Shown: piece by piece, positions 1 through 64,000 of the stretch | Numbering within the stretch: the stretch's first letter is position 1 | How the letters are laid out: each line of letters begins with the position of its first letter | Position numbers and translations under genes: made by a program | Notes under the pieces: model-generated | The model's database searches: none | The model's input: only the letters and a program-made list of their open reading frames with translations | What the model was told of the DNA's origin: nothing | Assembly (NCBI GenBank): GCA_015056905.1 | Contig: SVFI01000003.1 | Location: 124,001-188,000, forward strand | Length of the DNA: 64,000 nt | Source: Lachnospiraceae bacterium | Lineage (GTDB): Bacteria; Bacillota; Clostridia; Lachnospirales; Lachnospiraceae | Reading direction: 5' to 3'

Positions 1-284
1 ACAACATCCGAAATCGGATATCCCTCATAATAGTGCACACGCCCTTTCATACAGACAACCGGAACTTCTCCGACATACCCGAAAATAAATTTTCCTGCAT
101 GTCCCGGAACAGTAGAAACCGGAAATCCTTTGATATCCTCATACGAAATCTCGCACTCCACACGGATATCATCGGCATAATCACCGAGTCCCGAACCAAG
201 CACAATCGCTACCTTCGGTACAAAATCTGTTTTCTCCCTTACACTCTTTAAACAATCCTGAAGCTTTGCATATACCTCGTTCAT
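1..284 (-). CDS. Purine nucleoside phosphorylase, N-terminal part (runs off left edge)
   Basis: Minus-strand translation MNEVYAKLQDCLKSVREKTDFVPKVAIVLGSGLGDYADDI...GFPVSTVPGHAGKFIFGYVGEVPVVCMKGRVHYYEGYPISDVV; LGSGLG and GRVHYYEGY are PNP-family motifs. Confidence 0.9.
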   Translation of the reverse strand, partial: MNEVYAKLQDCLKSVREKTDFVPKVAIVLGSGLGDYADDIRVECEISYEDIKGFPVSTVPGHAGKFIFGYVGEVPVVCMKGRVHYYEGYPISDV

Positions 285-300
285 AAAAATACCTCCCTTA

Positions 301-1713
301 TCAATTGTCGTATGCTTTCACATACACAAAATTCTCATTATTCCTCGTCATTTCATACAATGGGTTTAATATTGCTTCCAACAGATGTCCGCCCTCCGCC
401 TCAGACACCTTCACATCTGTTCCGAGCGATTCGCTAATCTGCGATATTGTCATATCATCCAAAAATACCTGCTCGCCGCTTCTAAGCATATTGGACGGAA
501 GAAGCACAACATCACCGAGTCCGCCTTCCTCTTGTGAAACATCAAGAAGCTGCGCCAGAAGGTCTTGCCCCGTCACAAGCCCCGAAACCGTGATGGTCTC
601 TCCGAAGAAATCATTTCGAATCGGTACCACACGAATATGGATGTTCGGAAACCGTGCTGCTATTGTATCCGCAAATTTCTGCAATGTCGGATAGGCCAGT
701 TTTCCGGTTGCAATTGTCACTTTTCTTTGTATTTTTTGCAGTTGTCCGCATGCCCCCTCATCTTCCAGTAGTCTCTTCCACGCCTCATCAAATTCTGTCA
801 TTAAAAGCCGCATCATACCGACACCGTTCTCCAGCTGAATATATCCGTCATACCGTTCTTCTTGTGGAAACGGGCGCTGTGCCAGGATATACCATTCATC
901 ACTTGCATGAATGAAATGAAGCCCGTACTCCTCATAGCATATTTGCTGATATCCTTCAATCAAATCAATAATCTGCTCCGCCTCCTGCTTGGTAAAAAGT
1001 TCCAGCGGATACAAACCGTCTCTATACTTTGTAATTCCGGCCGGTACAACCGACACGCTCCGCATAAACGGAAGATACTTCATAAGATCCTCAATCGAGC
1101 GTTTCAATTCCGCGCCATCATTGACTCCTTTGCAGCAGACAATCTGTCCGTTCATCTCTACATGTCCTTCATACAGTTTGTCCAAATATTTAAGTTTCTC
1201 CCCTGCAAAACGGTTACTCAGCATCTTGCAACGCAACTCCGGATTCGTCGTCTGCACAGAAATGTTAATCGGCGCAAGCTGCATCCGTATAATACGGTCA
1301 AAATCCTCATCCGTCATATTCGTCATCGTAATATAATTTCCCTGCAGAAAAGAGAGTCTGGAATCATCGTCCTTAAAATACAACGTCTCTCTCATTCCCG
1401 GTGGCATCTGATCAATAAAGCAGAAAATACATTTGTTCGTACAACTCTTGTACTCACTCATCAGCCCGTTTTCAAACTCAATTCCCAAGTCGTCATCAAA
1501 CTCTTTGTCAATCTCCAACAGCCACTCTTCACCGTCCGGCTTACGAATCAGCACTTCAATATATTCATCTTTTATCAAAAATCTGTAATCAAAAACATCT
1601 TTTATCTTTTGGTCATTAATTGACAAAAGCACATCGCCCGGCTCGATTTCCATCTCCTCGGCAATCGAATCCGGAAGCACTTCTTTAACCACATGTTCAT
1701 AACATTTTTTCAT
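301..1713 (-). CDS. DUF512 radical-SAM-like protein with N-terminal PDZ domain
   Basis: CTNKCIFCFIDQMPPGMRETLYFKDDDSRLSFLQGNYIT (CxxxCxxC) after a PDZ-like SIAEEMEIEPGDVLLSINDQKI; likely start MKKCYEH, shorter than the 301..1794 ORF. Confidence 0.85.
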   Translation of the reverse strand: MKKCYEHVVKEVLPDSIAEEMEIEPGDVLLSINDQKIKDVFDYRFLIKDEYIEVLIRKPDGEEWLLEIDKEFDDDLGIEFENGLMSEYKSCTNKCIFCFIDQMPPGMRETLYFKDDDSRLSFLQGNYITMTNMTDEDFDRIIRMQLAPINISVQTTNPELRCKMLSNRFAGEKLKYLDKLYEGHVEMNGQIVCCKGVNDGAELKRSIEDLMKYLPFMRSVSVVPAGITKYRDGLYPLELFTKQEAEQIIDLIEGYQQICYEEYGLHFIHASDEWYILAQRPFPQEERYDGYIQLENGVGMMRLLMTEFDEAWKRLLEDEGACGQLQKIQRKVTIATGKLAYPTLQKFADTIAARFPNIHIRVVPIRNDFFGETITVSGLVTGQDLLAQLLDVSQEEGGLGDVVLLPSNMLRSGEQVFLDDMTISQISESLGTDVKVSEAEGGHLLEAILNPLYEMTRNNENFVYVKAYDN

Positions 1714-1869
1714 CTGATTTTCACCTGATTTTCCTGTCAACTTTTTACTGTCACTCTTGTCTATTATCATATCAAGAATTCTCATTCTCTTCAAGTCTTG
1801 TCGGACGTTCTGACGCTATCGTGTTGCCACCATTCCCCACACGACACAACGGGTTAAAGTTTAAATTAC

Positions 1870-2028
1870 GGCATGGGCACATAAAACTTCTTTATAAAAA
1901 AATACCCGAGTTTTTTAATTCCTCGGGTATTTTTACTTATAAGTTTCATATATACCCAAAACACCTAACAAAGTAGAAATAGATAACATAATTTTGGGTA
2001 TGCTCAAAAGATTATTCTCTAGATAATG
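1870..2028 (-). repeat. Copy A of a three-unit GGGTAT-N21-ATACCC interspersed repeat (inverted relative to the other two copies)
   Basis: Units 1875-1907 (GGGCAC..ATACCC), 1925-1957 (GGGTAT..ATACCC), 1996-2028 (GGGTAT..degenerate); each spacer 21 nt; gaps 17 and 38 nt. Confidence 0.65.
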
Positions 2029-3509
2029 ATACAGACAAGTCCTCCGTTTGTGTCATTCACAATCTTCTGCATCGTATCCTGAAGTTTTAACTGGCTTTCA
2101 TCTCCTATCATGGCAACCTTTGCCGCAATTCCGTCCTGTACCATTTGTTCTACTGTTTTTCCGAAAATATTCGTCTCCCAGATTCCGTCATTCCCCTGCT
2201 CATTCTGACCGATGTAGGCAATCAAATCCTCCGCCTGCTGCTTCGTTCCGACAATTGGGGCAATCTCCGTCTCGATGTTTGCACGAATCATATGGATGGA
2301 CGGACTCTGCGCACGAATCTTTACACCAAACTTATTTCCATGATGAATGACTTCCGGTTTTTCGAGGGTAATTTCACTACGCTCCGGAGTTACCACACCA
2401 TAACCTTTCTGCCGGACACTTGTCATCGCGCCTTCCACTTTCTTGTATTCGCGCCGCATCTTTGCACTATCCGTCAGATAGTCCATCAAATCATATTCAC
2501 TTTCTATTGTCTGGCCAAGCATATCCGTTAGCATCTGATAATAGCACGCTTCATCCATATCAAGTCCGATGCTCACCGCTCCATCCGCGAGATTAACACC
2601 GTCAATACGAATTTTTGTCACATGCCCATTATCCAAAAGAAACGGGCTCTCATAAATATCCTTCATCCTGTTGTAGGAAGACATTTTCTCACGTATTCCC
2701 TCCACCAGACTCTTCTTTACTTCATGATCCGCCGGCAACATTTCCACCCACTTCGGCATATAAAAAGCAATGTTGCTGATTGGGAATTCCAGCAGGACAC
2801 TTTGCATAATCTTGTGAATATCATCTGCCTTAAGTTGTGCACAGTTAACCGGAAGCACCGTTACATGATATTTTTCTCCGAGACTTTGTGCCAGCTTCTG
2901 TGTTGCCTCAGCATATGGTCTTTCGCTGTTTAACAACACAACGAACGGTTTTTGCATCTGTGATAACTGCTGCAGCGTTTTCTCCAAAGCCGGCTCATAA
3001 TTGTCTGCCGGAATATCCGAAAAACTCCCGTCGGTCGTCACTACAATACCGATGGTGGAGTGATCATGAATCACTTTATATGTACCGAGTTCCGCCGCCT
3101 GCGTGAACGGTATTTCATGTTCATACCAAGGCGTACGTACCATCCGCTCCGTATCCTCCTCCATATGTCCTGCGGCCCCATCAACCATATAACCGACACA
3201 GTCAATTAAACGAACACGTACCGGTATTTCCTCTCCGAGTCGAATCTGTGCCGCCTCTGACGGAATAAACTTCGGTTCCGTCGTCGTGATTGTCTTTCCG
3301 GTCCCACTCTGAGGGAGCTCATCCTGCGCTTGCTTTTTCTCATATTCTTTTTCCATATTCGGCAAAACACAGACATCCATAAACCGCTTGATAAAAGTCG
3401 ATTTTCCAGTTCGGACCGGTCCTACGACCCCAATATATATATCGCCATCCGTGCGCGCCTGAATATCCTTGTACAAATCAAATTCTTTCAGCTCATTTCG
3501 ATTGTCCAT
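2019..3509 (-). CDS. spoIVA: Stage IV sporulation protein A
   Basis: MDNRNELKEFDLYKDIQARTDGDIYIGVVGPVRTGKSTFIKRFMDVCVLPN; Walker A GPVRTGKST; start chosen at MDNRNE. Confidence 0.97.
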   Translation of the reverse strand: MDNRNELKEFDLYKDIQARTDGDIYIGVVGPVRTGKSTFIKRFMDVCVLPNMEKEYEKKQAQDELPQSGTGKTITTTEPKFIPSEAAQIRLGEEIPVRVRLIDCVGYMVDGAAGHMEEDTERMVRTPWYEHEIPFTQAAELGTYKVIHDHSTIGIVVTTDGSFSDIPADNYEPALEKTLQQLSQMQKPFVVLLNSERPYAEATQKLAQSLGEKYHVTVLPVNCAQLKADDIHKIMQSVLLEFPISNIAFYMPKWVEMLPADHEVKKSLVEGIREKMSSYNRMKDIYESPFLLDNGHVTKIRIDGVNLADGAVSIGLDMDEACYYQMLTDMLGQTIESEYDLMDYLTDSAKMRREYKKVEGAMTSVRQKGYGVVTPERSEITLEKPEVIHHGNKFGVKIRAQSPSIHMIRANIETEIAPIVGTKQQAEDLIAYIGQNEQGNDGIWETNIFGKTVEQMVQDGIAAKVAMIGDESQLKLQDTMQKIVNDTNGGLVCIII

Positions 3510-3515
3510 AAAAAA

Positions 3516-3555
3516 TACCCCGCTTGCGTTTGTTACATTGTATGGCAACGGGGTA
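3516..3555 (-). terminator. Rho-independent terminator after bioY
   Basis: Inverted repeat TACCCCGCTTGC...GCAACGGGGTA, followed by a T run on the minus strand. Confidence 0.7.
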
Positions 3556-3574
3556 ATCTTTATGACTATGAAAT

Positions 3575-4117
3575 TTATAACACATTTGCCTTCTTAAGGT
3601 GTCTTCGAAACGGCGGCCCCAAAAGAAGTGCCACGGCAATTTTTATCAAATCAAAAATAATAAACGGCGCCACGCCCGTCAAAATTGCCTGCCATAGGGA
3701 TATATCTGCATATAAAGCAAGCCAGATGGTTCCGAGAAAATAACAAAGAACAAGCCCAAGTAACATTCCGAGCAGATGCATTCCCCTCTTAGCAAAGCGT
3801 TCAATAAAAAAGCCGCTGCTAACCGTAAGCAAGAGGTAACCTATCAGATATCCGCCGGTCGGTCCCAGCAAAACTGCCGGTCCTGCGGAATATCCGGAAA
3901 AAACCGGGAGACCGACAAGTCCGATACATATATAGATCAGACAGCTTATCGTAGCTTTCCACATACCAATCATATAGACGATCAAATACAATGCTACGGT
4001 AATCAATGTAACCGGCACCACTCCGACCGGAATCGTTGCAGGTCCTATGACGCACAACACCGCTGCCATCAGCGAAATGATTGCCATTTCCTGTATTTTT
4101 ATGCGCTTTATCTTCAC
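3575..4117 (-). CDS. bioY: Biotin transporter substrate-specific component BioY
   Basis: Small multi-TM protein with GLVGLPVFSGYSAGPAVLLGPTGGYLIGYLL, characteristic of BioY. Confidence 0.93.
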   Translation of the reverse strand: MKIKRIKIQEMAIISLMAAVLCVIGPATIPVGVVPVTLITVALYLIVYMIGMWKATISCLIYICIGLVGLPVFSGYSAGPAVLLGPTGGYLIGYLLLTVSSGFFIERFAKRGMHLLGMLLGLVLCYFLGTIWLALYADISLWQAILTGVAPFIIFDLIKIAVALLLGPPFRRHLKKANVL

Positions 4118-4119
4118 GT

Positions 4120-5328
4120 TTATCTTGTCTCCATTAATTTTTTCATACCTTCATTCAGACCTCTTACCGTCAGTTTATACATCGGAAGAAGCTTTTTAAT
4201 CGCTGTCTCCGCTTCCCGCCAAGGCGCATTGCCCGGTGCCATCTTCGGGTTCATCCAAATGATTTTTTTGTAATGCGATTTTAAAAGCTGAAGCCATTCG
4301 TAACCGCTCAGTCCCCCGTTCGGTCCACGGTAGTTTCCCGTCAGAGAATATAGTTCCTCCGGTGCCATCGCCGCATCACCGACAACAATGACCTTGTAAT
4401 CGCTTCCCAGGTTACGGAACATCCAGTCTGTATCAATCCAATCTCCGTTCTCGCACTCCGGTGTCTTATATAACTTGGAATAAATGCAGTTATGGAAATA
4501 ATAGCATTTGACATCTTTAAAATGATTTGACTTTGAAACCGTCTGAAACAGCTCATTCACAAGCCGTGAATACGGAATCATCGTTCCACCCGAATCCATC
4601 AGAAGGAGAAGCTTAACTGCATTTTTGCGCGGGCGTTGCATCTCAATCTGCAAATATCCCCCGTTCTGGCACGTCTTGTTGATGGTTCCGTCAATATCAA
4701 GCTCTGTTTTCGGAATCTCCAGCCTTGTAGAAAACTGTCTGAGTTTGCGAAGTGCCATCTGAAACTGACGGTTTTCCAGCACTCTGTCGTCACGGAAATC
4801 TTTAAATTTCCGTGCACCGACCACCTCAAACGCCGACTGATATCCGCTGGCGCCTCCGACACGCACACCTCCGACATAATTACCGGAGTTACCAAATGCT
4901 GTTGTTCCCGTCGTTCCAATCCAGAAACTTCCGCCGTTGTGCTCTTCTGTCTGGTCCTTGAGACGCTGCTTAAACTTTGTCTCAACATCCTCTTTGTCAA
5001 TCGGAGCATCCTCACTGTTTTGTTTATGGCGAAGTTCTCTGTCTTCCTTCGTAATAAGTTCCGTCAGTTCTTCCTTATCCAGCCAACGAAGCATCTGGTA
5101 TGTCACTTCCTCATCTGCCTGCGCACCCTTGAATACTTCTGCAAATGCGGTATCAAACTTATCAAAATCTGTCTCACTTTTAACTAAAATCATGCGTGCG
5201 ACATAATAAAACTGCGTCAGCGAACTTCCGCAAAGCCCCTGATCAAGTGCATCGATAAGAGTTAACCACTCTGTAAGTCCTATATGCAATTCTTTTGCCC
5301 GAAGTTCAAAAAAGAATTTTAAAAACAT
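4120..5328 (-). CDS. VWA domain-containing (CoxE-like) protein
   Basis: LLLLMDSGGTMIPYSRLVNELF and YYFHNCIYSKLY; paired with upstream MoxR ATPase. Confidence 0.85.
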   Translation of the reverse strand: MFLKFFFELRAKELHIGLTEWLTLIDALDQGLCGSSLTQFYYVARMILVKSETDFDKFDTAFAEVFKGAQADEEVTYQMLRWLDKEELTELITKEDRELRHKQNSEDAPIDKEDVETKFKQRLKDQTEEHNGGSFWIGTTGTTAFGNSGNYVGGVRVGGASGYQSAFEVVGARKFKDFRDDRVLENRQFQMALRKLRQFSTRLEIPKTELDIDGTINKTCQNGGYLQIEMQRPRKNAVKLLLLMDSGGTMIPYSRLVNELFQTVSKSNHFKDVKCYYFHNCIYSKLYKTPECENGDWIDTDWMFRNLGSDYKVIVVGDAAMAPEELYSLTGNYRGPNGGLSGYEWLQLLKSHYKKIIWMNPKMAPGNAPWREAETAIKKLLPMYKLTVRGLNEGMKKLMETR

Positions 5329-5337
5329 AGCAACCTC

Positions 5338-6147
5338 TTATACGTAATGTTTTACTGTTTCCAAATCTTCATCCTTCTTGACAACAACACCTACAAACGG
5401 AAGTTCCGCACGAATCTTATCCGCCGGAATTCCCGCAATCTGAAGTGCGTTAATCCAGTCAATGAGCTCCGATGTGCTCGGTTTTTTACGCACATCTCTC
5501 ATATCCCGAATCCAGTAGAACGTATCCATCGCATTCTTCAAAAGATTCCCCTCCACATTCGGAAAATGTGTCTTCACAATCTCTTCCATCAGTTCCTTAT
5601 TCGGAAATTCGATGTAATGGAAAATACAGCGGCGCAGAAATGCATCCGGAAGCTCCTTCTCCGCGTTGGATGTAATAATAACAATCGGGCGTTTCTTTGC
5701 CGTTACGGTACGCTTCGTCTCATGAATATAAAACTCCATCTGATCCAGCTCCCACAAAAGGTCATTTGGAAACTCCAAATCTGCTTTATCAATCTCGTCA
5801 ATGAGAAGAACCACCTGTTCCTCACTCTCGAACGCCTCTCCGAGCTTACCAAGTTTAATGTACCTGGCAATATCGTCAACGCCTTCCTCTCCGAACTGTC
5901 CGTCATACAAACGCTGAATCGTATCATACATATAAAGACCGTCCTGCGCCTTGGTCGTTGACTTTACATTCCATATAATCAGTTTTAAGCCAAGTGAATT
6001 GGCTACTGCCTGGGCAAGCATCGTTTTTCCCGTCCCCGGCTCACCCTTGATAAGAAGCGGTTTCTTCAGTGCGATTGCCACATTGACACTCGCCATCAAT
6101 TCCTCACTTGCCACATATTCTGTCGTTGACTGAAAATTATTTTCCAT
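5338..6147 (-). CDS. MoxR-family AAA+ ATPase
   Basis: Walker A GEPGTGKTML, Walker B VVLLIDEIDKADLEFPNDLLWELDQMEF. Confidence 0.93.
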   Translation of the reverse strand: MENNFQSTTEYVASEELMASVNVAIALKKPLLIKGEPGTGKTMLAQAVANSLGLKLIIWNVKSTTKAQDGLYMYDTIQRLYDGQFGEEGVDDIARYIKLGKLGEAFESEEQVVLLIDEIDKADLEFPNDLLWELDQMEFYIHETKRTVTAKKRPIVIITSNAEKELPDAFLRRCIFHYIEFPNKELMEEIVKTHFPNVEGNLLKNAMDTFYWIRDMRDVRKKPSTSELIDWINALQIAGIPADKIRAELPFVGVVVKKDEDLETVKHYV

Positions 6148-6269
6148 TTCCTGTTGTTTCCTTTCCGCATCACAAAGTTACAAACAAATATTTTCTTTTA
6201 CAAATCCTCTATATATGATACAATAAGAAAGTATTTTTCACAAGAAAAAGAGTTCTTGGAGGTATATAA

Positions 6270-7127
6270 ATGATTAAAGATATATTAAATCACAAAAAGC
6301 CAACCATCTCCTTTGAGGTCTTTCCTCCAAAAAAAGAGGATGAATTTGAAGGTGTCTATGCAACACTTGATAAACTCAGTGTTTTGAATCCTGATTTCAT
6401 ATCGGTAACTTACGGCGCCGGCGGAAGCCGTTCCAAAAAGACAACCGAAATTGCATCCTACATTCAAAACAATTTACATATCGATGCTCTTGCACATATG
6501 ACTTGTGTAGGAAATAAAAAAGAAGACATCGACAGAGTCTGTGATGAGTTAGCATGTGCTAACATACGACATGTGCTCGCACTCCGTGGCGATCGCCCGG
6601 CTTACATGACCGATGAACAATATGACAGTCGTGATTTTGCCTATGCCAACGAGCTCGTTTCCCACTTAAACGCCAACACTTCTTTCCAGATTGCAGGTGC
6701 ATGCTATCCCGAAAAGCATTTTGAGGCGATGAGCAAACGTGCAGATATGGCGCGGCTGAAAGATAAAGTTGCTGCCGGCTGTGATTTCCTAATCACTCAG
6801 CTTTTCTTAAATAATGATGTTTTTTTTGAATTCCAGGAGAACTGTCTCGCAAGCGGAATCACGGTCCCGATTTGTGCCGGAATTATGCCGATTACATCTG
6901 TAAAGCAGGTGTCAACTACCATCTCACTTTCCGGTACATCCGTCCCGAAAGCATTCTCTGACATCATCGCCAAATACGGCGAGAATCCGGAAGACATGCG
7001 CAAGGCCGGTATCGACTATGCCATCCGTCAGATACTTGATTTAAAGCAGTACGGTGCTGACGGAATTCACATCTATTCTATGAATAAGCCAAAGACTACT
7101 GCTGAGATTATGGAAGCAGTGAAGTAA
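6270..7127 (+). CDS. metF: Methylenetetrahydrofolate reductase
   Basis: ISFEVFPPKKEDEFEGVYATLDKL...DFISVTYGAGGS...LALRGD; RBS ggagg upstream. Confidence 0.95.
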   Translation: MIKDILNHKKPTISFEVFPPKKEDEFEGVYATLDKLSVLNPDFISVTYGAGGSRSKKTTEIASYIQNNLHIDALAHMTCVGNKKEDIDRVCDELACANIRHVLALRGDRPAYMTDEQYDSRDFAYANELVSHLNANTSFQIAGACYPEKHFEAMSKRADMARLKDKVAAGCDFLITQLFLNNDVFFEFQENCLASGITVPICAGIMPITSVKQVSTTISLSGTSVPKAFSDIIAKYGENPEDMRKAGIDYAIRQILDLKQYGADGIHIYSMNKPKTTAEIMEAVK

Positions 7128-7146
7128 CTATATTGCACAAAAACCA

Positions 7147-7174
7147 AAGGGACTGTATCACATCACAGTCCCTT
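7147..7174. terminator. Bidirectional terminator between convergent genes
   Basis: AAGGGACTGT...ACAGTCCCTT with T-rich flanks on both strands. Confidence 0.75.
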
Positions 7175-7182
7175 CATTTTTA

Positions 7183-9591
7183 CTACTTCTTCACTTTTAA
7201 TTTCTTATTTCCCTTGTTTTTGAAAAGTTTTTTGTACTTGCTGTAGCTTGCTTTCGGAACTTTTACTTTCAGACTCTTACTCGTATTATAGAATGCATTA
7301 CTTCCCACCTTTTTAATCTTTGTACTCTTAATCACAACCGATTTAAGTTTTTTGCAATCATCAAATGCTCCGGTATTAATATACTTAATATTTTTCCCGA
7401 TTGTAATTTTATTCAGTTTTGTATTGTACCAGAAAGCATATACGCCTATTCCGACCACCTTATATTTCACATTTTTGTACGTAATCGTGTCCGGTATCGT
7501 CACTGTTTTTTTCTGTGTCGTATAATCAAAAACTTCTACCTCCGGCGAAGTTTTGGAAGATGATGTCACAATATAAGTGATTCCACTTTTGGTGATGGTT
7601 TTTCCTTTACTCAGCACGGTTATGGTTGGCGTACTTGGGGCACTTGGTGTGCTCGGTGTGCTCGGTGTGCTAGGCTTACTTGGAGTACTAGGCTTACTTG
7701 GAGTGCTTGGTGTACTCGGTGTGCTTGGTGTACTCGGTGTGCTTGGTGTACTCGGTGTGCTTGGTGTGCTTGGTGTGCTTGGTGTACTCGGTGTGCTTGG
7801 AGTGCTCGGCGTACTCGGTGGTGTGTAGGTTGCTTTATCGATGGTAAAAATCTGCGAAAGTCCGAATGCAGCTGTCCAAGTATGGACATTCGTTCCATCC
7901 ACATTGCTGTAACAATCCAAATCAAGAGCCCTTACTCTGTTACAAACCGGAATCAACATATAAGACTTTCCGTCATAACTGTAAATTTTCCACTTCTGAT
8001 TGTTGGCTCCATGTTCTGTATGTACCATTACATTGGTTCTGTCTGCATCAATTCCCCCATCTAAATCAAGGACCTTTGTCGGTGCGGATACAGAACGAAT
8101 AATGTAACTGTTATCACTCTGTCGTTCAAACTTCCAAAACTGGGCTCCGCTTCCGTTTTTCTTTCTGCCGGAAACATTATCGTTATCGTTTGTGAGTACC
8201 GTCCCGGATGCGCGATTGGTAATGTATGCGGTAAAAGAATCTCCCAGGTTTTGTGAACTTCCGACTAGAGACGCACAGTCAATTCCTGCTGAAGTAACAT
8301 TACCGGCTCCATCATATGCGTAAATATGCGTCGTATATCCAAAAAGCTCATCGTTGTGGGCACTTCTGTTTACCTTATAGCTGTATTCACTTCCGTTTTT
8401 AGTTCCTGAGCAGGAAGGGTTCGTTCCCCAATCTCCTACAATATCATCTTGTCCATTGTAGGAAGTCCACGTCGGAAATTGAACACGGACTATGCCCACC
8501 TCATCCATTACCGTACATCGAACCGTATAACTGTCCACTGTCACATCCGTAATCCTCACATTTGAAATTACCGGCGGCGTCCTGTCAATAAATGAACTGA
8601 TTTCCGCTTTCGCATAATTCCCGCTGCCGTCATACGCATATACATGTGTTCTGTATCTACCTCCTTCATTGTTATGGTCACTGGCTTTCACCCTGAAATA
8701 TACTCTGTCTCCTGAAAAAGTCCCTCTAACTGCACTGTTGGTTTCCCAATTCGGAGCTAAATCGTCCTGCCCGTTCGCTTCTGTCCATGTCGGAAACTGA
8801 ACACGGTTTATATAACCGCTGTTGTCCGTAACACGGAACGATACCGTAAATCCCGTATTGTTCCAATCTGTAATTTGGACCTCGGACAAAACCGGCGGTG
8901 TTGTGTCATTTCCCGTTACTGCATATACGCGATACTTCGTAAAAGAACAACCTGACATAGAATCGTAGCTTCCTGTATACGTGTGTACCGAAGCCGGATT
9001 TGTTGTCCATGATGACCATGAATCTAAAATTACGGGAGTACCCTGATTAAGAGAAGCTGCTCTGCCCACATATGCGGTATGCTCAGAACTTGACAACACG
9101 ATGTAATAGCCTTGACGGATATAATTCATCATGTTCGCTTTATCCGTAGCAGTACTTGACAATGTGTTCGTTGCAACCAGTGTACATTTTCCGCCATACG
9201 AGGATATATAAGAATTAAGGGCCACACCAAAAGAAGTCATTTCATATGCACTGGATGTACTTTTAAAATATCCTTTTCCGATACCCCATGTAAAAAAATC
9301 ATCCGGATTGCTATAGTGTGCATACCCTGCTTCTTTTATCAGTTTCGAAAATGCGGTCACCCTGCAACCGCCGCTTCTCATACCCGTATACTTGGATGCT
9401 CCCTGACTCCAATACTCCCACGCGGAAGAGTACTTGTTACTGCTACTTGATGTGTTTGCTTTTACTTTACTTACGCCGCTGCCTATTTTAACAGTACCGG
9501 CCGTTGCTGTTGTAACATTGACAGCCATAAATAATGTAATTGCAAGTAACATAGAGATATTTCTTATTTTTCTTATTGATTGACTCTTCAT
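7183..9591 (-). CDS. Secreted multidomain protein: signal peptide, C39-like peptidase, two GBS Bsp-like repeats, ricin-type lectin, (STP)n linker, BspA-type LRR
   Basis: N-terminal signal sequence; SGGCRVTAFSKLIKEAGY...SSSEHTAYVGRAA...VILDSWSSW; repeated VQFPTWT..NGQDD; QKWKIYSYDGKSYMLIP ricin repeats; STPSTPSTP tract; ITIGKNIKYINTGAFDDCKKLKSVVIKS LRR_5. Confidence 0.85.
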   Translation of the reverse strand: MKSQSIRKIRNISMLLAITLFMAVNVTTATAGTVKIGSGVSKVKANTSSSSNKYSSAWEYWSQGASKYTGMRSGGCRVTAFSKLIKEAGYAHYSNPDDFFTWGIGKGYFKSTSSAYEMTSFGVALNSYISSYGGKCTLVATNTLSSTATDKANMMNYIRQGYYIVLSSSEHTAYVGRAASLNQGTPVILDSWSSWTTNPASVHTYTGSYDSMSGCSFTKYRVYAVTGNDTTPPVLSEVQITDWNNTGFTVSFRVTDNSGYINRVQFPTWTEANGQDDLAPNWETNSAVRGTFSGDRVYFRVKASDHNNEGGRYRTHVYAYDGSGNYAKAEISSFIDRTPPVISNVRITDVTVDSYTVRCTVMDEVGIVRVQFPTWTSYNGQDDIVGDWGTNPSCSGTKNGSEYSYKVNRSAHNDELFGYTTHIYAYDGAGNVTSAGIDCASLVGSSQNLGDSFTAYITNRASGTVLTNDNDNVSGRKKNGSGAQFWKFERQSDNSYIIRSVSAPTKVLDLDGGIDADRTNVMVHTEHGANNQKWKIYSYDGKSYMLIPVCNRVRALDLDCYSNVDGTNVHTWTAAFGLSQIFTIDKATYTPPSTPSTPSTPSTPSTPSTPSTPSTPSTPSTPSTPSTPSTPSKPSTPSKPSTPSTPSTPSAPSTPTITVLSKGKTITKSGITYIVTSSSKTSPEVEVFDYTTQKKTVTIPDTITYKNVKYKVVGIGVYAFWYNTKLNKITIGKNIKYINTGAFDDCKKLKSVVIKSTKIKKVGSNAFYNTSKSLKVKVPKASYSKYKKLFKNKGNKKLKVKK
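7634..7828 (-). repeat. Low-complexity tandem tract encoding (Ser-Thr/Lys-Pro)n linker
   Basis: 9-nt-periodic imperfect repeats (cttggtgtg/ctcggtgta) inside the 802-aa ORF. Confidence 0.9.
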
Positions 9592-9753
9592 AAATCATAC
9601 CTCCAATCTTTTGAACCCGGTTCGCTTTTAAATAAGTTTCTCTATGCTTACATTTTATCTTTTTTCTTCGCCCCAAAAACTTCCTCTGACAAACAGCATT
9701 TTTTTAGGATGAATGACCTGTTTTTCGGATTATGAATATTCTTCTGCAAAAAA

Positions 9754-9788
9754 AATCGCCATGTATAAACATTTCATACATGACGATT
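9754..9788 (-). terminator. Probable terminator hairpin
   Basis: AATCGCCATGTA...TACATGACGATT, then T-run on the minus strand. Confidence 0.6.
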
Positions 9789-9792
9789 CCTT

Positions 9793-9906
9793 TTATTTAT
9801 TTTCTTTTTTCTGTAACTCACGCTTCAAGTAATTCACCGACAGATTGATATCTGTTTTCCAAAACAGTACCCGGTTGCAAACAATGCACACAATAGTTTT
9901 TTCCAT
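9793..9906 (-). CDS. Possible 37-aa small protein with CxxC
   Basis: Own translation: MEKTIVCIVCNRVLFWKTDINLSVNYLKRELQKKENK, directly downstream of the 9915..10223 stop; weak RBS; absent from supplied ORF track because of length. Confidence 0.3.
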   Translation of the reverse strand: MEKTIVCIVCNRVLFWKTDINLSVNYLKRELQKKENK

Positions 9907-9914
9907 CTTTTAAC

Positions 9915-10223
9915 CTATTTATACTTCCATATCCATTCCCAGACAGGCTGAAAACTATCCACCTTGTCTGTCACATCAATTCCGTCGGCCGCATGGCTGT
10001 AAACCAATCGGTTAGCAACGGGTAACTTCTCCATCCATTTCCATCGATAGTACACATATGCATGTCCGTAAATTTCTTTTGCAAGTTGCTCAGTAGTAAC
10101 TTTGGTCCAATGATACTTTTCCATCAGTGTTTGCGCTGATTTCATGCAGGCATCTTTTTCCAGATACTTTTCATCCATACGGATTTTTCGCCGCACGGTT
10201 TTTTTATTTTGTTTCCTATTCAT
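9915..10223 (-). CDS. Hypothetical basic 102-aa protein
   Basis: ORF overlaps the gpsA stop by a few nt, suggesting coupling; no family recognised. Confidence 0.6.
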   Translation of the reverse strand: MNRKQNKKTVRRKIRMDEKYLEKDACMKSAQTLMEKYHWTKVTTEQLAKEIYGHAYVYYRWKWMEKLPVANRLVYSHAADGIDVTDKVDSFQPVWEWIWKYK

Positions 10224-11229
10224 CCCATTTCAGTGAACTTGCTTCCACTGCCTTATCACGGAACATTAAATCCGTAATTGCCTGTTCCGCCTTCTGATTT
10301 CCGAAAAGAATGTCATTGACTTCTTTTACAATCGGCATAGAAATGTTATATTTCTCTGCCAGGCCGGCTGCAGCCTTCGCAGAATACACACCTTCCACCA
10401 CCATTTTCACTTCATCCATTGCTTCCTGCATCGTATATCCCTGTCCGATTAACATTCCGGCTCTGCGGTTACGCGAATGCATGGAAGAACACGTCACAAT
10501 CAGATCACCGATACCGGTAAGTCCCGTGAAGGACTCAATTTTACCACCCATGGCAACACCGAGACGCGCGATTTCGACAATACCTCTTGTGATGAGTGCT
10601 GCTTTCGCATTATCACCGCATCCGAGTCCGTCTGCAATTCCGGCCGCTAAAGCCACAACGTTTTTCAGAGCTCCGCCGAGTTCGATTCCAAGCACATCCG
10701 GGCTTGTATACACACGCAGAAAATCACACATAAATGCATTCTGTATGTACTCTGCCGTTTCTCTCTTCTTTGCGCCGGCAACAAGTGTCGTCGTCATATT
10801 TTTGCCAACCTCTTCTGCATGGGAAGGTCCTGACAATACAGCTACCGTTGCATGCGGAATCTCTTCCTCAATGATGTCCGTAAGCGTCATATATGTTTCA
10901 TCTTCAATTCCTTTTGCTACATTGACAATCAGCTGTCCGTCCGCCACAAATGGTGCCATAGACTTGGATGTACTTCTCGTAAATGGTGACGGAACTGCCA
11001 AAATCAGCATTTCCTTCCCTTTTACTGCTGCTTCCAAATCCGTTGTATATGTCATATTGTCCGGAAGTTTTACCCCCGGAAGCTTCGTCAGATGCTCTTT
11101 GTTCTCGCTGAGCATATTGATTTCATCTTCAATGATGGACCATACCGTCACATCGTTTCCGTTCTGTGCTAACACCTTCGCAAGGGCAATTCCCCAGCTT
11201 CCGGCTCCGATTACACTATAATCTGCCAT
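10216..11229 (-). CDS. gpsA: NAD(P)-dependent glycerol-3-phosphate dehydrogenase
   Basis: VIGAGSWGIALAKVLAQNGNDVTVW; GPSHAEEVG; ELGGALKNVVALAAGIADGLGCGDNAKAALITRG. Confidence 0.97.
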   Translation of the reverse strand: MADYSVIGAGSWGIALAKVLAQNGNDVTVWSIIEDEINMLSENKEHLTKLPGVKLPDNMTYTTDLEAAVKGKEMLILAVPSPFTRSTSKSMAPFVADGQLIVNVAKGIEDETYMTLTDIIEEEIPHATVAVLSGPSHAEEVGKNMTTTLVAGAKKRETAEYIQNAFMCDFLRVYTSPDVLGIELGGALKNVVALAAGIADGLGCGDNAKAALITRGIVEIARLGVAMGGKIESFTGLTGIGDLIVTCSSMHSRNRRAGMLIGQGYTMQEAMDEVKMVVEGVYSAKAAAGLAEKYNISMPIVKEVNDILFGNQKAEQAITDLMFRDKAVEASSLKWDE

Positions 11230-11231
11230 GC

Positions 11232-11882
11232 TTAATCCTCCTTATTCTTCTTTGTCAAATAAGTTTTCCGTTCGTTTCCGTGAACAAGGCGCTCTATGTT
11301 TCCTCTGTGTCTTACAAATGCCATAATCATCAAAAGGACTGCTATAATATACATCTCTGTCAAGCACGCCTGCGACATTTCAAAGCATCCCATCTGACCC
11401 ATAACTACAAGTGCAATCACAAAAACGACATACATGCAGAGGGAACCGAGTGACACATAATGTGTCGTAAAGAAAATCGAGAAAAATGTAATTGCGACCG
11501 CAACCATACACTGCCAAGCCATTCCAAGGCTGATACCACCTGTGGCTGCAATTCCTTTTCCGCCCTTAAATCCCATATAAAACGGGAAATTATGTCCCAG
11601 CACAACACCTGCACCTGCATAAATTCGAAGCAGAGCTTCCATGTCCGGATAACGGTTTTGAAACAGCACATGTACAAGAAGCATTGCAAACACAGACTTC
11701 AGCGCATCACCGAGAAATACAATAATACCGGCTTTTTTCCCAAGCACACGAAGTGCATTGGTCGTCCCGGAATTACCGCTGCCTTTTTCTCTGATATCAA
11801 TCCCATGAAGTTTCCCATAAATAAACGCAGTCTGGAAAATGCCGAAGCAATATCCAATCAGCATACAAACGATACGAATCAT
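11232..11882 (-). CDS. plsY: Glycerol-3-phosphate acyltransferase PlsY
   Basis: DIREKGSGNSGTTNALRVLGKKAG and GHNFPFYMGFKGGKGIAATGG. Confidence 0.96.
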   Translation of the reverse strand: MIRIVCMLIGYCFGIFQTAFIYGKLHGIDIREKGSGNSGTTNALRVLGKKAGIIVFLGDALKSVFAMLLVHVLFQNRYPDMEALLRIYAGAGVVLGHNFPFYMGFKGGKGIAATGGISLGMAWQCMVAVAITFFSIFFTTHYVSLGSLCMYVVFVIALVVMGQMGCFEMSQACLTEMYIIAVLLMIMAFVRHRGNIERLVHGNERKTYLTKKNKED

Positions 11883-11922
11883 AACTCTCTCCCTAACTCT
11901 CTCATCTTATATTCACTATGTC

Positions 11923-13263
11923 TTAAGCATCTTTATCTTTACGCTCACGGATAATGATATGAATCGGTGTTCCCTTAAACCCAAACGTCTCACGTATCTT
12001 ATTCTCTATATATCGTGAATAAGAAAAATGCATAAGCTGTTTATCATTTACAAAAATAACAAATGTCGGTGGCTTAACAGCGACCTGCGTAATGTAATAA
12101 AGACGCAGTCTCTTACCTTTATCACTCGGCGGTTGCTGCAGGGCAACTGCTTCCGTCATAATTTCATTTAACACACCGGTTGCCACGCGAAGTGACTGAT
12201 TCTGTTCCACCATATCAATCAGCTCATAAAGCTTATTCAAACGCTGACCGGTCTTGGCCGAAATAAACGTAATCTCCGCATAAGGCATAAAGGATAAAAT
12301 CTGGCGTACCTTCTCCGTAAAACGGTAAATGGTCTTGTCATCTTTCTCTACCGCATCCCATTTATTTACTGCGATAATGATACCTTTACCTCTGTCATGC
12401 GCAATTCCCGCAATCTTGGCGTCCTGTTCGGTCACGCCTTCCTCCGCATCAATGACGAGAATGACAATATCTGCTCTTTCTACCGCAGAAACCGTACGGA
12501 CAATCATATAGTGCTCAAGTTCTTCCTTAATCTTGTTCTTACGGCGAAGACCTGCTGTATCAATAAAAACATATTCTCTTCCGTTGTAATTCACTTCCGC
12601 ATCGACTGCATCACGCGTTGTTCCCGCAATATCAGAAACAATCAAACGGTTTTCTCCAAGTAACTTATTGATGATGGATGACTTTCCGACATTCGGTTTT
12701 CCGACAATCGCAATTCTCGGTCTTTCATCCTCCTCAGCCTGCAGAAGCTCTTCCGGAAAATGTGAGACAACCACATCCAAGAGGTCTCCGATTCCCTGCT
12801 GGTTCACCGCAGAAATCGCCATCGGCTCACCGATTCCGAGATTATAAAACTCAAATACGTCCATCATCATTTTCTGATAGCTGTCCACTTTATTAACAAC
12901 AAGAATAACCGGTTTATGCGAGCGGCGAAGCATGTCTGCCACCTTTGCATCCGCATCTACCAGTCCCTGTTTCACATCCACCATAAACAAAATAACATCT
13001 GCCGTGTCAATTGCAATCTGCGCCTGTTCCCGCATCTGCGACAAAATAATGTCATTGCTGTCCGGCTCAATACCGCCGGTATCAATCAGTGTAAAATTAT
13101 AATTAAGCCATGTGACATCTGCATAAATGCGGTCTCGTGTAATGCCCGGTGTATCTTTGACGATTGAGATTCTCGAACCTGCAAGTGCATTAAAAAGTGT
13201 TGATTTACCGACATTCGGTCTTCCGACCACTGCCACAATCGGCTTTCTGTTACTATTGCTCAT
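11923..13263 (-). CDS. der: Ribosome biogenesis GTPase Der (EngA)
   Basis: Two tandem G domains ([24 protein letters not shown]) and C-terminal KH-like domain. Confidence 0.97.
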
Positions 13264-13457
13264 TTTTTTCTCCTTATCTGCCGGATAAAAGTTCCTACGC
13301 CTTTATCAGCACACATACCTCTTGATTTTACAATATCAGGCGAAGATTGTAAAGTTTTTGATAGGTTAAGACATTTCACTTATTGAGTTTCCTTCGTTTC
13401 TATGATATAACTATAAACGATGTAATTCGAATCAATGATTATTTTTCGGAGGTAACT

Positions 13458-14639
13458 ATGCCAAATTTAGTTGAACTTGAATCCGCACTTCCGGTTGCAC
13501 CGCTCAAAATTCTTGCTTTAGACAGTTGCAAAGAACTCGGCGACCGCGTCAACGAATATCTTGTGGATTTCCGTAAACATGTAAATAACAATATAAAGGA
13601 AGACCCTGCATTCCGCGAGTATTCGGTAGATAATTATCTGATTAACGCTTCCTGCCCTCGTTTTGGCAGTGGCGAAAGCAAAGGTATCTTAAAAGAATCC
13701 GTGCGTGGCGATGATGTCTTTCTTTTGGTTGATGTTATGAACCACAGCCTTACCTATACAATTAACGGATACGAAAATCACAAATCACCGGATGACCACT
13801 ATCAGGATTTAAAACGTATGATTGCTTCCGTTGCCGGCAAAGCACACCGTATCAACGTTGTAATGCCGTTCCTTTATGAAGGTCGCCAGCACAAAAGAAG
13901 CGGTCGTGAGTCGTTAGACTGTGCTTACGCATTAAAAGAACTCAGCGATATGGGTGTCTCCAACTTTATCACATTTGATGCCCATGATCCTCGTGTTCAG
14001 AATGCGACACCGCTGAAAGGTTTCGATAACTTTACTCCGCCTTATCAGTTTATCCGCTCGCTTCTTCAGTATGAAAAAGATTTGATTATTGATAAAGAGC
14101 ATATGATTGTCATCAGCCCGGACGAAGGTGCTCTCGACAGAGCCGTATACTTCTCCACCGTTCTCGGTGTCGACACAGGTATGTTCTACAAAAGACGCGA
14201 TTACTCTAAGATTGTAAACGGCAAAAATCCGATTGTTGCGCATGAGTTCCTCGGCGACAACATCGAAGGCAAAGATGTCATCATCATCGATGATATGATT
14301 GCATCCGGCGGAAGTATGATTGACACCGCCAAACAGCTCAAAGAGATGAAAGCAAAGCGAGTATTCATCTGCTGCACCTTCGGTCTTTTTACGGAAGGTC
14401 TGAAAGCTTTTGATGAAGCCTACGCTAACGGTACATTTGACCGCGTGGTCTGCACAAACTTAAATTACCTTCCTCAGGAAGTAAAAGACCGCGAATATTT
14501 TGCGGAAGCTGACATGAGCAAATTCCTTGCCAGCATCATCGACTTCATGAACCATGACATTTCCATGGAAAACGTTCTCACTCCGACCGAGAAAATTCAT
14601 GAAATCCTGCGCAAATATAATGAACGTGAAGATGCATAA
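13458..14639 (+). CDS. prs: Ribose-phosphate pyrophosphokinase (long form)
   Basis: MNHSLTYTINGYENHKSPDDHYQDLKRM; VVMPFLYEGRQHKR; VIIIDDMIASGGSMIDTA PRPP loop; RBS ggaggt before ATG at 13458. Confidence 0.88.
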   Translation: MPNLVELESALPVAPLKILALDSCKELGDRVNEYLVDFRKHVNNNIKEDPAFREYSVDNYLINASCPRFGSGESKGILKESVRGDDVFLLVDVMNHSLTYTINGYENHKSPDDHYQDLKRMIASVAGKAHRINVVMPFLYEGRQHKRSGRESLDCAYALKELSDMGVSNFITFDAHDPRVQNATPLKGFDNFTPPYQFIRSLLQYEKDLIIDKEHMIVISPDEGALDRAVYFSTVLGVDTGMFYKRRDYSKIVNGKNPIVAHEFLGDNIEGKDVIIIDDMIASGGSMIDTAKQLKEMKAKRVFICCTFGLFTEGLKAFDEAYANGTFDRVVCTNLNYLPQEVKDREYFAEADMSKFLASIIDFMNHDISMENVLTPTEKIHEILRKYNEREDA

Positions 14640-14652
14640 GATACAGTTACTC

Positions 14653-14680
14653 AAAGGGATATACTATTGTATGTCCCTTT
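14653..14680 (+). terminator. Terminator after prs
   Basis: AAAGGGATATAC/GTATGTCCCTTT stem followed by TT. Confidence 0.65.
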
Positions 14681-14685
14681 TTCCA

Positions 14686-14854
14686 GGCTTGGCTGGGTAT
14701 ATGTAAAATAATTCTTTTATTATACCCAAATTCTATTCCTTTTTTATCATTTTTATCTGGATTGGGTATATACAGTATTCCATCCTTTTCATACCCATAC
14801 ATTTCTAGATTTGTTGGGTATTCTGACAAAATTTATTCGCCTATACCCAGCCCA
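14686..14854 (+). repeat. Copy B1 of the three-unit GGGTAT-N21-ATACCC repeat
   Basis: Units 14695-14727, 14764-14796, 14816-14848, all exact GGGTAT-N21-ATACCC; gaps 36 and 19 nt; ends GGCTTGGCTGGGTAT and ATACCCAGCCC. Confidence 0.8.
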
Positions 14855-14919
14855 ATATTCCTGCTCTTTTTTCATATTTCATACTATATTTCATATTATG
14901 TCAGATTATTAACAGCATT

Positions 14920-15678
14920 TCACATAAAATAATTCTCTATTATCTTCGCAATCTTATCAGAAGAAAGAGGTCTCTCTTTCGTTTCATATGTGGTAATCAG
15001 TTGATGCGAAGGAATAATTCCATGAACCGTATAGAGTTGTAATTTAGAAAAAGTATTCTGTGCATATTCCGGTACATCCATCCTTCCAAAATGCTCCCAA
15101 TAATAGAATTTACCTGTTTTAGGATGACGAATTGTAAAATCCGGATACAGTATGATCTCACCAAGTTCCAAAGCACACTCATATCGAAACGGTATATTCT
15201 TCATATAAAGCATCGTGTCAATCATGCATTCAGACTTGGAACGAACGCAATTTCCGGAACTGCTTTGATGTATCAAATGCTCCGGATATTTTGGATTTCT
15301 CTCATAAGGCTCACAACTCCACTGCACCAGTTCTTCTTCTAATGGTTTAAAATGAGGCTCCAACAAATTTCTATATTCTTGATTCTTCAATAATTTTTCA
15401 GTTTTAGGGAAAATTGGATAATGATTTAAATAGAATTGTATTGCATTTTTTTCTTTTATTTTATCTTCCAGAAGATGGCTTAAGTATGTCTTCCACGCAA
15501 GTTGTTGAGCCAGATGACGATTCTTTTTTGAAATATAAATGTTCTTTTTTCCTGTACTTCGATACCATTTGTAATAGGTACCATTTCGTGCACAAACAAG
15601 TTTTCCTTTCGGAAGATTATTGATTTGCTTTCTTATGTCTGAGATTTGTTTTTGAATTTCCAAAGATTTGATTAACAT
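14920..15678 (-). CDS. Predicted PD-(D/E)XK-superfamily nuclease-like protein
   Basis: VRSKSECMIDTMLYMKNIPFRYECALELGEIILYPDFTIRHPKTGKFYYWEHFGRMD: SE...YPDF...YWEHFG arrangement typical of PD-(D/E)XK-like folds. Confidence 0.6.
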   Translation of the reverse strand: MLIKSLEIQKQISDIRKQINNLPKGKLVCARNGTYYKWYRSTGKKNIYISKKNRHLAQQLAWKTYLSHLLEDKIKEKNAIQFYLNHYPIFPKTEKLLKNQEYRNLLEPHFKPLEEELVQWSCEPYERNPKYPEHLIHQSSSGNCVRSKSECMIDTMLYMKNIPFRYECALELGEIILYPDFTIRHPKTGKFYYWEHFGRMDVPEYAQNTFSKLQLYTVHGIIPSHQLITTYETKERPLSSDKIAKIIENYFM

Positions 15679-15790
15679 TTCTGAATAAATACTATACGAC
15701 CTCCTTTTTTATTTTCTATATAAAACCACTTTTTCAATTTGATGTCAACTCCAAAAATCAAAATTTTTTTAAATTAATTTTCAAATTAAT

Positions 15791-15956
15791 AGCTTTGGGT
15801 ATATACAAAATTTGTTTTCAAAATTACCCAATAAATGTACATAATTACCATTATTTTTAAGTCTATTTCTATATACAGAATTTCTTCATAAAAATACCCG
15901 GGATTTTGACAAAATCCCGGGTATTACACTCAACTTTTTCCCTATATACCCAAGCC
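15791..15956 (+). repeat. Copy B2 of the three-unit GGGTAT-N21-ATACCC repeat
   Basis: Units 15797-15829 (GGGTAT..TTACCC), 15867-15899 (degenerate left half..ATACCC), 15919-15951 (GGGTAT..ATACCC); gaps 37 and 19 nt; ends AGCTTTGGGTATATA / TATATACCCAAGCC. Confidence 0.75.
15893..15925 (-). terminator. Perfect 16-bp hairpin embedded in repeat copy B2; likely terminator for the histidine kinase gene
   Basis: AATACCCGGGATTTTG-a-CAAAATCCCGGGTATT, T-run on minus strand. Confidence 0.6.
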
Positions 15957-15983
15957 AAAAATCAGCCGGTTCCAAGCCGCAAA

Positions 15984-18524
15984 TCAGCTCTTCCTCGGAA
16001 ACGTAAGAACCACCTTAAACAAATCTCCATCCAGATGAATCTTGAACTCTCCGCCCTGTGCTACTGTCAGATTTTGGGCAATGGAAAGTCCGAGTCCGCT
16101 TCCCTCCGTGCTACGCGAAACATCGCCGCGAATAAATCGCTCCGTCAGTTCCTCCGCCGGAATGTTGAGAGGTTGTGCGGAAATATTTCGGAATATAATT
16201 TCAACATTTTCAGAATGCGCATCAACATCCACATAAACGCGTGTGCCTTCCATCGCGTATTTACAGATGTTAAGGAGCAGATTTTCCACCACGCGCCACA
16301 TACGCCGCGAATCCGCACGAATCATAACATCCGTATCCGGATACGACTCTACTAGCACAAGTTTCTTTTCCTCCATTTTATCTTTGTACTCTCCCGTTGC
16401 CTGTGCCAGCAGCTCTTTTACATGAATGTCGCTCATCTCAAGCGTGATGTTTCCTGATGATATCTTGCTTGCTTCCACAAGGTCAAGTGTGAGCTGTTTT
16501 AAACGCTGCGATTTTTCGTCGAGAATACGGATGTACTCCTGCGCCTTTTCTCCCTGAATGTTTTCGCGTTTGAGCAAATCAACATAATTGATAATAGATG
16601 TCAGCGGAGTTTTGATGTCGTGCGATACATTGGTGATAAGGTCCGCCTTGAGGCGCTCATCTTTCATGCTGATCTGCACAGCTGTTTTTACCGCATCACC
16701 GATTTTGTTGACTGCTTCCGCAATCACTTTGTTTTCTCCGAAAAACTTGCTTGTATCAATCTGATATTCCACCTCACCGTCGCATATGCGGCTAATACCT
16801 GCTACGATTTCTTCGCGCGCCACATTCTCAAAATAGAGGTAAACAGCAACCGCCACATCAAACGCACATGCGAGAAAAATACCGAATACGCGGAACACAA
16901 GAATCAATACTGCATTCATAAACAGGAACATGCAGTAAGGTCCGAATGTTCTGACAAAAAACAACTTGTTGTTCACAAGCTCTTCCACCACTCTGCGAAT
17001 CAGCATCAGCAGTTTCCCGCAAAGTCTCTTTGTATTATGAAGAATATAGTAACATAAACTTCCTTTCCAAAGGGCATGTGCTTTCACCCTTCGAACCAGC
17101 GATCCCATATAGAGCAGGAACATCAGATATAAAACAGAAAATGTCACGAACAAACTGACACCAAATCCCCTACGACTCTGCTCCATCGATATTCCCGTAA
17201 GTATATCTCTGTCAATAAATACAGAAACTGCAAGTGCTCCGAGGCCGATAACTGCACATACAGTTGCAGCAACAAAGATGATGGCAATCTCCGTAAACCA
17301 GCGATCAAAATATTTAAGTTCTTCTCGCTCTTTTTTGGGTTGAAATACAACAAATACCACAAGAGCAATCAACGACAATAAACCAAGTACTGCGGCAAAT
17401 CCCAACATCTTTTGCCACGAAACATCTACCGTTTTGAGGTTCGTATCCGCTAACGCATAAAAATCCACGTCATTATATGGACCGAATGCACTCGATGATT
17501 TTGTCTGTAATGCCACATACACAGTTCCCCCGTGTGTAAAACAATAATCATAGTTACGGAAATGCTGCTTGCAATAAGATACATGATCCGTCATCAGATT
17601 ACTGCTTTTAAAATCGTTGCTGCCATAATCATACACCATATATGTTTTGCACTGTGTGAATGCTTCCTTTAATTCCTCCACAGAAAGATTTTCTTTATTT
17701 TCCAAATTCGTATACGCAATCTCTCCGGTCGGCGCTACATACATATATTTCAGATTACTGTCAGATGACAAAATCTCTTTTTTGTTTACATACTCATAAT
17801 AGTTTGTGTGCAAATCTTGAGCAGTCTGCTGCAACGCCTCTATTGCATCCTGTGTCCCCATTCCCTCAGGAAGCACCAAATCATACACACTCTCCATATT
17901 CTGCGGCGCAAACTCCTCCTCCAGAAAACACACCTGATACAAATAGTCCTCCAACAACAGTTCATCGACCGGCAGTTCTCCCGTCTGCTCCTGTATCTGC
18001 TCTTCCATCTGTTCCTTCGTCAGATACTGCTTTGCCTCATCATACGACACCTCAGGAGAAGACCACCAAGAAATGCCATATTGGAACCATTCTACAAGAT
18101 CTCCTACACGATACTCCAATTTCGGTTCATTATTTAATTCCGCCGTGGAATTTCTTCGATTTACATACTTAAACACATCCACCTTGCGCCCCGGGTTATA
18201 TTCCCCATCCGTCTCAAGCTGCGAACAGAGTGCAAGATAATGAGACAAATTCATCAAGTCCCTCTGTAACACATACTGAAATGTCTGTGTATCTTCAAAG
18301 TTATGTGCTTCCTCATACGGCGAAATCATATAAGAGCCATAATATTCATGAAGGACAACATATCTCATTGCAACCAGCAACAGAACAACAGCCATTGCCA
18401 TTGCAAAAATCTGCGAAAGAACTGCAGACACATTTTTTACCGCTTTTTTATTCAAATTCCCTTTTTTATGTTCACTCATCTTAATTCTCCTACTTTTCAA
18501 TCTTATATCCGACACCCCAGACAA
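15984..18524 (-). CDS. Sensor histidine kinase
   Basis: H box LITNVSHDIKTPLTSIINYVDLL; N box NLLLNICKY; G2 box STEGSGLGLSIAQ; multiple TM segments; start probably MSEHKKGN. Confidence 0.9.
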   Translation of the reverse strand: MSGVSDIRLKSRRIKMSEHKKGNLNKKAVKNVSAVLSQIFAMAMAVVLLLVAMRYVVLHEYYGSYMISPYEEAHNFEDTQTFQYVLQRDLMNLSHYLALCSQLETDGEYNPGRKVDVFKYVNRRNSTAELNNEPKLEYRVGDLVEWFQYGISWWSSPEVSYDEAKQYLTKEQMEEQIQEQTGELPVDELLLEDYLYQVCFLEEEFAPQNMESVYDLVLPEGMGTQDAIEALQQTAQDLHTNYYEYVNKKEILSSDSNLKYMYVAPTGEIAYTNLENKENLSVEELKEAFTQCKTYMVYDYGSNDFKSSNLMTDHVSYCKQHFRNYDYCFTHGGTVYVALQTKSSSAFGPYNDVDFYALADTNLKTVDVSWQKMLGFAAVLGLLSLIALVVFVVFQPKKEREELKYFDRWFTEIAIIFVAATVCAVIGLGALAVSVFIDRDILTGISMEQSRRGFGVSLFVTFSVLYLMFLLYMGSLVRRVKAHALWKGSLCYYILHNTKRLCGKLLMLIRRVVEELVNNKLFFVRTFGPYCMFLFMNAVLILVFRVFGIFLACAFDVAVAVYLYFENVAREEIVAGISRICDGEVEYQIDTSKFFGENKVIAEAVNKIGDAVKTAVQISMKDERLKADLITNVSHDIKTPLTSIINYVDLLKRENIQGEKAQEYIRILDEKSQRLKQLTLDLVEASKISSGNITLEMSDIHVKELLAQATGEYKDKMEEKKLVLVESYPDTDVMIRADSRRMWRVVENLLLNICKYAMEGTRVYVDVDAHSENVEIIFRNISAQPLNIPAEELTERFIRGDVSRSTEGSGLGLSIAQNLTVAQGGEFKIHLDGDLFKVVLTFPRKS

Positions 18525-19179
18525 CCTTCAAATAACGCGGTTCCTTCGGATTGATCTCAATCTTCTCACGGATGTGACGGATATGTACCGCCACCGTGTT
18601 CTCCGCGCCGTACGCATCCTCATTCCAGATACTCTCGTAAATCTGCTGCGTGGAAAAAACACGTCCCGGATTTTTCATCAGCAACAATAAAATCTGATAC
18701 TCAATCGGTGTCAGTTTTACAACTTCTCCTTCCACACGGACTTCCTTTGCCTCATCATCGACAAAAAGCCCTCCTATGGTAAAACTTTTCTCCGAAGCCG
18801 GTGCCATACTTCCAAGCATCGTATAACGCCGCAAACTCGACTTAACTCTCGCAATCAGTTCAAGCGGATTGAACGGTTTGGTAATATAGTCATCCGCGCC
18901 GACATTGAGCCCGAGTATCTTATCAACATCTTCCGATTTCGCAGACAAGACGAGAATCGGTATCGAAGAAAACTCCCTTATCTTAATCATTGCATGAATC
19001 CCGTCAAGCTTTGGCATCATGATATCAATGAGCAGCAGCTGGATATCTTCTTTCTGCAGTACGTCAATCGCCTGCGCTCCGTCATATGCCTTAAAAATCC
19101 GATAGCCTTCCTGCGACAGATAAATAGATATCGCCTCCACAATCTCCTTATCGTCATCGCAAACAAGAATATTTGCCAT
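18490..19179 (-). CDS. OmpR/PhoB-family response regulator
   Basis: ILVCDDDKEIVEAISIYLSQEGY, LLLIDIMMPKLDG, YITKPFNPLELIARV and winged-helix C-terminus. Confidence 0.96.
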   Translation of the reverse strand: MANILVCDDDKEIVEAISIYLSQEGYRIFKAYDGAQAIDVLQKEDIQLLLIDIMMPKLDGIHAMIKIREFSSIPILVLSAKSEDVDKILGLNVGADDYITKPFNPLELIARVKSSLRRYTMLGSMAPASEKSFTIGGLFVDDEAKEVRVEGEVVKLTPIEYQILLLLMKNPGRVFSTQQIYESIWNEDAYGAENTVAVHIRHIREKIEINPKEPRYLKVVWGVGYKIEK

Positions 19180-19264
19180 CTCCTCACCTCCATATGTTCA
19201 TGAGCTTATTAAAACATGAAAACCTTAAATCAAAAGTAGGAAAAATATTAAGGTTTTCTTAATA

Positions 19265-20179
19265 TCATACTAAATATAAAAACGCTCCGAGATTTCCTCT
19301 CTTTCCGTCCGTCTTTCTATGTGAAAAAAGATAGTCCGGATTGTGCGCTGTACATACATCCGTCACGGAAATATGCTCTGTCAAAATACCGGCGCTGAGT
19401 AAAATCCATTTATTTGCCAAATGCAAATCAAGCTGACATTTTCCTTCCGCCTTCTGTGCTTCATCGCGGTAAGAGATAATCTGTGCAAAAGCATCGTTTT
19501 CTCGCAAGTATTCATTCTCTGAAAATGCCCGCTCAAATGCTTCTGCAACGTCATTGCTCACTTCATAGCATTCCTTACAAATGGATGGCCCGATTGCAGC
19601 GTAAATGTCCTCCGGTCTGCAGCCAAACTCCTGTTGCATACGTGTAACCGTTACCCGCCCCATTCCATCCGCTGTTCCCCTCCAGCCGGAATGCGATAAT
19701 CCAATCACTTCTTTGACAGGGTCCACAAAATAAAGCGGAACACAATCAGCATAAAAAGTAGCAAGCACCACGCCTTTTTCTTTCGTAATGAGACCATCCA
19801 CATCTGTGTAATCTCTTTTCCGGAAAATCCCCTTTCCGCAATCTTCCTTCGTCACGACACGGACATTGGTCGTATGTGTCTGATCCGTACAGACGATCTG
19901 CTTTGGAGAAGTTCCGAGAACACGCGCAATACGGGCAAAATTCTCAGTTACTGCCCTCTCATCATCTCCTCTTGTAAAACTGAGATTCATCGTGGCAAAG
20001 ATTCCTTCGCTTACGCCACCGAGCCGTGTGGAAAACAAATGTCTCACACAGGAAAATTGTTCCAGCTCCGGAAATGTCAAATATTCGATCTCATATTCTC
20101 CCTCACCTCTGTCACCGTCCCCGGAATAAATATTCTGCTTCATTACCTCTTCCGAACCGTTACGAATCATTTTATACAT
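19265..20179 (-). CDS. pgeF: Peptidoglycan editing factor PgeF (laccase-domain/YfiH) family
   Basis: HLFSTRLGGVSEGIFATMNLSF; TFYADCVPLYFVDPV; GLSHSGWRGTADGMG; start set at MYKMIRN. Confidence 0.9.
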   Translation of the reverse strand: MYKMIRNGSEEVMKQNIYSGDGDRGEGEYEIEYLTFPELEQFSCVRHLFSTRLGGVSEGIFATMNLSFTRGDDERAVTENFARIARVLGTSPKQIVCTDQTHTTNVRVVTKEDCGKGIFRKRDYTDVDGLITKEKGVVLATFYADCVPLYFVDPVKEVIGLSHSGWRGTADGMGRVTVTRMQQEFGCRPEDIYAAIGPSICKECYEVSNDVAEAFERAFSENEYLRENDAFAQIISYRDEAQKAEGKCQLDLHLANKWILLSAGILTEHISVTDVCTAHNPDYLFSHRKTDGKRGNLGAFLYLV

Positions 20180-20199
20180 AACTATCCTCCTACAAAAAA

Positions 20200-20223
20200 G
20201 GCATCCCACATTACACGGATGCC
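20200..20223 (-). terminator. Probable terminator between yraN and pgeF
   Basis: GGCATCC...GGATGCC, minus-strand T run. Confidence 0.55.
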
Positions 20224-20269
20224 CTGTTCCATATACATTCTTAATTCTATCATCTCTAATAAGCCGCAT

Positions 20270-20653
20270 CTAACTACAATACAGAAATGCATCTTCAATA
20301 TGGCGAATCTGCCCGTTACCGTATATAGCTATCACATCAAAACGACATGGTCTCCCTTGAAAATACGGATGTCTCATCAAATAATCCATTGTCACACGGC
20401 AGATTTTCTTCTGCTTTCTCAAATCAACCGCCTCGGCCGGATCCCCGCATCGCTCCGAACTGCGATATTTTACCTCTGCAATTACCAGCGTATTTTCATG
20501 CCTCGCCACGATATCAAGTTCACCGTATCTGCATCTGTAATTACACTCAAGTATTGTATAACCCTTTTTCTTTAAATAAGCGGCGGCTAACGTTTCCTTT
20601 TCCGTTCCTGTTCTACGTCTGTTCATAAACTGCTTTTTATATTCTTCAGACAC
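20270..20653 (-). CDS. YraN/UPF0102 endonuclease-like protein
   Basis: GTEKETLAAAYLKKKGYTILECNYRCRYGELDIVARHENTLVIAEVKYRSS. Confidence 0.93.
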   Translation of the reverse strand: MSEEYKKQFMNRRRTGTEKETLAAAYLKKKGYTILECNYRCRYGELDIVARHENTLVIAEVKYRSSERCGDPAEAVDLRKQKKICRVTMDYLMRHPYFQGRPCRFDVIAIYGNGQIRHIEDAFLYCS

Positions 20654-20662
20654 CCTCGCAGT

Positions 20663-20986
20663 TTATTTTTTATTTTTGTGATCCTCAATCTTTGCCCTGA
20701 TTTTATCCATCTGATCAACAAAGACAAGAATCTCCGCCACAACCTCATAAAGCTCCGGCGGAATCATATCACCGATTTCCAGCTTGGAAAGTGTATCCGC
20801 CAGCTTGGAATCCTTATGCACCGGAACCTTTGCCTGCTTGGCTTCTTCAATAATTTTTTCCGCCAAAGCGCCACGACCGGACGCAACGACTTTAGGTGCG
20901 TCTTCTTCCGGGTCATAGGTCAGTGCAATCGCCTGTTTCGGTTTCTCGAAGTTCTTCCCCGGATACCTCTTATTGTCATATGCCAT
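20663..20986 (-). CDS. FlhB C-terminal-domain-like protein (YlqH type)
   Basis: AIALTYDPEEDAPKVVASGRGALAEKIIEEAKQAKVPVHKDSKLADTLSKLEIGDMIPPELYEVVAEIL. Confidence 0.88.
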   Translation of the reverse strand: MAYDNKRYPGKNFEKPKQAIALTYDPEEDAPKVVASGRGALAEKIIEEAKQAKVPVHKDSKLADTLSKLEIGDMIPPELYEVVAEILVFVDQMDKIRAKIEDHKNKK

Positions 20987-20988
20987 AC

Positions 20989-22740
20989 TTATGCCCTCAT
21001 ATCAAAAGAATATGTACCGATTCTCACATTCTCGCAATGATCTTCCACAATCTCTTCCATCACATTGCCCGGTCTCTCCTTTACGGAAAACTGTGCATTC
21101 ATCTGATATCCCTTCTGCTCCAGTCTCTCATTGAGAAGTCCGATATTTTCATGGATAAACGCAAGCATCTCGTCGTCCCTTAAATAGAACTGCGTGCTGA
21201 CTTTCTGATTCTGCATTGCCACGTACACATCAACCGGTCCGAGATGATCCATGTCCAGATGCAAAAACGCACTCACATTTCCATCTTTTTGCGCGAGATT
21301 CTTTTTGTTTGTATATACGTATAAATCACCATGTGCATTGTCTCCGGCTAACTTAAGTGGAAGTTGCACATAACTCATTGTCTGATTGAGCTGATTCATA
21401 AAATCCACATTCTGATGCACGTTTGTCACCTGATTTGTCAGATTCTGATCCACTCCCGGAATGTTTTTCAAGGTTTCTGCAAGTTTTCCCGACTGCTCGC
21501 TGAGCTTTGAGTAAAACTCGCTGACCTTCTGCTTATCTGCCACATCCTCCGGAGACATAAGCCACTGCTGATAAATCTGCGTCTTTACCGCATTCTGCAT
21601 CTGAGGTCTCCTCATCAGTTCCGACAAATGCGAAAGCTGTGTCTGTGACATTCCATTCCCATTTTCTGACATTTTCGAAAGAAGCTGATTCGTAAATTCC
21701 AGCAGTTCTTTTCCCGACAGCTGTCCCTGTAAAAACTGCTCTGCTTTGTCCGCGGGTAAGCCAAGACTTTCCATCTCCGACATAAGCGCCTGCATCTTGC
21801 TACTCATGCCTGTTTCCTGATTTACCGCCATATCATCCGCACTTTCTGAGACTGCACGCATAAGTTCTTCCAGCGATGCAGTCATTGTACGTTTTAAAAT
21901 CGTCTCCTCCTGTATAATCACCTTACCATTTTCTGTGGCAACAGTTTCTGCACCGGTTATCTGACCGTTTGCAGTCATATCCGTAGCAGTCCCCTGCAAA
22001 TTACCTTCCGCCATGCTCTGCGACGTTTCTCCACTCTGCATGAAAATATCCGTAAACTGTTTCAAAAGCTGTGCCGCTTCCGATACTTTTCCTTCCGAAA
22101 CAAGCTGCGCCACCGTCGCCGACATGGAATCTCCTATTGATTCCACACTTCCTCGAATCTGGTGCTCCATATTCATATAATCCGAAAATTGTTTTACATT
22201 TGCATCCGTAATCGGAATCTCCAGACGGTTCATTGTCACAATGTCAGAGCCGCTCACCTCCGGATGCGCTGCCACCTGTCGGTACATAGCCTGCAATGAC
22301 GCCTTATCAATAGGCATACCTTCTTTCATCATGGCATTTACCATCGTCGTTGTATCCGATGTCACAGGAAGCTCCGCTGCCTCAAGCGCTTTGTTGATGG
22401 TTGCAATATTGGCCGTATTCTGAAAAAGTGCACGCAAAGCAATCTGCTTATCCGACATTCCGCTCACTTCAAAACTCACGGACATACCTTTCAGCAGAGA
22501 AAGTCCACCTTCTACTTTTGCCTGCAAAACAGAACCCGGTGCGACTTCCACCTGTACGACATCACCGTCTACTGCAACGACCTGTCCGCTGACAATCTGT
22601 CCCACGGACAAATGCAAATCGGCGCTTGCGTTCTGTCCGGCTCCCTGCGCACCAACCGAAGATTGCGCAGCTGCCACGCCGGAATCCATGACCGGATATT
22701 GTGATTGTCTCTGAAATAAACCTGTTAAATCAAAATTCAT
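20989..22740 (-). CDS. FliK-like hook-length-control-related protein (YlqG type)
   Basis: Q-rich 583-aa protein; C-terminal LPLKLAGDNAHGDLYVYTNKKN...LHLDMDHLGPVDVYVAMQNQKVSTQFYL resembles FliK C-terminal domain; next to FlhB-like gene. Confidence 0.7.
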   Translation of the reverse strand: MNFDLTGLFQRQSQYPVMDSGVAAAQSSVGAQGAGQNASADLHLSVGQIVSGQVVAVDGDVVQVEVAPGSVLQAKVEGGLSLLKGMSVSFEVSGMSDKQIALRALFQNTANIATINKALEAAELPVTSDTTTMVNAMMKEGMPIDKASLQAMYRQVAAHPEVSGSDIVTMNRLEIPITDANVKQFSDYMNMEHQIRGSVESIGDSMSATVAQLVSEGKVSEAAQLLKQFTDIFMQSGETSQSMAEGNLQGTATDMTANGQITGAETVATENGKVIIQEETILKRTMTASLEELMRAVSESADDMAVNQETGMSSKMQALMSEMESLGLPADKAEQFLQGQLSGKELLEFTNQLLSKMSENGNGMSQTQLSHLSELMRRPQMQNAVKTQIYQQWLMSPEDVADKQKVSEFYSKLSEQSGKLAETLKNIPGVDQNLTNQVTNVHQNVDFMNQLNQTMSYVQLPLKLAGDNAHGDLYVYTNKKNLAQKDGNVSAFLHLDMDHLGPVDVYVAMQNQKVSTQFYLRDDEMLAFIHENIGLLNERLEQKGYQMNAQFSVKERPGNVMEEIVEDHCENVRIGTYSFDMRA

Positions 22741-23510
22741 TCTTTCACCTTAAAATGTGTAATAAAGCTCCTTCGATGAATTGGTGATGCTCCATACTCC
22801 TCAAGTGCCTTAATATGCATCGCACTTCCATAACCTTTGTTGGACGCAAAACCATACTGTGGCATGAGCGTATCATAATCAAGCATCAGTCTGTCCCTTG
22901 TTACCTTGGCAAGAATACTCGCCGCGGCGATGGAAACACTCTTGGCATCTCCCTTGATAATCGGAACCTGACGAATCGAAACCTCCGGTATCGTCACCGC
23001 ATCATTTAATAATATATCGGGTTTTACGGACAGTTTGTTAACCGCCTCGCGCATTGCCTCATACGTCGCCTGCAAAATATTAATCTCATCAATGCGCTCC
23101 GGTGTCGCATAACCGATTCCGTAAGCAACTGCCTTTTCCTTTATAATGTCAAAAAGCTCATCCCTTTTCTTGGCTGAAAGCTTTTTGCTGTCATTCAAAT
23201 ACAAAATATCGCAATCTTTCGGAAGAATTACAGCCGCTGCCACGACCGGCCCCGCAAGCGGTCCGCGCCCTGCCTCGTCGATTCCGCATATGTACTGACA
23301 TTCTTCGTATTCACGTTCAAAGCAGCTCATCTGATAAATACGTTCTTTTTCCTGTTCCAGGGCAAAAAGACGTTTGTCTGCCTTCTCAACAAGCGCCTGC
23401 ACGCTCTTTCTATCATCTGCAATAAATCTGCTGATAAAATCAGGCAGCATACTCTCATCTGCTGCCTGATATATCGCCTTAATCTCACTCATTGGTAACT
23501 GATTACTCAT
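22737..23510 (-). CDS. rnhB: Ribonuclease HII
   Basis: ICGIDEAGRGPLAGPVVAAAVILP; NDSKKLSAKKRDEL. Confidence 0.97.
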   Translation of the reverse strand: MSNQLPMSEIKAIYQAADESMLPDFISRFIADDRKSVQALVEKADKRLFALEQEKERIYQMSCFEREYEECQYICGIDEAGRGPLAGPVVAAAVILPKDCDILYLNDSKKLSAKKRDELFDIIKEKAVAYGIGYATPERIDEINILQATYEAMREAVNKLSVKPDILLNDAVTIPEVSIRQVPIIKGDAKSVSIAAASILAKVTRDRLMLDYDTLMPQYGFASNKGYGSAMHIKALEEYGASPIHRRSFITHFKVKE

Positions 23511-23522
23511 ATTTCACCTATC

Positions 23523-24062
23523 CTATTCGTGTTTGATAAATCCGATGGAATCAAACGGATAAATTCTAAGCCAAGCCCGGCCGGTAATATGTTCACGTTT
23601 AATTACACCGACCGAAGGGTCTCTGGAATCTGCACTCGCATTCCGGTTGTCTCCGAGTACAAAATATTCGTCAGCGCCGAGATACATCGTATCCCCTGCC
23701 ATTCCCGGGTCAAGAATGATCTCTTTCCCATATCCCTCCATCAGCTTTTCATCGTTAATATAAATCTCTCCGACTTCGTCAATATAAACGGAATCTCCCG
23801 GAAGCCCAATGACTCTCTTGATATAATATGTATTCTTTCCCTGCTGATACGGAAAAACAATCACATCGAAACGCTTCGGTTCATGAAAACGGTACGTCAA
23901 CTTGTCCACAATCAGATTGTCTCCGTCCATCAATGTGTTTTCCATGGATTCACCCTGTACAACCGTTCTCTGTCCGACAAATTGAATGACAAGAAATGTC
24001 AATACTAAAATTGCCAGCAAATATAAACTTATTCCCAAAATATCTTTTAAAATTGCCTTCAC
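23523..24062 (-). CDS. lepB: Signal peptidase I
   Basis: VQGESMENTLMDGDNLIVDKLTYR; YIKRVIGLPGDSV; YFVLGDNRNASADSRD. Confidence 0.95.
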   Translation of the reverse strand: MKAILKDILGISLYLLAILVLTFLVIQFVGQRTVVQGESMENTLMDGDNLIVDKLTYRFHEPKRFDVIVFPYQQGKNTYYIKRVIGLPGDSVYIDEVGEIYINDEKLMEGYGKEIILDPGMAGDTMYLGADEYFVLGDNRNASADSRDPSVGVIKREHITGRAWLRIYPFDSIGFIKHE

Positions 24063-24079
24063 ATCTTACTCCCCGTATC

Positions 24080-24955
24080 TTATTCATCTGACTCCGGTTG
24101 CTCCAGAGTTACTCTTCCGAGTTTACCACTTCTGAAATCATCCAAAAGCAGGTTCGCCGCCTTGCGCAAATCAAGTTCCTCTCCTTTTTGGAAACATTTG
24201 CGCACTTTTGCAATCTCCATCAGAATTTTAAGCGCTCCGTTTTCCGACGCTACATCATGTTCCAGTTCCACCGCAATGTCAAAACGTCTTGCAAGCAGTC
24301 CCCTATATTCTTTGGAGAGAAAAACAATAAGCTCCATCGCCATCTCTTCTATATTGAGAATCTCATCGTTCATAGAACCTATCAGCGCAAGTCGCAGCCC
24401 CACCGTCTGGTCTTCAAACTTCGGCCACAAAATTCCCGGCGTATCTAAAAGTTCCAACGTCTTACTTAGACGAATCCACTGTTTTCCCTTGGTTACCCCC
24501 GGCTTATTTCCGGTCTTGGCACACGCTTTTCCCGCAAAAGAATTGATAAATGTAGACTTTCCGACGTTGGGAATTCCGACTACCATTGCACGCACCGGGC
24601 GATTGATAATCCCCCTCTTTCGGTCGCGCTCAATTTTTTCTTTACACGCCTCTGCAACCACGCTGTTAATTGCCTTCATCCCATTTCGATTTCGTGAATT
24701 CAGAGCAACCACAAAATAACCTTTCTTTTCAAAAAAAGCCTGCCACTTCTTCGTCTGTTGCTCATCTGCAAGATCCGCTTTGTTGAGCAAAATAAGTCTG
24801 GCTTTGTTTTTTCCGAGTTCATCAATATCGGGATTTCGGCTCGAAAGCGGAATCCGCGCATCCACAAGCTCAATCACCAAATCAATCAGCTTGATGTTCT
24901 CCTGCATCATACGCTTGGCTTTCGTCATATGTCCCGGGTACCACTGATATGTCAT
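24080..24955 (-). CDS. rbgA: Ribosome biogenesis GTPase YlqF/RbgA
   Basis: MTYQWYPGHMTKAKRMMQENIKLIDLVIELVDARIPLSSRNP; circularly permuted GTPase motifs (LNKADL, VGIPNVGKSTFIN). Confidence 0.96.
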   Translation of the reverse strand: MTYQWYPGHMTKAKRMMQENIKLIDLVIELVDARIPLSSRNPDIDELGKNKARLILLNKADLADEQQTKKWQAFFEKKGYFVVALNSRNRNGMKAINSVVAEACKEKIERDRKRGIINRPVRAMVVGIPNVGKSTFINSFAGKACAKTGNKPGVTKGKQWIRLSKTLELLDTPGILWPKFEDQTVGLRLALIGSMNDEILNIEEMAMELIVFLSKEYRGLLARRFDIAVELEHDVASENGALKILMEIAKVRKCFQKGEELDLRKAANLLLDDFRSGKLGRVTLEQPESDE

Positions 24956-24963
24956 CTTTTCAC

Positions 24964-25542
24964 CTATTCCATCAGACCAATCGAACTGTCGCCCGCCGCC
25001 ATGTGGAACCAAACCTTTCCTATAATGTTATCGCGTGATACCGCCCCGATATTACCCGAGCGGCTATCCTCGCTGTTATTGATATTATCACCCAATGCAA
25101 AAAATTCATTGTTTCCGAGTGTCACGGGATTTTCTGCAATACCCGCATCTTCTATTTTATCATATTCCACGTCTTTATACAAAATCCCGTTCACATACAG
25201 CAACCCATTTTTAATCTGCACGGTATCTCCCGATGTTGCCACCACTCTCTTTACATAGTAATGTGTATTTTCATTGCCGTTCGGAAGAAACACAACCACA
25301 TCTCCGGCCTTAGGCGCAATGATACGGTATATAAAACGATTGACCAAAATTTCCTGACCGTTGTACAGCACCGGCTCCATGGAAACACCGATAACGCTGG
25401 TACGCATACCGACACAGAAAATAATGACAAATGCCAATACCGCTGCTGCAAGTGTAATGAAAACATAGCTCCAGATTTCTCTCATGAGAGAAGCACTTAT
25501 TAACTTTTTCTTCTGTCGGAAACTAAGTCCTTTTCTTCTCAT
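24964..25542 (-). CDS. lepB: Signal peptidase I (second copy)
   Basis: VIGVSMEPVLYNGQEILVNRFIYR; YVKRVVATSGDTVQIKNG; FFALGDNINNSEDSRSGNIGAV. Confidence 0.94.
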   Translation of the reverse strand: MRRKGLSFRQKKKLISASLMREIWSYVFITLAAAVLAFVIIFCVGMRTSVIGVSMEPVLYNGQEILVNRFIYRIIAPKAGDVVVFLPNGNENTHYYVKRVVATSGDTVQIKNGLLYVNGILYKDVEYDKIEDAGIAENPVTLGNNEFFALGDNINNSEDSRSGNIGAVSRDNIIGKVWFHMAAGDSSIGLME

Positions 25543-25610
25543 CGTTGTATCCTTTCTATTTTGTGAATTTGTGGCAATTCACATACCTATATCATACATC
25601 CTGAAAAGAA

Positions 25611-25643
25611 AAGGGACAAGATACATACTGTATTTTGTCCCTT
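25611..25643 (-). terminator. Terminator after rplS
   Basis: AAGGGACAAGATACA.../TGTATTTTGTCCCTT. Confidence 0.65.
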
Positions 25644-25656
25644 ACATTCTTTTTTA

Positions 25657-26004
25657 CTATTTAACGAGCTCTTTTACTTTTGCTCTCTTACCTACACGGT
25701 CTCTTAAATAGTTAAGTTTTGCACGTCTTACTTTACCACGTCTTACAACTTCTACCTTCTCAACGTTCGGAGAATGTAATGGCCAAGTCTTTTCAACTCC
25801 TACACCATTTGAAGTTTTACGTACTGTAAATGTAGCACGGTTGCTTCCGCCCTGCATTTTAAGAACTGTACCTTCGAAAACCTGAATTCTTTCACGATTT
25901 CCCTCTTTGATTTTACCGTAAACTTTTACAGTATCACCAACATTGAACTGTGGTACGTTTTCTTTTAACTGAGCTGCTTCGATTTCTTTAATAATTGCGT
26001 TCAT
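25657..26004 (-). CDS. rplS: 50S ribosomal protein L19
   Basis: [48 protein letters not shown]. Confidence 0.97.
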
Positions 26005-26126
26005 TGTGTATCTCCTTCCGTATTGGATGTTCTTAATACGATCAGTAACAGAGGACCATCTCTTTTTCACAACGTGAGTAGTTTACCATAGTTTCGTTCG
26101 GATTTCAAGCGTTTTCTATGAAAAAA

Positions 26127-28133
26127 TCAAGCTACATCTTTCTTTCTGACAAGTAGCCATCCCGCAAACGCAAACACCACACCAATCAGTGTAATGATAA
26201 GCACTTCTGCCACGCCGAGGCTCTCCTTTAAAAGAACCGGAAACAGCTTCCCAATCTGCTCCGGATACAAGCTGAGCAATACGGAAATCAGATTATTGAT
26301 AAAATGCATCAGCATCGAGGTGAAAATACTTCCTGTCATATATGCTGCCACAGTAAGTACCAGCCCGACAATGCTGATGGTAAACATCTTGAGCACACTC
26401 ATGTGATACGCCGCAAAGATTAACGTCGTTGCCACGATTGCAACGATTGGCTTACACTTCTCTCTCAAAGTTCCCATCAGGAATCCGCGGAACAATAACT
26501 CTTCCCCTATGGCAGGCATTAATGCCACAACAAGGATGAGTATCCACACCGACTGTCCTTTGAGCATCTCATCCATCGCCTGCAGACTCTCTGCACTCTG
26601 AGGAAAGACAGGTGTAAGTAATGCCCCCACCACGAGTGCCAGCAAAAATCCCGCTATGGCAAGACAAATTCCTCCCAGCACACCTTTTGTCTTCACCGGT
26701 TTCACGGAAAACAGTCGTTTCCAATCCGCTTTCATATACCATGCATAGATAAGCGGACACACAAGAATAAATGCCTGTTGCACCACGACTCCACCAAAGC
26801 CGAGTTTCAGCTGTGCATAAGTTCCTCCGTACAGCATAAGTAAAAGTACAATACACATCAAAAGCACACAGTCGCCGATGCCCGGCATTTGTTTCTCCTT
26901 CATTTCGCTGCGTTTATCAAACAGCTTCACGCTGCTGAATCCTTCGGAGAACAGTACAGACTCACTATTATAAATTCTTCCGAGCACCATGACAGCAAGT
27001 AAGCTGTAAGCAACATTCGAAGCCAAAACCACGCCAAACAGCGCATAGTTATAATTAAACTCAAACAATCCCGCAACAAGCAGGGCAACATTGACAACCG
27101 GAATTGCTGCTGTCTGCGCCGTCAATTCCAGATCCGGAAGCATCGGTGCATATCCTGCAAACATAAACACAAACATAACCGGAGTTGCATAGTTGTTCGC
27201 ATCTTTAAAGTTCTTGGCAAACACACAGGTACACATGCAGACAGCCGTCACAAACAGCGCAAACACCATCATAACAAGAATCGTGAATAAAATCCCCGGC
27301 AAAAATACCGAAAAATCGAATGCGACATTTATGTCAGCAGCCGCTGCCAGAGAACTGGTTACCAGAAATGCCATAGCCCCGCCCATGGAGATGACATTGA
27401 GAATTGCAGAAACACATGCAATACACGATACTGCCAAAAACTTACTCATAATCATTTCAAAGTTTGTCACAGGAAGTGTCAAAAGCGTCTCAAGCGTTCC
27501 GCGCTCCTTCTCTCCTGCCGTCACATCAATCGCAGGATAAATAGCTCCGAGCAAAATCATCGTAATAATGAAGAAAGGCATCATCATACCAATCAAACTT
27601 CCGATGGACTCCTCCGCCGTAGACATATCCTCTTCTCCGACCAAAATCGGATGCAGAATTTGGTCTACATCAAGACCTGCCTCTACAATCTGTTTTTCTG
27701 TCAATGCAGCACGATAAATATCAAGAGCCTCATCAAGTGCATAGGAAGCCGTGGACGACCTATCCTTTGCAGAAAGGTAATTTATCGTAATCTCTTTTCC
27801 GTCCATCGTGACATAGGCATCAATTTCTTCTGCCTCCAGCGCCTGTTTGCACGATTCTTTTTGCACAACATCAACCTGATATCCTATATCCTCTTGCTTT
27901 TCCTGAAGAATAGCTGATATTTCCGTCTCCAGCGCCTTACAATCCTCAAATGCAACCAGGTATGTTTTCTCTTCCTGACTCTGTATGATGGAACTGCTCA
28001 AAAGTGCCACACCTACAATCAGAAGCGGATACAGCACAAGCGGAAGAAGCACCATCATAATCATCGTCTTCTTGTCTCTGAAAATATCTCTGATTTCACG
28101 CCTGAAAAGCGCACCCATTCGTTTTATATTCAT
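26127..28133 (-). CDS. ABC-2 (NatB-like) permease fused to C-terminal CPBP intramembrane protease-like domain
   Basis: N-terminal FRREIRDIFRDKKTMIMMVLLPLVLYP...GEKERGTLETLLTLPV; C-terminal MPAIGEELLFRGFLMGTLREK (EExxxR) and HFINNLISVLLSL. Confidence 0.88.
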   Translation of the reverse strand: MNIKRMGALFRREIRDIFRDKKTMIMMVLLPLVLYPLLIVGVALLSSSIIQSQEEKTYLVAFEDCKALETEISAILQEKQEDIGYQVDVVQKESCKQALEAEEIDAYVTMDGKEITINYLSAKDRSSTASYALDEALDIYRAALTEKQIVEAGLDVDQILHPILVGEEDMSTAEESIGSLIGMMMPFFIITMILLGAIYPAIDVTAGEKERGTLETLLTLPVTNFEMIMSKFLAVSCIACVSAILNVISMGGAMAFLVTSSLAAAADINVAFDFSVFLPGILFTILVMMVFALFVTAVCMCTCVFAKNFKDANNYATPVMFVFMFAGYAPMLPDLELTAQTAAIPVVNVALLVAGLFEFNYNYALFGVVLASNVAYSLLAVMVLGRIYNSESVLFSEGFSSVKLFDKRSEMKEKQMPGIGDCVLLMCIVLLLMLYGGTYAQLKLGFGGVVVQQAFILVCPLIYAWYMKADWKRLFSVKPVKTKGVLGGICLAIAGFLLALVVGALLTPVFPQSAESLQAMDEMLKGQSVWILILVVALMPAIGEELLFRGFLMGTLREKCKPIVAIVATTLIFAAYHMSVLKMFTISIVGLVLTVAAYMTGSIFTSMLMHFINNLISVLLSLYPEQIGKLFPVLLKESLGVAEVLIITLIGVVFAFAGWLLVRKKDVA

Positions 28134-28951
28134 GCCTTTTCCACCTCCTCCATCACTTGATGAAAGGCGTCACGCAGATTGTCTGTATGACACTGCTCCA
28201 AAATCTCTTTCGGACTTCCTTCCCTGACAATCTTTCCCTGATAAATCATCAAAATACGGTCACACATAAACTGTGCTTCCTCCAGATAGTGCGTGGAATA
28301 AAGTACAGTTTTTCCCCGCTGTTTTTGCGACTTCATGAAGTTTACAATCGCATCGGCACTAATGATATCAAGGCCGAGCGTCGGCTCGTCAAATATGTAG
28401 ATGTCCGGATCATGAATCAGACATCTTGCAATCGATGCCCGCTGTGTCTGTCCGGTGGATAGTTTTTCGATGCGGTTATCTAAAAAACTTTCCATATCAA
28501 GCACATCGGAAATCTCCTTGATTCTCTTCTCCGCTTCCGCTTTCTCAATCCCGTAAATCTCAGCGAGCATGTAGAGCATTTCCCGCGTACTCATGCGATG
28601 ATAAAGTTTGGTATTACCCGACAAATATCCGATAGACTTTTTTAAATCCACGGGGTCCGTTAAAACCTCGCCTGATTTATTTTCAATGGAAACACTCCCC
28701 TCCGTCGGCTCCATCAGTGAACCGAGCATACGCAGAAGTGTTGTTTTCCCGGCGCCGTTCGGTCCCAAAATTCCGAGAATTTCTCCCTGCTCCACGCGGA
28801 ACGAAATATGGTCCACCGCATAGAAGCTCTCTTTCTTTCCTGTTTTCTTCCCCGTTTTCCTGCGGCCCTTTTTATCCTCCGCAAGCACTGTTCTTTCGAA
28901 CTGTTTACACAAATTATCGGCTATTATCATGTTCAGCCCTCCATTTTTCAT
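28130..28951 (-). CDS. ABC transporter ATP-binding protein (NatA-like)
   Basis: LGPNGAGKTTLLRMLGSL; LSTGQTQRASIARCLIHDPDIYIFDEPTLGLD. Confidence 0.95.
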   Translation of the reverse strand: MKNGGLNMIIADNLCKQFERTVLAEDKKGRRKTGKKTGKKESFYAVDHISFRVEQGEILGILGPNGAGKTTLLRMLGSLMEPTEGSVSIENKSGEVLTDPVDLKKSIGYLSGNTKLYHRMSTREMLYMLAEIYGIEKAEAEKRIKEISDVLDMESFLDNRIEKLSTGQTQRASIARCLIHDPDIYIFDEPTLGLDIISADAIVNFMKSQKQRGKTVLYSTHYLEEAQFMCDRILMIYQGKIVREGSPKEILEQCHTDNLRDAFHQVMEEVEKA

Positions 28952-29639
28952 ACAAATCCAGACGTCTTTCCTTCGTTCGTTTTATTGACTCCTCCAACTG
29001 CCATTTTTCAATCAATTTATGGTTGCCCGAAAGAAGCACCGGCGGAACCTCCTTGTCATGCCATACCTGCGGTCGCGAATACTGCGGATGCTCCAAAAGT
29101 CCATTCCCGAACGAATCCGTTACTGCGGACTCCTCGTTGTTTAAAACTCCGGGAACCAGTCTTGCAATCGCATCCACCATTACCATCGCCGGAAGCTCCC
29201 CTCCCGTCAAAACATAATCTCCGATGGATACATAATCCGTTACCACTTCCTCAAGTACTCTTTCATCAATTCCCTCATAGTGTCCGCAAAGCAGCACGAG
29301 GTCCTCTTCTTTTGCAAACTCCTGTGCCATCTTTTGGTCGAACACGGCCCCCTGCGGTGTCACATAAACGACGCGCACCTTTTTATCGCTCCCCGTACGC
29401 TGCGCAATCTGTCCGAGCACCGCCTGCACACAATCATACACCGGCTGTGCCTGCATGAGCATTCCCGCCCCCGGACCATAAGTATAATCATCTACCTTCT
29501 GATGCTTATTTGTTGTATAATCCCTAATATTAATTGCTTCCGCCTCAATGCAACCTTTCTGCATTGCGCGCCCGAGAATGCTCGTTCCGAGCCCCTCCAT
29601 AATCATCTCAGGAAACAATGTCAGCACATGAAAAAACAT
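28914..29639 (-). CDS. trmD: tRNA (guanine-N1)-methyltransferase
   Basis: MFFHVLTLFPEMIMEGLGTSILGRAMQKGCIEAEAINIRDYTTNKHQKVDDYTYGPGAGMLM. Confidence 0.97.
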   Translation of the reverse strand: MFFHVLTLFPEMIMEGLGTSILGRAMQKGCIEAEAINIRDYTTNKHQKVDDYTYGPGAGMLMQAQPVYDCVQAVLGQIAQRTGSDKKVRVVYVTPQGAVFDQKMAQEFAKEEDLVLLCGHYEGIDERVLEEVVTDYVSIGDYVLTGGELPAMVMVDAIARLVPGVLNNEESAVTDSFGNGLLEHPQYSRPQVWHDKEVPPVLLSGNHKLIEKWQLEESIKRTKERRLDLYEKWRAEHDNSR

Positions 29640-29650
29640 GCTCTCTCCTC

Positions 29651-30160
29651 CTAATCCAAAAGTCCCGGCATAATATGCACCGTCACTTTTCCTTCTGTCA
29701 TATCCACGCCAAGCACACATTCCTTAATTGCCGGAAACAAATGCTCTTTTCCCTCCGGAGTTTCCACGACATAAACATCATTTGCCCCCGTCTGAATCAC
29801 ATCCGTAAGCTGTCCGATATGCGTTCCGTCTTCCTCACAAACAGTCAGCCCAATTAAATCAGCAATAAAATACTCATCCTTCGCACACTTGACTGCATGC
29901 TGTCTTGTCACAAGGAGGTTACATCCTTTGTACGGTGCAATCTCATCTATATTGTCAAAGCCTTCAAACTTCAAAATAACAAACTGCTTGAAAAACTTTA
30001 CACTCTCCACTTTTACATCTATATTTCCTTTTGGAGTTTCCAAAACATACTCTTTATTCTTTTTAAAACGCTTCACATCGTCCGTCGTCGGGAATACTTT
30101 CATTTCACCGCGCACACCATGTGTGGATGTAAGCACTCCTACCTGTAACAAATCATTCAT
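29651..30160 (-). CDS. rimM: 16S rRNA processing protein RimM
   Basis: LQVGVLTSTHGVRGEMKVFPTTDDVKRF. Confidence 0.96.
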   Translation of the reverse strand: MNDLLQVGVLTSTHGVRGEMKVFPTTDDVKRFKKNKEYVLETPKGNIDVKVESVKFFKQFVILKFEGFDNIDEIAPYKGCNLLVTRQHAVKCAKDEYFIADLIGLTVCEEDGTHIGQLTDVIQTGANDVYVVETPEGKEHLFPAIKECVLGVDMTEGKVTVHIMPGLLD

Positions 30161-31374
30161 CGACTACCTTCCTCTCTTTCTTTCGTCTGCGCCATAAGGT
30201 CATATGCGAGTACTATAATTACAACAAGTCGCAAGAGCGCACCAATGATGTTAAAGCCTTCAAACGAAAACCAGAACAGCGTTTCCGAATACGATTCCAA
30301 TGCAATCAGATTGAGTACAACTGGAATCCACATTTTCTTTTTGTCCCCGTCAAGCAGAAAATATACGGATGTAACTTCAGCAATATAAGCATAGCGGTCG
30401 TGCATATGCGGAAGAAAATATGTGATAAAAAGTACACTGAGTGTTGTAAATGTACACAAAAAACGCACATCAAACGTAATCTTTTTCTGATACAGATAGT
30501 ACACCAGTAGCACCAGTCCAAGACCGCAGAACCAGATTCCCATGTTTCCGATTTCTTTATCCAGTCCTTCAAACTGCCAGAAGGAATACATATTCGGAAA
30601 CTCAAGCTGAAGCTCATTGAAATCTTTCGTCTGGCGGAAATAAATCGTCAGCATATCTACAACACCTCTTCCCGCAATCCACGACGGAATCAGCGTGATA
30701 CCATACACGACAAAAATCCACAAAAACGTCCGCAATCTATAATTTCTTTTTATGCACAAAACAGCAATGACCGGAAGCAGAAAGACGGTCTGAAGCTTAA
30801 ATGCAAACGCGCATCCGAGAAAAAACATTACAAAATCATCTGTCTGAAATGTAAGTTTTATTTTTCCGACCTTTATCGTTTTGGAAACTTCTTTCAGCGC
30901 ACAATACAACGCACACAAGATAAAAATCGTATATATATTGTCACACTGTCCCCATACTCCCGAATTGGCAATTACAGTCGGCAGCATCAAAATTATAATA
31001 TATGTCAGTATTTTCTTATATTTGTGCATACCCGTGGTAAGCAACATACTTCCGATAATGGCCAACACAAAGTCGAGCGCAATACTGACTGCTTTAATCA
31101 CGTACAGCGGTTCCACATCAAAATAAGAAATCAGCATCAATAAATGCATATACGCAGGTGTATAATTTCCTATCTCATGACCAAGTCCGGCAAAACCTCC
31201 GTACTCACGAAACGCATCGACCCAAGGCTTTAAACAAATCGTGTAATCCGGAAACTTAAGTTCCACAAAAATCAGACGTATATATAATGCAATGGCACTC
31301 ACAATCAGAAGGACAATCACATCCATCACTTCAAACTGCGATTTACCGATTTTTCTACCTAAAAGCTTAAACAT
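30157..31374 (-). CDS. Polytopic membrane glycosyltransferase-like protein
   Basis: Multi-TM GT-C-like architecture: GLGHEIGNYTPAYMHLLMLISYF; WGQCDNIYTIFILCAL; YFLPHMHDRYAYIAEV. Confidence 0.7.
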   Translation of the reverse strand: MFKLLGRKIGKSQFEVMDVIVLLIVSAIALYIRLIFVELKFPDYTICLKPWVDAFREYGGFAGLGHEIGNYTPAYMHLLMLISYFDVEPLYVIKAVSIALDFVLAIIGSMLLTTGMHKYKKILTYIIILMLPTVIANSGVWGQCDNIYTIFILCALYCALKEVSKTIKVGKIKLTFQTDDFVMFFLGCAFAFKLQTVFLLPVIAVLCIKRNYRLRTFLWIFVVYGITLIPSWIAGRGVVDMLTIYFRQTKDFNELQLEFPNMYSFWQFEGLDKEIGNMGIWFCGLGLVLLVYYLYQKKITFDVRFLCTFTTLSVLFITYFLPHMHDRYAYIAEVTSVYFLLDGDKKKMWIPVVLNLIALESYSETLFWFSFEGFNIIGALLRLVVIIVLAYDLMAQTKEREEGSR

Positions 31375-31378
31375 TCAA

Positions 31379-32875
31379 CTATCTCCCTTCTTTTTTCCGT
31401 CCCCACAACATCGACATTCCCCATACTGCAAGCAAGATAAAGCAGGAAAAGAAATTTACCATATAGCGGGCGTGTACCTCCCACATCATGAGAAAGCAAT
31501 ACAATCCGAATGTTGCAAGCGGAACCGGAAGCAGTTCCGGTCTTATGCCCCCTGCCCGGAAACTCCTGACTGCCATCAGTACAAAACAGACAACCCCGAA
31601 TATCAGATACACATACCAGATAGAAGAACACGTATCCCAGTACCTATTATAATTTTCACCGAGCAGCGTCACCGTATTCTGTAGCTTCGTCTCCTTCTGA
31701 AATCCGAACAAAAACGTGTAAGACAGCTCAAACGTTCCGTCCGAAAAAACAATAATTCCTTTATTTTTAATGTGTTCCAGCATTCCACCGAAACCAAACC
31801 CCTCTATTCTCTTGACAATTTCTTCCCGCACAGCTTCTTTTCTCTCCTGCGGCTGTTCGATGGATCTGGAAAATTCCGTATCATCCGGAGAAAACCCCGG
31901 ATTTTCATTGAGCCCCATCATTACCCATGTCTCAATCGGAGTATTCATCTGTTCCGCAGTCGCACGCTCAAGATGCTTCCCGTAAATATAGCTGTCAAAT
32001 GCAAGATTAAAACAAAGATACACAGCAAAAAATGTAACCAAAACTGCCATGAGTTTTTTCCATTTTTGTGCAAGAAACAACGCAATCACAACCGCAATCA
32101 ACATAAAGACAGCCGTCGGTTTCAACAAATATCCAAACACTGCAAGAACCGCTATCGCAAACGCATACCCAAATGTTCCTACCGTGCCTTTACTTTTGTC
32201 CAGACACAGATACAGCGCATACAAAAGCACCGGAAAAATCATCGTCAGATGATCCGTATAAAAAACCGCTGCCATCAGATACATCGGCGGATAAAGCGCA
32301 TATAACACAAGCGAAAATACCGCTTCCGAAGCCGTGAACAAGCGTTTGCACACAAAATAGGTTGCTGCAACCATTCCGACACTCAAAAGACTGTTTGCCA
32401 ACATCCCGACAAAATAAAAGTCCGTACATCCGAATCGCGATGCCACTTGAAACAAGAACATCAAAAATGTCATTGTGCCGAGATTGTTCGGATAGTAATA
32501 ATAATAATCATAGAACCTTTCAAACGTTCCGGTCACAACCCAGTCAATCGCCCCGTGATAAATGGAGGAATAATCATACAAAGGATTGACCCTCAATTCA
32601 TTCCCCAGAAGCAGCTGCGCTGCAAACAAAACTGCCAAAAAGACGAGAAGTACTGCCCATCCGTATCGCTCCCATATTTCCTGTGTCTTTTTAAGCCACC
32701 AAAAGAACCCGAAACATATCACAATCCCGACCATCCACTGCACAATACGCCATGCACTTCCACCTGCTGTTCTCGGGATAAAATCTCTTCCCAAAATATC
32801 CAGCAGCAGTTTTACAAACACAACTGCCATCACAATATAAATCAGTTTATATAAAAACGCAGCAATTTTTTTCAT
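31379..32875 (-). CDS. GT39-like membrane glycosyltransferase
   Basis: Multi-TM with YYYYYPNNLGTMTFLMFLFQVASRF, ALYPPMYLMAAVFYTDHLTMIFPVLLYALYL. Confidence 0.7.
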   Translation of the reverse strand: MKKIAAFLYKLIYIVMAVVFVKLLLDILGRDFIPRTAGGSAWRIVQWMVGIVICFGFFWWLKKTQEIWERYGWAVLLVFLAVLFAAQLLLGNELRVNPLYDYSSIYHGAIDWVVTGTFERFYDYYYYYPNNLGTMTFLMFLFQVASRFGCTDFYFVGMLANSLLSVGMVAATYFVCKRLFTASEAVFSLVLYALYPPMYLMAAVFYTDHLTMIFPVLLYALYLCLDKSKGTVGTFGYAFAIAVLAVFGYLLKPTAVFMLIAVVIALFLAQKWKKLMAVLVTFFAVYLCFNLAFDSYIYGKHLERATAEQMNTPIETWVMMGLNENPGFSPDDTEFSRSIEQPQERKEAVREEIVKRIEGFGFGGMLEHIKNKGIIVFSDGTFELSYTFLFGFQKETKLQNTVTLLGENYNRYWDTCSSIWYVYLIFGVVCFVLMAVRSFRAGGIRPELLPVPLATFGLYCFLMMWEVHARYMVNFFSCFILLAVWGMSMLWGRKKEGR

Positions 32876-32973
32876 CTTGTCCGCTCCTTCGAATCACACA
32901 AAAAAATATTCAAGCACTATCCAGAGTATTATATAACAAATCCCCCCTTTTTCTCAATGTTTTATACACAAAA

Positions 32974-32997
32974 AATCCGAGGCGTTTGCCTCGGATT
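32974..32997 (-). terminator. Terminator after khpA
   Basis: AATCCGAGGC gttt GCCTCGGATT with minus-strand T run. Confidence 0.8.
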
Positions 32998-33002
32998 CTC
33001 TC

Positions 33003-33230
33003 TTAGATAATCTCAACGTTTACTTTCTTATTGTCTCCAACAGAAGCAGCTTTTACAACCGCACGGATTGCTTTGGCAATTCTGCCCTGCTTTCCGATTA
33101 CTTTACCCATATCAGAAGGTGCCACATGCAGTTCTACCGTGATAGTTTTCCCTTCTGTTTTTTCGGTTACAACAACTTCGTCAGGATTGTCAACAAGAGC
33201 TTTTGCGATTACTTCTACTAACTCTTTCAT
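33003..33230 (-). CDS. khpA: KH-domain RNA-binding protein KhpA (YlqC)
   Basis: MKELVEVIAKALVDNPDEVVVTEKTEGKTITVELHVAPSDMGKVIGKQGRIAKAIRAVVKAA. Confidence 0.95.
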   Translation of the reverse strand: MKELVEVIAKALVDNPDEVVVTEKTEGKTITVELHVAPSDMGKVIGKQGRIAKAIRAVVKAASVGDNKKVNVEII

Positions 33231-33259
33231 AATCCACCTCCAAAAGTGTTATGACAAAA

Positions 33260-33505
33260 TTATTTTACAATTCCTGCCTGTTTGAAAATCTTATTAACAA
33301 CTTCTGTAGGCTGAGCACCGTTTGCTAACCATTTTTTAGCTAACTCCTCGTCAACTTTGAATGAGCTTGGTTCTGTTGTCGGATCATATGTTCCGATCTC
33401 TTCGATACATCTTCCATCTCTTGGGGATCTTGAATCAGCTACTACGATTCTGTAAAAAGGAGCTTTCTTCTGTCCCATTCTTCTTAATCTGATTTTTACT
33501 GCCAT
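33260..33505 (-). CDS. rpsP: 30S ribosomal protein S16
   Basis: [42 protein letters not shown]. Confidence 0.98.
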
Positions 33506-33542
33506 TGTTTTTTACCTCCAAAATGTTTTTAAAAAATTTATC

Positions 33543-34934
33543 TTAAAACGGAAATCTTCTTCCGCCGCCAAGACCGCCCATGCCGCCAAAGCCACCCATC
33601 ATGTTTCTGCGACCCTTTTTGCCGCCCATCATACCCGGGAGCTGTTTCATCATCTTCTGGCTCTGCTCAAACTGTTTGATAAACCGGTTCACAACTGCAA
33701 TATCCACGCCTGCCCCCTTAGCAATTCGATGCTTACGGCTCGGATTCAAAAGTTTCGGATTACGTCTCTCCTCTACTGTCATGGATAACACAATCGCTTC
33801 CATACGCGCCATTTGTTTTTCGTCGATGGCACCTTCAAGCTGTGCCGCATTCATTCCCATTCCCGGCATCATACTCATGATAGCGGAAAGGCCTCCCATA
33901 TTGCGCATCTGCTTCATGCTTTCCAGGTAATCTTCGAAATCGAATTTCCCTTTCTTCATCTTCGCAGCCATCTGCTTTTCTTTTTCCTCGTCGATATCGA
34001 TACTCTCCTGCGCTTTCTCAATGAGCGTCAGCACATCTCCCATACCGAGGATTCTGTTCGCCATACGGTCCGGATAAAACTGTTCCAAATCGGAAAGTTT
34101 CTCACCCATACCTGCATAAAAAATCGGTTTTCCTGTTACGGCTTTTACAGAAAGAGCCGCACCGCCTCGCGAATCGCCGTCCATCTTAGAAAGAATCACT
34201 CCGTCGATTCCGACTTTTTCATCAAACTCTTTCGCAACATTAACTGCATCCTGACCTGTCATCACATCGACAACAAGTATCGTCTGATGCACATCAACAT
34301 TTGCTTTAATATCCTGAAGCTCCGCCATCATATCCTCATCAATATGAAGTCGTCCGGCGGTATCTAAGATTACCAGATTATGTCCGTTCTTCTGCGCATG
34401 TTCCAGTGCCGCTTTCGCAATATCGACCGGCTTATGATTCTCTCCCATAGAGAAGACTTCCACGCCCTGCTTCTCACCGTTTACCTGCAGCTGTTTGATT
34501 GCTGCAGGACGATAAACGTCACACGCTACAAGAAGACATTTTTTACCTTTTACTTTATATTTACCTGCGAGTTTTGCAGTTGTCGTTGTTTTACCTGCAC
34601 CCTGCAGACCACACATCATAAGTACTGTAATAGACTTGCCCGGCTGAAGCTGAATCTCAGCCCCTTCACTTCCCATCAGGTTAATCAATTCTTCATTTAC
34701 AATCTTGATAACCATCTGTCCCGGGTTGAGACCGTTCATGACATCCGCACCGACCGCTCTCTCTTCGACGGTCTTTACAAACTGTTTAACAACCTTGAAG
34801 TTGACATCAGCTTCCAAAAGAGCCATCTTAACTTCCTTCAGTGCCGCCTTGACATCTTCCTCCGTCAAGCGCCCCTTACTACGGAGATTCTTAAATACAT
34901 TCTGCAGTTTTTCGGTTAAGCTTTCAAATGCCAT
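33543..34934 (-). CDS. ffh: Signal recognition particle protein Ffh
   Basis: MAFESLTEKLQNVFKNLRSKGRLTEEDV; GLQGAGKTTTTAKLAG; C-terminal GMG/M-rich domain. Confidence 0.98.
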   Translation of the reverse strand: MAFESLTEKLQNVFKNLRSKGRLTEEDVKAALKEVKMALLEADVNFKVVKQFVKTVEERAVGADVMNGLNPGQMVIKIVNEELINLMGSEGAEIQLQPGKSITVLMMCGLQGAGKTTTTAKLAGKYKVKGKKCLLVACDVYRPAAIKQLQVNGEKQGVEVFSMGENHKPVDIAKAALEHAQKNGHNLVILDTAGRLHIDEDMMAELQDIKANVDVHQTILVVDVMTGQDAVNVAKEFDEKVGIDGVILSKMDGDSRGGAALSVKAVTGKPIFYAGMGEKLSDLEQFYPDRMANRILGMGDVLTLIEKAQESIDIDEEKEKQMAAKMKKGKFDFEDYLESMKQMRNMGGLSAIMSMMPGMGMNAAQLEGAIDEKQMARMEAIVLSMTVEERRNPKLLNPSRKHRIAKGAGVDIAVVNRFIKQFEQSQKMMKQLPGMMGGKKGRRNMMGGFGGMGGLGGGRRFPF

Positions 34935-34937
34935 GTA

Positions 34938-35276
34938 CTATAACTCCTCAAGAATTTCTGCGGTCAATTTCCTAACCTGCACGATATCTTCCGTCTCATC
35001 AATCTGACGAATTTTCTTTTTAATATTCTCAAAGCGTTCCACAAGATGAAGTTTGCTCTCATACCCAAGCAATGCCTTATCACAACGCCTTATCAAATCG
35101 TGTATCCCCTGCCTGGAAATGCCATAATCGCCTGCCAGCTCCGATAGTGACATGTCGTTAAAAACCGCATCCTCATATATCTGTCTCTGATGCTCTGTCA
35201 GAAGCTCACCATAGAAATCATATAAAATTCCCTGTTCTACGATTTTTTCCATAAAAACTCCTACATTTCCAAACAA
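34938..35276 (-). CDS. YlxM-family DNA-binding protein
   Basis: [45 protein letters not shown], adjacent to ffh. Confidence 0.94.
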
Positions 35277-35303
35277 CCTTGGTTATCATACCATCATATA
35301 AAA

Positions 35304-35333
35304 TGGGTGTCAAGTATTTTTTCTTGACACCCA
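35304..35333 (-). terminator. Terminator hairpin
   Basis: TGGGTGTCAAG...CTTGACACCCA. Confidence 0.7.
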
Positions 35334-35337
35334 CGAT

Positions 35338-36963
35338 TTATTTAATAACGCGGAAACCGAACAGCTCGTGTTCGTCGTCAGGACCGATATCCTGTAATTC
35401 CCGAATTAATATTTCTTTCATCTCAATGTCATCAAACGGAATCTCAATATGATAATCCATTCCGTTCTCCAACGCCTTCATTCTATCGTCACGGAGCGCA
35501 TTCGTTGTAAGTGCAACTATCGTGATATCATTGAGATCAATGCGCTTCATTTCGCGCAGCTCCATCGTAGTTTCATATCCGCTCTTATCCGGAAGCATCG
35601 GATTTATGAACATGATATGATAGTAGCGCATCGGCGCAGCCACAAGCATATCAATCGCTTCCTGTCCTCCGAACGCCATATCAACCGAAAGTCCGAACCG
35701 TTCCAATTTTGTAGCCGTCACCTGACATCTATACTCGTCATCATCCACAACAAGCGCACGATACGAAGAAAAATCTCTCTCGTGCATACTGTCCGCCAAA
35801 TGTGTAACAATTCCCTTTTCTCTCGCCTCTTCCTCATCCGCCGGAGTCACCGGGATGCGCAATGTTATCTTCGTTTCATTCTGCAATTCGTCCACATGCA
35901 AAATCCCTTCCAGACTATCTGCCATCCTCTGACAAAATGTAAACATCTTCTTTTCTTTTGCAATCATATCCACCGCATCCATTCCGTCAGCTTTGAAACA
36001 AAAGACCAAATCAAACACTTCCGCATCTTCCGCTGTCTCTTCTCTGCAGTCAAATAAAACTTCACCTATGACATTCGCTTCCGACTTGCTGTATCTCATA
36101 CATACATCCACGAGATACATAAATAACATTTTTATCAATTTATAATCCGATACAAAGGCAACTGTCTTCGGACTCAGATTTTTCAGTTCAAAAGATATCC
36201 TCTTTTCTTTTGCTTTTTCATCGACAAACCGACCTATCTGTCCCAAAAGTGATTCCGTAAGTATCACTTCTTCCTGCAATTCCAGTTCCCCTTTTTCCAT
36301 TGCAGATTTCATAAAAAGCTGCTCCAGCATAGATGAATATTGCATCAGGCAATTCTTTGCGTCCTTTATGTACGCCTCTTTTTCCTCCCCCTCTTTCTCC
36401 AATGCCTCATCGAGCATTCCCTCCATGCTGTAGAGCGGTCCCTTCATTTGCTGCTCAATATGTTGAAAAAAATCTTCTTTTGCCGCACTGCATTCATAAG
36501 CGATATCCATACATTTATCTGTAAATTGCGCTACTGCATTCACATACAAATATTCCTTTGTTATGTCTGACAGAGTCATACACACAATCTCATCATTCAA
36601 ACAAAAAAAGGCCTTAAAACGCATACGTCGTTCTTCACCCTCTGCACCCGCAGAATACTCGACAACATACTCATCCTCATATCGCAGAGCATCCAAAACC
36701 ATCTCTCTACTGATTTTTTTCAAAAAGGACTTTTCATCATCTCCCATATAGTCTTTTGCACATGTATTTGTGCACCACACATCATAATCGACCGTCACAT
36801 CACCATCCGCTGTGTTTATAAGACGACCGCTCTGCGCTGTTTTCTCCATCAAAAAAATCTGCTCGTATGTACGCGCCAATACAGAAATCAGCACGTTCAA
36901 ATCCTGTCCTTTTGCTAACATATATGTCCCTCCGTCGCTGGTTTCCCCTACATTTTTCCACAA
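35338..36963 (-). CDS. Hybrid histidine-kinase/receiver-like protein with apparently degenerate phosphotransfer residues
   Basis: DHp-like FFQHIEQQMKGPLYSMEGML, kinase-like ATPase region, C-terminal receiver-like RALVVDDDEYRCQVTATKLERFGL...MFINPMLPDKSGYE. Confidence 0.8.
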   Translation of the reverse strand: MWKNVGETSDGGTYMLAKGQDLNVLISVLARTYEQIFLMEKTAQSGRLINTADGDVTVDYDVWCTNTCAKDYMGDDEKSFLKKISREMVLDALRYEDEYVVEYSAGAEGEERRMRFKAFFCLNDEIVCMTLSDITKEYLYVNAVAQFTDKCMDIAYECSAAKEDFFQHIEQQMKGPLYSMEGMLDEALEKEGEEKEAYIKDAKNCLMQYSSMLEQLFMKSAMEKGELELQEEVILTESLLGQIGRFVDEKAKEKRISFELKNLSPKTVAFVSDYKLIKMLFMYLVDVCMRYSKSEANVIGEVLFDCREETAEDAEVFDLVFCFKADGMDAVDMIAKEKKMFTFCQRMADSLEGILHVDELQNETKITLRIPVTPADEEEAREKGIVTHLADSMHERDFSSYRALVVDDDEYRCQVTATKLERFGLSVDMAFGGQEAIDMLVAAPMRYYHIMFINPMLPDKSGYETTMELREMKRIDLNDITIVALTTNALRDDRMKALENGMDYHIEIPFDDIEMKEILIRELQDIGPDDEHELFGFRVIK

Positions 36964-37025
36964 TAGAGCAATTTTTTCTTTTATTGCACTTTTTTATAGT
37001 TTACCATGTCTTATTAAAAAAAGCT

Positions 37026-37925
37026 TTATATTTTTTCAGCAAATATATTTTTATAGCCTTCTCCGTAAATCTCGGTCGCATTCGAAATAATCATAAAAGA
37101 CTCCGGATCATGTTCCTTGACAATCTCCTCCACCTGCAACGATTTCTTCTTATCCGCAACGCACATGATAATCTTTTTCTCTTTGCTCTGAAATGTTCCT
37201 GCCCCGTACAACCATGTCACTCCGAGCCCCGCCTCATGCAACAGACAATCCGTCAATTCGTCTGCATGGTCACTGATAATATAAATCAGACGTGCTCCGT
37301 CTTTACCATATAGTACAGCATCCATTGTGTACATCGTAACAACCGTCGCAATCGAAGCGTAAATAGACGCTTCAATCGTTCCGAACACAAGTCCCGCCGC
37401 CGCAATGACCGCAGAATCAAAAATCAGGAAAAGACTCCCCGTCTTTTTGTGCGGAAACTTCTGTTTGATAATTTTTATAATGATATCGATGCCTCCGGTT
37501 GTAGAACCTGCACGGAATACAATGCCAATACCTGTTCCGACCAAAACCGCGCCGACAATCGCAGCCAGCATTCTATCCTCCGTCAACGGTCCGATGTACT
37601 CCATAAGATTCGTGAGAATTGATATCATAATAAGCGAATATATTGTTGAGACGATAAATTTCCATCCGAATTTCCATATACCTATCACAATAATCGGAAT
37701 GTTTAACACAAGAATCAGTGTACCCGTCTCCACGCTGATAAACCGGTTGAGCAAAATCGCAATACCGGTAACCCCTCCCGGCGCCAAATCGTTCGGATTT
37801 AAAAACAGCGCAATCCCCGCTGCATAAAAGATAGCACCGAGAAAGATGGTCAAATACTTTTTACATCCCATCATCACTTTTCTTTTTTCCATAGCATATT
37901 CCTCTCTTATGTTATCATATCCCAC
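37026..37925 (-). CDS. YitT family membrane protein (DUF2179 C-terminus)
   Basis: FLNPNDLAPGGVTGIAILLNRF; GSTTGGIDIIIKIIKQKFPHKKTG; C-terminal domain ending ATEIYGEGYKNIF. Confidence 0.93.
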   Translation of the reverse strand: MGYDNIREEYAMEKRKVMMGCKKYLTIFLGAIFYAAGIALFLNPNDLAPGGVTGIAILLNRFISVETGTLILVLNIPIIVIGIWKFGWKFIVSTIYSLIMISILTNLMEYIGPLTEDRMLAAIVGAVLVGTGIGIVFRAGSTTGGIDIIIKIIKQKFPHKKTGSLFLIFDSAVIAAAGLVFGTIEASIYASIATVVTMYTMDAVLYGKDGARLIYIISDHADELTDCLLHEAGLGVTWLYGAGTFQSKEKKIIMCVADKKKSLQVEEIVKEHDPESFMIISNATEIYGEGYKNIFAEKI

Positions 37926-37935
37926 AGAATAAAAA

Positions 37936-37980
37936 ATATGAGCCGTAAAAATGCCTTATTGCGTTTCTCCCGGCTCATAT
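37936..37980 (-). terminator. Terminator after threonine ammonia-lyase gene
   Basis: ATATGAGCCG...CGGCTCATAT. Confidence 0.55.
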
Positions 37981-38001
37981 TAATATTACATTTTACTTCT
38001 T

Positions 38002-39240
38002 TTAAATATTGGTTCTGACTACTTTCGGCTGATATCCTTTCGTATTCAGTGCTTCGATAATTTTCTGCTTGTGTTCCGTACCGAATGCTTCCAGAGTGAT
38101 ACGCAGTTCCACTGCCGCATTTCTGTTCGTAGATACGAACTGATTATGCTCAAGCTTAATTACATTTCCGCTCTCCTCTGCAATAATTCCTGCCACAGTA
38201 GAAAGCTCACCCGGCTTATCCGGCAAAAGCACGGAAACGGTAAAGATTCTGTCTCGGAAAATAAGTCCCTGCTGCACAACGGAAGACATTGTGATGACAT
38301 CCATATTTCCGCCGCTCAAGATAGATACGACTTTTTTCCCTTTGACATTCAAATACTTCAATGCTGCTACTGTAAGCAATCCTGAGTTTTCAACAATCAT
38401 TTTATGATTTTCAACCATATCAAGGAACGCAACGACAAGATCTTCATCCGGAACCGTAATAATTCCATCGATGTTTTCCTGAATGTAAGGGAAAATATTA
38501 CTTCCCGGCGTTTTTACCGCCGTACCGTCTGCAATCGTATTGACATTCGGAAGCGTTGTCACTTTTCCGGTCTGAAGGGAAACCTCCATACAGTTTGCCC
38601 CTGCCGGCTCAACACCAATCACCTTAATCTTCGGATTTAACAGTTTTGCAAGTGTCGAAACGCCTGTCGCAAGACCACCGCCACCGATTGGTACGAGTAT
38701 GTAATCCACAAGCGGAAGTTCTTTTACGATTTCCATTGCAATAGAACCCTGACCTGTAGCTACCGCCAAATCATCAAACGGATGAATAAATGTATAACCT
38801 TCCTGCTCAGCGAGCTCATACGCCTTTGCACATGCTTCGTCATACACATTACCATATAACACAACTTCTGCGCCATAACTCTTCGTACGGTTTACTTTGA
38901 TGAGGGGAGTTGTCGTAGGCATGACAATGACAGCCTTAGCACCATAACATTTAGCCGCATAAGCAACACCCTGTGCATGATTACCCGCAGAAGCCGTAAT
39001 GATACCTTTCGCCCGCTCTTCTGCCGATATTGTGCTCATCTTATAGTAAGCACCGCGCACCTTATACGCTCCGGTAAACTGCATGTTTTCCGGCTTTAAA
39101 TAAACTTTATTCTCTGTCTGTACACTTAAATATTCACTATATATCAGCTCTGTCGGCTGTGTCGCTTCTTTCACTTTCTCGGAAGCTTCCTCGAACTTTT
39201 CAAGTGTCAACATCTTTTCATCTTTTTCGCTCATATTCAT
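38002..39240 (-). CDS. ilvA: Threonine ammonia-lyase with C-terminal ACT domain
   Basis: YLKPENMQFTGAYKVRGAYYKM; ITASAGNHAQGVAYAA; GGGGLATGVS; C-terminal VLLPDKPGELSTVAGIIAE. Confidence 0.93.
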   Translation of the reverse strand: MNMSEKDEKMLTLEKFEEASEKVKEATQPTELIYSEYLSVQTENKVYLKPENMQFTGAYKVRGAYYKMSTISAEERAKGIITASAGNHAQGVAYAAKCYGAKAVIVMPTTTPLIKVNRTKSYGAEVVLYGNVYDEACAKAYELAEQEGYTFIHPFDDLAVATGQGSIAMEIVKELPLVDYILVPIGGGGLATGVSTLAKLLNPKIKVIGVEPAGANCMEVSLQTGKVTTLPNVNTIADGTAVKTPGSNIFPYIQENIDGIITVPDEDLVVAFLDMVENHKMIVENSGLLTVAALKYLNVKGKKVVSILSGGNMDVITMSSVVQQGLIFRDRIFTVSVLLPDKPGELSTVAGIIAEESGNVIKLEHNQFVSTNRNAAVELRITLEAFGTEHKQKIIEALNTKGYQPKVVRTNI

Positions 39241-40178
39241 CCTTCTTTCACGTCGATATCAAACAATGCGTTTACAAACTCTTCGGAATTAAATTTCTGT
39301 AAATCTTCGATAGTCTCACCGACACCGATATATTTTACCGGAACTTTAAGTTCCGACTGAATGGCAACAGCAATTCCACCCTTTGCCGTCCCATCCATCT
39401 TAGTCAGAATAATACCCGTTAAATCTGCAGCTTCACCAAACTCTCTTGCTTGCGCCAGCGCATTCTGACCGGTTGTTCCGTCAAGCACCACAAGATTTTC
39501 CCTGTGGGCATCCGGAAACTCTTTGTCGATGATACGATTGATTTTCTTGAGCTCTTCCATTAAATTCTTCTTATTGTGAAGACGACCTGCCGTATCACAC
39601 AAAAGAACGTCCGCCTTTCTCGCCTTCGCTGCGCTTACCGCATCAAAAACGACACTTGCCGGGTCCGCATTCTCCGCGCCGGCTATAATATCTACACCGG
39701 CTCTATGCGCCCATTCCTCAAGCTGTTCCACTGCCGCCGCGCGGAACGTATCCGCCGCTGCAACAATCACCTTACGATTCTTATCTTTCAACTTTCCTGC
39801 CAATTTCCCGACACTTGTTGTCTTACCGACACCGTTGACACCGATCACAAGAACGACCGACTGCCTGTGTTCGAAATCGTAAGCCGTCTCGCCAACCTGC
39901 ATCTGCTCTTTGATACTGTCAATCAAAAGCTGCTTGCATTCGGAAGGCTCTTTGATATGTTTCTCTTTCACCTGTTGCTTCAGTCGCTCTAATATCTCAT
40001 TTGTCGCTTTTACTCCAATATCACCCATGATGAGAATTTCTTCCAGTTCCTCGTAAAAATCCTCATCAATATTAGAAAAACCACTGAACACGGAATCAAT
40101 TCCGCTGACAATATTGTTTCTTGTCTTAGTCAGTCCTTCTTTTAATCGGGCAAAAAAGCCTTTTTTTTCTTCACTCAT
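39237..40178 (-). CDS. ftsY: Signal recognition particle receptor FtsY
   Basis: GVNGVGKTTSVGKLAGKLKDKNRKVIVAAADTFRAAAVEQLEEW. Confidence 0.97.
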   Translation of the reverse strand: MSEEKKGFFARLKEGLTKTRNNIVSGIDSVFSGFSNIDEDFYEELEEILIMGDIGVKATNEILERLKQQVKEKHIKEPSECKQLLIDSIKEQMQVGETAYDFEHRQSVVLVIGVNGVGKTTSVGKLAGKLKDKNRKVIVAAADTFRAAAVEQLEEWAHRAGVDIIAGAENADPASVVFDAVSAAKARKADVLLCDTAGRLHNKKNLMEELKKINRIIDKEFPDAHRENLVVLDGTTGQNALAQAREFGEAADLTGIILTKMDGTAKGGIAVAIQSELKVPVKYIGVGETIEDLQKFNSEEFVNALFDIDVKEG

Positions 40179-40200
40179 AAAAATCTCCCGGTTTTGGCTT

Positions 40201-43200
40201 TTATTCTGTCAGGTCTTTCTCAATCAGGTTGACGCTGACAAGCGTTGATACACCTTTTTCCTGCATAGTGATACCGTAAAGTCTGTCTGCTCTCTCCATT
40301 GTACCACGTCTGTGTGTAATTACAATAAACTGTGTATGTTTTGTCAGCTTATGTAAATATTTTGCGAAACGTCCGACGTTTGAATCATCAAGCGCCGCCT
40401 CAATCTCATCAAGAAGACAGAACGGAGACGGTTTCAGATTCTGGATGGCAAATAAAAGTGCAATGGCTGTCAGTGCTTTCTCTCCACCGGAAAGCTGCAT
40501 CATGTTCTGCAGTTTTTTACCCGGTGGCTGGGCAATAATCTTAATACCTGCCTCAAGGACATCTTCATCCTCCATAAGTTCAAGAGTACCATGTCCTCCA
40601 CCGAACAATTCTTTAAACACTTTATCAAACTCGCTGCTAATCTGTGCGAACTTATCATTGAACTGTTTGCGCATCGCTGTATCCAGTTCTGTAATAATCC
40701 CCTGAAGCGTTTCCTCCGCCTTGACAAGATCATCGTGCTGGTTCGTCAGGAACGAGTAGCGCTCCATCAGTACTTTGTAATCTTCAATCGCATTGACATT
40801 GACGTCTCCGAGTTTTTTGATATCGTCCTTGACCGCCGCAATCTGCTTCTTCATTCCGGAAAGGTCTGTCATTTCCGGATCGCGAAGCTTTGCAGCCATT
40901 GACAGCGTAATCTCATACTCATCCCACATATAATTAATCTGGGATTCTAAAGATTCCTGCAGTCTCTCTCTCTGCGCGTTCAGACGGAAAACATCCTTAT
41001 CCAAAAGCTGGATACGGTCGGAAAGTGCTTCTCTTTCCGTAAAGAAGTTCTTCTGTTTTTCAGTAAGTTCCTGTTTCTTCGCCGTATCGCGTTTGAGTTT
41101 TTCCTGGTTTTCATCCTGCGAAGTATAAGAAGCTTCTATGGTCTTCTCGAGCTGTGCAATGTCACCTTTCTTGCGCTCCACTTCCTCCTTGGATGCATTC
41201 ATATTTTCCAAAATTTCGTTGAGCTCACCCGTAATTCTGCCAATTTCCACATTCACACGGTCCACATTCTGCTGCATGAAATCTTGTTTCTGAAGAACTT
41301 TTTCCACTTCCGTGTTCATCTGTGCATACGCATCCGCCTGCATCGCCTCTCCCTCTCGAATCTGTTCGAGCGCTTCCTGCATCTGCGCAATCTGCTGCTG
41401 GATGTTCTTCTCCATCTCCTCGGAGCGTTTGAGTTCATCCGCATTTCTCTGCTTTTCTTCCTGAATCTCCTGAATCTGTGTATCGATTTCAGTCTGCTCT
41501 TCTTTTAACTTCTCAAAACCTTTACCGGTCTCGTTTTTCTTTTCCTGCGCCTGCATAACGTTGAGTCGTGCGGTATTTTGTTCAATGAACTTCGCCTGCA
41601 ATGTTGCTTTTACCTGCTCAAGTTCCTGACGCACTTTCATACGCTCTGCTTTCGTCTGCTCAATCTCATCCAGAAGCCTGTCTACCTGTTTTAAGAAATC
41701 CTTGACCTTCTTTTCCAGTTCATCCATCTCTCTGCGACGACCGAGAAGATTGCTCGCATTTTTGAATGCACCACCACTGATGGCTCCGCCCGGCACAAGA
41801 AGTTCCCCTTCCAAAGTCACCATACGGATTCCATAGTCATATTTTCTTGCGATTTTAACCGCATGGTCCACATGATCTACCACAACAATACGGCCCAGCA
41901 TGGCTTTTGCCACGTTCCGGTATCGCTTATCGGTCGAAACCAAATCGCATGCCATTCCGATGACACCTTTTTCATCCAGCACCTCCGGTGTCTTAAACTC
42001 CTGCGGATGCTCGATGCTCGTCAGCGGAAGAAACGTTGCCCGTCCAAATTTATTCTTCTTGAGGTACTCAATCATCTTCTTGGCTGTTTCTTCATCATCC
42101 GTAACAATATTCTGAATATTTCCGCCGAGTGCTGTCTCGATTGCCGTCTCATATTTTTGTTCTACTTTCACGATATCTGCAACAACACCGATGATACCTT
42201 TTTCTGTTTGCTTCTGCTCCATGACTTTTCGAATACTGTTTCCATATCCGTCGTAGCGCTCCGTCAAATTGGAAATTGCCTCCAATTTGGACTTTTCCTG
42301 ATGATACAGCACCTGTGTATCTCTCAGTTTCTGATCTTTTTCGGATAAAATATCCGTAATTTCATGATTTCTCTCTTCCAAAGAAGACTGTCTGTCATTG
42401 AGCTGACGAATCTGCTCGTTAATACGCTTAAATTCATCTTCAAGCTGACTGATGATTTCCTCCTGCTGCTGTTCATCCGAACGGGCACGCAGAAGCTTTG
42501 AGCTCATCTCTGCCTTTCGGATGTTAAGCTGTTCCAGCATGGAATCAAAACGTCCCGCCTTGGATTTGATGGTAGCACGCTCTGTCAGCGCATCAATAAT
42601 GGTGCGCTTACCGGATTCAATATTCTCATTGTATTCTTCCATCTGCCTCTGCATACCGAGCAGTTTTTCCTTAGCCTCGTCAAGTTTCTGCTGCATCTCC
42701 TCGCGCTCAAGGTCATACTGCTTCTTTTCCTCACAGAAGGAATTCTTTTCCTCTTCTCTCTCCTGAATCTGTGCACGGATATTCTTTTCACGCTGCATAA
42801 AATGCGCCTCGTTGTCATCCGCCGCCTTAATCTGCTCTTTCAGGACATTAATCTGCACTTCAAGCTTACCGCGCATTTCGGATGTGCTTGAAAGGAGATT
42901 TCTCTCGTTGGTAATCTCCTCTTCCAATCTCTCAATGGACTGTGCAATACGGTCATACTCATCCCTAATATGCTCAAATTTCTCCTTCGTTGCCAAAAGG
43001 TCTCCGTCCGCAATGCGGTGTTTCTCCGTCACGGACTCAAGCTGCTCTTGAATATGACTGTTTTCAAGAAGGAACATGTTGACATCCAGTGTCTTCATTT
43101 CCTCTTTTTTACGTAAATATACTTTTGCCTTCTCCGCCTGTTTTTCAAGTGGTCCGACCTGCTTCTCAAGCTCTGCCAGAATATCTGTCACACGGAGAAG

Positions 43201-43761
43201 ATTCTGCTTTTCATTATCAAGTTTTTTCTGCGCTTCGTTTTTACGGCGTTTAAACTTCACAATTCCTGCCGCTTCATCGAAAAGTTCACGCCTTTCCTCC
43301 GGTTTTCCGCTCAGAATCTTGTCGATCTGTCCCTGACCGATAATGGAATATCCCTCTTTACCGATACCCGTATCATAAAAAAGCTCATGTACGTCACGAA
43401 GTCTGCAAACAGTACCGTTAATCAGATACTCACTCTCCCCGGAACGATAAAGACGTCTCGCAATTGTTACCTCCGGGTAATCAATCGTAAGTGAGCGGTC
43501 CGCATTGTCAAGCGTAATAGCAACATACGCATATCCGAGCGGTTTGCGGTTTTGTGTACCGGAAAAGATAACGTCCTGCATGGAAGAACCACGAAGCTGT
43601 TTCACACTCTGTTCTCCCAACACCCAGCGTACCGCATCCGCAACGTTACTCTTTCCGCTTCCGTTCGGTCCTACGATACCTGTAATTCCATTATGAAACT
43701 CAAAAATTATTTTGTTGGCAAAGGATTTAAATCCATGCACCTCTATACTTTTTAAATACAT
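40201..43761 (-). CDS. smc: Chromosome segregation protein SMC
   Basis: MYLKSIEVHGFKSFANKIIFEFHNGITGIVGPNGSGKSNVADAVRWVLGEQS; coiled coils; LSGGEKALTAIALLFA. Confidence 0.98.
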   Translation of the reverse strand: MYLKSIEVHGFKSFANKIIFEFHNGITGIVGPNGSGKSNVADAVRWVLGEQSVKQLRGSSMQDVIFSGTQNRKPLGYAYVAITLDNADRSLTIDYPEVTIARRLYRSGESEYLINGTVCRLRDVHELFYDTGIGKEGYSIIGQGQIDKILSGKPEERRELFDEAAGIVKFKRRKNEAQKKLDNEKQNLLRVTDILAELEKQVGPLEKQAEKAKVYLRKKEEMKTLDVNMFLLENSHIQEQLESVTEKHRIADGDLLATKEKFEHIRDEYDRIAQSIERLEEEITNERNLLSSTSEMRGKLEVQINVLKEQIKAADDNEAHFMQREKNIRAQIQEREEEKNSFCEEKKQYDLEREEMQQKLDEAKEKLLGMQRQMEEYNENIESGKRTIIDALTERATIKSKAGRFDSMLEQLNIRKAEMSSKLLRARSDEQQQEEIISQLEDEFKRINEQIRQLNDRQSSLEERNHEITDILSEKDQKLRDTQVLYHQEKSKLEAISNLTERYDGYGNSIRKVMEQKQTEKGIIGVVADIVKVEQKYETAIETALGGNIQNIVTDDEETAKKMIEYLKKNKFGRATFLPLTSIEHPQEFKTPEVLDEKGVIGMACDLVSTDKRYRNVAKAMLGRIVVVDHVDHAVKIARKYDYGIRMVTLEGELLVPGGAISGGAFKNASNLLGRRREMDELEKKVKDFLKQVDRLLDEIEQTKAERMKVRQELEQVKATLQAKFIEQNTARLNVMQAQEKKNETGKGFEKLKEEQTEIDTQIQEIQEEKQRNADELKRSEEMEKNIQQQIAQMQEALEQIREGEAMQADAYAQMNTEVEKVLQKQDFMQQNVDRVNVEIGRITGELNEILENMNASKEEVERKKGDIAQLEKTIEASYTSQDENQEKLKRDTAKKQELTEKQKNFFTEREALSDRIQLLDKDVFRLNAQRERLQESLESQINYMWDEYEITLSMAAKLRDPEMTDLSGMKKQIAAVKDDIKKLGDVNVNAIEDYKVLMERYSFLTNQHDDLVKAEETLQGIITELDTAMRKQFNDKFAQISSEFDKVFKELFGGGHGTLELMEDEDVLEAGIKIIAQPPGKKLQNMMQLSGGEKALTAIALLFAIQNLKPSPFCLLDEIEAALDDSNVGRFAKYLHKLTKHTQFIVITHRRGTMERADRLYGITMQEKGVSTLVSVNLIEKDLTE

Positions 43762-43768
43762 ACAACAC

Positions 43769-44464
43769 CTACTTATGTTCTCTGCGCAGCGTCATAAGCG
43801 CTTCATACGCAGCTTTCTGTTCCGATATCTTTTTGGACTGTCCCTCGCCGTATCCAATACATTCTCCGCTGAGCACAGCTTCTGTTTTAAACAGTTTTTC
43901 ATGGTCCGGTCCTTCTTCTCCGACCAGACGATATTCAAAATCTGACAGTTTTTTTGCCTGAAGCGTTTCCATCAAAATGGATTTCGCATCATAAAAAAGC
44001 TGTTTATGTTCTAAATCATTCAATACAAATTTCAAGATAAAGCGTTTTGCTTCTGCGAGTCCGCCATCCAGATAAATGGAACCTATCAGAGCTTCCACTG
44101 CATCCGCAATAATGGAATCACGCTCTCTGCCTCCGGTCGCCTCCTCACCTTTACCAAGCAACAGATACTTCCCCAGTTCCAGTTGTCTTGCCGTAATCGC
44201 AAGCGATGGCTCACAGACTGCACTCGCTCTCATTTTGGTAAGGTTTCCCTCCGATGTCTTCGGATGCTCAAAATAAAAATACTCGCTGCTGACCATCTCA
44301 AGTACCGCATCACCCAAAAACTCAATCCGCTCGTAACTATCCAGCTTATTGATTTTCTGCTCATTCGCAAAGGACGTATGCGTCATCGCCTGCTTAAGAA
44401 GTTGCTTATTTTTGTATACATACCCTATTTTATTTTCTAATTCACTAAAATCATAACCATTCAC
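43769..44464 (-). CDS. rnc: Ribonuclease III
   Basis: YERIEFLGDAVLEMVSSEYFY; C-terminal dsRBD SKKISEQKAAYEALMTL. Confidence 0.97.
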   Translation of the reverse strand: MNGYDFSELENKIGYVYKNKQLLKQAMTHTSFANEQKINKLDSYERIEFLGDAVLEMVSSEYFYFEHPKTSEGNLTKMRASAVCEPSLAITARQLELGKYLLLGKGEEATGGRERDSIIADAVEALIGSIYLDGGLAEAKRFILKFVLNDLEHKQLFYDAKSILMETLQAKKLSDFEYRLVGEEGPDHEKLFKTEAVLSGECIGYGEGQSKKISEQKAAYEALMTLRREHK

Positions 44465-44489
44465 GACAAATCACCAATTTACTCCAACA

Positions 44490-44507
44490 GAGGCCCTGAC
44501 GGGCCTC
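44490..44507. terminator. Short hairpin between acpP and rnc
   Basis: GAGGCCC tgac GGGCCTC. Confidence 0.45.
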
Positions 44508-44510
44508 CAA

Positions 44511-44747
44511 TTAACCATTTGACTTTGTCTGTTTTATTAACAAAAGAGCCTGTTCTACGGTTTCTATCTTTTCGACCTTTGCAGGGTCAAATGTTACATT
44601 CAGTTCCTCCTGCAAACGTACTACAATCTGAAAAATATCCAGAGAATCTGCTCCCAAATCTTTCAGAAACGTTGTATCACTGTGAATTTCACTCGCATCT
44701 ACACCGAGCACTTCCACAAGAACCTTCGACAAAACTTCCAGTTCCAT
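44511..44747 (-). CDS. acpP: Acyl carrier protein
   Basis: FLKDLGADSLDIFQIVVRLQEEL (DSL phosphopantetheine site). Confidence 0.95.
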   Translation of the reverse strand: MELEVLSKVLVEVLGVDASEIHSDTTFLKDLGADSLDIFQIVVRLQEELNVTFDPAKVEKIETVEQALLLIKQTKSNG

Positions 44748-44760
44748 TACAAAAGACCTC

Positions 44761-45783
44761 CTACTGTTCGTCTTTTACCTGTATTTTTTCTTTGATTTTT
44801 TCGTTGATATTCTGTTCTTTAAATGTCAGGCACTGGAGAATTGAATTTTTGATTTCTCCGGACATACTGCTTCCGTGTGTCTTGACAACAAGTCCTTTGA
44901 GGCCGAGCATCGGAGCTCCGCCATACTGCTCAAGGTCAAAAGTGGAAAGCGTTTCCTTCAGTGCCGGTTTCACTAACAAAGCCCCGATTTTACTGCGTGT
45001 CGTTGACATCATTCCTCTCTTAATCTTCTTAATCAGAGTCTGTCCCACACCTTCAAATGTCTTAAGCACTACATTTCCTACAAAAGCCTCACAAACAATA
45101 ACATCAACAACACCTGCCGGAATGTCTCTTGCCTCCACACTTCCCACAAAGTTGATGTCAGGACACGCTTTCAAAAGCGGGAATGTTTCTTTTACAAGCG
45201 CATTTCCTTTTTCTTCCTCCGCTCCGTTGTTGACAATTCCTACTGTTGGATTCTTTACCCCCATAACGCTTTCCATATAAATGGAACCCATCTTTGCAAA
45301 CTGTACAAGATTGGACGGTCTCGCATCCACGTTAGCACCGCAGTCGATAAGCAATGAACAACCTCTCTCGTTGTCCGTCGGGATAAGCGGAGCAAGAGGC
45401 GGTCTCTCCACGCCTTTGATTCTTCCGATAAGCACCTGTCCGCCAACTAAAACCGCACCGGTACTGCCTGCTGAAACAAACGCATCTGCCTCTCCGTTGC
45501 GAACCATATTCATACCTTTTACAATGGATGAGTCCTTTTTGCTGCGGATTGCATTGACCGGTGCTTCCGCCATCTCAATCACTTCCGTCGCGTTGACCAC
45601 TTCCACTCTCTCTTTATCATACTCATATTTTGCAAGTTCCTCATTTACCGCTTCTTCACGGCCTACAAGGTACACAAATACTTTTTCACTCTCTTTTAAT
45701 GCTTCTACTGCACCCTTTACTACCTGTTCCGGTGCATTGTCTCCGCCCATGGCATCAACTACCACTTTTACCAATTCTGACAT
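44761..45783 (-). CDS. plsX: Phosphate acyltransferase PlsX
   Basis: VVVDAMGGDNAPEQVVKGAVEAL; FVSAGSTGAVLVGG. Confidence 0.97.
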   Translation of the reverse strand: MSELVKVVVDAMGGDNAPEQVVKGAVEALKESEKVFVYLVGREEAVNEELAKYEYDKERVEVVNATEVIEMAEAPVNAIRSKKDSSIVKGMNMVRNGEADAFVSAGSTGAVLVGGQVLIGRIKGVERPPLAPLIPTDNERGCSLLIDCGANVDARPSNLVQFAKMGSIYMESVMGVKNPTVGIVNNGAEEEKGNALVKETFPLLKACPDINFVGSVEARDIPAGVVDVIVCEAFVGNVVLKTFEGVGQTLIKKIKRGMMSTTRSKIGALLVKPALKETLSTFDLEQYGGAPMLGLKGLVVKTHGSSMSGEIKNSILQCLTFKEQNINEKIKEKIQVKDEQ

Positions 45784-45860
45784 GGCTGTTCCTCCTTATA
45801 TAAGTCAATAAACCGCTAACTTATAATATACTTCAAACAGAATAAAAAAGCAAGAAAAAA

Positions 45861-45888
45861 GGTGCCTGTATCATCCAATACAGGCACC
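45861..45888 (-). terminator. Hairpin between rpmF and plsX
   Basis: GGTGCCTGTAT...ATACAGGCACC, minus-strand T-rich tail. Confidence 0.65.
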
Positions 45889-45905
45889 CGTCAGTTCTTT
45901 CTAAA

Positions 45906-46088
45906 TTAGTCAGCTACGGAAATGATTTCTTTCTTGTTGTAGCTTCCGCATTTCTTACAAACTCTGTGAGGCATCATTAAAGCACCACATTTGCTGCATT
46001 TTACTAAAGTCGGAGCACTCATTTTCCAGTTAGCTCTTCTTTTGTCTCTTCTACCTTTAGAAGATTTATTTTTTGGACAGATAGACAT
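45906..46088 (-). CDS. rpmF: 50S ribosomal protein L32
   Basis: MSICPKNKSSKGRRDKRRANWKMSAPTLVKCSKCGALMMPHRVCKKCGSY. Confidence 0.97.
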   Translation of the reverse strand: MSICPKNKSSKGRRDKRRANWKMSAPTLVKCSKCGALMMPHRVCKKCGSYNKKEIISVAD

Positions 46089-46103
46089 CGTTACACCTCC
46101 TTA

Positions 46104-46613
46104 TCACGCGTTAAAGATATCTTTTATTACTGCCATACGTGGGTCCGGAACAAATGTATCACATCCGCAATCCCCCTCATTCAGGTCTTTGCCGCACACG
46201 GTGCAAATTCCTTTGCAATCGTCATGGCACAAAACCTTCATAGGCCAGTTTATCATAATTTCATTGCTGACAAGTGCATCCGTATCAAGCTCGTATCCTG
46301 CTACAAATGACATCTCATCCGCTGCTTCCGGAGTTCCTATGAGACTCTCCTTAAGATGTTCTTCCAATTCCAGATGAAGCGGAACCTTCACCGGTTTTAA
46401 ACAGCGCCCGCAAGGAATTTCACACACCAGAGAAATCTGTCCCTGAAGAAGCACCTCACCCTTCGCCTTGTTCGTCAGCGTCAGCGCCAGTTCTGAACAT
46501 TCACAAATCGGAAACTCTTCCGAATGGATGTTTACGACCTTTAGCTCATAAGCTGTGCTAAGGCATTCCGTCTTTCCTTCACTTGAAAAAATATCGGTCA
46601 GGTTATATAACAT
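46104..46613 (-). CDS. YceD/DUF177 family protein
   Basis: CRYxL-type C-terminus DCKGICTVCGKDLNEGDCGCDTFVPDPRMAVIKDIF; adjacent to rpmF. Confidence 0.92.
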   Translation of the reverse strand: MLYNLTDIFSSEGKTECLSTAYELKVVNIHSEEFPICECSELALTLTNKAKGEVLLQGQISLVCEIPCGRCLKPVKVPLHLELEEHLKESLIGTPEAADEMSFVAGYELDTDALVSNEIMINWPMKVLCHDDCKGICTVCGKDLNEGDCGCDTFVPDPRMAVIKDIFNA

Positions 46614-46696
46614 AGCATACTCCTATCCACACTCAAACAATTATACATATGCACTTTTAGTTTGTCAACCGATTTTTCAAAATCAAATCACTCAAA

Positions 46697-47110
46697 TCAG
46701 TCACAAGGATTCTCAATCCCTGAATCTTCCGACAAATGTGTCAAATAACGCTCCGGATTCTCCCGCATTTTCATAAAAGTATCAAATGCCAGCAATACCA
46801 TGGATGTCTGATTTCCTTTTGTTTTGCTTGTATCCATATCCAGTTTTGTCTTAAATCCATCCATCTGCCAGATTAAGATATCCACGATTGTATATCCGCA
46901 GATTTTAACCTCACAAGGGAAATCTTTTTTCACAAGATACATGACGTATTCTTTGTACACATCGTCATTTTTCAAAAATGCATCCCAAAGTTTCCCGAAA
47001 AATCCCTCTTCCATACCGCACGCTTTGCAGGCGTCTTCCGTCACTTGTTTTATCTGTGAACGGGTAATGACAAGTTTGTTATTCTTGTTGTTTTCATTCA
47101 TTTCCGTCAT
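46697..47110 (-). CDS. Hypothetical protein (~137 aa)
   Basis: Likely start MTEMNENNKNNKLVITRSQ within longer ORF; no family recognised. Confidence 0.65.
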   Translation of the reverse strand: MTEMNENNKNNKLVITRSQIKQVTEDACKACGMEEGFFGKLWDAFLKNDDVYKEYVMYLVKKDFPCEVKICGYTIVDILIWQMDGFKTKLDMDTSKTKGNQTSMVLLAFDTFMKMRENPERYLTHLSEDSGIENPCD

Positions 47111-47222
47111 ATAACTCCTCTCTTTTCCACGGATTCTATATCCCACATCATAACATAATTTTCTGTCTTTTGGAAATAATACATACGGAAAACAATCACA
47201 AACCAAAAGGAGGCAATCGAAA

Positions 47223-47657
47223 ATGACGCACAAAGATTCCATCAAACTTCTCCGCGAATGCGAAGCAGGATGCAGCATGGGCATCTCATCCATCGACGAA
47301 ATCCTCGACAAAGTCCGCGACGATAAATATGTCCGAATTTTGCAGGAAAGCAAAGACCATCACGACAAACTGAAAAATGAAATCCACAACCTCTTAGAAC
47401 AGGCAGGTTGTGAAGACAAAGAACCTTCCATGATGGCAGAAAGTATGGCATCACTCAAAACTGCCTTCAAAATGCAAATGGATGATTCCGACCGGACAGC
47501 TGCGGATCTTATCGTGTCCGGCTGTCAAATGGGAATCCGCTCCCTTCATAAATATAAAAATAAATATGACGGAGCCGGACACACCGCCACGGATATATGC
47601 AACCGGCTTCTTGACATCGAAGATGAACTCTGCCATAAAAGCTTTCCTTATCTATAG
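47223..47657 (+). CDS. Hypothetical helical protein (ferritin-like/DUF2383-like fold possible)
   Basis: RBS aaaggagg upstream; helical pattern with spaced D/E/H. Confidence 0.6.
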   Translation: MTHKDSIKLLRECEAGCSMGISSIDEILDKVRDDKYVRILQESKDHHDKLKNEIHNLLEQAGCEDKEPSMMAESMASLKTAFKMQMDDSDRTAADLIVSGCQMGIRSLHKYKNKYDGAGHTATDICNRLLDIEDELCHKSFPYL

Positions 47658-47726
47658 TCTTAAAATTTGTAAAATACTGCCATATATGCTATATTCAAAA
47701 TTAAGAAAAAAAAATGAGGTTAGACT

Positions 47727-49289
47727 ATGGCAAAACTAATGAAAAAGCTGAGAATCCCTATGACCGTACTCATGGTGATTGCGCATATATTAATCGTAAA
47801 AAACAGAGATAAAGTAACCTTTTCAATGCCGGAACAGCCGCAGCTTTATATTTATGGAATTTTAGGTATCGCTGTGGCATTCTGCTTCTTATTTTACTTT
47901 ATTCTCATTACAGTAATACAGAAACTGCTTGAAAAAGATAAAAAATTTCTCGCTTACTTTAAATATTTTGCCGGCTATTTTGCATTCATGAGCGTTTTCT
48001 GGCTGCTGACATGGCCGGGAATATTTAAAGGCGATGAATTTTACGTCATACGGGGCGCACTGAATTTCACCCTCTCCGGTGGACAATCCGGACTGACAAG
48101 CATTCTTTATATTGTTGCCCTGCTGTTCTTTCCTTCGATGGCAACCATCACTTTCGTGCAGTTACTCATCATATGCACTCTGTTTTCTGTCATTATGCAT
48201 GATATGGAAGAACTGATTACCGGAAAGCAACGCCTGTTGCTTTATATTCCGTTCCTTCTGCTCCCGGTAATAGACGGCAATCTGTTTACACTGCGTGCAA
48301 CCCTTGTTTCGTGGCTTTTTCTCTTTGTCATGTGCAAACTGTACTATCTTGCAAAAAAAGACTGCATTTCCTTACAAAATGCTTTATTGCTTTCTGCAAT
48401 TTGCGGACTTTTAACCGCTTGGAGAAGCGAATACATATATTTGCTGGTACTGTTACCTGCCACATTACTGATTTTAAAAAAGATCAACTTTAAACAGGCG
48501 ATTTTGGTCTTCTTTGTTTTCATTTTAAGCTATAGCTTATTTCAAGTCCCGAACAAAATCGCTTTAAACGGAAGCAACAAGTATCCGATTTCCCTCGTTT
48601 TAAATCCTGTGGCCAACTTATTTACGGAAGTTGAGACACTGAAAGGACCTGCTGTTTATGATGATGTCATGGAAATCAATACTTTGGTAGATGCTGCACT
48701 GTTACGTCAATCGGCTTCCGTGCGAAACATCAGCCAGTACTGGAACATTCCGGACATTTTACCGGAAGAAAAGCTTTCTTCGTTTATGAAATCAGCTCTT
48801 CGCCTGATCATATACAATCCGGACAAATTCATGAAATACCGCTGGCAGACATTCGCATATACGAACGGCCTTTATCCTGACAGGGTAAATCATCCATGCG
48901 GTACCGTCGACAGTATTAACAAACTAGTTTACTATGATATGGACTATAAAACAATGTTCGTCTTTATGAACCCGCCATTCGGACAGGAACTCCGCGAGAA
49001 GACCATTTCCGTTCTTGCCTGCAGAACTTACGGACAGGATGAAATCAAAACAAATGCACTTCTGCCTGTCTTTTACAACTGCATTCCGGTAATTCTCTGC
49101 ATGCTTGTATTATTTGTACTTGCATGTTGCAAAAAAGACAAATTGACTGCAATGCTGGTTCTTATGATAAGTGCGCAGGTGGCTCTTATTTTCCTGACTG
49201 CACCGGCGATGTTTTTTATGTATTATTTCTGCTTCTATTTAAGCGGATATTTCTTAACAGCATTAGCCATTGCTGACAAACAAAAATAA
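47727..49289 (+). CDS. Polytopic membrane protein (DUF6020-like)
   Basis: ~12 hydrophobic segments; WLLTWPGIFKGDEFYVIRGALNFTLSGGQSGLTSILYIVALLFFPS. Confidence 0.6.
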   Translation: MAKLMKKLRIPMTVLMVIAHILIVKNRDKVTFSMPEQPQLYIYGILGIAVAFCFLFYFILITVIQKLLEKDKKFLAYFKYFAGYFAFMSVFWLLTWPGIFKGDEFYVIRGALNFTLSGGQSGLTSILYIVALLFFPSMATITFVQLLIICTLFSVIMHDMEELITGKQRLLLYIPFLLLPVIDGNLFTLRATLVSWLFLFVMCKLYYLAKKDCISLQNALLLSAICGLLTAWRSEYIYLLVLLPATLLILKKINFKQAILVFFVFILSYSLFQVPNKIALNGSNKYPISLVLNPVANLFTEVETLKGPAVYDDVMEINTLVDAALLRQSASVRNISQYWNIPDILPEEKLSSFMKSALRLIIYNPDKFMKYRWQTFAYTNGLYPDRVNHPCGTVDSINKLVYYDMDYKTMFVFMNPPFGQELREKTISVLACRTYGQDEIKTNALLPVFYNCIPVILCMLVLFVLACCKKDKLTAMLVLMISAQVALIFLTAPAMFFMYYFCFYLSGYFLTALAIADKQK

Positions 49290-49293
49290 AACA

Positions 49294-49335
49294 AAATCAG
49301 GCGTTTCCCATATATATACGGGAAACGCCTGATTT
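49294..49335. terminator. Strong bidirectional terminator between convergent genes
   Basis: AAATCAGGCGTTTCCC...GGGAAACGCCTGATTT. Confidence 0.85.
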
Positions 49336-49351
49336 ATTCTCTATTACATCT

Positions 49352-50593
49352 CTACTGCAACAAATTGACTGCAAGCTCCATATTCTCCGGTGATACTTCA
49401 TTTGAGGCTGAAGAAACCGAAGTGACTACCGGTCCCTCTCCTTCCATGACATACATTTTATTACTGCAATGCATGAGTTTTTGCTCTACCACGAACACAC
49501 ATCCTGTACTCTGGTCTTCATACGTAATCCACACCTTGTAAATCCATCTGCTCTTTTCATCATCGAAATCCCAAAGACTGTAATTCACGTTTTTAATATA
49601 GCATCCGTTTGCTGCCAGTTTTTGTAACTTTACTTTTTTCAGTCGTGAAAATTCCTGATCTTCCTCTTCATCTGATTTTTTCGTTACTAAAACAAGTCCG
49701 CCTCCCATATTCTTTGCTTCACCGCTTATTAATTTGCGATAACTGCTCTGTGCAGAGTATGGCAACGTTATTTTCAACAAAATATCATCATACGGAAGCA
49801 TTCCCCCTGTAAAACTTACTTCATCACATGACATGATTCTGTCCGAATTTTCAATCACCGTAAATTTTCCATGGGCCACTTTAGTGAATTCCATCGTATA
49901 TAAGATTTCATCCCCTTTATAAAATTCAATTCCGATTAATGATTCAAAATCATCTGCAGCATACGTCTGATAATATGGGATGGACAATAACGCACTAATT
50001 CTAACTCTTACATTCTTTCCTGCAAAATAATGCTCGCATGCCTGTTTTACATCCTTTTCCATGCTTGCCAGATAAGTATCCATATCCTCAAATGCTCCGG
50101 TACTGCGGAGTAGATATGCATCTTCGAAATGATAAGCAAGCAGTTCCATGAATTTTTCTGTTTCGCCTTCTGCCAAATCCTCACAAGCCGCTTTCACTTT
50201 AATCATATCACCAATCATGGTAAATCCCGGCCACAGATTGGTTGCCTCACCGACACAAAGCAGTCCGAAAGTCCCCAAAAAAATAAAAAGAGCAACTCCA
50301 AGCGCAATCACCTTCCGCTTACTTCTTTTCATCCTTTTTCCTACTTTTTTCATCGGCTCGATTTCTGATGCCCGCTTCTCCCTCACATCCGACAAAACCT
50401 TGTTCTCATTCTTTAATTCATTTCTGTAGTGCTCTAATTTTGTTTCGCATTCCGGACAATCCTTCAAATGCACTTCCAATTCCCTGCGCGTTTCCGGCGA
50501 GCATAAATCATCTACATATAAGGTTAATAAATCTCTTGCAACTTCACATTTCATAACCAAACCCTGCCTTTCACTTTTCTTCCATCCGCTCAA
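49352..50593 (-). CDS. Zinc-finger (zf-HC2) anti-sigma factor-like protein
   Basis: MKCEVARDLLTLYVDDLCSPETRRELEVHLKDCPECETKLEHY; one TM; adjacent to sigma factor. Confidence 0.9.
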   Translation of the reverse strand: MSGWKKSERQGLVMKCEVARDLLTLYVDDLCSPETRRELEVHLKDCPECETKLEHYRNELKNENKVLSDVREKRASEIEPMKKVGKRMKRSKRKVIALGVALFIFLGTFGLLCVGEATNLWPGFTMIGDMIKVKAACEDLAEGETEKFMELLAYHFEDAYLLRSTGAFEDMDTYLASMEKDVKQACEHYFAGKNVRVRISALLSIPYYQTYAADDFESLIGIEFYKGDEILYTMEFTKVAHGKFTVIENSDRIMSCDEVSFTGGMLPYDDILLKITLPYSAQSSYRKLISGEAKNMGGGLVLVTKKSDEEEDQEFSRLKKVKLQKLAANGCYIKNVNYSLWDFDDEKSRWIYKVWITYEDQSTGCVFVVEQKLMHCSNKMYVMEGEGPVVTSVSSASNEVSPENMELAVNLLQ

Positions 50594-51074
50594 TCAACAT
50601 ATCTTTACTGCGAAGGTAGGTGACGCGTCCCCAAACCTCAGATTTTCCAAACATTTGTCCGATCTCACGAAATGGCAATTCTGCGTAAAACCGTAAAAGA
50701 AAAACTTCTTTGTACGGTTCCGGTAATTGATGTATGTACATACGAATTTCTTTTGCGCTTTCTTTTGAAAGAACTTCCTCCTCCGGCGTGAGCTCGCCGC
50801 CGTTGATTCCGTCCAACGCAATTTCTGTATCTGCGTATCTTTTATTTTTGCGCAAATAATCATAATATGTGTTTTTCGCAATCTGGCAAAGCCATGTGGT
50901 CAGTTTGCATTTTCCGTCAAAAGCATCGATATGTTCCATTGCTTTTAAGAAAGTATCCTGCATTAAATCTTCCGCCAAATGCGTATCCTGACACATCTTA
51001 TACAAAAAAACATATACTACTTTCGCATGCTCCTGATACATAGCATTTATATCCGTATTCTTCACATCAATCAC
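50571..51074 (-). CDS. ECF-type RNA polymerase sigma factor
   Basis: HLAEDLMQDTFLKAMEHIDAFDGKCKLTTWLCQIAKNTYYDYLRKNKR; region 4 EPYKEVFLLRFYAELPFREIGQMFGKSE. Confidence 0.95.
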   Translation of the reverse strand: MIDVKNTDINAMYQEHAKVVYVFLYKMCQDTHLAEDLMQDTFLKAMEHIDAFDGKCKLTTWLCQIAKNTYYDYLRKNKRYADTEIALDGINGGELTPEEEVLSKESAKEIRMYIHQLPEPYKEVFLLRFYAELPFREIGQMFGKSEVWGRVTYLRSKDMLIERMEEK

Positions 51075-51145
51075 CTCCTCCCACTTACTTAAACGTACAA
51101 AAAGGAATTTCGTTACAAATAATTATAAATTTTTATTTACAAAAA

Positions 51146-51200
51146 AGGAGTATCGCTTGTAAGCTGTTACCTTTAAAACACCTTATCTTGCAATACTCCT
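51146..51200 (-). terminator. Terminator after pta
   Basis: AGGAGTATCGC...GCAATACTCCT with minus-strand T run. Confidence 0.6.
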
Positions 51201-51210
51201 ATCATTATCA

Positions 51211-52212
51211 TTAATAAAGCTGTGCCTGTACAGCAGTCAATGCCACAACTCCAACAATATCTTCCCAAGAACATCCACGTGACAGGTCATTTACAGGTTT
51301 TGCAATGCCCTGAAGCATCGGACCATAAGCCTCCGCCTTTCCGAGACGCTGCACCAGTTTGTATCCGATGTTACCACAGTCAAGGTTCGGGAAGACAAGG
51401 ACATTCGCCTTACCTGCCACCTCACTGCCCGGCGCCTTAGATTTGGCAACTGCCGGAACGAGTGCTGCATCTGTCTGCAGTTCTCCGTCGATACAAAGAT
51501 ATGGATACTGTTCTTTGGCAATTCGTGTTGCCTCCACCACTTTATCTACAAGCGGATGTTTCGCACTTCCCTTCGTAGAATGGGAAAGCATGGCAATCAT
51601 CGGTTTCACCCCGACAAGTGACTGGAAACTCTTTGCAGAGGTTTCCGCAATCGCTGCAAGTTCCTCTGCTGTCGGGTCCTGATTCAGACCGCAATCCGCA
51701 AACAGGAATGTTCCGTCTGCACCGTATTTACAATCCGGAACATCAATGATAAAGAAACCGGATACGAGCTTCACGCCCGGTGCTGTCTTGAGAATCTGAA
51801 GTGCCGGACGAAGCGTATCTGCTGTCGCATGACATGCTCCTGCCACCATTCCGTCCGCATCATTGGCTTTTACCATCATAACACCGAACGTAAGATAGTC
51901 ATTCAAAAGCTTTTCGCGCGCTTTTTCTATCGTCATACCCTTTGCTTTTCTTGTTTCATATAAAAGTTGCACATACTTTTCTGTCAGTTCGGAAGTTTTA
52001 GGATTCACGACAACAACACCGTCCAGTTCCACTTCCAACCATCCTGCACCGTCCATAATCTTTTCCTCATCGCCGACCATAATAATATCGGCAATGCCTT
52101 CTTCGATAATATGCGAAGCAGCAATCAAAGTACGCTTATCACTTGTCTCCGGCAGCACAATTGTCTTTCTGTCTGCACGGGCTTTTTCTTTAATCTTATC
52201 AATATATGACAT
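51211..52212 (-). CDS. pta: Phosphate acetyltransferase
   Basis: VMMVKANDADGMVAGACHATADTLRPALQILKTAPG; ANVLVFPNLDCGNIGYKLVQRLGKAEAYGPMLQGIAKPVNDLSRGCS. Confidence 0.96.
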   Translation of the reverse strand: MSYIDKIKEKARADRKTIVLPETSDKRTLIAASHIIEEGIADIIMVGDEEKIMDGAGWLEVELDGVVVVNPKTSELTEKYVQLLYETRKAKGMTIEKAREKLLNDYLTFGVMMVKANDADGMVAGACHATADTLRPALQILKTAPGVKLVSGFFIIDVPDCKYGADGTFLFADCGLNQDPTAEELAAIAETSAKSFQSLVGVKPMIAMLSHSTKGSAKHPLVDKVVEATRIAKEQYPYLCIDGELQTDAALVPAVAKSKAPGSEVAGKANVLVFPNLDCGNIGYKLVQRLGKAEAYGPMLQGIAKPVNDLSRGCSWEDIVGVVALTAVQAQLY

Positions 52213-52387
52213 AGTTTTCTCCCTTCACCCTACTACCCCTATAGGGCGTTCTATAAATACATTATAATCCAAGGCTTCTCCAAGTACAAGATGAAAAAGT
52301 GTACTAAAAAATGTACATTGTACCTTTCTTTCAAATATGTTATTTTATTAGTATACGACTTTTATAAAAAGTTATTTGGAGGTTAGC

Positions 52388-53623
52388 ATGAAAATTGCCG
52401 GAATCATTGCAGAGTATAATCCGTTCCACAACGGGCATAAATATCACATCGAACAGACACGGAGAATAACAGGCGCAGACTTTATTATTGTTGTCATGAG
52501 CGGCAATTTTACGCAGCGCGGAACACCTGCCATTATCGATAAATATTCCCGTGCCCGTATGGCTTTGGAAAACGGTGCAGATATGGTACTGGAACTTCCG
52601 TCCTGCTACGCATGCGGAAGTGCGGAGTATTTTGCAGATGGCGCCATCGCCCTTCTTGACAAACTCGGTTGTGTGGATTATGTATGTTTCGGCAGCGAAT
52701 GCGGCGATATCGAACTGCTTCGTCCGATTGCCGAGATTCTTGCAACTGAGCCGGATGACTATCGTGAAATGCTCAAAGCCGAACTCAAAAACGGGGCCAC
52801 TTTCCCACGTGCCAGAAACCGTGCTTTGATTCACTGCATTCCATCCTTTGCCGAAAACGAAAATATCATCGGTTCGCCGAATAACATTCTCGGTATCGAA
52901 TATATGAAGAGCATCATCCGTCGTCACAGTAAGATTCAGCCTGTGACGATTCAGAGAACAGGTTCTGACTATCATTCCCAGCGTTTCAGTCAGCAGTACA
53001 GCTCTTCGCTTGCACTCAGACACTCGCTGGATGCGCAGGGTAACCTGTCAATGATTCGCGGTCAGGTTCCGGAAAATGTGTTTGCCATCATGGAAGAACA
53101 TTTCGGAAAAACATATCCAATCTTTCCGCGTGATTTTTCTGCCATGCTCAAATACAAATTACTTGTAGAGGAAGCAAATGGTTACACAGATTTTGTAGAT
53201 ATCAATGAAGATTTGTCCGACCGCATATTAAAAGTGCTGTATCAACCATATGACTACGAGCAAATGTGCGACATCTTAAAAACAAAAAACCTTACCTATG
53301 CGAGAGTCAGTCGTCTTCTGTGCCATATTTTATTAAACTTACGCAAAGAAGACATGCAGGATTACAAAGCCGGCGGAACAGTTTTTTATGCACGCGTACT
53401 CGGATTCCACGATGATGGCAGAGGTTTGTTAAAAACTTTGCAGCGCAATGCATCCATTCCGCTGATTACCAAAGTGACGGACGGCCGTAATATCGAATCC
53501 GAAATCGGCCGCAAACAGTTTGAACGCGGTATTTTGGCATCGCATATATATGAAAGCGTTGTCTCCAACAAATTCAGTTGCCCGATGCAAAACGAGTATC
53601 AGCGTCCGGTTATCACAATATAA
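52388..53623 (+). CDS. tmcAL: tRNA(Met) cytidine acetate ligase (YlbM/TmcAL) family nucleotidyltransferase
   Basis: MKIAGIIAEYNPFHNGHKYHIEQTRRITGADFIIVVMSGNFTQRGTPAI. Confidence 0.92.
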   Translation: MKIAGIIAEYNPFHNGHKYHIEQTRRITGADFIIVVMSGNFTQRGTPAIIDKYSRARMALENGADMVLELPSCYACGSAEYFADGAIALLDKLGCVDYVCFGSECGDIELLRPIAEILATEPDDYREMLKAELKNGATFPRARNRALIHCIPSFAENENIIGSPNNILGIEYMKSIIRRHSKIQPVTIQRTGSDYHSQRFSQQYSSSLALRHSLDAQGNLSMIRGQVPENVFAIMEEHFGKTYPIFPRDFSAMLKYKLLVEEANGYTDFVDINEDLSDRILKVLYQPYDYEQMCDILKTKNLTYARVSRLLCHILLNLRKEDMQDYKAGGTVFYARVLGFHDDGRGLLKTLQRNASIPLITKVTDGRNIESEIGRKQFERGILASHIYESVVSNKFSCPMQNEYQRPVITI

Positions 53624-53640
53624 AAACTATAAAACATAAA

Positions 53641-53676
53641 AAGGCAGCCCTTTAAATCGAGTTAAAGAGCTGCCTT
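53641..53676. terminator. Bidirectional terminator between convergent genes
   Basis: AAGGCAGCCCTTTAA...TTAAAGAGCTGCCTT. Confidence 0.8.
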
Positions 53677-53692
53677 ATATTATATCCGCATT

Positions 53693-55057
53693 TTAGTTTT
53701 TGAAGCTGTGAATCGGTGCCGGAATTCTTCCGCCACGATTTACAAACGCATCACATCCGAACGGATTGACAGGCATAATCGGGGCATAACCTAACAACCC
53801 TCCGAATTCTACCGTCTCACCTACTCCTTTACCAATCACCGGAATGATACGAACCGCCGTCGTTTTCTGATTTACCATTCCGATTGCCATCTCATCTGCA
53901 ATGATTCCTGAAATGGTTGTTGCTTTGGTATCTCCCGGAATAGCTATCATATCAAGTCCGACGCTGCATACACATGTCATTGCCTCTAATTTCTCAAGTG
54001 TAAGTGCTCCTGCAAGCACCGCATCAATCATTCCCTGATCTTCGCTGACCGGAATAAACGCACCACTTAAGCCACCGACATAAGATGATGCCATAACACC
54101 GCCTTTTTTCACCTGGTCATTTAACAAGGCAAGAGCAGCCGTCGTCCCCGGTGCTCCCGCATACTCCAGTCCGATTTCACACAGGATATCTGCCACCGAA
54201 TCTCCGATTGCCGGCGTCGGTGCAAGAGATAAATCCACGATACCAAACGGAATACCAAGCATCTTGGATGCTTCCTTTGCTACAAGCTGACCGACACGCG
54301 TCACCTTAAATGCCGTCTTTTTAATTGTCTCACAAAGCACTTCAAAGCTTTCGCCACGCACTTTTTCAAGTGCAGTACGCACAACACCCGGACCTGAAAC
54401 TCCGACATTGATAATCGCGTCCGCTTCCGTCACACCGTGGAACGCTCCCGCCATAAACGGATTGTCGTCCGGCGCATTACAAAATACAACCAGCTTTGCA
54501 CATCCGAGAGAATCGTCCTCTTTCGTATACTCTGCTGTTTCTTTGATAATCTCTCCCATAAGCTTGACCGCGTCCATATTGATACCGGTTTTGGTCGACC
54601 CTAAATTTACGGAACTACATACACGCTCTGTCGTAGAAAGAGCTTCCGGGATGGAGCGAATCAAAAGTTCGTCCGCCTTCGTCATCCCTTTTGATACAAG
54701 CGCGGAATAACCGCCGATAAAATTCACCCCGACCTCTTTTGCTACTGTATCAAGCACTTTTGCAATCTGGGCAAAATCCGAAGTTGTCTTACAGCACGCC
54801 CCGCCGACAAGCGCAATCGGGGTTACACTGATGCGTTTATTGACAATCGGAATACCATATTCTTTCTCGATTTTATTTCCGGTCTCAATTAATTTGTCTG
54901 TTGTACTTCTTATTTTTTCATATATTTTTTTCTTACAAATTTCGAGATCTGAGTCGATACAATCCAAAAGACTGATACCGATTGTAATCGTTCTTACATC
55001 CAAATTCTCTTTTTCTATCATTTCATTTGTTTCTAAAACTTCGTATTGACTAATCAT
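53693..55057 (-). CDS. PFL family protein (UPF0210)
   Basis: [30 protein letters not shown]-like, [37 protein letters not shown]. Confidence 0.92.
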
Positions 55058-55105
55058 GACGATGTCTCCTTGTATATATTCTGTCTTATGGTGTAATCTG
55101 CATTT

Positions 55106-55378
55106 TTATACTCTGTGCATCATGTCAAATATTTCTTCTCTCTGACATTTAATCATAACACCGATTTCTTCTCCGACAGCCTTGAGGTCATCTGACATAT
55201 CTCCAAACGACTTAAGAGCATTGCTGCGGTCTACAATCATCATCATATTAAAATAGTCAGCAACGATGGTCTGTGAAATATCCAAAATATTAATCTGATT
55301 ATCTGCAAGGTATGTACAAACCTTCGCAATAATTCCAACGGTATCTTTTCCAACGACTGTTATAATTGTTTTTTTCAT
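55106..55378 (-). CDS. ACT domain-containing protein (UPF0237)
   Basis: MKKTIITVVGKDTVGIIAKVCTYLADNQINILDISQTIV; adjacent to PFL protein. Confidence 0.94.
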   Translation of the reverse strand: MKKTIITVVGKDTVGIIAKVCTYLADNQINILDISQTIVADYFNMMMIVDRSNALKSFGDMSDDLKAVGEEIGVMIKCQREEIFDMMHRV

Positions 55379-55457
55379 CTCTCTGTCTCCTCGTAATTAT
55401 ATTTCGCTAAAATCTCTTGTTATCATAAACGCTTGTATCTGTGAATGCAAGTACCAT

Positions 55458-56255
55458 TTATACTTCTATCAACCCGGAAGGCTCACTGCGCTCCGCTACG
55501 CGTATATCAAAATCTGAAGCCTGATACGGATTATCTCCCATCGTAACCTCAAGCCTTACCGCTTCATGCGCAAGCTGCGGTAGATTATTTTCCCGGCTTA
55601 AATGTCCAAGAAAAACATGTTTTAAATCATCATGCACAATCTCGCTCAAAAGTCTTCCTGCACTCTCATTGGAGAGATGTCCTTTTTTTCCTAAAATGCG
55701 CTGTTTTAAGTAATACGGATAAGGTCCGACCTGTACCATATTCACATCATGGTTTGCCTCAAGCAAAATAGCATCCAACCCTTTGAGCTGCTCGATGAGT
55801 TCCTGTGTGTAGTATCCCATATCCGTTGCGACTGCGACCGTACTCGCTTCATTTGATACTTTAAAACATACCGGTTCCGCCGCATCATGTGAAATCGGAA
55901 GTGCCTGTATCATCAGCGAACCAATGGATATATTTTCATTTCTGCGAATTATCTGAAAAAGCTGACCGTCAATATCTCCTACCGACTTCGCCACAGAAAT
56001 ACCGGCAATTGTTCCGCGCGTGGAATAAATCGGAACATCAAACTTTCTGGCAAGTACTCCAAGGCCTCCGATATGGTCAACATGTTCATGTGTCACAAGC
56101 ACTGCATCTAAATCTTTGCCGCTCACTCCGATGGAGTTAAGCCCTGCCTCAATCCGCTTTCCGCTGATACCTGCATCAATCAGAATATGCGTCGTGTCAT
56201 CTCCGATGTAAATACAGTTACCGCTGCTTCCGCTTGCTATACTAAGTAGTCTCAT
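55458..56255 (-). CDS. MBL-fold metallohydrolase (YycJ/WalJ-like)
   Basis: SIASGSSGNCIYIGDDTTHILIDAGISGKRIE; VTHEHVDHIGG; LGHLSRENN. Confidence 0.92.
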   Translation of the reverse strand: MRLLSIASGSSGNCIYIGDDTTHILIDAGISGKRIEAGLNSIGVSGKDLDAVLVTHEHVDHIGGLGVLARKFDVPIYSTRGTIAGISVAKSVGDIDGQLFQIIRRNENISIGSLMIQALPISHDAAEPVCFKVSNEASTVAVATDMGYYTQELIEQLKGLDAILLEANHDVNMVQVGPYPYYLKQRILGKKGHLSNESAGRLLSEIVHDDLKHVFLGHLSRENNLPQLAHEAVRLEVTMGDNPYQASDFDIRVAERSEPSGLIEV

Positions 56256-56264
56256 CTTCTCTAG

Positions 56265-58691
56265 TTAATCCTTCCAAAAGATTTCCAGTTCATCGCCGTT
56301 GTGAAGCGGTTCGATATACTGTGCTTTTCTTCCGTTGATCAGTGTTTCCACCATTTTTCCCTGCGGCTTTGACAAATCAAAATTAATCCGGTCAAACACG
56401 TCCACATAGATATAATCCGCTTTTCCCGTAAGCGTTACCGGATCCCCATTGACAATGACAGTTACTCCGTCTGCCGGATACCCAGACCCCGGTACTGTCG
56501 GTGTCGGTTCCGCCGGCTGAGGTGGGGCGGAAACTTCCTGCGGAGCAGGAGTTACCTGTGGTTCGCTCGTCTGTGGGGCTGTTACCGGCTGTGGTTTCGG
56601 TGCCGTCTTTGCCGCAAAACTGAAATTCGGCATGACCGGTCTTGATACCACCGGTGGCATCTGTCCCGTCTGATTAAAAGCAGTTGCAAATGCAGAAATA
56701 CGTTCTGCTGCTGCATAGGCTTTCGCCTTCTTTAATTCTTCTTCCACCTCTTCGGTTACCGGAGCTCTCGCAATCTCCTCTGCACGTCTCTTAGCACGCT
56801 CAAGCGGACTGAGCCCGTCATCTGAAGTTGCAGTCGGTTGCACCGTTTCACGCGGTTGCGTTGTCTCTTCATAACCGTCTGTTACCACTTCGTCCTCTTC
56901 AATTTCTGTATCCTGCGCCTCTTCCTTCTCCGGCTGTTCATAGGACCATTCAAGTGCAAAATTGTCATATACTTTTGTTTGTTTATCTGCAACGACATTA
57001 TTCACACGGATGACTGCCCCCTGCTCTAAGAGCACATCCATCACTTCCGTAACCTGCTCAACGGTATAATAATTGAGCATTTCGATAACATCACCATCCT
57101 GAATCTCATAGTAAGCTGTCTGCAACTCATCGTTTACACTGGCAAACTTCGGAAGTGTAATATTCTGACCATTGACCGTAATGCTGATAGTTTCTTTGTA
57201 TTCCGGAAATTTACCAAGCTGCTGTGTTGCTTTCTCACCCGCTGTCGAGCACTCTACGTTGATAACGTCGTTCGCCCGAATCGGAGTATGTATATCCGCA
57301 GGATTTCCGTTCAGAAGAATCACTGCCGATTCACCTCGTCCGCCGCGAAGCGTCTTTTCCTTCCCGTTGAATGTAAACGTCAGACCTTCTCCCCGTTTCG
57401 GGAATAAATCCTCATTCGGGAATTCTGCCTGAATCGCTGCATCCACCACCGCAAGCTTGTTGTTATCATATAATTTGACTCTCTGTCCGTTAAAAGTAAC
57501 AAACATAAAGTTGTTGCTCTGCTCATAGAAATTCAAGCAGATACCGACCGGTGTCACAAGAAGAGAATCCTTCACGATATCTCTCGGAAGAAAATCAATT
57601 TTCTGCATGACTTCTTCCCCGCGAAGCGCACATCTCTCCGCCGGAATACCGAGACGCTCTGCCACACATTTCGTGTATCCTTCTATCTTTCCGCCGCCGC
57701 CGACAACAAATACCGCGCTGACCGGTTTATCTCCGTTGAGTTCTTTGATTTTATCTGCTGCCTGCACTGCCATAGATGTCATATTGTCCTCCACAATGTG
57801 AAGCACTTCCTCTCTGGCAATTTTCTGCGGAAGACCCATAATATCTTTGTACTCTACTGTCTCGGACTTCTCTATTCCGCATTTAATCTGCTCCGCCGTT
57901 TTAAAATCGACGAGACAATGTCTTGCAATATCCTCTGTCAGACAATCTCCTGCAACCGGCAACATTCCGTAAGCTACAATACTGCCATCCTTCGTAATGG
58001 AAATATCGCTTGTTCCTGCTCCGACGTCTATCAGGGCAATATTTAACATACGGTACATCTGCGGAATCGCAACTTCCATCGCTGCAATCGGCTCGAGCGT
58101 AAGATTTGCCACTTCCAATCCCGCAAGTTCTACCGCCTTATACAGACCATCGACCACATCGTCCGGCAGGAAAGTCGCAATCAAATCCGCAGCAATCGTC
58201 TTTGCTTTGTGATTCTCAAGATTGCTCATCGGATATCCGTTCATAAAATATCGCATCACCGTATAACCGACGCAGTAAAATTTCATATCGAGGTCGTTCT
58301 CTTTCTGGAATTGCTCATATGCCTTTTCCACGCCGTAGGAATCAAGCGCAAAAATATCCTCTTTCGCAATGAGTTTCTCCCCCTCAAGATCAATCTCCAC
58401 ATGGGTTGTCACCGTACGAAGCACACGTCCGGCCGCAGCAATGCAAACCTGTTTCAATTCCTGTTTGGTCTCAATTTCCAACTCTTCCGTCACTTCACGA
58501 ATCATATCGCCTACCGCACCGATATCATGAATCTGTCCGTCAATCATCGCTCTCGTCTCATGCTCTTTCACGCGCTGAGCCACAACGATAAACCGGTCTT
58601 TCTCCAGATATCCTATCGTCCCTACAATGCTTCTCGTTCCGATATCAAGTCCATATACATATTTTGGTTGTTTCATATCTGCCTTTTGCAC
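56265..58691 (-). CDS. FtsA-like actin-fold protein with long proline-rich and beta-rich C-terminal extension
   Basis: YVYGLDIGTRSIVGTIGY; IALIDVGAGTSDISITKDGSIVAYGMLPVAGD; VFVVGGGGKIEGYTKCVAERLG. Confidence 0.85.
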   Translation of the reverse strand: MQKADMKQPKYVYGLDIGTRSIVGTIGYLEKDRFIVVAQRVKEHETRAMIDGQIHDIGAVGDMIREVTEELEIETKQELKQVCIAAAGRVLRTVTTHVEIDLEGEKLIAKEDIFALDSYGVEKAYEQFQKENDLDMKFYCVGYTVMRYFMNGYPMSNLENHKAKTIAADLIATFLPDDVVDGLYKAVELAGLEVANLTLEPIAAMEVAIPQMYRMLNIALIDVGAGTSDISITKDGSIVAYGMLPVAGDCLTEDIARHCLVDFKTAEQIKCGIEKSETVEYKDIMGLPQKIAREEVLHIVEDNMTSMAVQAADKIKELNGDKPVSAVFVVGGGGKIEGYTKCVAERLGIPAERCALRGEEVMQKIDFLPRDIVKDSLLVTPVGICLNFYEQSNNFMFVTFNGQRVKLYDNNKLAVVDAAIQAEFPNEDLFPKRGEGLTFTFNGKEKTLRGGRGESAVILLNGNPADIHTPIRANDVINVECSTAGEKATQQLGKFPEYKETISITVNGQNITLPKFASVNDELQTAYYEIQDGDVIEMLNYYTVEQVTEVMDVLLEQGAVIRVNNVVADKQTKVYDNFALEWSYEQPEKEEAQDTEIEEDEVVTDGYEETTQPRETVQPTATSDDGLSPLERAKRRAEEIARAPVTEEVEEELKKAKAYAAAERISAFATAFNQTGQMPPVVSRPVMPNFSFAAKTAPKPQPVTAPQTSEPQVTPAPQEVSAPPQPAEPTPTVPGSGYPADGVTVIVNGDPVTLTGKADYIYVDVFDRINFDLSKPQGKMVETLINGRKAQYIEPLHNGDELEIFWKD

Positions 58692-59284
58692 AGGTATACC
58701 CCCATTTTTTCATTTATCTGTTTTTTTGTCTCTTCAAAACTGCCCGAATTGTCGAGCACATACGAACACGCCTCACGAAAAAGTTGCTCACTGAGTTGCT
58801 TTTCCATAATAGAAGTTATCTTCTCATCAGAATAGCCCCGGCTTACCTTCAGACGTTCTCTGCGCACTGTTTCATTCGCATACACATACCAAAGTTCATC
58901 GACGATTTCGTCGTAATGTTCTTCTATTAAAAGCGCTGCCTCCAAAAAGAAAAAATCATAAACCTGCGCTTCCTTTTCTCTCGCGATTTCCTGCTCAACA
59001 TATGTGCGTACTGCCGGATGAATGATGGCATTAACCGCAGCAAGCTTCCCCATATCGGAAAATATCGCCTGCGCCATCTTTAATTTATCTATCGCGCCGT
59101 CTTCCTTCACAATCTGAGTCCCGAGACATTCAATAACCGGCTCATAGCATGGCATTCCCGGCTCCTTCAGGAGGTTCGCCACATCATCTGCGAGCAAGAT
59201 GCGCGCCTTGTAATTGGCCTCCAAATACCTCAGCACCGCCGATTTTCCACAGCCGACACCGCCCGTAATTCCTATTATAATCAT
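58673..59284 (-). CDS. coaE: Dephospho-CoA kinase
   Basis: IIGITGGVGCGKSAVLRYLEANYKARILLADDVA. Confidence 0.96.
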   Translation of the reverse strand: MIIIGITGGVGCGKSAVLRYLEANYKARILLADDVANLLKEPGMPCYEPVIECLGTQIVKEDGAIDKLKMAQAIFSDMGKLAAVNAIIHPAVRTYVEQEIAREKEAQVYDFFFLEAALLIEEHYDEIVDELWYVYANETVRRERLKVSRGYSDEKITSIMEKQLSEQLFREACSYVLDNSGSFEETKKQINEKMGVYLCKRQI

Positions 59285-59305
59285 GACTGAATTTCCTTTG
59301 TCTGC

Positions 59306-61933
59306 CTATTTGGCTTCATACCAGTTTTCACCTGTATGCACATCAATCTCAAGTTCCACGGAAAGTTGCGCAGCCCCTTTCATGTCACGATAGAGAATCT
59401 CCCGCACCTGCTCCACTTCATCCTCATACACTTCCAGAAGAAGCTCGTCATGTACCTGCAAAAGAATCCGGCTCTTAAGACCTTCCTCCAAAAGGGAACG
59501 ATACACACGAATCATCGCAATTTTCATGATATCCGCTGCCGTACCCTGAATCGGCGCATTCATCGCCACACGCTCCCCGAACTGACGCTGCATAAAATTA
59601 GAACTCCCCAGCTCCGGTATCGGTCGCCTGCGCTCATATAACGTCCGGCTCTCTCCCGTTTCCTTTGCGGTCTGCACACAGCGGTCCAAAAACTGCTTAA
59701 TTCCCGGATAAGTTTCAAAATACTGGTCAATATACGCAGCAGCCTCCTTACGGCTGATACTTAAGTCCTGACTTAATCCAAATGAACTGATGCCATACAC
59801 TATCCCGAAGTTAACCGCCTTCGCATTTCTTCTCTGCAAGTCTGTCACTTCTTCAAACGGTGTATGGAACACCTTAGAAGCCGTAATGCGGTGAATATCC
59901 TCAGACATGCGGTAAGCTTCAATTAACTCCTCATCTTCCGACATATGTGCCAAAATGCGAAGCTCTATCTGCGAGTAATCCGCATCCATGAATACGCATC
60001 CTTCTTTCGGGACAAACACCTTCCGAATCAGACGTCCGAGTTCCATTCGCATCGGTATATTCTGCAAATTCGGTTCTGTTGAAGAAATGCGCCCTGTTGC
60101 CGTAATCATTTGGTTAAAACTCGTGTGGATTCTCCCATCCTCACCGATATACTCTGCCAAACCGTCCGCATACGTCGATTTCAGTTTCGTCAAGCCCCGG
60201 TATTCTAAAATATCAGCGACCACCGGATACTCCGGCGCAAGTTTTTCAAGCACATCCGCCGCCGTTGAATAGCCCGTCTTTGTCTTCTTGCCGCCCTTAA
60301 GTTGCATTTTTTCGAATAATATTTCTCCAAGCTGCTTCGGCGAATTAATATTAAACACCTCGCCTACCGCATCATAAATCTGTTGTCTTAAGACAACTAT
60401 TTTTTCCTCCAGGAGTCTTCCGTATTCGACAAGTTCATCTTTTTTAACAATGACACCTTCTTTTTCCATCGCATAAAGCACATAAGTCAACGGCATTTCC
60501 ATTGTCCAAAACAGTTCTTCCATCCCTGATTCCTGCAATTTTGCAGTAAGCAAAGGATAACTGTTTTTGATCGTATATACAATACTGCCCATATATGCAG
60601 TAAATTTTCCCTCATCTGCCTCAAAGGCATCCGCATATCCGACTTTCCCGAACTGCGTCTTGTAATCCTGCAAAGCGATGCCACAGTACTCACCCGCCAC
60701 ATCATCAATGGTGTATTCACTCTTTAACGGATTCATCAGATAGGCCGCAAGTTTTACATCAAAAAAACCGCTTACCATCTCTACATCACCACTGAAACAG
60801 TCATATGACTTTTTACAGTCAAAAGACACCAGCATACAGCTTCTACGCAGCCCGTCCAGCTTTCCGGCCAGATAGTCCATGGTAAGAAACCCCTGTGCGG
60901 CCACGAAATAACTGTTATCTTCCGAAAAGGTAAGTGCAATTCCCGTATCCCGGGCCACATAATATGCAACAATCTCCGCAGATGCGCATTCGTTAAACAC
61001 TCTTTCCGCCTCTGTCATATTGCTGACAAGTCTGCATTCCGGAAGCGGTTTCTCCGCCTCGCCTGCATTCTCAAAACGGCTGAGCATATTCTTAAATGCC
61101 AGCCTTTTAAACAGCTCATAGGCTTCCTTCGTGTACATGTCACCAAGCTTTGCCTGTGCAAGTGTATATGAAATCGGCGCATCCGTCTCTATCGTCGCAA
61201 GCTCCTTGGACAAGTCTGCAAGCTCACGATTTTCACGGAGTGTCGTTTGAATACTCTTCTTCGTAATCTCATCGAGATGCGCATAAATATTTTCAATAGA
61301 CCCATACGTTTCCATTAGTCCGGTCGCCGTTTTTTCTCCTACCTTCGGAACTCCCGGAATGTTGTCCGCCGTGTCTCCCATCAATGCTTTCAATTCTATA
61401 AACTGCAGCGGCGAGACATGATATCGCTCTTTGACATCCGCCGCATAATAATCCTCCACCTCGGTTCGATTCCCCTTGGTTTTCGGAATACGTATCTTAA
61501 TCGTATCCGTCGCAATCTGCAGTAAATCGCGATCTCCGGAAACAAGTGCTACTGCAATACCTTCCTTCTCCGCTCTTTTCGCCATTGTTCCGAGAATATC
61601 ATCGGCCTCATATCCTTCCTGCTCCATCGTCAGGATTCCCATAGCCGCAAGTACTTCCTTCATCACCGGAACCTGCTGCCGCAGTTCCTCCGGCATCGGT
61701 TTTCGCGTACCTTTATAAGCCGCATAGCGTTTGTGGCGGAAAGTCGGTGCCTTCAAATCGAAAGCTACTGCCAGATACTGTGGTTTTTCTTCCTCCAATA
61801 TCTTAAACATAATATTTAAAAATCCATAGATTGCATTCGTGTGAAGCCCTTCCGGATTCGTCAAATCCGGAACTCCGTAAAACGCTCTGTTTAGAATGCT
61901 GTGCCCATCAATCAGTACAAGTTTTTGTTCCAT
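59306..61933 (-). CDS. polA: DNA polymerase I
   Basis: 5' nuclease domain LVLIDGHSILNRAFYG; polymerase motifs DADYSQIELRILAHMSEDEELIEAY, QVHDELLLEV. Confidence 0.98.
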   Translation of the reverse strand: MEQKLVLIDGHSILNRAFYGVPDLTNPEGLHTNAIYGFLNIMFKILEEEKPQYLAVAFDLKAPTFRHKRYAAYKGTRKPMPEELRQQVPVMKEVLAAMGILTMEQEGYEADDILGTMAKRAEKEGIAVALVSGDRDLLQIATDTIKIRIPKTKGNRTEVEDYYAADVKERYHVSPLQFIELKALMGDTADNIPGVPKVGEKTATGLMETYGSIENIYAHLDEITKKSIQTTLRENRELADLSKELATIETDAPISYTLAQAKLGDMYTKEAYELFKRLAFKNMLSRFENAGEAEKPLPECRLVSNMTEAERVFNECASAEIVAYYVARDTGIALTFSEDNSYFVAAQGFLTMDYLAGKLDGLRRSCMLVSFDCKKSYDCFSGDVEMVSGFFDVKLAAYLMNPLKSEYTIDDVAGEYCGIALQDYKTQFGKVGYADAFEADEGKFTAYMGSIVYTIKNSYPLLTAKLQESGMEELFWTMEMPLTYVLYAMEKEGVIVKKDELVEYGRLLEEKIVVLRQQIYDAVGEVFNINSPKQLGEILFEKMQLKGGKKTKTGYSTAADVLEKLAPEYPVVADILEYRGLTKLKSTYADGLAEYIGEDGRIHTSFNQMITATGRISSTEPNLQNIPMRMELGRLIRKVFVPKEGCVFMDADYSQIELRILAHMSEDEELIEAYRMSEDIHRITASKVFHTPFEEVTDLQRRNAKAVNFGIVYGISSFGLSQDLSISRKEAAAYIDQYFETYPGIKQFLDRCVQTAKETGESRTLYERRRPIPELGSSNFMQRQFGERVAMNAPIQGTAADIMKIAMIRVYRSLLEEGLKSRILLQVHDELLLEVYEDEVEQVREILYRDMKGAAQLSVELEIDVHTGENWYEAK

Positions 61934-61971
61934 TTATTCTCTCCTGCTCTTAACACATCGCCCCGGTAAGC

Positions 61972-62292
61972 CTAAAGCAACGCATAAATATATGTCAATG
62001 CAACCATTGCGATTGCGACAATTTCAAAAGCAACAAACCCGAGAATACAGTTTCGACGTCTCATCATCCCTCTTTCCGTCTGCTCCATGTATTCCTTCAA
62101 CTCCCGGTCGAGGTCAAAGGTTTTACCTTCCTCCAAACGCGAAATACCTTCCGACGACAAATACTGTATTGTAAGCTCTTCTTTACAGTCCTCACATATT
62201 TCCATATGTCCTAAAAATCGCATCAAATCTCTGCTTTTTAGTTCATCCTTCAAAAAAGCTGGAATCTGATACTGAATCTGTTTACAATCCAT
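61972..62292 (-). CDS. Small zinc-finger membrane protein (anti-sigma-like)
   Basis: FLGHMEICEDCKEELTI (HxxxCxxC) with one C-terminal TM helix. Confidence 0.75.
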   Translation of the reverse strand: MDCKQIQYQIPAFLKDELKSRDLMRFLGHMEICEDCKEELTIQYLSSEGISRLEEGKTFDLDRELKEYMEQTERGMMRRRNCILGFVAFEIVAIAMVALTYIYALL

Positions 62293-62327
62293 AGCATCAC
62301 CCTTTTTTACCTTGACTATTTATTATA

Positions 62328-63137
62328 TCAAAAAAGGCAAATAATTTCCATATCATCCGGCACAAATACTTCCCCATCAAACACCTGCTTTGCTTCTTTT
62401 GTATATTTCTGCTTTCTCGTCGCAAGCGTCTTATCTTCCGTATGCCAAAGTACAACTTTCTCCGCCATCAGTTCCTGTGCCGTCCGTCCTGCATCCATTG
62501 CCGTTCCATGATGCTTTTCATATGGCTCAAACACATCTTTGTCTTCGTCAAGACAGAATGCCTCGTGCAAAAGCCACGTACTTCCGATGACAAATTTCTC
62601 GCACGCCTCGTTGTACGGCTCATCCCCCGTAAACGTTAACGCACTTCCGTCCCGAAGTGTCGTTGTAAAACCAAACTGCTTTGCCTTCGTCGAAAAAATA
62701 TCAAAAAACGTCACGGAATAGGACAAAATCTCAACGGTCTGCCCTTCCGTCACCTCATCGAAAAAGATACGCTCATCCAAAAAAGCAACATGCTTTTTGG
62801 CGAGCATCATATCACAGAAGGAACGTAGCATCGCAACCACTTCTTTATGTCCGTATATCCGAAAATCACCTTTATAATTACCCTTATGCATCTGCGTCGC
62901 AACCATCCGCACAATCCAGACAGCCCCAAGAATATGGTCCGTGTGCTTATGCGTTACAAACATATGATGAATCTGATTTACCGAGACATTCATCTTCTCA
63001 AACTGTGTTAAAATCCCATTTCCGCCGCCGGCGTCAACCAAAAAAAGTTCCTCACCGTCACTTAATGCAAAACAAGTATTATAACATTTCGTCACCGCAG
63101 CATTTCCGGTTCCGAACACATAAAGCTTCTGTTCCAT
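62328..63137 (-). CDS. MBL-fold (RNase Z-like) metallohydrolase
   Basis: LFLVDAGGGNGILTQFEKM; VTHKHTDHILGAVW; LTFTGDEPYNE; LLHEAFCLDED. Confidence 0.88.
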   Translation of the reverse strand: MEQKLYVFGTGNAAVTKCYNTCFALSDGEELFLVDAGGGNGILTQFEKMNVSVNQIHHMFVTHKHTDHILGAVWIVRMVATQMHKGNYKGDFRIYGHKEVVAMLRSFCDMMLAKKHVAFLDERIFFDEVTEGQTVEILSYSVTFFDIFSTKAKQFGFTTTLRDGSALTFTGDEPYNEACEKFVIGSTWLLHEAFCLDEDKDVFEPYEKHHGTAMDAGRTAQELMAEKVVLWHTEDKTLATRKQKYTKEAKQVFDGEVFVPDDMEIICLF

Positions 63138-63320
63138 TTTTTCTTATCCCTTTCCTTACAAATACGCTTTTTTAATTGTAAAAAAATCGCCTATGCTTGT
63201 CAAGGCAAGTACCTCCTCCCCTGACATATAGTACTTTATCCGGACATGCGAATGTTTTTCTCAATATGCTACTTGAAATTCCTTTCCTGTTATGTTAAAC
63301 TAATCTTCGGTTGAAAAAAC

Positions 63321-63403
63321 GCCGGCGTGTCGGAATGGCAGACGATGCAGACTCAAAATCTGTTGGGTGTACGCCCGTGCGGGTTCAAGTCCCGCCGCCG
63401 GCA
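63321..63403 (+). tRNA. tRNA-Leu (anticodon CAA)
   Basis: Acceptor GCCGGCG/CGCCGGC, anticodon loop CTCAAAA, class II variable arm TGGGTGTACGCCC, T-arm GCGGGTTCAAGTCCCGC. Confidence 0.95.
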
Positions 63404-63406
63404 GAA

Positions 63407-63437
63407 AAAGAACCATGGAATTCATCCATGGTTCTTT
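63407..63437. terminator. Terminator after tRNA-Leu
   Basis: AAAGAACCATGGA...TCCATGGTTCTTT then T-rich. Confidence 0.8.
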
Positions 63438-63441
63438 CTTT

Positions 63442-63966
63442 TTACTTCTTCAAATACTCTACCAGCGGCTTCACATACTCCTCCCCGCTGATGTCAAACG
63501 AGCCTTTGAGTGCTTCCTCAAATCCCTGGCCCATCTCCGTCTTTTCTTTTTGATTTTTCATCATCCTCGCCGCCATTTTCATCATCATTTTTTCCATAAA
63601 TGGCATTTTTTCATAGCAAATTCCGCTCTGCATATAAAAATGCGGGATTACTTCAAGTTCTTCCGGCGTAAAATTGTTTTCCCATACGTCATTCACAATA
63701 TCCTCCGCCGCATTCGGAGTCGCACCCGTCGCAAATACAACAAGCTCTTTTGCACTGCTTGCTGCGAACATTTCTTTTGCTTTTTTCAGATCATCTACGT
63801 TTCCCGCAAACAATCTGGAACCAAATACCACTGTATCATATTCCGCCATTTTCGCCGCTGTTGCCTTTTTCAGTTCTATCATGTCACACTGCACTTCTTT
63901 TGCGATTATCTCTGCATATTTTTTCGTAAATCCTGTCTTACTCTTATACACAACTAATGTTTTCAT
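63442..63966 (-). CDS. Flavodoxin-domain protein
   Basis: MKTLVVYKSKTGFTKKYAEIIAKEVQCDMIEL; YDTVVFGSRLFAGNVDDL. Confidence 0.9.
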   Translation of the reverse strand: MKTLVVYKSKTGFTKKYAEIIAKEVQCDMIELKKATAAKMAEYDTVVFGSRLFAGNVDDLKKAKEMFAASSAKELVVFATGATPNAAEDIVNDVWENNFTPEELEVIPHFYMQSGICYEKMPFMEKMMMKMAARMMKNQKEKTEMGQGFEEALKGSFDISGEEYVKPLVEYLKK

Positions 63967-64000
63967 AATGTCCTCCTATAGTTTCTTTAAATTATCTACC

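Follow-up and report, generated by a model that had tools for sequence, protein, structure and literature searches.

What is a nuclease-like gene doing between a prs-type gene and a sensor histidine kinase gene, with a structured repeat on each side of it? The locus lies in a stretch of 64,000 nucleotides from a Lachnospiraceae bacterium (GCA_015056905.1, contig SVFI01000003.1, positions 124,001 to 188,000 of the forward strand), which we call the window. A sequence-only reading had taken the gene and its two flanking repeats, B1 and B2, for a candidate mobile cassette. Its coordinates for all three are exact to the base (Table 1). B1 and B2 have the same internal layout and orientation, as it had said: each is about 155 bp long, with units offset by about 70 and then about 52 bp. 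The third, solo copy is indeed in the opposite orientation, and its offsets of 50 and then 71 bp are the B1/B2 layout reversed. The interval is also more AT-rich than its surroundings (GC of 0.30-0.34 vs 0.40-0.47 in most neighbouring windows). One qualification concerns the word copies. B1 and B2 have arms and geometry in common, but their spacers are largely unrelated, so they are not close sequence copies.

Table 1. The nuclease locus, its flanking genes and the cassettes of the window, in window positions
Feature	Positions	Strand	Basis
Nuclease gene, PD-(D/E)XK-type, unnamed family, 252 aa	14920-15678	minus	ORF; conserved residues, AlphaFold, PADLOC domain
Cassette B1, three GGGTAT-N21-ATACCC units: 14695-14727, 14764-14796, 14816-14848	14695-14848	plus	arms exact, offsets 69 and 52
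Cassette B2, units 15797-15829 (one arm mismatch), 15867-15899 (degenerate middle unit, left arm lost), 15919-15951	15797-15951	plus	layout and orientation as in B1
Solo cassette, 33-bp set, units 1875-1907 (left arm GGGCAC), 1925-1957, 1996-2028 (right arm degenerate)	1875-2028	minus	mirrored layout
prs-type gene, left flank of the probable insertion site	13383-14639	plus	neighbour of the kinase gene, nuclease absent, in 12 other genera
Sensor histidine kinase gene, right flank of the probable insertion site	15984-18524	minus	neighbour of prs, nuclease absent, in 12 other genera

The protein has homologues in 98 of 299 Lachnospiraceae genomes, about a third, with up to 8 per genome. RSKSE (R-S-K-x-E), YE, PDF, H-x-G and a C-terminal E are invariant in 69 members. 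D180 is invariant too, E195 is nearly so, and E150 lies on the preceding helix. The family lacks the canonical lysine of E-X-K, and we infer that K148 or K212 may replace it. Pfam and NCBIfam have no consistent family and no curated model for the nuclease and its 69 relatives, and a PDB sequence search with the nuclease returned no match. The C-terminal nuclease domain (residues ~127-251) is common to the PADLOC candidates PDC-S68/S69 and HEAT_CxxC_PDDEXK, and it also occurs in plasmid AAA/RecD-like ATPases. As to the nuclease fold that had been proposed, the AlphaFold model is confident (pLDDT of 95) and one of the PADLOC models with the domain is labelled PDDEXK; Foldseek listed restriction-like enzymes for the whole protein, none of them significant. 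The N-terminal domain had no significant Foldseek match either, and our guess that it was an AP2/arm-type DNA-binding domain was dropped.

In a 300-genome sample of the phylum, the standalone form of about 255 aa, with its own N-terminal domain, is found only in Lachnospiraceae; outside this family the sample held just the C-terminal domain and no full-length nuclease. A search of phages and plasmids gave three unannotated faecal contigs and otherwise C-terminal domains of AAA/RecD-like proteins. No partner gene, whether a methylase, an antitoxin, a Tns-like gene or another, recurs across 76 nuclease loci. It must be noted that a comEC-like gene (DNA-uptake channel) lies just upstream of the nuclease on the same strand, 333-609 bp away, at 9 of the 76 loci (L019, L037, L038, L043, L067, L074, L083, L085, L088), in most of them with repeats in between. 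The nucleases in this niche belong to more than one clade, and their arms differ. The nuclease follows rplM-rpsI in L061, L065, L071 and L084, and ppdK in L059, L068, L082 and L087.

A motif count over the source genome, of which targeted stretches were read, extends the repeat well beyond the window. The motif GGGTAT-N12-30-ATACCC has 40 matches in this 2.35-Mb genome vs 1 for the reversed control, and GGGTAT-N20-23-ATACCC has 40 vs 0. The unit is 33-34 bp long in 38 of the 40 matches despite differing spacers. Relaxed matching groups these matches into about 28 cassettes, each with three units at most, at offsets of about 50-52, 69-72 or 82-83 bp. The same genome has five nuclease homologues. 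The closest paralogue of the window nuclease (C31:87007, 51% identical) also has cassettes on both flanks. Set A, T-GGGTAT-N21-ATACCC-A, is 33 bp long, comprises 6 cassettes and adjoins the window nuclease. Set B, CG-GGGTAT-N22-ATACCC-CG, is 34 bp long with the arm CGGGGTAT, comprises about 22 cassettes and adjoins the paralogue. Two paralogues in one genome own two distinguishable cassette sets, one of 33 and one of 34 bp. About 20 cassettes of set B and 4 of set A are dispersed; they are intergenic, distant from the nuclease and mostly adjoin the 3' ends of genes. Homology is seen between set B cassettes from unrelated sites, the best pairs being roughly 75-80% identical, and the similarity stops near the terminal arms GCGGGGTAT/ATACCCCGC. 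Of two further nuclease homologues, the one at C31:64758 adjoins repeats with AGTCGG arms and the one at C18:103553 adjoins weaker repeats of a GATAA type.

The pairing of nuclease and repeat is not peculiar to this genome. We scanned for 5-bp arms of whatever sequence that come back as a pair at a constant length, and set the threshold at three or more such units no further than 900 bp from the ORF. Forty-two of the 76 nuclease loci pass, as does 1 of 74 more distant control windows (Fisher p=5e-15), and that lone positive control window is itself such an array. Among the 34 loci below the threshold some lie at contig ends or have imperfect units (L052 and L027, by eye). Many relatives have their units in tandem arrays with a period of 52-54, 61-64 or 71-75 bp and up to about 20 units. 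These arrays are mostly upstream of the nuclease gene and often single-sided, though either orientation and two-sided placement also occur. Judged across these loci, the two-copy bracketing in the window is one form of a wider theme of arrays and clusters. CRISPR-like acquired spacers were considered and dropped, since many of the arrays are simple tandem duplications. L070 has a second array (1249-1801 in oriented coordinates, arms CAGTAT/ATACTG, period of about 73 bp) some 3 kb from the nuclease and its array, whose arms differ; it is thus another repeat set of that region.

Some close relatives have arms in common: TGGGTAT in L016, L023 and L025, TGGGCA in L028 and L030, AGTCGG in L019 and L074, and TTACGG in L061 and L076. 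The more distant two nuclease proteins are, the less alike are their arms (Mantel r=-0.24, p=0.0002, n=43), a correlation that is weak beyond close relatives and drawn from loci that are not phylogenetically independent. Other close nuclease pairs have different arms, so the arms must change fast. On this comparison of sequences the arms are particular to each nuclease lineage.

The spacing of the units gives another line of reasoning. Centre-to-centre distances between units match whole numbers of helical turns, with R=0.65 for a turn of 10.25-10.5 bp (p~2e-9) and a mean phase near zero. This points to recognition of the units as duplex DNA. The spacers of set B have a weak symmetry, being purine-rich on the left, AT-rich in the centre and pyrimidine-rich on the right. 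Internal pairing of spacers is slightly above that of shuffled ones (153 vs 126 pairs, p=0.003). The excess is due to a few near-perfect palindromes, and most spacers pair no more than shuffled halves do. Because of common descent among the loci, the p-values for phasing and pairing are both optimistic. Spacing and spacers fit a protein on duplex DNA with a flexible centre, and cruciforms are compatible with them. Rfam has no match near the cut-off for the repeats.

Across genomes, GGGTAT units are abundant only where this nuclease subfamily is present. There are 40 in the source genome, 31 in G221, 8 in G235, 7 in G086 and 6 in G200. Every other genome has at most 4, where the reversed control gives 0-5. 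The four other genomes with at least 6 units are all among the 18 that hold a nuclease at least about 44% identical (p=1e-5). The main counter-evidence to the pairing is G221. It has about 13 dispersed GGGTAT triplets (L146-L172) with the same 71/52 geometry, and GGGTAT repeats adjoin the nuclease at none of the five nuclease loci examined there. These cassettes may be orphans whose cognate nuclease has disappeared, that nuclease may have been overlooked, or the repeats may depend on it less strictly than we propose.

The congener G200 is the natural place to look for empty cassette sites. At the syntenic B locus its neighbouring genes are 80-88% identical and its nuclease 48%. The arms beside this diverged orthologous nuclease have changed to CGGGGCAT, and there are few cassettes genome-wide. 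Four cassette sites of the source genome were examined in G200 and none has a cassette; two of the intergenic intervals are shorter and two hold unrelated sequence. This comparison cannot by itself tell cassette gain from loss. The terminal motif is GCGGGGTAT/ATACCCCGC, and against so diverged a congener neither an insertion at junction level nor a target duplication was seen. Two other guides were tried and rejected. A near-identical cassette pair in G221 does not mark the element ends, as its duplication of more than 400 bp runs past the cassette. We did not take the flank motif TTATGTAAACC for a target signature: it occurs near several cassettes (L096, L097, L098, L102 and others) but also away from them. 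It is absent from most of the 64-kb window.

The prs and kinase genes flank the nuclease in the source genome, G200 and L021 (nuclease 56-68% and prs 91-94% identical). The two genes are adjacent without it in 12 other genera, and the seven prs-kinase gaps read among these all lack a cassette. Since 12 genera are without it, the block is most simply an insertion, with the direction inferred from the majority state. It must be an old and inherited one because it is common to three genomes. Empty sites therefore exist, as the sequence-only reading had expected. Given these sites and the co-occurrence described above, the order prs-nuclease-kinase is not fully conserved, nor are the repeats uncorrelated with the nuclease. 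The idea of a mobile cassette is partly supported: dispersal of the repeats is seen by comparison, but the cassette-nuclease-cassette block as a whole may no longer move. It is the cassette that seems to be mobile, and the nuclease seems to stay at a few fixed sites.

We argue, with somewhat more confidence than doubt, that the nuclease and its repeats are a cognate pair and that the repeats spread within genomes, much as in REPIN/RAYT but with an unrelated enzyme and repeat architecture. A dispersing nuclease-associated family around a protein that is not an HUH enzyme had been suggested from the window, and the family-wide association, the arms that track lineage and the absence of a cassette at all four congener sites bear this out. 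Comparison establishes the association, the lineage-specific arms, the helical phasing, the dispersed copies and their lineage-specific presence; binding, cleavage and copying are proposed on top of these. The scheme runs as follows. Each PD-(D/E)XK-type nuclease would own one inverted-repeat unit, with conserved 5-8-bp arms about 20-24 bp apart and a centre that is otherwise free (AT-rich in the examined set). A nuclease dimer would read both arms of one unit in duplex DNA. Units whole helical turns apart would let several dimers assemble on one face of the DNA, on three units in a cassette and up to about 20 in an array. The nuclease would then cut at or near its own units, and repair would copy cassettes to new intergenic sites or grow arrays via unequal exchange. 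In this way the repeats would maintain themselves as short stretches of mobile DNA that are not autonomous but rely in trans on a nuclease gene present at a few places in the chromosome.

The strongest competitor of this cognate-pair explanation is an operator or decoy in a defence-like system. One can imagine a scenario where the nuclease binds the arrays, represses its own gene and is held harmless until it is released or redirected against invading DNA. The dispersed cassettes would be extra sinks, and the whole a defence or toxin-like module. Tandem arrays that lie mostly upstream of the gene are what this predicts, helical phasing suits stable protein arrays, and the nuclease domain does occur in the candidate defence proteins PDC-S68/S69 and in AAA/RecD-like ATPases. 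However, an operator does not require arrays of up to about 20 units, or cassettes on both sides of the gene as at the window locus and several others. It does not account for dispersed cassettes far from the nuclease and mostly by gene 3' ends, and the methylase or antitoxin-type partner does not recur. We regard this scenario as unlikely. It is harder still to see the units as sites of benefit to the host, marking the chromosome for its organisation, replication, repair or uptake, with the nuclease as a housekeeping enzyme. In its favour, the spacers drift but the arms and their spacing do not, and niches do recur (comEC at 9 of 76 loci, rplM-rpsI and ppdK at 4 each). A housekeeping enzyme should not be confined to about a third of the family's genomes, though, and its sites should not be lineage-specific, as the examined cassette sites are. 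Nor should their arms differ between congeners at an orthologous locus, or their number range from two flanking cassettes to more than 20. We consider this improbable.

Two further scenarios seem to us very improbable. In one, transcripts of the arrays would form hairpin RNAs that hold the nuclease in check or direct it, in the manner of a type III toxin-antitoxin or a guide RNA. Repeats of about 34 nt in arrays upstream of the nuclease would suit this, as would the small excess of pairing in the spacers (153 vs 126, p=0.003). Yet the offsets track DNA helical turns across families and most spacers are unpaired. The orientation of the arrays also varies, they can lie on both sides of the gene, solo cassettes are scattered with no nuclease beside them, and Rfam gave no match near its cut-off. 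Equally remote is the scenario where the repeats are just ordinary MITE-like elements in decay, unrelated in origin, with the nuclease as a passenger. The copies are short, intergenic, AT-rich and degenerate, and no active transposition was seen. A passenger does not explain why the pairing turns up again and again with so many arm sequences, why arms track nuclease lineage, or why two paralogues in one genome have two matching sets.

It is worth comparing the nuclease and its repeats with known systems. REPINs are REP doublets that form hairpins, and they go with REP-associated tyrosine transposases, or RAYTs (PMC3116915). The likeness to the Lachnospiraceae system is close: several enzymes per genome each sit beside their own class of palindromic repeat, with clusters and tandem arrays by the enzyme and many solo intergenic copies. 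The enzymes are at recurrent inherited sites, and enzyme and repeat co-evolve. REPINs are thought to be served in trans by RAYT. However, RAYT is a Y1 HUH tyrosine transposase related to IS200/IS605 and our enzyme is of the PD-(D/E)XK type; no Y1 HUH transposase model in Pfam or NCBIfam matches it. The unit here is two short arms at a fixed distance with a free centre, not an imperfect palindromic REP, nor a doublet of REPs that folds into a long hairpin. Few units are near-perfect palindromes, and the units are helically phased in triplets or in tandem arrays of 52-75 bp. Enzyme superfamily and repeat structure were both tested and both differ, so this pair is not a member of REPIN/RAYT.

Other known systems are alike in part. 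MITEs and other non-autonomous transposon derivatives are also short (~155-170 bp here), dispersed and intergenic, have inverted end motifs and are presumably moved in trans. Our cassettes have no DDE transposase, their internal units repeat the end motif, and arms and spacing are kept while the sequence is not. Homing endonuclease genes likewise combine a nuclease with cognate chromosomal sites, and the block is absent from the same site in relatives. Here intact units lie on both sides and the gene does not interrupt a recognition site; there are many chromosomal sites, and the nuclease gene lies outside introns, inteins and conserved genes. Tn7-type elements with TnsA have a restriction-fold nuclease and ends of about 150 bp that hold several protein sites. 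A putative restriction-fold nuclease and repeat-bearing flanks of about 150 bp are similar, but no TnsB/TnsC-like partner gene recurs in the 76 loci, the flanking cassettes at the window locus are in direct orientation, and most cassettes are solo. The PADLOC candidates PDC-S68/S69 and HEAT_CxxC_PDDEXK have the C-terminal nuclease domain in common with ours but are mostly larger multidomain proteins (S68 is ~1200 aa), not standalone ones of ~255 aa. ToxIN-like type III toxin-antitoxin systems also have a nuclease with adjoining repeats of about 35 nt. Our nuclease has no ToxN/AbiQ-like endoribonuclease match in Pfam, NCBIfam or PADLOC, and its repeats are dispersed, in either orientation, with a spacing that suits the DNA helix and not an RNA array.

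Is this an undescribed class of intragenomic mobile DNA, where PD-(D/E)XK-type nucleases each disperse their own cassettes by cut-and-repair while arm specificity co-evolves? It would be an independent counterpart of REPIN/RAYT on a restriction-type enzyme, and we are evenly divided on that claim. Enzyme family and repeat architecture both matched nothing described; the population-level logic has precedent. In the open-access literature, which is what our searches covered, RAYT was the one nuclease-linked family of palindromic repeats that turned up. If the claim is true, an enzyme with its own dispersed repeats arose twice, the second time around a restriction-type nuclease and not just around HUH transposases. 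Such pairs would be widespread in Lachnospiraceae, a dominant gut family, and would account for one kind of intergenic repeat and tandem array found in its genomes. It would also become possible to test how a cell copes with a nuclease that seems to be active and has tens of sites in the chromosome. The family would offer dozens of natural enzyme/site pairs with a changing but readable specificity, a set for learning how nucleases change sites.

Two minor features of the window complete the description. A near-perfect hairpin, ATACCCGGGATTTTG-a-CAAAATCCCGGGTAT, lies at 15894-15924 between B2 units 2 and 3 and is possibly a terminator; a similar one is found at C1:13380-13440. At 7617-7832 a 9-bp tandem repeat encodes the Ser-Thr-Pro linker of an 802-aa secreted-type protein.
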